33,983 bases of DNA from Planctomycetota bacterium (lineage in GTDB: Bacteria > Planctomycetota > Planctomycetia > Planctomycetales > Planctomycetaceae). Shown here piece by piece: positions 1 to 33,983 of this stretch. The notes under the pieces were generated by a model. That model had not been told where the DNA came from. It worked only from the letters and a program-made list of their open reading frames with translations, and ran no database searches. Numbering within the stretch: the stretch's first letter is position 1; the number at the start of each line of letters is the position of its first letter. Made by a program: the position numbers and the translations under genes. Location: contig JAQCEJ010000055.1 in the NCBI GenBank assembly GCA_027618475.1, positions 1 to 33,983 of the forward strand, read 5' to 3'.

Positions 1-99
1 TTCATCGGCGGCGTACAGAAAAGCAAGGTCGGTCACACCGAACAGACATGGCATCGCCAGCGTGAACACAAGGAGTTTTGCCAGATGTTGTCGCATCAT
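1..99 (-). CDS. Secreted or exported protein, N-terminus only (cut by window edge)
   Basis: Reading the minus strand from an ATG at 99 gives 33 codons that stay open to the window edge. The start is MMRQHLAKLLVFTLAMPCLF, continuing to an AADE-like stretch. This is a basic n-region followed by a hydrophobic core and small residues, so it looks like a Sec signal peptide. A GAGGTGG ribosome binding site lies just upstream (about 102-108). A second ATG at 96 could equally be the start. Nothing of the mature protein is visible, so no function can be given. The gene lies in the same direction as, and downstream of, the ErpA-type gene, but a strong terminator separates them, so it is probably its own transcription unit. 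Confidence 0.6.
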   Translation of the reverse strand, partial: MMRQHLAKLLVFTLAMPCLFGVTDLAFLYAADE

Positions 100-234
100 T
101 CCACCTCGTTTGAGAAACGCTAAGATTCACCCCGACCGGGATAGTTCACATGTTACCCCCGGCAAAGGGCGAATGAAAAGGCAAACGAACTGGAAAGTCC
201 GATGGAATAAGCAGTTGATGCGACAAGCGAATAT

Positions 235-267
235 AAAAAAGAACCCTCCGTCAGAGACGGAGGGTTC
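235..267 (-). terminator. Rho-independent terminator of the erpA-type gene
   Basis: The arms GAACCCTCCGTC (241-252) and GACGGAGGGTTC (256-267) are perfectly complementary over 12 bp, with a 3-nt loop. On the minus strand the hairpin is followed directly by six T residues (complement of the A run at 235-240) and more AT-rich bases. It sits about 30 bp after the stop codon of the gene ending at 297, as expected for its terminator. Confidence 0.93.
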
Positions 268-296
268 GATCGCGTTCAATTCGGTTGGACTGCAGA

Positions 297-629
297 TTAC
301 GCCGAGAAGCTGCTGCCGCAGCCGCAACTTTTTACGGCGTTGGGGTTCTCGAACGTAAAGCCGCGCTTGTCGAGGCCTTCGTAGAAGTCGACGACCGTGC
401 CGTCGAGGTACAGGCCGCTCTTTTTATCGACGGCGACCTGAATGCCGTGCTGTTCGGTCACGAAGTCTTTTGTTTCGTCAGAACTCTGATCGAAGCCGAG
501 GCTGTACTGAAAGCCGCTGCAACCGCCGCCGGCGACGCCGACGCGTAACATCGTGCCCTCGGGCATGTTCTGTTCCTGGATCACGCGCTTGATCTCACCC
601 ACCGCTTTTTCAGTCAATTTGACAGTCAT
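297..629 (-). CDS. erpA: ErpA/IscA-type iron-sulfur cluster carrier (HesB/YadR/YfhF family)
   Basis: This 110-residue protein is the usual length for an A-type Fe-S carrier, a cytoplasmic protein that receives clusters from the assembly scaffold and passes them to apo-enzymes. The three conserved cysteines are present: Cys37 in GGGCSGFQY and Cys102/Cys104 in the C-terminal CGCGSSFS motif. GGGCSGFQY and CGCGSSFS are closer to ErpA than to IscA (typically CGCGESF), hence the symbol, but naming within this family is loose. A GAGGAG sequence lies about 11 nt before the ATG. There is no isc or suf gene beside it in the window; it appears to be a single-gene unit ending in the terminator at 235-267 and divergent from the exoribonuclease-like gene at 990. 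Confidence 0.93.
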
Positions 630-989
630 TTCAGTTCAATCTCCTCGATTTCAATGGCGTGGATGGTTTTCCACATAAGAGAAGGGTCTGCGATATTTGC
701 CTTCATCGCCGCCTGTGATAATAGATTCGCTGACGTTTTGTCAAGTATCGGTTATATCATCGCTCACGTCGAGAATTATAACAATCCCAACGGTAAAAAA
801 AGAGGGGAGTTTTCGCTCATTCTTCATTTTTACCGGATCACGCCGATCGAGACTGTTGACCAGTGAAGAAAGAGGCCCTGTTTTCCAGCGGACACTTGCA
901 GAGATTTTAGACTCCCGCCCATAATTAGATCATACGTACACAGCAACAGGCGAAACTTTCCGCATTCGCGACACTTCAGGGCCTCCATC
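630..989. other. Divergent intergenic region, erpA / yhaM-like gene
   Basis: These 360 bases separate two divergent genes and must hold both promoters. The stretch around 720-850 is more AT-rich than the flanking genes. Short open frames here show no family resemblance. I cannot single out a promoter box with confidence. Confidence 0.5.
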
Positions 990-2000
990 ATGGCGCACGA
1001 AATACCGCTGTTAAAACTCTGCGACATTGGCGAAGGGGAACTCGCCGATTGTTTCGCGCTGCTGACTCAAAAAGAACCCGGCCGTACGCGCGATCAAAAG
1101 CCCTATTTCCGCCTACAGTTTCGCGACGCCCGGCGGACCGTCGCCGTGATGATCTGGCACGATTCGGTCTGGTTCGAACTCTGTGAGCAGAATTGGAAAG
1201 TCGGACAGTTCTTCAAATTGCGAGCCCGGTTCCAGGAGACGCAATATGGTCCGCAGTTGGAACTGGCGAACATCCGCGAAGTTGAGGAGACAGACACCGC
1301 CGACGGTTTCTCCCCCTTCGATTTCTTTCCCGCGAGCCGGTTCGACATCTCGCAGATGTTTGCGGAACTGGTCGGCATGGCTCAAGAGCAAATCGCCGAT
1401 ACTTCACTTCGAACGCTTGTCGTCGACCTGTTGAACGAACATGCCGAGTTGATTCAACGCCTTCCCGCCGCCACGCGCAATCATCATACCTTCACCGGCG
1501 GTTATCTCGAACATGTGCTGTCGGTGACGCGCACGGCGTTGTATCTCGCCGACAAATACAGCGATTATTACCGCAACATGCAGCCTCCGTTGTCGAAATC
1601 GCTGGTGATTGCCGGAGCGATTCTGCACGACATCGGCAAGGTGCAGGAACTTGATTATCAGCCGCAACAGACGAGTTATTCCCCGTCGGGGAAACTGATC
1701 GGCCACATTCTGCTCGGTCGCGATCTGGTTCGCGAGAAGGCCCGCACGATCGCCGATTTCGACCCCGAGATTCTGCTCCGGCTGGAACACATCATCGTCG
1801 CGCATCAGAACCTCCCCGAATGGGGCTCGCCGATTGCGCCGCATACGCCTGAAGCGTTACTGGTCCATTATGCCGATGAGATCGACGCCAAGTTTCACAT
1901 GATGGCGACCGCGCTGGAAGCCCCCGCCGACGACGAACTCTTCACCGGGCGCGATAATCCGCTGCGAAGAGCGATCTTTCGGGGATGGAATCCGGTGTGA
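990..2000 (+). CDS. YhaM-like 3'-5' exoribonuclease (OB-fold plus HD domain)
   Basis: The 336-residue protein has an N-terminal OB-fold-like nucleic-acid-binding region (about residues 8-100, including GRTRDQKPYFRLQFRDARRT) and a C-terminal HD metal-dependent phosphohydrolase domain (about 160-310). HD-domain metal ligands are visible: His175 in GGYLEHVL, His213-Asp214 in AILHDIGK, a His pair near 267-272 (HIIVAH), and Asp296 in HYADEIDAK. This domain order and length match the YhaM/CbfI family, which degrades single-stranded RNA (and some DNA) from the 3' end in the cytoplasm. The ATG at 990 is chosen because the OB-fold begins right after it; the ribosome binding site is weak. A repeat element begins 5 bp after the stop codon. 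Substrate is inferred from family only. Confidence 0.87.
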   Translation: MAHEIPLLKLCDIGEGELADCFALLTQKEPGRTRDQKPYFRLQFRDARRTVAVMIWHDSVWFELCEQNWKVGQFFKLRARFQETQYGPQLELANIREVEETDTADGFSPFDFFPASRFDISQMFAELVGMAQEQIADTSLRTLVVDLLNEHAELIQRLPAATRNHHTFTGGYLEHVLSVTRTALYLADKYSDYYRNMQPPLSKSLVIAGAILHDIGKVQELDYQPQQTSYSPSGKLIGHILLGRDLVREKARTIADFDPEILLRLEHIIVAHQNLPEWGSPIAPHTPEALLVHYADEIDAKFHMMATALEAPADDELFTGRDNPLRRAIFRGWNPV

Positions 2001-2004
2001 TGAG

Positions 2005-2371
2005 TTGGTCCGCAGATGTTCGCAGATGAACGCAGATTTAAGGAATGATCTTGATGTTCAAATGATGTTATTGATAGCTCTTTAACCAAACGGTAAGACC
2101 GCAGAGAAAGGCAAATTGGCCGCGAAAAAACACAAGAATCGCAAAAAAGAAAGAATAGGAATTCAAATCGAAAATTTCCCCAGCGATAGCATGTCGATCT
2201 TTTTGCGTCCTTTTGTGTTTTTTTGCGGCTATCCTTCTTCGTGGCTTTGAGATCGCTTCAGTGATACAAATTCAATGAGTGAGGCCTCCCTTCTTGAATT
2301 CTGCACCGCACCATGTTGTCTTTTTCATTTGCCTTCTCATCTGTGTTCATCTGCGAACATCTGCGGACCAA
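2005..2371. repeat. Family 1 palindromic repeat, copy A (MITE-like, 367 bp)
   Basis: Both ends carry the same sequence in inverted orientation. The left end (2005-2038) reads TTGGTCCGCAGATG... with three CGCAGAT units; the right end (2339-2371) is its near-perfect reverse complement, ending CTGCGGACCAA. A second inverted pair lies inside: TGGCCGCGAAAAAACACAAG (within 2117-2152) against TTTTGTGTTTTTTTGCGGC (within 2198-2229). The non-palindromic part at 2236-2338 is also nearly identical to copy C at 14219-14320, so this is a true dispersed element and not just a chance hairpin. It contains no coding potential. Other copies are at 9133-9349 and 14069-14350, with a fragment at 5681-5784. The rest of the 2001-2471 gap (2372-2471) shows nothing recognisable. 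Confidence 0.88.
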
Positions 2372-2471
2372 TCCTCTCTGACCGAAACAGAAATCGGAAT
2401 GGCAAACGCCTGCTCGAAACGATACATTAGTTATGTCATCGTAAACGGGAATAATTGATGGAACTTCCGGT

Positions 2472-3968
2472 ATGATTCGCTTTCAGGGTGCCAATACGAA
2501 ACTCTGCGACGGGCTGTCTCGCCGAGACTGGCTGCAGGTCGGCGGACTTGGTGCGTTGGGACTTTCGCTCACCGACTGGTTACGGCTGAGCGAAACTCAA
2601 GCCGCCGGCGATCAACCCTCCTTTGGCAAAGCAAAGTCGTGCATTCTCATTTTTCTGTACGGCTCGCCGCCGCAGCACGAGACGTTCGACCCCAAGCCAG
2701 ACGCTCCGGTGGAAATTCAGGGGGAACTCAAAGAAATCCCGACGGTGCTTCCCGGTGTCGCCATCGGCGAACTTCTTCCCAAGACTTCTCAGATACTCGA
2801 TAAGACGACGATCGTCCGCTCGTTGACGCATCCCTATCCGCTGCACGGGTTGGCGTATGCCGTCACCGGCATGGACGAATACACGCCGGCGATCGAATTT
2901 TCACCGCGCGACAAAATGCACTGGCCGTTCATCGGATCGGTGGTCGATTACCTCGCCGAGCAGCAGCGCCCCGGAGAATTGCCGGCGATCCCTCGTAATT
3001 TTGGTCTGCCGTGGCTTCCCGGTTCGAAGTGCGACATCTCACCGCTCGCCGGTCCGTACTCGGCGTTTCTTGGCACGGCGTTCGACCCCATCTGGACCGA
3101 CTTCACCGGCACAGGGACGACAATCGCCCCCAAGCTGAATGACGCTCAGACAAAAGAAGTCTATGACCCATTCGGCGGCGTCACGCCGGATGGAAAATTC
3201 CAACTCTCACCCGATTGCGAACTGCGCGACGGCGTTTCCGCCGAGCGATTCGGCATGAGGAAAAAACTGCTCGCACAGTTCGATGAAACGCGGAGAAACT
3301 GGGATCGCACGGCCAACACGACGACGTATAATAATCATCAGTCGAAGGCGTATTCGCTGCTTTCGTCGGGAGTGCTTCGCAACGCGATCGATGTGAATCA
3401 GGAAACGCCCGCGATGCGTGAAGCCTACGGGATGACGCTGTTCGGCCAGTCGTGTCTCGCGGCCCGCCGGCTCGTCGAAGCGGGAGGAAAATTCATCAGC
3501 GTCTTCTGGGATCCGTTCGATCCTTTCGGCGGCAGCGCATGGGATACCCACGCCAATCACTATCCGCGATTGAAGGAATATCTGCTCCCGAATTTCGATA
3601 CGAGTTATTCGATGCTCATTCGCGATCTCGACGACCGCGGTCTCTTGGATGAGACGCTGGTTCTCTGCATCAGCGAACATGGCCGGACGCCGCAGATCGA
3701 CAGCAAACCGCAGGGAGCCGGCCGGCATCACTGGTCGCGGGCGTATTCAGCGATTTTAGCCGGGGGGGGCATTTCGCGAGGTTCGGTCGTCGGCCGCACC
3801 GATGACATCGCCGGCGACGTCGCGGCGGTGCCGATCTCGCCCAAGGATATTCTGGCGACCGCATTCCACCTGATGGGGATCGACCCGCACACAATGGTGC
3901 CGGATCAGCTGGGCCGCCCCTTGCCGATAGCCGGTGCGGGAACCTTACGGACGGAATTGCTGGGGTGA
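2472..3968 (+). CDS. DUF1501 family protein with Tat leader
   Basis: The 498-residue protein begins with a twin-arginine leader, SRRDWLQVGGLGALGLSL (from residue 16), so it is predicted to be exported folded. The body matches the DUF1501 family, abundant in Planctomycetota and related to the alkaline phosphatase/sulfatase superfamily. Visible family features are LIFLYGSPPQHETFDPKPDAP near residue 57, HPYPLHGLAYAVTG, a central GWDTH-like motif (SAWDTHANHYPRL), and the C-terminal EHGRTPQID...GRHHWSRAYSAILAGGGI block. Length is typical for the family. Enzymatic activity is not established. In planctomycetes this gene often follows a DUF1549/DUF1553 cytochrome-c-like gene; here it stands alone. 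The ATG at 2472 lacks a strong ribosome binding site but begins directly before the leader. Confidence 0.92.
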   Translation: MIRFQGANTKLCDGLSRRDWLQVGGLGALGLSLTDWLRLSETQAAGDQPSFGKAKSCILIFLYGSPPQHETFDPKPDAPVEIQGELKEIPTVLPGVAIGELLPKTSQILDKTTIVRSLTHPYPLHGLAYAVTGMDEYTPAIEFSPRDKMHWPFIGSVVDYLAEQQRPGELPAIPRNFGLPWLPGSKCDISPLAGPYSAFLGTAFDPIWTDFTGTGTTIAPKLNDAQTKEVYDPFGGVTPDGKFQLSPDCELRDGVSAERFGMRKKLLAQFDETRRNWDRTANTTTYNNHQSKAYSLLSSGVLRNAIDVNQETPAMREAYGMTLFGQSCLAARRLVEAGGKFISVFWDPFDPFGGSAWDTHANHYPRLKEYLLPNFDTSYSMLIRDLDDRGLLDETLVLCISEHGRTPQIDSKPQGAGRHHWSRAYSAILAGGGISRGSVVGRTDDIAGDVAAVPISPKDILATAFHLMGIDPHTMVPDQLGRPLPIAGAGTLRTELLG

Positions 3969-3983
3969 TCGCCGGGCCAAGAT

Positions 3984-4427
3984 GTGAGGAAGGCAATACG
4001 AGGAATCTCAACCGTGACCATTTGGGCAACGGATTTTTTCGTCATTTTGGCGGTGCAATCTACTCCCATAATCTTTCTCAAGGGTGCATTGGTTTTTACC
4101 CTTGCTCTCGTGATGATGATTCTGATCGCCACTTTGATTGTGTTTTTGAAAATGACGCTTTCAAGAAATGACACGTCATTCGGCGAAGAATGGCTTAGGT
4201 CAGCCAGAGCTCGTCGTTGGATTTTCGACCAGATATTCGGCACCATTGAAGTCATTGCCGCCGCGTTGTTGGTCATCCCAATCGCCAGGTCAGCTTTCGG
4301 CGAGTTGTATTATCCCTTAAATGTGATCTTGTTATTGTCGTGTATTGTGGTCACGGTCATTGTGCGAGACGGTATCCGGCGTTTTCTGCGAGAGCCGCAT
4401 GGCGCTGGTGATGAAACCCTTGATTAA
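3984..4427 (+). CDS. Small integral membrane protein of unknown function
   Basis: The 147-residue frame starts at a GTG 15 bases after the DUF1501 stop codon. It contains about four hydrophobic segments: around residues 10-28, 34-56 (ALVFTLALVMMILIATLIVFL), 84-103 and 112-128 (LNVILLLSCIVVTVIV). A charged linker (MTLSRNDTSFGEEWLRSARARRW) follows the second segment and an acidic tail ends the protein. I do not recognise the family. The close spacing suggests co-transcription with the DUF1501 gene, but no good ribosome binding site precedes the GTG, so the exact start is uncertain. The gene is followed by a family 2 repeat. Confidence 0.6.
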   Translation: MRKAIRGISTVTIWATDFFVILAVQSTPIIFLKGALVFTLALVMMILIATLIVFLKMTLSRNDTSFGEEWLRSARARRWIFDQIFGTIEVIAAALLVIPIARSAFGELYYPLNVILLLSCIVVTVIVRDGIRRFLREPHGAGDETLD

Positions 4428-4440
4428 CCTGAGAAATGCT

Positions 4441-4662
4441 GCCGGCGGGTGGCTGGGGTGCTTGTGACGCGCGTGCTCAACGTGCGACATCGATTTCGCA
4501 CGACGCATTCAAATCATAGCCGACATTCATGGCCCCAGTCGAATGGTGAAGTATCACCCGAGCAGACTGGGGCCGTCAAATTATTTTGACGCGTGGTCGA
4601 TGATTGCGAAATCGTTGCGTTCAGGAATCTAACGCCGATGTGTGCCCCAGCCACCCACCGGC
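4441..4662. repeat. Family 2 palindromic repeat, diverged copy (GGGTGGCTGGGG ends)
   Basis: The left end, GCCGGCGGGTGGCTGGGG (from 4441), and the right end, CCCCAGCCACCCACCGGC (to 4662), are imperfect inverted repeats of about 21 bp. Inside lies a second, exact inverted pair, GGCCCCAGTC (4531-4540) and GACTGGGGCC (4565-4574). The same two nested pairs occur in the elements at 7507-7721 and 7791-8005, although the remaining sequence differs here. The element fills the gap between two convergent genes and has no coding potential. Confidence 0.82.
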
Positions 4663-4681
4663 GATCAGCCGATGGTCAAAT

Positions 4682-5521
4682 TCATGCAGCCGGACTGAGA
4701 GGATAGACCTCGGCGACAGACGGTTCGAATCGGTCGAAATCGACGCGACCGGTGACGTCCAGCAGTGTGGTGTTTTTCTTCAGGAAACGCATGACGAAAT
4801 AGACCGTTGCGCAGCTCAGCATGAACGCCGTCCAACTGACGTCAAAGTACAAGCGACGTTCGACGACCAGATGTTGCAGCGTATCGATAATCCAGAAGAC
4901 AAGACCGATCAACATCAGTGCCGAGTATTCGCGGCGGAATACGGTTCTCAGGCTGAACGTCATGTTCGGTTTGCACCATCGCCGCACATCGGGCACAAAC
5001 ACCGGTGTGCGTGCGGCCCACTCCGTATATTCTCTTCCGAACTTGCTGATGAGATATTCTTCTTCGGCGGCGATCACGCGCTCGTAATACAGCCAGAAGA
5101 AGCCGACGTAGACGAGAACCAGCAGCAGATCGGCCGGGGCCGCGACCCATCCCAGGCCGATCAGAAAATTTCCGAGATACAGAGGATTTCGCGTCGTTGC
5201 GTACCAGCCTGTGGTATTCAGGCTGTCGGCACGCTGCGATCTGGTATTTCGCCCGGAGGTTCCGCCAGGGACATAACCGACCGTCGCCATTCGCAGAAGG
5301 TATCCGGCGAACGAAACCGCCACGCAACACCAGCCCCACAGATGCTGCAGTTCGTGACTGTCGCCGAGATACCGAAAGTTGGCCATCGACCATGCCGCCG
5401 GTAAGATTAAGAGCAACGGCAGAACGCTGCGATATCGAAAGATCCACTGACCTTCGTCGGCCATGCGTCTGACGATCATGTTGTGTTCGTTGTCGAGCGA
5501 TGGTGTTGGTGAATGTGACAT
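4682..5521 (-). CDS. Isoprenylcysteine/phospholipid methyltransferase-like membrane protein
   Basis: This 279-residue membrane protein has several hydrophobic segments (about 33-50, 60-80, 118-148, 201-217 and 228-246). The central block carries the signature of the ICMT/PEMT family: GWYATTRNPLYLGNFLIGLG (105-124), where the RNPxYxG motif contacts S-adenosylmethionine, and EEEYLISKFGREYTEW (153-168), the conserved E-E...F-G-x-x-Y-x-x-Y/W tail. The family methylates lipids or prenyl-cysteine carboxylates in membranes; the substrate here is unknown. About 110 residues with two further helices follow the family core, longer than the shortest members. AGGA lies 6 nt before the ATG. The gene is convergent with the one ending at 4427, with a family 2 repeat between. 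Confidence 0.82.
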   Translation of the reverse strand: MSHSPTPSLDNEHNMIVRRMADEGQWIFRYRSVLPLLLILPAAWSMANFRYLGDSHELQHLWGWCCVAVSFAGYLLRMATVGYVPGGTSGRNTRSQRADSLNTTGWYATTRNPLYLGNFLIGLGWVAAPADLLLVLVYVGFFWLYYERVIAAEEEYLISKFGREYTEWAARTPVFVPDVRRWCKPNMTFSLRTVFRREYSALMLIGLVFWIIDTLQHLVVERRLYFDVSWTAFMLSCATVYFVMRFLKKNTTLLDVTGRVDFDRFEPSVAEVYPLSPAA

Positions 5522-5680
5522 GTGGGTTCCTGAAGCGGGAGATTCAGTGAAGGTGTAGTAACAAGATACGAAGACGCGAACGGTTTCATCAGTACCAACT
5601 TTGATGGGCGGGCTTTTACTATTTTTTTAGTAAGTCGGTCAAGAGAGGTATTTCGAAAAAACGAAGATTTACAACTCTAT

Positions 5681-5784
5681 TAGCCGCAATAAAACCCAAA
5701 GGACGCAAAAAAGAGACGTGCTTTCGCCGACGAAATATTCTACTGGTATTCCTTTTTTGCGAATCTTGCGTTTTTTAGTGGCCA
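5681..5784. repeat. Family 1 repeat, internal fragment (copy D)
   Basis: The left arm (5681-5715, TAGCCGCAATAAAACCCAAA then GGACGCAAAAAAGAG) and right arm (5752-5784, CTTTTTTGCGAATCTTGCG then a TTTTTTAGTGGCCA end) form an imperfect hairpin. They correspond to the inner arms of copies A and C. The bases after it (TTCGGGGTATCGAGATTGCT) also resemble the sequence after the inner arm of copy A. The outer CGCAGAT ends are missing. It occupies part of the 390-base gap 5522-5911; I see nothing else recognisable in that gap. Confidence 0.72.
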
Positions 5785-5911
5785 TTCTACTTCGGGGTAT
5801 CGAGATTGCTTCAGATCGCTAATGTCTTACGAAAAATCAAACAATTTTCGCACGTAGGGGGAGAGAGCAAAACGGACTTCGTGTCAAATAGCCACTGGCC
5901 GAAGGGGCACT

Positions 5912-7486
5912 TCACGACGTGGCAACATCGGCCGGTTGTGACTCCGGTTCGAGCAGCGGATACCGCCGCGATTCGAGTTCGATGAGCGTGCCATCGAGCG
6001 GTTTGGTCGAGACACCGGCCCTCGCGTCGTTCGCGGCGTTCATCGCTTTAAATCGAAACAGCTTCACAAAGGCGCCAACGACGAGTCCCACTTCGAGCTG
6101 GCCCAGATGTTTGCCGGGGCAGACGCGCGGGCCGTGGCCGAAGCCGAAATGCAGAACTTCTTTCGAGGCGAGCCCCTGCGATGCGAGATGTTCCCAGCGT
6201 TCGGGGACAAATTCACCCGCCGGATATCCGGTGACCGCCACCCCCCAGTGATCGTCGTGACGATTCGCATGCCACACGTCTAACAATAGATGTGTTCCCC
6301 GCGGAACCCATAATTTTTTGCCATCCGACGTTTCAATCCACGTGTCGGCGGTCGCTCGACGCGGCAAAAAGTACAACGACGGCGTCAGCCGCAGCGTCTC
6401 ATCGAGTACATGGCCGAGGTACTTCGCACCGTCGAGCGTCTCAGGGGTATAGACTTCGATCTCTTTGACTTCTTCGTACACCTTCGCTTGCGCCTCGGGA
6501 TTTCGCGCCAGATGCGAGATTGCCCAACTCGCATACGACGTCGTCGCTTCGAGCGCCCCCGCGAGAAAAACTTTGACGTTGCTGCGCAGTTTGTCGTCGG
6601 GCGCATCCGACTTGAACTGTCGCCACAGTCCCTTCTTCTCGGGCCGGGCGGCGAGCACGATATCGGTCAACTGCTCGAAATCGGCGTACGCTGTTTTCGT
6701 ATCCGCAATGCCGCGTGTCAAACTCGGCCAGCGCTGAACCGGCACGCCGATCTTGTTGATCACCGTATCGCGAACGATGTGGTCGATCACCCGTTCGAGC
6801 GCGGGAACGTACCGGTTGCGAATGTCGTCGTAACTGATCCCGGTGCCGAAAAAGTTGTTCGTCAGCATTTCGAGCATGACGGCTTTAATCTCGGGCTCGA
6901 GTTCGGTCTGCACGGGGTGACCGAGTTCCTGCACCCGTTTCTCCAGAAAATCGAGCCGCGTCCGTACGGTGTGGCGAAACGTCTCGGCGAATTCGAGAAA
7001 CTGTTCGGGCTGAAAGAGCGTCGTCTTGCCGAACGGCGGCGCGGCGAGTTTGCGTTGCCGCCGCCAGATCGCCCCGTTGGCGAACAGCAGCGTATCTTTC
7101 CCCGTCGCGCGGGCGATGCCGACCGACGGAAGCGTATCGCGATCGAACTGTCCCTCCTTGTCGCCGGTGTCGGTCGTGACGGCGCGAATGATGCGCGGAT
7201 CGCGCGTCACCAGCACCGGCGCAAACCCCGGCACATCGAGATAACGATTATGCCGTGCGGTCCCCAATACGTCATCGGCTTTCCAAAAGAACGTATCGAG
7301 CAGACGAATCGGCCGGTCGTAATTCCAGGGATGAGGAAACGGCACCGTCGGCCTCCCCGACCCCGGAGCAAACAGCGGCACCCGGCCAACTTCGATGTCA
7401 CCGGCAAACGGATACCGCCCGAGCAATTGCCCCGGCAGCCGGGTGAGCCAGTGAAGGCCGGGGATACGATTGCGGAGAGATGACAT
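5912..7486 (-). CDS. Cytochrome P450
   Basis: The 524-residue protein is a haem-thiolate monooxygenase-type P450. The haem loop FGFGHGPRVCPG (447-458) matches FxxGxRxCxG with Cys456 as the axial ligand. The ExxR pair is E363-R366 (DETLRL), FVPERW (426-431) is the PERF-like region, and W141-x-x-x-R145 is the C-helix signature. The I-helix segment AGALEATTS (309-317) departs from the usual A-G-x-D/E-T-T/S: an alanine sits where the proton-relay threonine is expected under one alignment. There is no N-terminal membrane anchor, so it is probably soluble. The ATG at 7486 is preferred; an in-frame ATG at 7525 lies inside a repeat end and would add residues encoded by the repeat. Substrate and redox partner are unknown; no ferredoxin or reductase gene is nearby. 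Confidence 0.92.
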   Translation of the reverse strand: MSSLRNRIPGLHWLTRLPGQLLGRYPFAGDIEVGRVPLFAPGSGRPTVPFPHPWNYDRPIRLLDTFFWKADDVLGTARHNRYLDVPGFAPVLVTRDPRIIRAVTTDTGDKEGQFDRDTLPSVGIARATGKDTLLFANGAIWRRQRKLAAPPFGKTTLFQPEQFLEFAETFRHTVRTRLDFLEKRVQELGHPVQTELEPEIKAVMLEMLTNNFFGTGISYDDIRNRYVPALERVIDHIVRDTVINKIGVPVQRWPSLTRGIADTKTAYADFEQLTDIVLAARPEKKGLWRQFKSDAPDDKLRSNVKVFLAGALEATTSYASWAISHLARNPEAQAKVYEEVKEIEVYTPETLDGAKYLGHVLDETLRLTPSLYFLPRRATADTWIETSDGKKLWVPRGTHLLLDVWHANRHDDHWGVAVTGYPAGEFVPERWEHLASQGLASKEVLHFGFGHGPRVCPGKHLGQLEVGLVVGAFVKLFRFKAMNAANDARAGVSTKPLDGTLIELESRRYPLLEPESQPADVATS

Positions 7487-7506
7487 GTCGCAGACTTTCA
7501 AATTCC

Positions 7507-7721
7507 GGGTGGCTGGGGCACACATCGATGATGATCGCCTCTGTCACACCCCATGCGCAAGACACGTTCGATTGAATGAAAACGCGACGGCCCCAGTCCG
7601 AATTGGCAAAAGACATCTTTTCTGAAATCGACTGGGGCCATGACGCGATTTGGTATCTGAAACTCTCGGCGAAAGCAATGCTTGAACTTCCGACAATGTC
7701 TTCCAAGCGCCCCAGCCACCC
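7507..7721. repeat. Family 2 palindromic repeat element, copy 2
   Basis: The terminal inverted repeats are GGGTGGCTGGGGC (from 7507) and GCCCCAGCCACCC (to 7721). The internal inverted pair is GGCCCCAGTC (7589-7598) and GACTGGGGCC (7630-7639). The element is 215 bp with no convincing coding frame. It lies immediately upstream of the P450 ATG, so it must hold or lie between the P450 gene and its promoter. Confidence 0.88.
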
Positions 7722-7790
7722 GCCGGGTGAGCCAGTGAAGGCCGGGGATACGATTGCGGAGAGATGACATGAAGCAGACTTTCAGATTCC

Positions 7791-8005
7791 GGGTGGCTGG
7801 GGCACACATCGACGATGATCGCCTCTGTCACACCCCATGCGCAAGACACGTTCGATCGAATGAAAACGCGACGGCCCCAGTCAGAATTGGCAAAAGACGT
7901 CTTTTCTGAAATCGACTGGGGCCATGACGCGATTTGGTATCTGATACTCTCGGCGAAAGCAATGCTTAAACTTCCGACAACGTCTTATAAGCGCCCCAGC
8001 CACCC
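7791..8005. repeat. Family 2 palindromic repeat element, copy 3
   Basis: This is the second member of the tandem duplication, offset 284 bp from copy 2 and keeping both nested inverted pairs. Its right end (8005) lies 1 bp before the first base of the stop triplet of the PLP-enzyme gene (8007-8009), so it abuts that gene's 3' end. Confidence 0.88.
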
Positions 8006-8006
8006 T

Positions 8007-9074
8007 TCACCCTTGAATCTCCCGCTTCGCCATCCCGCGTACCAGATCGTCGTTGTACGCAAACAGCGCCGGTGTGCCGCCGGTGTGGATGAAGACGATC
8101 TCTTCGTCGTCGCGGTATTTTCCCTTGCGAATGTCGTCGATCAAACCGGCCATCGCTTTGCCGCTGTAGATCGGGTCGAGGAGGATGCCTTCGGTGCGGG
8201 CGAGGAGCATCAGCGCTTCGAGGCCCCCCTCCGAGACTTTGCCATACGCCGGTCCGATGTAATCGAACGTGACGTTGATATCGGCCTTCTCGAAGTGCAG
8301 ATCGAGACCGATGAGTTTTGCGGCTACGGTCGCGAGGTGGGCCATGTCCTCTTGCGTATCCCATTCCCATTGAATCGGGCAAATGTTGTAAACCGGGCAG
8401 CCGAGTCCTAAGGCGGTCACCCCCAGTTGCGTTCCCGAACCTGTCGAACCGGCGGAGCTGACGTAAATGGCACTCGGCTTAATTCCTTCGGCCTTCGTCT
8501 GATCGGCAATCTCGGCGACGCATTGCGCGTAACTGACCGCCGCCAGCGGCTTCACCGTTTCGCGATTCCACGAATAGACATTGCGACCTTTCGCGCGATG
8601 CCGGTTCGCCGTCGCTTCGATGACGTCATCGAGTTCTTCGCCGATGGTCGCATCGACGATGCGGTAATCGGCACCGACGAGGTGGTCGAGCAGGAGGTTT
8701 CCCTGCACGACTTCGTCGCCGGTTTTGCCTTTGCCGCGACCGAGTATAAGCTGGCAATCGAGCCCCGCTTTGGCACACGCCGCGGCGGTCTGGCGGCAGT
8801 TGTTGCTCTGCACACCGGCTCCCCAGACGAACATATCGGCTCCCTGCGCGAGAGCCGCCGCCATCAGGAATTCGTTGTGCCGGGTTTTATTGCCGCCGAA
8901 GGCGAGCCCGGTGCAATCATCCCGCTTGATATGAATCATCGGCCCGCCGAGTGCCTCGCTGAATCGCTCCAACGATTCCAAAGGCGTCGGAAAATGCCCC
9001 AGCGGAAAACGCGGCAGGCGATCGATGTGTTTCCGCAGATCGGCAGTCGAAAGAGCAGAGAACGTTTGCGACAT
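8007..9074 (-). CDS. D-cysteine desulfhydrase / ACC deaminase family PLP enzyme
   Basis: The 355-residue protein is a fold-type II (tryptophan synthase beta-like) PLP enzyme. The Schiff-base lysine is Lys63 in FGGNKTRHNEF; VQSNNCRQTAA (from residue 88) supplies the catalytic Ser/Asn region; SSAGSTGSGTQLG (206-218) is the phosphate-binding loop; and LDPIYSGKAM plus HTGGTPALFAY near the C-terminus are family hallmarks. Members deaminate 1-aminocyclopropane-1-carboxylate or release H2S, ammonia and pyruvate from D-cysteine. In prokaryotes without a plant association the second is more common, but sequence alone does not settle it. GGNKTRHNEF deviates from the common GNKTRKLE. AGGA lies 7 nt before the ATG at 9074. 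It lies upstream of the P450 gene on the same strand but is separated by the tandem repeat. Confidence 0.9.
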   Translation of the reverse strand: MSQTFSALSTADLRKHIDRLPRFPLGHFPTPLESLERFSEALGGPMIHIKRDDCTGLAFGGNKTRHNEFLMAAALAQGADMFVWGAGVQSNNCRQTAAACAKAGLDCQLILGRGKGKTGDEVVQGNLLLDHLVGADYRIVDATIGEELDDVIEATANRHRAKGRNVYSWNRETVKPLAAVSYAQCVAEIADQTKAEGIKPSAIYVSSAGSTGSGTQLGVTALGLGCPVYNICPIQWEWDTQEDMAHLATVAAKLIGLDLHFEKADINVTFDYIGPAYGKVSEGGLEALMLLARTEGILLDPIYSGKAMAGLIDDIRKGKYRDDEEIVFIHTGGTPALFAYNDDLVRGMAKREIQG

Positions 9075-9132
9075 GTTCTTGTCCTATTGAAGTTAAAATC
9101 AATGCCTGAGGCAAACAGAAAATGCGGAAGGG

Positions 9133-9349
9133 GTCCGCAGATTTTCGCAGAAAGACGCAGATGAAAAGACAATGATCAATTCAGGAAGAGCCGCAAAAGC
9201 ACGCAAAACCTCAGTATGGCATCATCTAACCTGTTCGTCCCTGTTTTGGTTTTTGTGGTGAAATCTCTGATGTATGATCTCTATGGACCTCGGTGTCTCG
9301 GTAGCTAATGTCCCTCTTAATCTGTGTTCTTCTGCGAAAATCTGCGGAC
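9133..9349. repeat. Family 1 palindromic repeat, copy B (217 bp)
   Basis: The left end GTCCGCAGATTTTCGCAGA (from 9133) and right end TCTGCGAAAATCTGCGGAC (to 9349) are an excellent inverted pair. Inside, AGAGCCGCAAAAGCACGC (about 9186-9203) is a weak remnant of the inner arm. The middle is shorter than, and mostly unlike, copies A and C. It fills the gap between the genes starting at 9074 and ending at 9361. Confidence 0.85.
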
Positions 9350-9360
9350 AATCCCTACTC

Positions 9361-12300
9361 TCATTCGCTCGTTGCTTCATGCGGCCAGTCGAGGTGGCGG
9401 TGCAAAAACTCGTATGTCTTTACACCGTTAATCGTGTGCGGGCCGTTGAAGAATTCGATTTCGGTCTTGTCGCCGATGCCGAGTTTGTCGTAATGGCGTT
9501 TGACTTTCGCGAACTCCCACGCGACCCATTCGTCGGGGGCGACGCCGTCGTCGTGGCCGCGCTCGACCATAAACGGACGGGGGGTCATCAGCGTCGATAA
9601 CTCGGCGTAGTTAGCCATGTGTCCCATGTTCCACTCGAAGATTTCATACTCGCCGGTGAAAATATAGCTGTAACCATCTTCGCTGCTGGTGTTCTTCTTC
9701 ACCCATTCATTGTAGTCCGCCGAGCAGATCGACAGGGCATACCCTTTGACCATCGGCGGGACGCGAACTGCTGTCTTACCGCCGTACGAGAGGCCGTAGA
9801 AGCCAATCCGCTTTGCGTCGACGTTTGGAAGCGTCGCCAGAAATTCGAGCGTCTTTTCATGTTGCGGAATGATGTAACTGAAGAGCGATCGCTTCATCAC
9901 GTTCGACTTGCGCTGCAGCGTGCGGAAGCGGTCTTTGCCGCGATACGGGTTCTGCGGTGCATAGGTGATGAATCCGCGCTTGGCGAGTTCGATCGTAAAC
10001 GATTTGTAGTATCGCCAGTCGCCGTTCTGGTCGTCGCTGATCGTCGACATCGGCGTCCCTTCGAGACCGTGCTGACAGACGACCACAGGGCGTTTTTCAC
10101 CCGGTTTCATTCCCTTCGGCAGCACGAGAATTCCCTGAGCGATCACGCTGGGATAGACGTCGAGCACCACTTCGTAGCCAGTGTAATCGTCGGTCTCGAA
10201 GACTTTGCGCGTGCGGGGATTCGCCGGCATGTCACTCGCCGGCAACCGGCCGATCATCTCGTCGTAGACCAGATCGCGGTACGCCTCGGCGGTCGAGACC
10301 CAGTCTTCGACGCTGGTTCTGCTGGCATTTGCCCAAAGTTTGTCGCGGACTTTCGCACTCACACGAAGTAGGTCTTGCGTGAATTCAACCATTTCGGCGA
10401 CCTGCCGGCGTTGCCGTTCGGTGGCGTCAACCGGCTGCCCGTGGCTGCCGATGTCGATTTTTTCGGGTCTCGGCTTCAAGGCGTTGATGCCCAAGCCGGC
10501 CAGAAAGTTCGTCATTGTCGGATCGGTTGCGTGCGGTCCATCTCCTTCGCCGCTGCTCACGAACTTGATCTTGTCTCCGGCACCGAGTTGCTCGTAGATC
10601 GGCTTCGCACGATCGAATTCGACTCGCACCGACGCCGTCGTCGCGGTTTCGATCTTACCGGGAGCCGCTCCGCCGCTGCGTCCCTCGCGCACGGCCGGAG
10701 GACCGTCGTGTTCCGGCACCGCACACGCTTCGATCGACAGAGCACGCGGAGCAATCAACCCGGCGATTTCGGCGTCGCCGAATTCGGTGAGCAACCCCCA
10801 CACGTTGCGATAAATCGGCTCGGCCCAGACCCCTTCACGCTGACGGAAATACCCGAGTACGCCGACGGAGTCGATCCGTGAATCGAGGGCTCCGCTATAG
10901 AGCGCGAGCAGTCCTCCTTCGCCGACGCCGATCACGCCGATCGGCAAATCTTGTTCTTTCACCTTGTGCAACCGTTCGAGCGCATCGACCGCCGCAAGAA
11001 CTTTTTGTACTTCGTAGCCGATCACATGACGCCCCATCTCGAACGCCATGCGGTAGACGAACTCGCGGTGCGTCTGATTGGTGTACCGCACGTACGGGCT
11101 CCCCGAAAATTCATCGCTGCGGCTGATGAGCGTCGGCACGATCACCCGGCAACCGTTCTCGGCGAGACGTTGTGGGATCCTCAATGCCACCCCGCCCGAA
11201 CCTTCGAAGATGAGATCCGCAAACATCTCCGGCGTCCAGTCGGCATCGGGGAGGGCAATTACATCGGCGACGATCTCCCCTTTCGGTTCGAGCAGCAACC
11301 CTTCGCCGGTGATGCCGTCCAATGTCTTCCAGCGAATGTTCTTTGCCGTAAATGCTTCACCTTCGGCGATCGTACCGTCGTGTTTGAGCGACGAAACGAT
11401 TTCGATGTCGATGTTCTCTTCTCGCGGGTCGACGGCACCGATGTAGGTGCGAAACCGTTCGCGATTCGGGGCTACGCTCTCGGCGTACGCTTCGGGACTG
11501 CTGAAATCGCGCTTCCACATTGCCTCGCGGCGGTTCGGCGAATCCTTGATCTCTCGCAGCGCAAACTCATCGATGCCGGCGACCATCACCTCATCGAGTG
11601 GCTGGTCGATCGTCAGCTTTTTTGTCCCTGCGAGTACGACGGGCTCGGTGGAGACCTGATTGGCATACACGAGCACGTTGTCGAAGTTGCCGGTGTCGTC
11701 GAAGCTGCCGACGCCGACGAGTCCCGAGGTAAACGTCTTATCGACGGCGGTCATCACCGGGTTTTCCATGTCGTCGAAATAGACGCTGATCTTGCCCGAT
11801 TCGACGTTCCGCACGACGCGGGCATGATGCCATGCGTCGTCCCAGTTCGTGCCGTCGGTACTCGTCAATGAAATCTTTTTGCGAGGGGCGTCGTTGACGA
11901 TGAAAATCTGATTGGCGTGATCGTCGGCCTGCTTTCCGAAATGAACGTAGTACAGATGCGAATCGTCCTGATAGCCGAAAAACAGACAGAGGTCGCGATG
12001 GCCGTAATCGGCGATCGTCGACTGAAGCTGCACATCGAGAATGAAGTCTCCGACGTTAATATCGCGAACAAGAGCCCGGTTGAACGGCGAACGAAACTCG
12101 GGATTGAAGTCGCTTTTCTTGTTGAACAGGCTGAGGAGACCGTTCCCCTCCTGGTGGTCAAGACGCCAGACCGATTCGTCGGTCGTGATCCATCGCGACG
12201 CCTCGTTCGATTCGAAATCGTCCTGGTACACGAGCGGCAGCCCCTCGAGTTCCGAAGAAGGAGGCTTTTTTGCAAAGGGGACAAGGTTAATCTCGGCCGA

Positions 12301-12375
12301 ACCGATGTCCGCCATCATTCCGGCGAACAGCACTCCGAGAATCACCGAACCGATTCGACCTTTGGATATGTTCAT
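9361..12375 (-). CDS. Large secreted protein: LamG/DUF1080-like domain plus two alpha/beta-hydrolase domains
   Basis: This 1004-residue protein starts with a Sec signal peptide (residues 1-27, cleavage likely after GSA). Residues about 45-240 resemble the concanavalin-like LamG/DUF1080 fold common in planctomycete secreted proteins (YQDDFES near 50, VGVGSFDDTGNFDNV near 220). About 340-630 resembles an alpha/beta-hydrolase, but its nucleophile elbow reads GVGEGG (483-488) with glycine where serine belongs. About 690-1000 is a second hydrolase of the dienelactone hydrolase/acetyl-xylan-esterase type with an intact elbow GLSYGG (Ser863), a candidate acid at Asp942/943 and His980 in GPHTING. I infer a secreted or periplasmic esterase acting on polysaccharide-linked substrates, with the first hydrolase domain non-catalytic. 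GAGG lies about 8 nt before the ATG. It is a single-gene unit flanked by repeats. Confidence 0.85.
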   Translation of the reverse strand: MNISKGRIGSVILGVLFAGMMADIGSAEINLVPFAKKPPSSELEGLPLVYQDDFESNEASRWITTDESVWRLDHQEGNGLLSLFNKKSDFNPEFRSPFNRALVRDINVGDFILDVQLQSTIADYGHRDLCLFFGYQDDSHLYYVHFGKQADDHANQIFIVNDAPRKKISLTSTDGTNWDDAWHHARVVRNVESGKISVYFDDMENPVMTAVDKTFTSGLVGVGSFDDTGNFDNVLVYANQVSTEPVVLAGTKKLTIDQPLDEVMVAGIDEFALREIKDSPNRREAMWKRDFSSPEAYAESVAPNRERFRTYIGAVDPREENIDIEIVSSLKHDGTIAEGEAFTAKNIRWKTLDGITGEGLLLEPKGEIVADVIALPDADWTPEMFADLIFEGSGGVALRIPQRLAENGCRVIVPTLISRSDEFSGSPYVRYTNQTHREFVYRMAFEMGRHVIGYEVQKVLAAVDALERLHKVKEQDLPIGVIGVGEGGLLALYSGALDSRIDSVGVLGYFRQREGVWAEPIYRNVWGLLTEFGDAEIAGLIAPRALSIEACAVPEHDGPPAVREGRSGGAAPGKIETATTASVRVEFDRAKPIYEQLGAGDKIKFVSSGEGDGPHATDPTMTNFLAGLGINALKPRPEKIDIGSHGQPVDATERQRRQVAEMVEFTQDLLRVSAKVRDKLWANASRTSVEDWVSTAEAYRDLVYDEMIGRLPASDMPANPRTRKVFETDDYTGYEVVLDVYPSVIAQGILVLPKGMKPGEKRPVVVCQHGLEGTPMSTISDDQNGDWRYYKSFTIELAKRGFITYAPQNPYRGKDRFRTLQRKSNVMKRSLFSYIIPQHEKTLEFLATLPNVDAKRIGFYGLSYGGKTAVRVPPMVKGYALSICSADYNEWVKKNTSSEDGYSYIFTGEYEIFEWNMGHMANYAELSTLMTPRPFMVERGHDDGVAPDEWVAWEFAKVKRHYDKLGIGDKTEIEFFNGPHTINGVKTYEFLHRHLDWPHEATSE

Positions 12376-12987
12376 GTTGAGTACCTCAATATCGCGCGTT
12401 TAGGGGTCAGCAATGGGGACAGATCCTGCTATCAGACTGTATTGAACACGGGACGGCGTGCAGACACAAGCAACCGAAGGGATCGGTTCATTATTTCCAT
12501 CAGGAATTCACCCCTTTCATTCCTCCCAGCGGGTGATGCGGGAATGAAGTTGCGATCTTAAAGCCAAGAAGAATAAGGGACGCAATCAAACGCAAGAATT
12601 GATAAACTCCTGGAGATTCTCCGCGATCTCTGCGTTTCTATCTCGTTGCATTTTTTGAAACGCAAAGATCGCGGAGGACGCAGAGAGAAAGATCAGAGAT
12701 GACCAAAAGAGATTGTTTCCTTCTCTGCCTCTGTTGACTCTGCGTTTGATGGTATTCTATTTCGGCCTGACAGAGGTTAGCTGCAAATACAACGAAGGCT
12801 TTCGATGCCGTTGTTGTGCATTTCTCCCTTGTGATTCTATAATCGATTTCCAGATCTCTCACGTAAAACCACTATTCCCCTTAGAACTGGTTTCATAAAC
12901 CGGTTGGCGACAGAATCAACGTTCAAATTGTCCTGAAATATCTATCGTCCAGAGGGTTATGAAACTCTTGTAGTCAAAGGCTGCATC
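12376..12987. other. Long divergent intergenic region with palindromes
   Basis: These 612 bases separate the divergent esterase-like and sugar-isomerase-like genes. The central third holds the palindromic repeat at 12619-12744. Bases 12410-12440 contain GGGGACAGATCC, reminiscent of termini seen near REP-associated elements, but nothing pairs with it here. Both promoters must lie in this region; no box stands out. Short open frames look non-coding. Confidence 0.5.
12619..12744. repeat. Third palindromic repeat type (CGCAGAG / CGCGATCTCTGCG)
   Basis: A 20-nt arm, CTCCGCGATCTCTGCGTTTC (12619-12638), pairs with GAAACGCAAAGATCGCGGAG (12657-12676) with one mismatch and an 18-nt AT-rich loop. Immediately after, CGCAGAG (12679-12685) pairs with CTCTGCG (12738-12744). 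The design resembles family 1 but the sequence differs (CGCAGAG instead of CGCAGAT). Only one copy is in this window. Confidence 0.72.
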
Positions 12988-14028
12988 ATGATGACACTTG
13001 CACCCACGTGTTCTCGACGCGAAATTCTGACGAGTCTCGTCGGCGGAGCCGCCGGGTTATCATTGGCTTCGGTCCTGTCGCGAATGGCCCTTGCTCATGA
13101 TGGCGACGGTGACGAGCCGATCTACAAAATCTCGATCGCCGAATGGTCGCTGCACAAAACGCTGTTCGCAGGCAAGCTCGATCATCTCGATTTTGCCAGG
13201 ACGTCGAAGAACGACTTCGGGATCGACGCCGTCGAATTCGTCAATCAGTTTTTCAAGGACAAGGCCCAGGATACCAGCTACCTCACCGAACTCAAAAAAC
13301 GAACGCTCGATGAGGGAGTCGCGCCGCTGCTTATCATGATCGATGGCGAAGGAAAACTGGGCGATCCCGACGAAAACGAACGGACCAAATCGGTCGAAAA
13401 CCATTACAAATGGGTCGAGGCCGCGAAGTTTCTCGGCTGTCATTCGATCCGCGTCAACGCAGCCAGCTCCGGCGAATACGCCGATCAGGTCCAATTTGCC
13501 GCTGATGGTTTGCGTCGCCTCGCCGAGTTCGGCGACGAGCACGAGATCAACGTCATCGTCGAAAATCATGGCGGTCTCTCGTCGAACGGCCAATGGCTCG
13601 CCGATGTGATGATTATGGTCGACCATCCGCGCATCGGCACACTCCCCGACTTCGGCAACTTCAGGCTGAGTGCCGACGAAGAATACGACCGTTATAAAGG
13701 AGTCGCCGAACTGATGCCTTTCGCCAAAGCCGTCAGCGCCAAATCGCACGACTTCGATGAAAAGGGGAACGAAACGCATACCGATTACCTACGGATGATG
13801 AAGATCGTGCTCGATGCCGGTTATCGTGGCTATGTCGGTATCGAATACGAAGGGTCAATGCTTGATGAACCCGCCGGCATCCTGGCGACGAAGAAACTCC
13901 TTGAACGTGTCCGCGATGAATTGGCCTCGCAATACGAAGTGACCGACGACAATGACGATAAGGACAACCACGATTGCTGTGGAAACACAACACAATCTCG
14001 ACGAAGGGGGGGCCGGTTCCGCCGATGA
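12988..14028 (+). CDS. Tat-exported sugar phosphate isomerase/epimerase-like TIM barrel
   Basis: The 346-residue protein has a twin-arginine leader ([20 protein letters not shown], residues 9-28) and an AP-endonuclease-2/xylose-isomerase-like TIM barrel from about residue 46. Probable metal ligands are Glu192 (VENHGG), Asp221 (LPDFGN), His254 (AKSHDF) and Glu286/288 (GIEYEG). Such secreted proteins are common in planctomycetes and are usually annotated as sugar phosphate isomerase/epimerase; the true substrate is unknown. The family core ends near [11 protein letters not shown] (about 314). It is followed by an unusual tail: an acidic stretch [12 protein letters not shown], then the basic [16 protein letters not shown] lies 7 nt before the ATG at 12988. 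A family 1 repeat begins 40 bp after the stop codon. Confidence 0.88.
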
Positions 14029-14068
14029 GTGCTCGCCACGTCAATTCAAGAAGCGTAGGGAACGGGGT

Positions 14069-14350
14069 GTCCGCAGATTTTCGCAGATGAACGCAGATTG
14101 GCCGCAAAAAAACACAAAGGGCGCAAAAAAGATTGACATGCTATCGTCTAATAAATCTTCGCTTTGAATTCATCTGATTTCTTTTTTGCGATTCTTGCGT
14201 TTTTTTGCGGCCAATCTACTTTGTGGCTTAAGGATCGCTAAAGGGATACAAATTTAATGATTGAAGTCTCCCTTCTCGAATGCTGCACCGGACCATGTTG
14301 TCTTTTTCATTTGCCTTCACATCTGCGTACATCTGTGAAAATCTGCGGAC
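14069..14350. repeat. Family 1 palindromic repeat, copy C (282 bp)
   Basis: The left end (14069-14099) starts GTCCGCAGATTTTCGCAGAT and the right end (14321-14350) ends ATCTGCGGAC in inverted orientation. The inner arms are TTGGCCGCAAAAAAACAC (from about 14098) and TTGCGTTTTTTTGCGGCCAA (to about 14214). From 14219 onward it matches copy A base for base with scattered changes, including the shared CATGTTGTCTTTTTCATTTG. It fills the gap before the UDP-sugar pyrophosphorylase gene, whose promoter must overlap or follow it. Confidence 0.9.
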
Positions 14351-14376
14351 AAAATCCTTCAGGATAATAACGCGTT

Positions 14377-15807
14377 ATGACTCAAGCCGTAGTTCAATCG
14401 CTCAAGCATCGTCTCGAAAAGTACGGGCAGGATCATGTCATCCGATTTTTAGGTGACTGTTCTGCGGACGAACGTCCGTTGTTTTTGCAGCAATTGGCTG
14501 CACTCAACTTCGACGAACTCGCCCGTGCCTGGCAACAGTCGCGAACAGCATCCGACGAAGCACAAGATTCCCCCGCAACGATCGCTCAACGGGCGCAGCC
14601 GCCGGGGACACTCGTCCGCTTACCACAGACGGATGCCGACTTGCAGACATGGAAATCCGCCCGCGAGGAAGGCAAAAAAATTCTCGACCGCGGCGAAGTC
14701 GGAGTGATTCTCGTCGCCGGCGGGCAGGGAACCCGCTTGCAGTTTCACAAACCCAAGGGAATGTATCCCATCGGCCCGGTCAGCAATGCGACGCTGTTTC
14801 AAATTCTGGCCGAGCAAGTGCTCGCGCGGTCGCGGTCACATGGTGTGACGATCCCCTATTACATCATGACCAGCGACGCCACTCACGCCGAGACCGTCGC
14901 GTTCTTCGAAGAGAATAACAATTTCGGCTTGCCATCTGACGCGGTTCGGTTTTTTCAGCAGGGAACCATGCCCGCTCTCGATGCCGCGACCGGGAAACTC
15001 TTGCTCGCGGATAAAAATCAACTCGCCACAAGCCCCGATGGTCACGGCGGAATGATCCGCGCTCTCAAGGAAACCGGCATGCTGGCCGACATGCAACGGC
15101 GCGGTTTGAAGTATATCTATTATCATCAAGTCGATAACCCGATGGCGATTGTTTGCGACCCGGCGTTTCTGGGGTTCCATCAGCAACGCGGGTCGGAACT
15201 CTCGACGAAGGTCGTTGCCAAACGTTCGCCGACCGAGAAAGTCGGTTTGCTTGTCGAGGTCGACGGAAAGACGCAGATCATCGAATACAGCGATCTTCCC
15301 GCAGAACAGGCCCGATTGACGGACGCTACGGGGGGACTCAAATTCTGGGCCGGCAACACGGCGATACATCTGTTTAACGTTGATTTTCTGGCGCGGTTAA
15401 CCGAGACGCCCGATGTTCTGCCCTTCCATCTGGCCCATAAACCGGTCCCTTACATCGATGACGGCGGGGTTCACGTTGAACCGGCGCAACCGAACGCCAT
15501 CAAACTCGAACGCTTCATTTTCGACGCGTTGCCCCTGGCGAAGACCGCACTGGTGCTCGAGGCCGACCGTTCGCGCGAGTTCAACCCCGTCAAGAACCAG
15601 ACCGGCGACGATTCTCCCGACACCAGCCGTGCTGCGATGACGGCATTGCATTCGTCATGGCTCAAAAATGCGGGGGTTTCGATGGCAACAGGAGTTGCTG
15701 TTGAAATTAGCCCTCTCTGGGCGCATGATGAAATCCACGCCGCCCGTCGAGCGGCGGAACTCAGGGAAATTAACGAACCGACGTATCTCTCAGAATCAGA
15801 GAGTTAG
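14377..15807 (+). CDS. UDPGP type 1 / UAP1-like UDP-sugar pyrophosphorylase
   Basis: The 476-residue enzyme belongs to the eukaryotic-type UDP-N-acetylhexosamine pyrophosphorylase family, which makes UDP-GlcNAc or a related UDP-sugar from UTP and the sugar 1-phosphate in the cytoplasm. The nucleotide-binding loop is VAGGQGTRL (113-121), followed by PKGMYPIGP, the uridine-binding signature of this family. Further hallmarks are SPDGHGGMIRAL (NxxPxGHGG-like), YYHQVDNPM, GNTAIHLFN, and AIKLERFIFDALP near residue 370. Length fits the family. It differs from the GlmU type usual in bacteria, and from short GalU. AGGA lies about 12 nt before the ATG. It is followed after 134 bp by the GDP-mannose pyrophosphorylase gene, indicating a nucleotide-sugar supply block for polysaccharide or glycoprotein synthesis. 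Confidence 0.9.
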   Translation: MTQAVVQSLKHRLEKYGQDHVIRFLGDCSADERPLFLQQLAALNFDELARAWQQSRTASDEAQDSPATIAQRAQPPGTLVRLPQTDADLQTWKSAREEGKKILDRGEVGVILVAGGQGTRLQFHKPKGMYPIGPVSNATLFQILAEQVLARSRSHGVTIPYYIMTSDATHAETVAFFEENNNFGLPSDAVRFFQQGTMPALDAATGKLLLADKNQLATSPDGHGGMIRALKETGMLADMQRRGLKYIYYHQVDNPMAIVCDPAFLGFHQQRGSELSTKVVAKRSPTEKVGLLVEVDGKTQIIEYSDLPAEQARLTDATGGLKFWAGNTAIHLFNVDFLARLTETPDVLPFHLAHKPVPYIDDGGVHVEPAQPNAIKLERFIFDALPLAKTALVLEADRSREFNPVKNQTGDDSPDTSRAAMTALHSSWLKNAGVSMATGVAVEISPLWAHDEIHAARRAAELREINEPTYLSESES

Positions 15808-15941
15808 CCGGTGCCGTTGGTCGTTTCGGTAGCGCTGCGTATAGCGTTCGAGGGGTCGAATCGCATGGTCGATCGCGTCTGTCTTAAGAGGGCTCAGGGT
15901 TCATTCCACGATTTTGACAGTTGAAACTTTGAAGGATACTC

Positions 15942-17018
15942 ATGCTGCATGCCGTCGTTATGGCCGGCGGGTCTGGAACCCGCTTCTGGCCGGCGAGCCG
16001 TCGGGCTTTTCCGAAGCAATTTCTGAAACTCAGTGGTAACCGCACGTTGCTGCAAGGGACTCTCGATCGCGTGGCGCCGATCATCCCCGGCGGGCGGCAA
16101 TGGGTTGTCACGAACCCCAGCCTTGCTGCCGAGACCGCCCGTCAACTTCCTGCGCTCTCCTCCGGCCAAATCATCCTCGAACCGTGTGCCCGCAACACGG
16201 CACCGGCGATCGGGCTGGCGGCGATTCATCTGCTGGCCCGTGATCCCGATGCCGTCATGCTCGTGCTCCCCGCCGATCATGTGATCTCTCCCGATGAGGT
16301 TTTTGTGCAATCGGTGAACGATGCGGCGTCGATCGTGGCGGACGATCCTCAGCAACTGGTTCTCTTCGGCGTCGTGCCCGATTTTCCTGCGACCGGGTTC
16401 GGTTATATCGAGCGTGGCGAGATACTTATTGACGGTTCCCCCGCGTACCGCGTCGCCGCCTTTCGCGAAAAACCAGACGAAGTGACCGCGAAAACCTATC
16501 TCGCATGCGGACGGTACTATTGGAACTGCGGCATTTTCGTCTGGCGGGCCGATCGGATTCTCGCATCGCTGGCTCAGTGCGAACCCGATATCTCCGAGAA
16601 GCTGAAGACCGTCGCACGTTCGATCGACGAGACCGATTACGACGACGTACTGTTGCGTGAATTCCCCGCGATGAAATCGATCAGCATCGATTACGCCGTG
16701 CTCGAAAAGGGAGGCTCGGTCGCCGTCGTACCGGCACCGTATACGTGGAACGATGTCGGCAGCTGGGGAGCGATGAGCGAATTGCAGGCCGCTGACGAGC
16801 AGGGAAACGTCGTTCGCGGTGCACATGTCGGCGTGAATACCTCCGGCTGTATCATCAGTTGTAATGACGACGATCATCTGATTGCGACGCTGGGAATGAG
16901 CGACTGTATCGTCGTGCATACTGCCGACGCGACACTGGTGGCCAATCGCAACGACGAACAGGCGATTCGTCAGCTCGTTGCACTGATGGAGGAACGAGGA
17001 TATGAACGCTTCCTCTGA
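15942..17018 (+). CDS. manC: Mannose-1-phosphate guanylyltransferase (GDP-forming)
   Basis: The 358-residue enzyme joins GTP and mannose 1-phosphate to give GDP-mannose in the cytoplasm. The signature is at the N-terminus: MAGGSGTRFWPASRRAFPKQF (7-27), with the PKQF lysine as the usual activator-site residue. Others include VLPADHVI, FREKPDEV, YYWNCGIFVWRAD, SIDYAVLEKG and TWNDVGSWGAM. At 358 residues it is the short, monofunctional form, without the C-terminal cupin isomerase domain of bifunctional AlgA/ManC proteins. GAAGGA lies 6 nt before the ATG. Its last 17 bases overlap ruvX, so translation of the two is probably coupled. Confidence 0.95.
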   Translation: MLHAVVMAGGSGTRFWPASRRAFPKQFLKLSGNRTLLQGTLDRVAPIIPGGRQWVVTNPSLAAETARQLPALSSGQIILEPCARNTAPAIGLAAIHLLARDPDAVMLVLPADHVISPDEVFVQSVNDAASIVADDPQQLVLFGVVPDFPATGFGYIERGEILIDGSPAYRVAAFREKPDEVTAKTYLACGRYYWNCGIFVWRADRILASLAQCEPDISEKLKTVARSIDETDYDDVLLREFPAMKSISIDYAVLEKGGSVAVVPAPYTWNDVGSWGAMSELQAADEQGNVVRGAHVGVNTSGCIISCNDDDHLIATLGMSDCIVVHTADATLVANRNDEQAIRQLVALMEERGYERFL

Positions 17019-17475
17019 TTCCCTCGAACCGCCCGCAGAGTTTCCTGCGTTCGGTCGCCTGCTGGCTCTGGACTACGGCACCAAGCGAGTCGGACTCGCC
17101 GTCTCGACCCCCGAGCAGAATATCGCCAGTCCGATCGAGACCTATACACGACGGAACGCCGTCGCCGACGCCGAGTTCTATCGATCGGTCATTCGCAATT
17201 ACAACATCGTCGGCATCGTCGTCGGCCTTCCGATGCATATCAGCGGCGACGAAGGAGGCAAAGCCCGCGAAGCCCGCGTGTTCGGCGAAGCCGTGCGTCA
17301 GGCGACCGCTCTGCCGGTCACCTTCTGGGACGAACGCTATTCGTCGTCGATCGCCGAAGATTACCTGTTGGCTGCCGAGCTGACGAAGAAGAAACGCAAG
17401 GCGTTTATCGACCAGGTGGCCGCACAGGTGTTTTTACAGAGTTATCTCGATCGAATACAAAATCGCGACAGATGA
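17002..17475 (+). CDS. ruvX: RuvX/YqgF family putative pre-16S rRNA nuclease / Holliday junction resolvase
   Basis: The 157-residue protein is the normal length for YqgF/RuvX, an RNase H-fold nuclease implicated in 16S rRNA 5'-end maturation and proposed as a Holliday junction resolvase. The N-terminal LALDYGTKRVGLAVS (21-35) contains the first catalytic aspartate (Asp24). IVGIVVGLPMHISGDEGGKA carries the GLP motif; TFWDERYSSSIAE holds the second acidic centre; and KAFIDQVAAQVFLQSYLD holds the last aspartate. The ATG lies inside the 3' end of the upstream gene with GGAGGAACGAGG just before it, so translational coupling is likely. It converges with pstB, 31 bp apart, with no strong hairpin between. 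Confidence 0.94.
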   Translation: MNASSDSLEPPAEFPAFGRLLALDYGTKRVGLAVSTPEQNIASPIETYTRRNAVADAEFYRSVIRNYNIVGIVVGLPMHISGDEGGKAREARVFGEAVRQATALPVTFWDERYSSSIAEDYLLAAELTKKKRKAFIDQVAAQVFLQSYLDRIQNRDR

Positions 17476-17506
17476 CGTGCGCCGTTTCGAGATCGAAGTG
17501 CAATGA

Positions 17507-18484
17507 TCATCCGAATCGCCCGGTCACGTACGCATTCGTTTCACTCAAATGCGGTCGCGTGAAGATTTCCGCCGTCGGACCGTATTCGATCATTCGACCC
17601 AGATACATAAACATCGTGTAGTCGCTGATCCGCGACGCCTGCTGCATGTTGTGCGTGACGATGAGTATCGAATATTCCCCTTTGATTTCCTGAATCAAAT
17701 CTTCCACCTTGCCGGTGGCAATGGGGTCGAGAGCCGAGCAGGGCTCATCGAGCAGCAACACTTCGGGCTCGGCGGCGATCGCACGCGCAATGCACAGCCG
17801 CTGCTGCTGACCACCGGATAGTCCGAGAGCGTTCTGATGCAGCCGGTCTTTCACTTCTTCCCATAACGCCGCACCGCGGAGGCTCCGTTCGCAAACTTCT
17901 TCGAGAACGGCTTTGTTCCGTTCGCCGTCGATTCGCAGAGGGTAAACGACATTTTCGAAAATGCTCATGGGAAAGGGATTCGGTTTCTGAAAGACCATTC
18001 CCATCCGCTTGCGAAGTTCGATGACGTCGACACGGCGGTCGTAGATGGAATCGCCGTTAAGCCGCATCGTCCCTTGAATGCGGACGATATCGATCAGATC
18101 ATTCATCCGGTTGACGCAGCGGAGCAACGTCGACTTGCCGCATCCGGAGGGACCGATCATGGCGGTCACTTTGCCTGCCGGAACGCCGATGTTGATATCG
18201 AACAGAGCCTGCCGTTCACCGTACCAGAGATTGAACTGTTCGACTTCGAGGACGAAATTTTCTCCGGCAACGGTCTTGTGTACCTCGGGTTCGACGTATT
18301 GTCCCTTCGCGATGGCATCGAGTCGATTGGGTCCGGGTTTGGCCGCGGCAGTTCCTGCGTTCCCCGTACCGACAGGGACGGCGCCTGCAAGAGTCTCCTT
18401 CAACCCCTTACCGCTGGATACGGTCGGCTCTTTTTTTATCGCACTTGATAATTCAGGCATATCGCCTCTTTCTGATGTCGCCAT
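17507..18484 (-). CDS. pstB: Phosphate ABC transporter ATP-binding protein PstB
   Basis: The ATPase of the PstSCAB phosphate importer. Walker A is GPSGCGKST (111-119), the ABC signature is LSGGQQQR (222-229), Walker B is EVLLLDEP (241-248) followed by CSALDPIA, and the H-loop is THNMQQASR with His278. [15 protein letters not shown] (165-179) is typical of PstB. At 325 residues it is longer than the usual 250-280 because of a low-complexity N-terminal extension of about 75 residues (Ala/Gly/Lys-rich). GGAGGA touches the ATG at 18484, which is too close for an ideal site; an in-frame ATG at 18460 has AGAGG 4 nt upstream and is an alternative start. It is the last pst gene, 199 bp after pstA; no phoU follows. 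Confidence 0.97.
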
Positions 18485-18683
18485 TCCTCCAGACTAAATG
18501 ATGTCAGGTGGAATTGAAAGCGGTCCTGTCAGTGGCCGTAGTGGGATCGATCGAAAATGATGACTTCCATCGGCATGAATCTCACAATCGGTAACGAAGG
18601 GAGTGGTTTTCTGATCGCTGGACTTCGTCGACGGCATCGGTCTTTCAGGGGGTTCGTGTTGCTGGTGTCGTTCGTCGTTAATC

Positions 18684-20963
18684 TTAAAACTGTGAGACGC
18701 GGAATCGGTTTCGCAGTCGGCCGCGAAGCCAGATCGCCGAGACGTTGAGCAGCGTGATCATGACGATTAACAGTAACGTGGTGGTAAAGACCATCGGTTT
18801 AGCCGCTTCGCTGTTCTGGCTTTGAAAACCGAGGTCGTAAATATGAAAGCCGAGGTGCATAAAACTTCGTTCTCCGTGGAAGAACGGGTAGAGCTGGTCG
18901 ACCGGCAGCTCGGGGGCGAGTTTCACGGCCCCTACGAGCATCAGTGGAGCGACTTCTCCCGCACCCCGGGCCATCGCCAAAATCGCACCGGTCATGATCC
19001 CCGGTAAAGCACGCGGCAACACAATGCGGCGAATCGTCTGCCATTTGCTTGCACCGCAGGCATACGACCCTTCCCGCATCGAATTCGGTACCGCCGAGAG
19101 TGCCTCTTCGGTGGCGACGATCACAACCGGAAGGGTTAACAAAGCCAGCGTAAACGATGCCCAGATCAATCCCCCTTTGCCGAATGTCGGATTAGGGAGT
19201 TTGGCCGAGAAAAACAGTTCATCGAGGCTGGCCCCGATGATGTAACAGAAGAATCCGAGACCGAACACGCCGAAAACGATGCTCGGCACGCCGGCAAGGT
19301 TATTGATCGAGATGCGAATCGCACTGAGGACGAGTCCTTTTTTAGCGTACTCGCGAAGATACAAGGCCGCCAGCACTCCGAATGGGACGACGGCGAGCGA
19401 CATCAGCACGGTCATCACCATCGTTCCCCAGATCGCGGGAAAAACGCCCCCTTCACTGTTCGATTCGCGGGGATTGTCGACGAGAAACTCGTGCCAGCGC
19501 GACAAATAGATGCGGACACGATCGAAGTAACCGACTTTGTTGGCCGGAAAGGCTCGCACGATTTCCGCGAGCGGCAACGCGATTTCTTCTTTCTGCGCCG
19601 TGAGCAGATGGAATTCGTAGCGGGCGTTTTCCTGTTTCAATTCGTCGATCTTCGTCATGACGCTCTGAGTCTCGTAATGCGCCCCTTCCAGAATCTCTTG
19701 CATCGAATCGAGGGCAAACGCGGCATCAGGAGGAAGTGCATTCACCTGTTCGCGAAGCTGGTTCTGTTGCGATTCCCATGCGGTGTACTGATCGTCGGCA
19801 ACGGCACGCAATTCAGTAAGAATTTGCCGTGCAGCAATGACCAGCGGTGACGTCACGCCAAGATGTCCCGTCCATTGCGATAACGCGGCCTGCATATTTG
19901 CCAGCCGTTCGTTTTCGTCCGACCATTGCAGCCGGGCATATTCGGCTTCGTCGCTGGGGGCGATCAAATTGACGCGATGGGCCATTTCGATTTGTCGCAA
20001 GGCGAGGCGTCCCTCTTCAATGCGAGAGTTGATTTCGCCGAGTTGATGTTTTTCGAGCGACGTAATTTCTGCACGCCGGTTGCGAACGGGTTGATGGTAC
20101 ACCTCGTAGGCCGCATAGGCGCTGGCGGGGTCGCTCCAGACGTGCCAGATTTCATCGATCGCGTCGGCGGGAGTTTCGGTGGAGTACTCTTTCGGTTCGC
20201 CGCCGTCATTGACGATAACGATTTGCATTCCTTCCGCAGAGGGATGCTGTGTCAGAAACAGGGCGGAATTTTTTTGTCGGATTTTTTGGTAGTCATCGCC
20301 GATTTTGGTCAGGGCTGCTTGTACCGCTTCCTCTTGTCCGGTGGGAATGCGGTAGGCATTTGTCTCGAAGAATTCGAGCAGATCTTTGAGTTCCTGTTCG
20401 GCCTGCGGCAAGTCGCGTACGTGCTTCACAACAAACCTGGTCGGTGTGCCGAAGAATCGTCCCCATTCCATACGTTCGACGGTCATCGCCCATTCGGGGT
20501 GGGTCAGACCGTCCGGTCGTATTTCGAACGGATAGACATATTCGTAATGCGTATTGGTCAGTTCGAAGTTGCCGACACGAACCAGCATCCGCTCGGCTGC
20601 GATCGATTCGCGGTCTTCCATCTGCGCTAATGCCGCCCGTTGGGTTTCCCCGGAGAGATTTTTTGTCATGTCGCGAGTGAGTTCGAACTCTTCACGGCGT
20701 ACCACTTCACCCTGTCGGATCGAATCGTCGAGCAGATGAGCGCGGATGATCGGCGTCGGCCAGAAAGTCGCCGAACCTTGAATGAAGACCAGCGTGAGCA
20801 ACCCGATGATCATGATCATACACAAGGCGAGCGCGCCGCCGGTGAGCCAGACCATCGGTTCGCCCCGGGCGATGATGTTTGCCGCAGGACTCCCCCGTCG
20901 CCGGTGCTTGCGCGCCGGTGTCTTGTGTTCTTTTTCGGTGAGGGGTGAAACTAGTGCAGTCAT
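18684..20963 (-). CDS. pstA: Phosphate ABC transporter permease PstA with large coiled-coil insertion
   Basis: One of the two membrane permeases of the phosphate importer. The last 255 residues (about 505-759) form the MetI-like permease core, with the EAA loop EEALSAVPNSMREGSYACGA facing PstB. The protein is 759 residues against about 280-300 for classical PstA. After a basic N-terminus (KHRRRGSPA) and a first helix (37-63), roughly 440 residues intervene. Their later part (about 300-470) is rich in heptad-like Glu/Gln/Leu stretches (GEINSRIEEGRLALRQIE, ENERLANMQAAL, MTKIDELKQENARYEF) suggesting coiled coil. Topology predicts this domain outside the cytoplasmic membrane. Extended PstA proteins are known in some gammaproteobacteria; this one is longer. 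It starts 30 bp after the pstC stop codon. Confidence 0.94.
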   Translation of the reverse strand: MTALVSPLTEKEHKTPARKHRRRGSPAANIIARGEPMVWLTGGALALCMIMIIGLLTLVFIQGSATFWPTPIIRAHLLDDSIRQGEVVRREEFELTRDMTKNLSGETQRAALAQMEDRESIAAERMLVRVGNFELTNTHYEYVYPFEIRPDGLTHPEWAMTVERMEWGRFFGTPTRFVVKHVRDLPQAEQELKDLLEFFETNAYRIPTGQEEAVQAALTKIGDDYQKIRQKNSALFLTQHPSAEGMQIVIVNDGGEPKEYSTETPADAIDEIWHVWSDPASAYAAYEVYHQPVRNRRAEITSLEKHQLGEINSRIEEGRLALRQIEMAHRVNLIAPSDEAEYARLQWSDENERLANMQAALSQWTGHLGVTSPLVIAARQILTELRAVADDQYTAWESQQNQLREQVNALPPDAAFALDSMQEILEGAHYETQSVMTKIDELKQENARYEFHLLTAQKEEIALPLAEIVRAFPANKVGYFDRVRIYLSRWHEFLVDNPRESNSEGGVFPAIWGTMVMTVLMSLAVVPFGVLAALYLREYAKKGLVLSAIRISINNLAGVPSIVFGVFGLGFFCYIIGASLDELFFSAKLPNPTFGKGGLIWASFTLALLTLPVVIVATEEALSAVPNSMREGSYACGASKWQTIRRIVLPRALPGIMTGAILAMARGAGEVAPLMLVGAVKLAPELPVDQLYPFFHGERSFMHLGFHIYDLGFQSQNSEAAKPMVFTTTLLLIVMITLLNVSAIWLRGRLRNRFRVSQF

Positions 20964-20993
20964 ACTGAATGCGTATTCTTTGAGAGCGACAAA

Positions 20994-23639
20994 CTACAAT
21001 TCAACGATGCGGCGGCGAAAACGAATTCGTACGACTTCGGCGATCGTGTTGACGATAAACGTCAATACGAACAGGCTGAGCGCGGCGAGAAATAACATGC
21101 GATAGTGCGTACTGTTGCGAACCGCTTCGGGCAACTCGACGGCGATGTTCGCTGAGAGGGTCCGGAAGCCGTTGAAGACGTTCCAATCCATGATGGGGGT
21201 GTTACCTCCGGCCATGAGTACGATCATTGTTTCGCCGACGGCACGTCCGAGGCCGATCATCAATGCGGAGAAGAGCCCGCTGGTGGCAGCAGGAACGACG
21301 ATGCGTACGGCCGTCTGCCACTGAGTGGCCCCGGCACCCAGCGATGCCGAGCGGAGATGCTCGGGGACCGCTGCCAGGGCATCGTCCGCAATCGTATAAA
21401 TGATCGGAATGATGGCGAAACCCATCACGAAACCGACGACCAGCGCGTTCCGTTGCACATATGTGCCGAAGAAGATCCCGCGCGGATCCCATCCCACGGC
21501 ATGGAACACGAGGGCGAGCGCGAATGATGTCAGCAGGCCAAGAGCGGCGATCACGATGAATTTGACGCCATCGATCATGATGAAGCGTTTCCCGCTCCAC
21601 AGGTGTCGATGAGAACGTTCACGCATCCAGGGGTTGATGTAGCGGCTGGTGACCAGCCCCATGCCGGCGAAGCACAACGGCAGAAACAGTAGAAACCAGC
21701 CGCCGATTCCGGTGCCGATCTGGCCATCGAGCCAGCGATGCATGTCGCCGGCGAAGACGACTTTTTCTACAAGTGGTGCCATAAGCGCCGCGACGAGAAT
21801 TCCGCACGGGATGGAGAGAGCGATAAACAGCAACCGCCATCGTGCCAGAGCTATGCTCCACTGGTCGGGAATTAACTGCCACGCAAATGCCCCCAACAAC
21901 ATGCAGAGGGGGAGAGAAAACGCCCCGGCAATGATGGTGGAAATCATCGTTTCCACAAACGGGGCAAACACCAGTGCCGCGAGAAAACCCAAGACGACAC
22001 TCGGAAGACTTGCCATCAATTCGATGGTCGGCTTGACCTTCACCCGCAACGACGGAGTTAAAAACTCGCTGGTGTAGATCGCCGCCAGCAAAGCGAGCGG
22101 GGCGCCGATCAGCATCGAGTATAAGGTCGCTTTCAGGCTGCCGAAGATCAACGGCATCAGTCCCAGTTTCGGTTCGAGATCCTGATTGGCACCCGACGAT
22201 TGCCAGACATGTTCGCGTTCGGGATACGATTCGTACCAGAGCGGACGAAAAATCGACGTCCACGTCGCTTCCGGATGGCGGGGATCGAGTACGAACCGGG
22301 CGATGCGATCCCCCACGATCGAAATCACGCCATCGTCCTTCGGCGTGAGCAGCAAATGGCTGATCGGCGCCTTGTTTTCACTAGCCGAACTTTCTGCCGA
22401 CGGACTTTGAGTCGCCAATTGACTCCCGGTGGTCGCCTGATAAAGAGTGATGCGACCGTCATGCGAACCAACGGCGAAAATCCGGCTGCGCGACGACGCG
22501 GCGAATGCGGTCACAGGCGACCCGGTCGGAGGAAATGTTTGAGCCGAAACCAGCGTCGTCTTATCGGAGGTCGCCGCTTGTGCGTCGCGAATGTTGAACC
22601 AGCTGCGAAGATCGCCGTTCTGGTCGGCGGCGATAAACGTGTTCTGCCCCAGGATGAAATCGACATGACTCAAACGTGCATTCGCATTGGGCAACAGATC
22701 GACTTCCTCAGCCACATGCAGTCCCGCTTCAAGCCGGCGGATATTGAAACGGCGGAGAAACCCATCCTCCCAGATGACGAAAAGTTGATCGCCCGCTCCG
22801 GTGGCCAACAGGTTTTTCGGTAATGCACCGTCGCGTTTTTCGATGGTGACGGTCGCGGCGTCGATCTCTTCCCACGAGGAGGTGCCGGTAAGAATGTTCT
22901 CACGTTTTGCATGTCGGCGAACGATCAACTCCCCATCGTTCGACATGGCCCCTAAAATCAGTTCGTTGCCGGGCATCGAGGCGGTAAGCAGCCGAACGGG
23001 AGTCGTGAAAAACTCCATCGCATCGCCGACGTCGACATTTAACGTCTGAAAGCGATATTGCCCCTGCGTCGTTTTTTGCAACATGCCGATGTCGTCGTCA
23101 GTCTCGTACAGCATCACCTGATCTTCGGTGAGAGCGCGGGCTTCCTCCGTCACATCCTCGGGGAGCAGAAAATCGGTGGCAAATCCAAAGTCTGCTTCTC
23201 GGACGTTGCCATCCTCACCCGCCAGATAATGCACCGCATAGCCGGGGACCGACGCCACCGATGTCAGTAGCGAATCGAGTTCGAGATCCTGTTCGGCCAG
23301 AGACCGGCCGGTCTCGACTTCAAATGAAGTCACCACGCCGCGCGAGTTCAGCACCCAACCGGTCGTCTGAAATTCGTCGACGCCGAATTCCAGCACGGCC
23401 CCGTCTGTCTCGTCAGCAGCGATCCAGGCCGCGGGGACTTCGCGGGCGGGGGTCATTTGTGCGGGGAGGAAAAGGGGAACAACCACCCACAGCAAAAAGA
23501 CGAACACGGTCGAAACCGCGACAATCGTGCCGATGCCACCCACGGTGATCAAAGTACGAGAGGCAATTTCCCCCGTCGCAACCCCCCAGCGTGTTCGGCG
23601 TTGTCGAGTACGTCCCGTGAACGGCTTCTGATCCGTCAT
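20994..23639 (-). CDS. pstC: Phosphate ABC transporter permease PstC with beta-propeller-like insertion
   Basis: Partner permease of PstA. From the ATG at 23639 the protein is 881 residues, against about 300-320 for classical PstC. Helix 1 spans about 28-58. Residues about 65-480 form repeated beta-rich units resembling WD40/quinoprotein blades (ATGAGDQLFVIWEDGFLRRF, FIAADQNGDLRSWFN, FAVGSHDGRITLYQATTG), predicted to lie outside the membrane. The permease core runs from about 492 to the end, with EAA loop DALAAVPEHLRSASLGAGA. AAGGA lies 7 nt before the chosen ATG. An upstream in-frame GTG at 23690 is rejected because the sequence between is a perfect hairpin. Long PstC forms occur in Vibrio, Shewanella and Pseudomonas; the propeller's role is unproven. 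Confidence 0.94.
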   Translation of the reverse strand: MTDQKPFTGRTRQRRTRWGVATGEIASRTLITVGGIGTIVAVSTVFVFLLWVVVPLFLPAQMTPAREVPAAWIAADETDGAVLEFGVDEFQTTGWVLNSRGVVTSFEVETGRSLAEQDLELDSLLTSVASVPGYAVHYLAGEDGNVREADFGFATDFLLPEDVTEEARALTEDQVMLYETDDDIGMLQKTTQGQYRFQTLNVDVGDAMEFFTTPVRLLTASMPGNELILGAMSNDGELIVRRHAKRENILTGTSSWEEIDAATVTIEKRDGALPKNLLATGAGDQLFVIWEDGFLRRFNIRRLEAGLHVAEEVDLLPNANARLSHVDFILGQNTFIAADQNGDLRSWFNIRDAQAATSDKTTLVSAQTFPPTGSPVTAFAASSRSRIFAVGSHDGRITLYQATTGSQLATQSPSAESSASENKAPISHLLLTPKDDGVISIVGDRIARFVLDPRHPEATWTSIFRPLWYESYPEREHVWQSSGANQDLEPKLGLMPLIFGSLKATLYSMLIGAPLALLAAIYTSEFLTPSLRVKVKPTIELMASLPSVVLGFLAALVFAPFVETMISTIIAGAFSLPLCMLLGAFAWQLIPDQWSIALARWRLLFIALSIPCGILVAALMAPLVEKVVFAGDMHRWLDGQIGTGIGGWFLLFLPLCFAGMGLVTSRYINPWMRERSHRHLWSGKRFIMIDGVKFIVIAALGLLTSFALALVFHAVGWDPRGIFFGTYVQRNALVVGFVMGFAIIPIIYTIADDALAAVPEHLRSASLGAGATQWQTAVRIVVPAATSGLFSALMIGLGRAVGETMIVLMAGGNTPIMDWNVFNGFRTLSANIAVELPEAVRNSTHYRMLFLAALSLFVLTFIVNTIAEVVRIRFRRRIVEL

Positions 23640-23653
23640 CAAATAATCCTTAA

Positions 23654-23683
23654 GGAATTTTGCGTCCGAAAACGCAAAATTCC
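23654..23683 (-). promoter_or_regulatory. Intercistronic hairpin between pstS and pstC
   Basis: The arms GGAATTTTGCG (23654-23664) and CGCAAAATTCC (23673-23683) are perfectly complementary over 11 bp around an 8-nt loop. The structure lies in the 78-bp gap between the pstS stop codon and the pstC ATG, just before the pstC ribosome binding site. There is no T run, so it is more like an mRNA-stabilising or partial-attenuation hairpin than a full terminator. Such a device would let the binding protein be made in excess of the permeases; this role is inferred. Confidence 0.75.
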
Positions 23684-23717
23684 TGTTCACTCCGAAGGGC
23701 GAAGTTGACGATCGCCG

Positions 23718-24743
23718 TTACTTTTTCGTCTTGGTTTTCTTTTGAGTTCCACTGGAGGCCGCAATGCCGACACGCGATAACGCCTTTTCTGCGACAACGG
23801 CAGTAACAGGAATGTAGCCATCCTTCACGACCCCCTGTTGCCCCTGCTTGCTGAAGACGTATTTGAGGAATTCGCGACGGAGCGGATCGAGTTTGCTGTT
23901 CGGCTTGTAGTTCACACTCAAAATCAGACCGCGGGCCAACGGGTACGTGCCGTTGTAGGCGTTTTCCGGATCGGGTTCGATCAAGTCGCCCCCTTCTTTA
24001 TTGGCTAAAGGGAGAGCCCGTACGTCGGCGGTCTTGTAACCGATGCCGCTGTATCCGATGGCGAATTTATCGGCTGTCACCGCTTGAATGACGGCCGAAC
24101 TGCCGGGTTGTTCCTTGACGGTGTCTTTGAAGTCCCCTTTGCCGAGTGCGTGTTCCTTGAAATATGCATACGTTCCCGATGCGGAGTTGCGTCCATACAG
24201 ACTGATCGGAGCGTTGGCCCAGTCATCTTTCAATTCGAGTTGACCCCATGTCGAAATGTCGTCTGGAAAACCGAGACTGCGATTTTTCGAGAAAATCGCA
24301 TCAACATGAGGGAGCGATAACCCTTCGATCGGGTTGTCTTTGTTGACGTACACGGCGAGCAGATCAATGCTGGTGGCGACCGTGACTGGCTCGTAGCCGA
24401 ATTTTTTCTGAAAGGCGTCGATTTCATCCTTTTTCCAATCCCGGCTCATTGGTCCGAACAGTGCTGTTCCTTCGATGAGAGCCGTCGGTGCCGTCGCCGA
24501 TCCCTTCCCTTCGATTTCGACTTTGACATTGGGATAAAACTTGTTGAACCCTTCGGCCCAGATGGTCATCAGGTTGTTCATCGTGTCGGAACCGACACTT
24601 TTGATCGTTCCCGAAACACCGGTTGTCGGTTTGTACGTCGGTAATTTCGGATCGACCGTCACCTGAGCACTGGCGAGGCTCGCTCCCCACATCTGGCCGA
24701 CGATCAAAATTCCGAATCCCAGCCTACGTAGCGTGGCAGACAT
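23718..24743 (-). CDS. pstS: Phosphate ABC transporter substrate-binding protein PstS
   Basis: The phosphate-binding protein of the importer, 341 residues from the ATG at 24743. This start is chosen because AAGGAGCGGAAGA precedes it; an upstream TTG frame at 24779 has no such site. A signal peptide (SATLRRLGFGILIVGQMWGA) ends near ASA (about residue 26). Phosphate-contact motifs are SVGSDTMNNL (49-58), GKGSATAPTAL (79-89), and GRNSASGTYAYF. YVNKDNPIEGL and GYSGIGYKTADVRALPLA fit the PstS/PstS-like family. There is no lipobox cysteine, so it is expected to be soluble in the periplasm. The tail QKKTKTKK is unusually lysine-rich. It heads the pst operon. Confidence 0.96.
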   Translation of the reverse strand: MSATLRRLGFGILIVGQMWGASLASAQVTVDPKLPTYKPTTGVSGTIKSVGSDTMNNLMTIWAEGFNKFYPNVKVEIEGKGSATAPTALIEGTALFGPMSRDWKKDEIDAFQKKFGYEPVTVATSIDLLAVYVNKDNPIEGLSLPHVDAIFSKNRSLGFPDDISTWGQLELKDDWANAPISLYGRNSASGTYAYFKEHALGKGDFKDTVKEQPGSSAVIQAVTADKFAIGYSGIGYKTADVRALPLANKEGGDLIEPDPENAYNGTYPLARGLILSVNYKPNSKLDPLRREFLKYVFSKQGQQGVVKDGYIPVTAVVAEKALSRVGIAASSGTQKKTKTKK

Positions 24744-25125
24744 TCTTCCGCTCCTTCGTTTGTTGTGAACCGCTTGCAAAGATCATTTCGCTGATCAGAA
24801 AACAGTTCTCATTTAAGGCGACTGCGTGAACCTCGAAACGGGTCGATCGAACCGACGGGCTCAGCACGAGGTCGCTGCTTGTGACGCACGTTTCTCTCTG
24901 GGTCTAAGTAAATACCGGATGTGTTAAGGAATTGTTAAGACCGCGCGTGCTCTGAAAGAAATTGCAGAGAATCTGACAGAATAAGATGCATAAACGATCG
25001 GTGATGCATGCGCAAGCGAGACAATCTCGTGCCGTACGACGACATGTCGGGGCTGGGTGGCTTGCCGAGAGCAGGAAAACGGTGCTGTGGTTCAGAACGG
25101 ATCACGCGATGTGCGGATTCGCGTG
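24744..25125. other. Upstream region of pstS
   Basis: This 382-base gap lies between the stop codon of the FHA gene and the pstS start, both on the minus strand. It must hold the pst promoter and contains the Pho-box-like direct repeat at 24922-24938. Short frames on either strand here look non-coding. No terminator for the FHA gene is evident. Confidence 0.5.
24922..24938 (-). promoter_or_regulatory. Pho-box-like direct repeat upstream of pstS
   Basis: On the minus strand two exact hexamers TTAACA (24938-24933 and 24927-24922) are separated by 5 bp, an 11-bp period. This spacing and sequence match the TT(A/T/C)ACA repeats bound by PhoP in Bacillus; the 11-bp direct-repeat geometry also matches the PhoB box of enterobacteria. 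It lies about 180 bp upstream of the pstS ATG, with AT-rich candidates for a -10 (TATTTA/TACTTA) downstream. Function is inferred from position and pattern. Confidence 0.55.
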
Positions 25126-25428
25126 TTATACGTCAAATTGAGCGACGAATTCTGAATTGCCGAACAGCAGAAGGTCCCCTTCTTTCAGGGGGCAGCATTC
25201 GACCGCGCTGCCGTTGACAACGGTACCGTTCATGGATTGGAGATCCTTAACGATCACGGCTCCATCTTCGTGTTCGAACCGGCATTGCATGCGGCTGACG
25301 AGCGGGTCAAGCACCTGAATATCGGCCGACTTGCTCCGTCCCAGCGTCACCGGCAGGCGAGACGATGCAATCACAAGTTGAGGAAAATCAGTATTCGGGC
25401 TGATAAGGCGAATGTTGCTTGAACTCAT
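25126..25428 (-). CDS. Stand-alone FHA domain protein
   Basis: The 100-residue protein consists almost wholly of one forkhead-associated domain, a phosphothreonine-peptide-binding beta sandwich. The expected motifs are TLGRSKSADI (28-37), DPLVSRMQCRFEHED (41-55) and SMNGTVVNG (65-73). In the S-R-x-H/x motif the usual histidine is replaced by Gln48, while Gly30, Arg31, Ser45 and Asn67/Gly68 remain. There is no second domain, signal peptide or membrane helix, so it should act as a cytoplasmic adaptor in Ser/Thr kinase signalling; no kinase gene is nearby. The ribosome binding site is weak. It lies between eboE and pstS on the same strand, with gaps of about 400 bp on both sides, so it is probably a separate unit. 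Confidence 0.88.
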   Translation of the reverse strand: MSSSNIRLISPNTDFPQLVIASSRLPVTLGRSKSADIQVLDPLVSRMQCRFEHEDGAVIVKDLQSMNGTVVNGSAVECCPLKEGDLLLFGNSEFVAQFDV

Positions 25429-25826
25429 AGGGGGGATTCCACATCGTCGGAAGGTCGAAGAATCGGTGGGTTTCCCGGGTCATTCACGTCTGTCGTCAGT
25501 GATCGAGAGACATGCGGGGGCATTCTCAAGACGAAGCGTGAAGAGACAACAGGAGAGATTCGACGAGTTTTCGGCAGGATCGATGGCAGAGTGTCTGGTC
25601 GGTTGGCCCAGGTTCGGATGCCGCATCGCGACATCGTCCCCTCGTTATTTTCAAACCGTGCTTCATGCACTGGAGGAGGCAGCTTAGGGAAAGATTTTTA
25701 CCTGTTGAGCGATGAAATGCCGAAAACCACGGTCTAAGACGCGGACTTTCAACCGATCAACATCTTCCTATGGTATCAGGTTTTTTACGAAAATCAATTC
25801 AGATGAGCGTCGTCATCTGTTTCCAA
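25429..25826. other. Gap between eboE and the FHA gene
   Basis: These 398 bases lie downstream of eboE and upstream of the FHA gene. A minus-strand frame at 25425-25670 overlaps the FHA start by an ATGA junction but has no ribosome binding site and no family resemblance. I see no repeat or clear terminator. Confidence 0.45.
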
Positions 25827-27014
25827 CTATTTTTTGCCCGATGCGATGTCTTGCAGCATTTCTGAAGTTGCGTTCAGTTCCTGGGCCAGACCATCGACGA
25901 GAGATGTCGTCTGCCGGCCCGGAAGGACTTCCCACGTATAGGTTTCGACTTCCAAATGGGGAGCATAGTCCAGCTGTGCCACCGTCTGTAATGCGGTTTT
26001 GAGGTCGGCTCGCGTAGTTTCCAGCGGTCCCATTCGCTCGGCGTTGACAGGGACATGAAAATGAATGCGCCACATGACGGCTTTATGCCACGGTGCGGTC
26101 TGGTCTTCCAAATCCCATAGTTCGTCGGTCAGATCACCAGATCGCAGAATCTCTCCGGAAGGTAATCGTCCCATCGTCTGATGCAGATAACGTGGTTCGA
26201 TATAACGTTCTAACGCCTCGCGACCCGCAGCGTTTTCACCCGGCCGCGGCAATTGCAACGCGCACGTGATGTGCACTTTGTTGATACGAATGCCTGCTTC
26301 GTTTAGTGATGTGATCGACCGAGCGATATCTTCGAACTCGACCGACTGATGGCAGACATCGTAACAGACACCGATGTGCCGGCGTACAATCGCTTCGCAG
26401 TCCTGCTGGGAGGCGAGTTTCCATAATTCGTCGAAAAACCGCAGGACTTCGTCAGTTCGTTCGAGCACGCAAAACGGTTCAGGTTCGATGGCCAGACGAA
26501 TGCAACAGCCGGTCTCGTCGTGCAGGTCGTTCAGGCCGTGTGCCAGCCTGATCAACTGCTCGCAACACCGCGACATAAAATCGGCGGGCTGATCGAACAA
26601 TTTGCTGCCGAGCGGAACGGTTGAAATCGATCCTTCCGTTCCTGGTGGCAAGAGGTCGCTAAGAATCTGCGCGCACGCCAGCGTATAGTCCAGACGCGAG
26701 ACGTCGGTCCAGTCGGGGAGATAAACGCGTTCTTTCACGCGAGCGCTATGAAAATCGCCAAAGGGAAATGCGTTAAGCGTATAACAGACGAGCCGATGTG
26801 CTGACAATGTCTCACGGAGTGTTGTCCGTTTTTGCGGGTCGGCCTGAAGTTCTTCGATGACGGGGGCGGCGAGCCAGAGTCCTGCGGCGAGGGGATTGGC
26901 AAATCGTTTCTGTACGGGGAGGGTGTAATCCGACAGCCCGGCGAGAACCTCGTCGACGCTCCGTCCCGGATGGACGTTGGTGCAATAGCTGAGCGGCAAA
27001 GTGCTAAGCGTCAT
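25827..27014 (-). CDS. eboE: EboE-type metabolite traffic protein (TIM barrel)
   Basis: The 395-residue protein matches EboE, a xylose-isomerase-like TIM-barrel protein named from the ebo gene cluster, which is implicated in moving aromatic or terpenoid precursors to the periplasm. The start LPLSYCTNVHPGRSVDEVLA (6-25) is the family hallmark, followed by YTLNAFPFGDFH (78-89). Likely metal or catalytic residues include Glu178 (AIEPEP), Asp219/His222 (CYDVCHQ), His248 (KVHIT), His318/His320 and Glu356 in HLEVETYTWEVLP. Length is typical. The other ebo genes (prenyltransferase EboC, EboA, EboB, EboD, EboF) are absent on both sides, so it is an orphan here. GAGG lies about 15 nt before the ATG, farther than ideal. 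Confidence 0.86.
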   Translation of the reverse strand: MTLSTLPLSYCTNVHPGRSVDEVLAGLSDYTLPVQKRFANPLAAGLWLAAPVIEELQADPQKRTTLRETLSAHRLVCYTLNAFPFGDFHSARVKERVYLPDWTDVSRLDYTLACAQILSDLLPPGTEGSISTVPLGSKLFDQPADFMSRCCEQLIRLAHGLNDLHDETGCCIRLAIEPEPFCVLERTDEVLRFFDELWKLASQQDCEAIVRRHIGVCYDVCHQSVEFEDIARSITSLNEAGIRINKVHITCALQLPRPGENAAGREALERYIEPRYLHQTMGRLPSGEILRSGDLTDELWDLEDQTAPWHKAVMWRIHFHVPVNAERMGPLETTRADLKTALQTVAQLDYAPHLEVETYTWEVLPGRQTTSLVDGLAQELNATSEMLQDIASGKK

Positions 27015-27407
27015 AAGCGGGGTCGTTTCCTCAGATACAATTCAAAATCAGATAGTCGATGACGTCGTCTATTGTGGCACAATCCTCATCAAAAGACCAC
27101 CAGCCGTTTCAGACCTGTACTGGGGATTGAGTTGATCTAATCGGCTTGAATGCGTCTGATGTTTCCCACCTGTAACAAAACCGATTCTCACCAAATAATT
27201 GCGCAAATTCACGGTCAAAGAAAAATAGAGGTCTTGGTATAAGTTGTGTTGTTTCTGTTAGTTACGAGGACAACTCTTGTGCAAAACGAGGGTCAATGAC
27301 TGTGCCATGAACGAATTCCCTCGTTGTCCGTTGTGCAATCAGCGAAACCTCATTCTTCTTACGGTGTTAGATTCTAAGAATGACATTAACGCACCTGCAA
27401 CTCTTGG

Positions 27408-27437
27408 TTGACCGGGGAGCGTAATAGCAACCATACT
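27408..27437 (+). promoter_or_regulatory. Candidate sigma-70-type promoter for the ECF operon
   Basis: TTGACC (27408-27413) matches the -35 consensus at five of six positions, and CATACT (27432-27437) is a -10 candidate, with an 18-bp spacer. Transcription would start near 27444, about 45 bases before the GTG start codon. This is a pattern match only. Confidence 0.35.
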
Positions 27438-27450
27438 GTGTGAGCAACAC

Positions 27451-27468
27451 GTTTCAGTTACGTGAAAC
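27451..27468. promoter_or_regulatory. Palindrome just upstream of the ECF sigma ribosome binding site
   Basis: GTTTCA (27451-27456) and TGAAAC (27463-27468) form a perfect inverted repeat with a 6-bp spacer. It would overlap the start of the transcript from the candidate promoter and ends 5 bp before GGAGG at 27474-27478. It could be an operator or a small leader hairpin. Confidence 0.3.
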
Positions 27469-27489
27469 TGTTTGGAGGCTACTCACTTC

Positions 27490-28107
27490 GTGTCGTCCGT
27501 CGAATCGTCCATTTCTCAATATTTGCGTGATCCTGACGTTCAGCTGATGTTGCGCGTCAGGCAGGGGGACGATGCGGCGTTTACTCAATTGGTTTCGAAT
27601 TATCAGGATCGATTAATCTCGGTTTTGTTTCTTCTCGTTCGCGATCAGGAAGCGGCCGAAGATTTGGCGCAAGAGGTGTTTCTTCGCATCTATCGCCATC
27701 GCGAGAGGTATGAACCGAAAGCCCGTTTCGTCACGTGGATCTTCCGTATCGCCAACAATCTTGCCAGTAATGCCCGTCGCAACAAAGGGAGACGCAAGGA
27801 AGTGTCGCTGTCGCAGCCCCGTCCCGGAAGCGAAACATCGGGAACCTATAGCCGCATTCTTGCCGACAAATCGTCGTTGATGCCGGTGCGCATGGCCGAT
27901 CGCCAGGAAGTGCGTCATCTGGTTCAAAATGCGCTTGATGCCCTCAACGAACGGCAACGGCTCGCCGTTCTGCTGCACAAGTTCGAGCACATGAGTTACG
28001 CCGACATCGGTGAGACGATGGATCTCTCCACTTCGGCGGTGAAGTCGTTACTGTCCCGTGCCCGTGAAGTCTTGCGGTCCGAATTGGAACACCATTTGCG
28101 CCATTGA
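27490..28107 (+). CDS. ECF-subfamily RNA polymerase sigma factor
   Basis: The 205-residue protein has sigma region 2 (about residues 15-95, including DQEAAEDLAQEVFLRIYRHRERY and FVTWIFRIANNLASNARR) and sigma region 4 (about 140-195, LNERQRLAVLLHKFEHMSYADI and a helix-turn-helix LSTSAVKSLLSRAREVLR). It lacks regions 1 and 3, as expected for an extracytoplasmic-function factor that directs RNA polymerase to a dedicated promoter set. The GTG at 27490 is chosen because GGAGG stands 11 nt upstream; the in-frame TTG at 27472 has no ribosome binding site. The next gene starts 6 bp after the stop codon and looks like a membrane anti-sigma factor, so the pair is probably a signalling unit. The region between sigma 2 and 4 is fairly long and rich in Ser and charged residues. 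Confidence 0.93.
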   Translation: MSSVESSISQYLRDPDVQLMLRVRQGDDAAFTQLVSNYQDRLISVLFLLVRDQEAAEDLAQEVFLRIYRHRERYEPKARFVTWIFRIANNLASNARRNKGRRKEVSLSQPRPGSETSGTYSRILADKSSLMPVRMADRQEVRHLVQNALDALNERQRLAVLLHKFEHMSYADIGETMDLSTSAVKSLLSRAREVLRSELEHHLRH

Positions 28108-28113
28108 CGTTTT

Positions 28114-28707
28114 ATGACAAACCAACCCCCACCCTCTGATCCAAAATTGCCGCGCGACGCCAATTCCCCTGTCGAGCTACACGAAAACCTTGTCGCGTAT
28201 CTCGACGGTGAACTTCCCGAAACGGAGGTGCGCGACGTCGAACAACAGTTGGCACAGAACCCTCTCCTCCGGCGTAACGTCGAGGCGTATCAGAAAGCAT
28301 GGGAACTGCTCGACGAACTACCGCAGATCAGGGCGACCGAGCAATTTACCACCCGGACGGTCGCTTCACTCAAGATCGAAACGAATCCCACTGCCGGCAG
28401 CCGGACCGGTGCAATTTCGATCAATACAGGCGAAGTCCGTTCGCAGCAGCGAGTATCCCAGCGCAGCACTGGTGCGGGAACGACACCTCCTCTGGCGATC
28501 GCGGCGTGGTTCCTGGGTCTGGCCGTTTCGGCAGCAGCCGGCTATCTGATCACAAACCGAATGGTCCCACGCTCTACCGACCGCCTGCTGGAAGATTTCC
28601 CGGTAATTGAGAAATTTGACAAGTTCAAAGACGTCGGAAGTCTCGAATTCTTGAAGCAGTATCGAGATCTGAAGAAAGGGGAGTCCGATCGTGTACCTCT
28701 CCCTTAA
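28114..28707 (+). CDS. Putative transmembrane anti-sigma factor without zinc motif
   Basis: The 197-residue protein begins with a region resembling the anti-sigma domain fold: HENLVAYLDGELPETEVRDVEQQLAQNPLLRRNVEAY (23-59) has the usual pattern of a helix, a D-G-E-L turn and a second helix. The H-x3-C-x2-C zinc ligands of the ZAS family are absent; the protein has no cysteine at all. One transmembrane helix lies at about 126-147 (PPLAIAAWFLGLAVSAAAGYLI), followed by a 50-residue exterior tail. Position directly after an ECF sigma gene supports the role of holding the sigma factor at the membrane; this is inference. Its 3' end overlaps the next gene by 17 bp, implying translational coupling. 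Confidence 0.78.
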   Translation: MTNQPPPSDPKLPRDANSPVELHENLVAYLDGELPETEVRDVEQQLAQNPLLRRNVEAYQKAWELLDELPQIRATEQFTTRTVASLKIETNPTAGSRTGAISINTGEVRSQQRVSQRSTGAGTTPPLAIAAWFLGLAVSAAAGYLITNRMVPRSTDRLLEDFPVIEKFDKFKDVGSLEFLKQYRDLKKGESDRVPLP

Positions 28708-29905
28708 ACGGTCGACCGATGTCGTGAGTCTTTGCATCGCCGCGGTCATCTTCACGTTGCTCTTGCCGTGGATTATCGGCGTCGGAATGGGTTCCTCCCC
28801 GGATACGGAAGCGAGGAAGCAGCAGATCGAGAAAATGTCGGCCGACGCGCGACAGCATCTCGAGGCGAATCTCATCGCCTACGAGAATTCTCCCCCGTAT
28901 CTCCGCGATGAATTCAAGGCGTTAAGCGAGGCGATCGAACGCGACCCGGAATTGGCGGAAATGCTCGACGAGTATTGCACATGGATTCAATCGCTTCCTC
29001 CCGAACAGCAGAAAGAGTTACGCGAGCCGAATGAGCCGAACGATCGCATCAACCTAGTGATGAAATACCTGCATCGAATTCCGTCGCCGCCCGACCGCCA
29101 TCCCTCGGACAAAGGGCCTCAGCCGCAACAAAACTGGGCTGCCTCGTGGGTCGTCTATGTTCATCACGTTATGGAATTTGTAGAGCGTGATGACCGGCTG
29201 ACCAACGAAGAATTGGCCGCCGTCGTCGACCTGCTGGAAAAACAAGGGAAGCGAAACGCCTCGCGACCTGACTCTGCCGTCACGAATTCGAAACCGTTGT
29301 GGGAGCGGGGGATCACCGTTCTGGATGAGTTGTCGCGACGCACCCGCCCCGTCGATCAACAAGCGAAGCAGGAGTTGCGATCGCTGTCCGATCGTGTCAG
29401 CCGAGTGATCACGACGTCGTCTGTCGTTAAACGATTGAACAACGTCAAACAGTCGCCGGTACAGTTTCAACAACAGTTGCGTCAGGTGGTTGTCTGCTCG
29501 TTACTGGGGGTATTGATCGACGATCTGACAGAGACTGTGTCGCCATCCGACTTCCCTCCCGAGTTTCGCGACGAAAGCGCGCCGATGCGCGGCATTCAAG
29601 AGAAACTGACTCCGCAGCAACGCCAGAAACGCATCGCGCTGTTTTATCGTCTGACACGAGGTCAGGCAGGTTATGAACGCCAGATCGCCGCTTTCAAAAA
29701 GCTGATCCCCAAAAACTATCTGGGGCGCGAACGCTTGAACGACGAAGGTTTCCCTCATCAACCGGGAGGACGAATGAAACGCCCGCGTCCGGAAGATGGT
29801 CCTCCGCCACGGTTCAGTGGGCCTGCCGACGAAAAGGGGAGATACCCGTCCCGCCCCTTCCGTCCCGGTGAAGGTCGCGATCCACCTCCCCAACGGCCGC
29901 AGTAA
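28691..29905 (+). CDS. Membrane-anchored protein of unknown function in the sigma operon
   Basis: The 404-residue protein starts at a GTG inside the anti-sigma gene, with GGGGAG 7 nt upstream. Residues about 12-32 (VVSLCIAAVIFTLLLPWIIGV) form a signal anchor, so the rest should be outside the cytoplasm. The remainder is largely helical and charged. Segments such as SLPPEQQKELREPNEPNDR and LTPQQRQKRIALFYRLTRGQ resemble the P-x-E-Q-x-x-x-L repeats of DUF3106-like/heavy-metal-sensor-type periplasmic proteins, but the match is weak and I do not assign a family. The C-terminus (from about 358) is Pro/Arg/Gly-rich and probably disordered (RPEDGPPPRFSGPADEKGR). As third gene of a sigma/anti-sigma operon it could be the signal sensor or a target; this is not shown. 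Confidence 0.75.
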   Translation: MYLSLKRSTDVVSLCIAAVIFTLLLPWIIGVGMGSSPDTEARKQQIEKMSADARQHLEANLIAYENSPPYLRDEFKALSEAIERDPELAEMLDEYCTWIQSLPPEQQKELREPNEPNDRINLVMKYLHRIPSPPDRHPSDKGPQPQQNWAASWVVYVHHVMEFVERDDRLTNEELAAVVDLLEKQGKRNASRPDSAVTNSKPLWERGITVLDELSRRTRPVDQQAKQELRSLSDRVSRVITTSSVVKRLNNVKQSPVQFQQQLRQVVVCSLLGVLIDDLTETVSPSDFPPEFRDESAPMRGIQEKLTPQQRQKRIALFYRLTRGQAGYERQIAAFKKLIPKNYLGRERLNDEGFPHQPGGRMKRPRPEDGPPPRFSGPADEKGRYPSRPFRPGEGRDPPPQRPQ

Positions 29906-29994
29906 TCTCTCATCGCTTTTGTTGTGGCGAGAGACTGTAATCGTCTCGAACGGACTGCTACTATTTCGGTCGCGTTGTTGGTGGCGAAGACTTT

Positions 29995-31041
29995 GTGGAA
30001 CGCTTCCGGGTTGTTGATGAAATGCCCTCTCCTGATGAACTGATCGCTCGATTTGAAGACTTCGTCCGCATCGACCCGGCGGGACGAGGGTTGCTCAGCA
30101 CCGATGAAGCGTCGCATCCTCTTTGTCCCGGTGAACTTCTGACCGCCTCTCGTCATCTGGCCGAAAATGGGAAATCCGTCGGCATCGTCACCGGGTTTTT
30201 CATTCCGGCGGCCGAAATCCCATCGGCGGAAACTGACGGCCCACCCGGAGCCGCGCTGCTCGCTGCGGCACTGGAACAACTGGGAATGGAAAGTTTCCTT
30301 ATCACCGACGAACGATGTGCCGATGCCGTTCGCGCCGCGGGGCAAGCGTACGACATCGGTACGGAACGCATTCTCGCGGCACCTCACTCTTGTGCCGAAT
30401 GGCTCGACGAATTTTATTCTCGGGGACGAGGACGCAATCTCTCGCATTTAATCGCCGTTGAACGGGTTGGTCCCAGTCATACGCCGGAGTCGTTGGCAAC
30501 TCAAATTCGGTCGGGCAACGCCCCGCTTGAAAAATTTACAAACATGGTTCCAGTCGACGACAGAAACCGCTGTCACAATATGCGTGGCACGATCATCGAC
30601 GAATTCACCGCCGACCTGCACCGTTTGTTCGACGAGCTGCCGCACTATCGTCCCAAGGCACGAACGATCGGTATCGGCGACGGTGGCAACGAAATCGGCA
30701 TGGGGAAACTCCCCTGGGAAGTCCTCACCGAACACCTTCCCGGCGCGACGGCTCCGTTGATTCCCTGCCGCATCGCGACCGACTGGAACATTCTCGCCGG
30801 CACCAGCAATTGGGGGGCTTTTGCTTTAGCCGCAGCGACATTATTGCTCGCGGGGCAGAGAGAATCGCTCGCACCTTGGGGGAGCGAACATCAGCGGCAT
30901 GTGCTGGAACTGATGATCGCAAAGGGTCCCGCTGTAGATGGAGTCACGCGATTGCCCGAGGCGACGGTCGACGGGTTACCGTTGCTGACATACCTGCAAC
31001 CCTGGCAGGGAATTCGTCGCCTGCTCGAACTCGAACCATGA
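29995..31041 (+). CDS. DUF4392 / D-glutamate cyclase-like protein
   Basis: The 348-residue protein matches the DUF4392 family, whose mammalian relative (C-terminal part of DGLUCY) converts D-glutamate to 5-oxo-D-proline. Family motifs are SVGIVTGFFIPAAE (61-74), TDGPPGAALLAAALEQLG (80-97), HLIAVERVGPS (151-161), the NRCHNMRG block (191-198) and the glycine-rich TIGIGDGGNEIGMGKLP (224-240). Length is typical of single-domain bacterial members. It is presumed cytoplasmic, acting in D-glutamate turnover, which could relate to cell-wall recycling; the activity has not been shown for this protein. The start could be the GTG at 29995 or the ATG at 30022; neither has a convincing ribosome binding site. 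It follows the sigma operon by 89 bp and ends before a long hairpin. Confidence 0.88.
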   Translation: MERFRVVDEMPSPDELIARFEDFVRIDPAGRGLLSTDEASHPLCPGELLTASRHLAENGKSVGIVTGFFIPAAEIPSAETDGPPGAALLAAALEQLGMESFLITDERCADAVRAAGQAYDIGTERILAAPHSCAEWLDEFYSRGRGRNLSHLIAVERVGPSHTPESLATQIRSGNAPLEKFTNMVPVDDRNRCHNMRGTIIDEFTADLHRLFDELPHYRPKARTIGIGDGGNEIGMGKLPWEVLTEHLPGATAPLIPCRIATDWNILAGTSNWGAFALAAATLLLAGQRESLAPWGSEHQRHVLELMIAKGPAVDGVTRLPEATVDGLPLLTYLQPWQGIRRLLELEP

Positions 31042-31086
31042 CGACACGGCGTCCGCGACGCTTCGTTTTCGTGCGATGTGTCAAGG

Positions 31087-31131
31087 TCGATTTTCGTCTC
31101 GCGCGTATTTGGCCGGTCCGACGAAAATCGA
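31087..31131 (+). terminator. Long hairpin, probable terminator of the DUF4392 gene
   Basis: TCGATTTTCGTC (31087-31098) and GACGAAAATCGA (31120-31131) are perfectly complementary over 12 bp with a 21-nt loop. TTTTCC follows. It lies 46 bp after the stop codon. The T run is short and the loop large, so termination is likely but not certain. Confidence 0.55.
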
Positions 31132-31274
31132 TTTTCCGAAATTCAGAATTCGGGGCCGAAATCCTCTGGAGTCAAATTTGAGGAATTGGTAAGTTCCAGT
31201 TATAGCGTGTCCGCTACGAAACATGGTAAACGCTCATTGGTCGTCATCACGGTTCAGCGAATAAGACAGGATTC

Positions 31275-31466
31275 ATGACAGGTTACACAGTACACACAGG
31301 TTCGAACGAAAAATTCAGTCAAGGCTGGGACAAGGTTTTCAGCGGCGGAAAGAAATCAAAGACGTCCGCCGGTTCCTCGAAAAAGACCGCCAAAAAATCG
31401 GCGGTCAAATCCACAGCCAAGAAAACCGCTCGTAAGGTAAAAGCCAGTAAAAAGTCGAAATCCTGA
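31275..31466 (+). CDS. Small lysine-rich, histone-H1-tail-like protein
   Basis: The 63-residue protein has a short N-terminal part with normal composition (MTGYTVHTGSNEKFSQGWDK) and then a tail of Lys, Ser, Ala and Thr. By count, 17 lysines and one arginine occur in 63 residues, most in the last 38, in AKK/SKK repeats like the C-terminal tails of histone H1 and of bacterial H1-like proteins. It probably binds nucleic acid non-specifically in the cytoplasm. The aromatic N-terminal motif (Phe14, Trp18, Phe22) is too organised to be random and may bind a partner. AGGA stands 3 nt before the ATG, a short spacing. It is a single-gene unit, with an upstream hairpin at 31087-31131. Confidence 0.8.
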   Translation: MTGYTVHTGSNEKFSQGWDKVFSGGKKSKTSAGSSKKTAKKSAVKSTAKKTARKVKASKKSKS

Positions 31467-31484
31467 TCGACGGAATTTGATCTG

Positions 31485-31509
31485 CGTTCGCGACATCTCG
31501 CCGCGAACG
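31485..31509 (+). terminator. Hairpin after the lysine-rich gene, possible terminator
   Basis: CGTTCGCG (31485-31492) pairs with CGCGAACG (31502-31509) over 8 bp with a 9-nt loop, starting 19 bp after the stop codon. Only GGGTTTG follows, so it lacks a proper T run and may merely protect the 3' end. Confidence 0.4.
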
Positions 31510-31632
31510 GGGTTTGAATCGCCTCAACACATCCCATCTCTTTTCCCGTCTCTCAAAAACTCGTCTTTCCAGACCCATCGGTCATAGGAATTCCCCTGAT
31601 CGATCCCTCTCTCTGTGAACATGGAGGTAACA

Positions 31633-31881
31633 GTGTCGGATCAACTTGCCCCCCGCGCGTCGCTCGAAAGCCAAACCCTGACTCATCAGACCGCCGTCGA
31701 AAACAGCGATGAAGAATTCGAAGAAATCACCAGCGACGAAGTCGACCGCGTCGTCGCGGCGCTGGATGATCTGATCGAAATCTGTCAAAGCGAAAACATC
31801 AAATTCTTCCTCGAAGAAGCGGCATCCAGCATATTCCATCTCGTATACGAGCAGGAAGAAGAAATCTCCGAAGCGGCTTAG
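31633..31881 (+). CDS. Small acidic protein of unknown function
   Basis: From the GTG at 31633 the protein has 82 residues. This start is preferred over ATG 31621 and GTG 31615 because an ideal GGAGGTAA site (31623-31630) ends 2 nt before it (5 nt from GGAGG). By count about 22 Asp/Glu stand against three Lys/Arg. Two predicted helices, SDEVDRVVAALDDLIEICQS and IKFFLEEAASSIFHLVYEQE, suggest a compact helical domain after a disordered N-terminus. One cysteine is present; no family is recognised. It lies directly downstream of the lysine-rich gene with opposite charge, which raises the possibility of an electrostatic partnership. A strong terminator follows 42 bp after the stop codon. Confidence 0.75.
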   Translation: MSDQLAPRASLESQTLTHQTAVENSDEEFEEITSDEVDRVVAALDDLIEICQSENIKFFLEEAASSIFHLVYEQEEEISEAA

Positions 31882-31923
31882 TCGGTTCGCCGTTCGTCGA
31901 ATTCGAACCCCCCTAAAAACGAA

Positions 31924-31966
31924 ATCGGGTCGCGGAAATATTCGTTTCCGCGACCCGATCTTTTTT
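31924..31966. terminator. Strong bidirectional Rho-independent terminator
   Basis: The arms ATCGGGTCGCGGAAA (31924-31938) and TTTCCGCGACCCGAT (31945-31959) are perfectly complementary over 15 bp with a 6-nt loop, followed on the plus strand by C and six T residues. On the minus strand the hairpin is followed by TTTCGTTTTT. It therefore serves both the acidic-protein gene ending at 31881 and the convergent lipoprotein gene ending at 31993. Confidence 0.95.
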
Positions 31967-31992
31967 CAAGTCTCACCGTTCGCATAGGCGAA

Positions 31993-33432
31993 TCAGTTCG
32001 ATTCGGAATTCTCATCCTCCGACTCCGACTCCGACTCTTCACCGACCTCAACCGTAATGATCTTGGCTTCGACGTCGACGTCGATCACTTTTCCGAATTC
32101 GATCTTATCGGCAAAGGCCTGGATGTCGGTGACCGGAGCCACATCGATACTCAGCAGGTCTTCGACCTTCAACGTCGAGACGCTATCTTTCGCTGCATCG
32201 GGATCGTCGGCAGCGGCCGTCAGGGCTTCTTCAATCATTGCGGCGGTGTCGTCGTCGACTTTGCCGCGAACCATAACGGTGACAAGATCGGTCGGATCGT
32301 CACCAATTCCGCTACCGGGGCCTCCCATGCCGCCACCCATTGCCATCATCATGATGGGAGCAATGGCCTGCTGCAATGTCTGGGTCAATTCCTCGCGGGA
32401 TTCCGCCGCTTCGATGCCACTGGCGATCTGATCGACGCTGCCGAGCACGGCGAGAATCTGATCTTTTTGTGCGTCGATCATTTCGGGCGAAATCATCTCA
32501 ACCTGGGCCTTGGCCTGTTCGATCGAACCGGGAAACTGTTCCGCGAAATCTTTGGGAATCCAGTAACCTTCGACGCGAACCAGTGCCACTTCCTCGGGTT
32601 CTTCGCCCGGTGCTTCGAGTTGCACCGTTGCTGCGTCTCCTTCCGAAGTGAGCACAGTCACCGTTGTATTGTCCAGCTTGTCGAGAAACTCAGACTGAAC
32701 CGGGTTGCCGGGCATCATCTGTGCCATGGCGAGGCCCTGAGCCATGAGGCTGGAACCGGTACCACGCAAGAATTCACCGCCATGAAATTCCTTGAGTTTA
32801 TCGAGATCAGACAGTTCACATTCGGTAATCGTTGTCAGCAGCGCGATCACGGCGCCGAATGCCTCTTCACGCTGTTCGGAACTGAGAGGGGCCCCTTCGA
32901 GATTGGGGTCGCTGAGAATCATCTCTTTTTTCGATTCCAAGGCAGTCACCAGATGACGCAGGACTTCGAAAGTTCGATCCCAGATTTCAGGATCCATCTT
33001 GCCGGCAAACGCTTGTACCAGACTATTGACTTCGTCGCGGTAACTCGGAGGCATGAAATTCCAGGCGGCCTCGAGTTGCTGATTGCGGACTCCCTGGATC
33101 ATCGCCAGCATTGCGGCATCGGGAGTTTCGGCCGGTTCGTCCGAAACCTTCACCGGGGTCGATGGTGGAGTCGTTGTCGGCGGTGTCGGCTTCGAATTCG
33201 AAGCCAGCGAGTTGTCGGTGGTGTCACCAGACTGAGTAGTATCATCCGAGGGCATATCGGCCGTGTCATCAATAGCTGCTGCATCGGGTGCACCGGCGGC
33301 ACCTTTGGCCGGTTCAATCGGAGCCGGAGTGACGCCGCCATCATCGGGAGCGGGTGTGTCGGAACCGCCGCATCCGGTCACCATCCAGAGGCTGGATGAT
33401 AACGCGCACAACAAGAAGAGTTTTCGCAACAT
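31993..33432 (-). CDS. Putative lipoprotein of unknown function
   Basis: The 479-residue protein begins with a lipoprotein signal, MLRKLFLLCALSSSLWMVTG with Cys21 as the lipidated residue (VTGC-GGS). Residues about 24-95 are a low-complexity linker rich in Pro, Ala, Thr, Asp and Ser. The middle (about 100-330) looks helical and folded (AAWNFMPPSYRDEVNSLVQA, WDRTFEVLRHLVTALES, VALVRVEGYWIPKDFAEQFP). A Met/Gly-rich stretch (MMMAMGGGMGGPGSG) precedes a beta-rich end (VTVMVRGKVDDDTAA, KIITVEVGEE) and an acidic Ser/Glu tail. The part with VEGYWIPKD is reminiscent of lipoproteins that measure or modulate substrate in planctomycetes, but I recognise no family. It is a single-gene unit, convergent with the acidic-protein gene. 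Confidence 0.83.
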   Translation of the reverse strand: MLRKLFLLCALSSSLWMVTGCGGSDTPAPDDGGVTPAPIEPAKGAAGAPDAAAIDDTADMPSDDTTQSGDTTDNSLASNSKPTPPTTTPPSTPVKVSDEPAETPDAAMLAMIQGVRNQQLEAAWNFMPPSYRDEVNSLVQAFAGKMDPEIWDRTFEVLRHLVTALESKKEMILSDPNLEGAPLSSEQREEAFGAVIALLTTITECELSDLDKLKEFHGGEFLRGTGSSLMAQGLAMAQMMPGNPVQSEFLDKLDNTTVTVLTSEGDAATVQLEAPGEEPEEVALVRVEGYWIPKDFAEQFPGSIEQAKAQVEMISPEMIDAQKDQILAVLGSVDQIASGIEAAESREELTQTLQQAIAPIMMMAMGGGMGGPGSGIGDDPTDLVTVMVRGKVDDDTAAMIEEALTAAADDPDAAKDSVSTLKVEDLLSIDVAPVTDIQAFADKIEFGKVIDVDVEAKIITVEVGEESESESEDENSESN

Positions 33433-33755
33433 GAGAGGGGATCCTTATTGAGAAGAATGGAGAGTTGCGCGGCGATGCATCATCGATGCGGCAACGTATT
33501 TTGTCGGTTCCAATAGTCGATATCTTATCTGAGTGCCGTTGAAATCTCGCTATGGAGAAGCGGAAAAAACAACCAATTTTTCTTTTTTCACCCGGCGATC
33601 AAAAGAGGGACCATCGAACGCCGTTGCTGCCTTCATGGACCAATCGTTGACAAAACACCACGGCCACAGCTCGCCTAAAATTCTGGACAAATGCTAAAAT
33701 CAAATGTCGCAACGACAGCGATTGATATCATGGTGGTTTGTGAAAATTAAGTGTA

Positions 33756-33778
33756 CATAAATTTTATAAAAATTTATG
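33756..33778. repeat. AT-rich perfect palindrome
   Basis: CATAAATTTT (33756-33765) and AAAATTTATG (33769-33778) are exact reverse complements with a 3-nt centre (ATA). It stands in an AT-rich non-coding stretch with no gene nearby. It could be a protein-binding site or a weak hairpin. Confidence 0.55.
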
Positions 33779-33963
33779 AGAACCCCACCATCTCCTTTGT
33801 TCTGCGATACTTACACATCATTTATTCGATTTACTGAAACAGAATATCAGTGTATGCGAGTCGGTTTATGTGAACGTGATGCGTAGTGGAATCACGCAAT
33901 GAATTTCTTAAAATAATGAAATATAAAGAGTTATGGATTTCCAGGAGTCCCCTCGGTCTATTT

Positions 33964-33983
33964 TCGCCAATACGGCGAGTTTT
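33964..33983 (+). terminator. Small hairpin with T run at the window edge (weak)
   Basis: TCGCC (33964-33968) and GGCGA (33974-33978) pair over 5 bp around AATAC, followed by GTTTT to the edge. No gene ends just before it, so if it is a terminator it belongs to an unseen transcript, or it is chance. Confidence 0.2.

Follow-up and report, generated by a model that had tools for sequence, protein, structure and literature searches.

Bacterial MITEs are short, non-coding, multicopy and mostly intergenic elements with terminal inverted repeats (TIRs), and the dispersed repeats described here resemble them in all these respects. Typical MITEs, however, are descendants of DDE transposons and duplicate their target on insertion, whereas no such duplication was found at 16 paired elements here. 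A dependence on a PD-(D/E)XK nuclease, as considered below, has also been proposed for the Thiomargarita hupL MITE, whose suggested origin lies in PD-(D/E)XK_2 (PF12784, YhgA) elements, but that nuclease belongs to a different family and the repeats are 19-bp inverted and 10-bp direct ones (PMC4853749). The closest functional analogue may be the 'REPtrons' formed by REP/BIME sequences and RAYT, where small inverted repeats are likewise dispersed between genes, near 3' ends, and a single small nuclease gene is flanked by the repeats of the non-coding copies (PMC3733652). In contrast to the present case, RAYT is a Y1 HUH enzyme rather than a PD-(D/E)XK nuclease, and its targets are GTAG-tagged palindromes rather than triplets of spaced heptads. 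Elements carrying a four-helix-bundle gene (TIGR02436), including 23S rRNA intervening sequences, also place a gene of ~120 aa between periodic inverted repeats, but the gene is another one and the repeats are contiguous 7-mers instead of spaced heptads (PMC4990558).

Repeats of like design come from Geobacter metallireducens, where Aklujkar et al. (2009) describe 21 paired sites made of three tandem TCTCCGTS[Y] units (the complement of CACGGAGA), interpret them as global-regulator sites, and set five-fold heptanucleotides apart as another class (PMC2700814). Three tandem units in opposite-strand pairs at variable distance are found here as well, with CGCAGAT in place of the Geobacter class 2 unit CACGGAG; CACGGAG ends occur elsewhere at loci of the GxxExxY gene family. 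The passages of that paper on class 2 sites name no associated gene and do not treat the sites as elements. Repeats of such kind are therefore already known from Geobacter as regulator sites (PMC2700814), and a link to the GxxExxY nuclease was not found in the literature searched: a search on heptad sequences and GxxExxY gave no paper tying the two together, and full-text matches on GxxExxY had titles and abstracts on subjects other than repeats.

The window, the whole stretch of 33,983 nt that was analysed, is contig C92 of a draft genome of 5.93 Mb in 218 contigs. It holds three elements, copies A, B and C (Table 1), which were delimited by direct reading and a repeat finder and counted from GTCC to GGAC; the interval 2005-2371 given for copy A in an earlier, sequence-only reading includes three extra flanking bases that pair by chance. 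Their ends consist of three decamers, GTC-CGCAGAT / TTT-CGCAGAT / GAA-CGCAGAT, matching CCGCAGATNNNCGCAGATNNACGCAGAT, so that three bases plus CGCAGAT recur three times per end with a period of 10. Pairing of the TIRs is tightest in A, at 97% of 33 nt, followed by C with 94% of 31 nt and B with 86% of 36 nt. The same reading had held that A and C share ends, inner arms and a right segment, that B keeps the ends around another middle, and that a fourth stretch retains the inner arms only, and all of this was borne out, the right segment common to A and C measuring 174 nt at 82%. Copy A lies 7 bp past an HD-domain gene and ahead of a DUF1501 gene, and copy C has a xylose-isomerase-like gene on one side and a UDPGP gene on the other.

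Table 1. Heptad-repeat features in the window.
Feature	Position	Strand	Description
Copy A	2008..2368	.	CGCAGAT-type element with nested CGCAAAA-type inner arms
Copy A, left TIR	2008..2037	+	Three decamers NNN-CGCAGAT; exact pattern match
Copy A, right TIR	2339..2368	-	One mismatch to pattern
Copy A, inner inverted arms	2117..2231	.	GCCGCGAAAAAACACAAGAATCGCAAAAA type
Stand-alone CGCAAAA-type element	5681..5784	.	Inner arms only
Copy B	9133..9349	.	Ends as in A, middle different
Degenerate inner-arm copy	12552..12606	.	Complementary at 75% to the inner arm of copy C
CGCAGAG-type heptad element	about 12658..12747	.	CGCAAAG-CGCGGAG-CGCAGAG, period 9, with inverted partner; read directly
Copy C	14069..14350	.	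Ends, nested inner arms and right segment as in A

Genome-wide searching turned up further copies, in agreement with the suggestion of a dispersed family with inverted ends: the draft genome contains 51 end matches to CCGCAGATNNNCGCAGATNNACGCAGAT, against 0 with the reversed pattern (≤3 mismatches). The elements delimited by sixteen inward-facing end pairs range in length from about 100 to 674 bp. A simple ORF call places 12 of 15 short copies between genes, with the 3' end of a gene as the nearest gene edge in 10 of 15. Short, non-coding, inverted-ended and multicopy, they have the features by which MITEs are recognised. When 45 distinct ends are aligned, their outer border proves sharp: position -3 carries 0.66 bit of information, the G at -2 already 1.65 and the following T 1.74; past these two bases come CCGCAGAT and then a weaker A-rich part, GAAAAGNCAAA, to about +38. 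The proposal that the CGCAGAT units are the recognised termini thus stands insofar as they form the conserved part of the ends. The target duplications that one would look for in a transposed family were absent, as no direct repeats of consistent length adjoin the 16 paired elements at offsets 0-8. The inner arms belong to a second dispersed family, GCCGCNAA...CGCAAAAA, with 34 genome matches against 0 in the control; since they are dispersed separately, A and C are composites in which one family has come to lie within another of like design by happenstance.

A full-length relative with a transposase gene between the same ends had been expected, and the genome does contain a gene between such ends, but it encodes a GxxExxY nuclease and no known transposase. 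This element (C109:4673-about 5348, 674 bp) has CGCAGAT-type ends around an intact GxxExxY gene, a 142-aa frame that scores 135 bits against TIGR04256 (cut-off 35); no other paired-end element in the genome reaches the size of a gene. Pairing between its two ends extends for about 49 bp and takes in the A-rich stretch next to the termini that the MITEs also have, and ~45 bp of terminal and subterminal sequence are common to it and to them, so that the non-coding elements have the ends of a putative coding partner; that all of them belong to one end-sharing family is well supported. The genome has two GxxExxY genes, the second of which adjoins a complete element built of CACGAAA heptads, a type whose ends gave no more than about four clear matches here.

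The GxxExxY family (TIGR04256/PF13366, PDDEXK_3) is a PD-(D/E)XK nuclease by profile and residues: G23, E28, Y31, E38, D68, E78, K80 and Q92 are invariant in a 14-member alignment and reproduce the layout of the PD-(D/E)XK site. Pfam notes a weak resemblance to Cas4 and phage endonuclease I, and a sequence search for a relative with solved structure returned none. The closest solved folds to an AlphaFold2 model (mean pLDDT 95.5) are SSO0001 (4ic1, Z 9.9) and the archaeal Holliday-junction resolvase Hjc (Z 7.1), values of 7-10 being evidence of a predicted fold and not of function. Cutting of junctions or hairpins, as the modelled fold might suggest, would suit inverted-repeat ends. GxxExxY was found on 8 plasmids and in 3 viral contigs, and in no phage record. 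On the one plasmid inspected with annotation, from Bacteroides, it lies between radA and a gene for an FAD-dependent protein and is apparently a resident gene.

Signs of mobility come from a related genus (17 genomes), in which one site between two conserved genes is variable. At this site G013 carries 845 bp with a GxxExxY gene between heptad elements, as against 39 bp in its sister G008, the flanks being 96-97% identical; in G104 the gene has a complete MITE on either side, G129 shows a solo MITE and G108 nothing, and in G069 an element encloses a foreign middle. The junction in G008 is unclean at base level (35 unrelated bases) and joins a T-run to an A-run, like the T-rich and A-rich flanks of occupied sites. 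As the gene persists there in related species, a deletion in G008 is as likely as an insertion. The same two genomes also differ by inversion, in two elements, of the stretch between the TIRs, the flanks remaining colinear (94-96%), and element bodies at distant sites have sequence in common that starts at the TIR. For the window copies no empty site was found among 24 related genomes, where the flanking genes are not syntenic; signs of the mobility postulated for the family, namely presence/absence and in-place inversion, come only from the related genus, with its sister heptad type. We do not count a 123-bp insertion in G013 (L315) among these signs, since it is a single arm in a multicopy region. 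Two other differences between these sisters were noted: a 1.5-kb heptad-ended stretch (L311/L313, G013:C1:1092023-1093572), with an ORF that by eye resembles an IS110-family transposase, corresponds to about 46 bp in G008, and two direct copies of one element end stand 753 bp apart in G013 (L339, G013:C1:6082574-6083352) where G008 has one.

On these sequence comparisons, the window copies are probably the non-coding members of a MITE-like family that is moved or processed in trans by GxxExxY. The common ends, the pairing of gene and repeats, the conserved nuclease motif and, in a sister type, presence/absence and inversion in place were observed; that this protein is the enzyme, and how the ends are joined, we infer as follows. 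The ends of an element would pair as a hairpin or cruciform (DNA fold z -10.5); GxxExxY would bind the helically phased heptad array, or the hairpin or cruciform formed by it, and cut at the ends both in cis and in trans; and the ends would then be excised, flipped or re-inserted, with joining left to host repair or replication. Joining by the host would explain why target duplications are absent, and the mechanism as a whole would yield in-place inversion, loss and non-coding copies mobilised in trans. A bolder proposal, which we put forward tentatively and consider somewhat doubtful, is that GxxExxY is the founding enzyme of widespread minimal mobile elements consisting of one ~120-residue PD-(D/E)XK nuclease that acts on cruciforms with triple-heptad ends and dispenses with any DDE, HUH, tyrosine or serine recombinase. 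To our knowledge, paired heptad repeats have so far lacked an agreed explanation, and GxxExxY is uncharacterised and has hitherto been known by its motif alone; a link between the two would provide a testable mobile-element system and a likely role for the protein.

The gene-bearing form, present once in the genome under study, is widespread across many bacterial and some archaeal phyla. GxxExxY occurs in 65 of 118 genomes of the class, and triple-heptad inverted repeats surround the gene in most of the 30 loci fetched from them. In a wider set of 80 loci, drawn from numerous bacterial phyla and also from a few archaea, 74 of them usable, inverted repeats with a score of at least 15 flank 77% of the 74 GxxExxY loci, compared with 1.1% of 275 neighbouring ORFs, and nearly all are spaced heptads of the kind seen in the window. 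Heptad pairs in outer-end orientation stand upstream of the gene at 58 of 73 loci (79%) versus 1.3% of 707 background windows, the commonest heptads being CACAGAG, CACGGAG, CACGAAG and CGCAGAG. The seventh heptad base tracks protein distance (Mantel r 0.71, p 0.001, 85 loci), a correlation driven by a few divergent clades, and among the 63 closest loci a Mantel test of heptad letters against protein distance was not significant.

At the level of whole genomes, 71 of the 118 class genomes (about 60%) contain the degenerate triple heptad CCRCRRAK..., with up to 173 matches each and almost all zeros in the reversed control. Genomes with GxxExxY have a median of 12 heptad matches and those without it 0 (odds ratio 10.5, Fisher p 7e-8, with no correction for phylogeny). 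Taken by itself, this correlation is weak and unspecific, since four-helix-bundle genes correlate with heptad counts nearly as well; among four-helix-positive genomes the GxxExxY effect nevertheless remains (p 1.6e-4). Some heptad-rich genomes have no GxxExxY gene (G016, G050, G065, G086 and G109), which would fit a second reading, in which the elements are moved by another enzyme, such as an unrecognised transposase or host replication and repair, and GxxExxY is a passenger that is carried or selected. Inversion in place, too, can result from recombination between inverted repeats with no special enzyme. We nevertheless regard this reading as unlikely: the same gene family recurs between heptad ends in very different taxa, other families of small genes have other repeats, and a free passenger slot should carry many genes. 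One candidate for alternative cargo, in G086 (L375), was rejected as an ordinary ORF flanked by two heptads of differing type.

The partners of those other repeats are distinct. The Y1/RAYT genes of the genome under study are flanked by classical palindromic REPs and by no heptads; because of these REP-like palindromes, a Y1/RAYT transposase was rejected as the mobiliser and the elements fall outside the REP/RAYT family. Inverted repeats (SW ≥17), mostly REP-like and of several families, were seen at all 14 Y1/RAYT loci (L089-L102). Four-helix-bundle genes lie between contiguous period-7 repeats, another class; at the TIGR02436 loci of the class genomes (L215-L244) these form inverted arrays of contiguous 7-mers, for example TCAGCGGTCAGCTTTCAGC and GAGGGGCGAGGGGCG, a pairing of gene and repeat parallel to that of GxxExxY. 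The parallel pairings of RAYT with REPs, four-helix bundles with contiguous heptamers and GxxExxY with spaced heptads suggest a general principle, by which tiny trans-acting proteins would each maintain their own class of short genomic repeats.

It is quite improbable that the paired heptads are instead sites for a regulator or chromatin protein, possibly autoregulating GxxExxY, whose dispersal is old and passive. With a spacing of 10 bp the units would all face the same side of the helix, and the Geobacter pairs are interpreted, in the passages devoted to them, as IHF/HU or global-regulator sites (PMC2700814), but such sites would hardly exist in sister genomes in present and absent, nested, inverted and composite forms, nor would whole bodies be common to distant sites from the TIR on. 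Least probable of all is a main role as RNA, in transcript 3'-end hairpins or processing sites, akin to the bidirectional 3' end or mRNA hairpin that the sequence-only reading offered as an alternative. Although RNA folding z-scores reach -10 to -11 and a 3' end is so often the nearest gene edge, the elements have no Rfam match, which speaks against a known structured RNA, their middles vary and they form nested composites, elements with perfect TIRs fold well regardless of function, and insertions that the host tolerates, such as REPs, are just as typically found between genes near 3' ends (PMC3733652). Placement at 3' edges may be a side effect of the sites at which an insertion does no harm.

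Two repeats of other kinds were also observed. A 284-bp tandem duplication with 96% identity (window 7438-8005) lies at the 5' end of a cytochrome P450 gene. A repeat of ~98 bp at 12880-12978 represents a family, GTTTCATAA...TTATGAAAC, with at least 8 other copies in the genome (84-92%), one of which is located within the GxxExxY element on C109, downstream of the gene.
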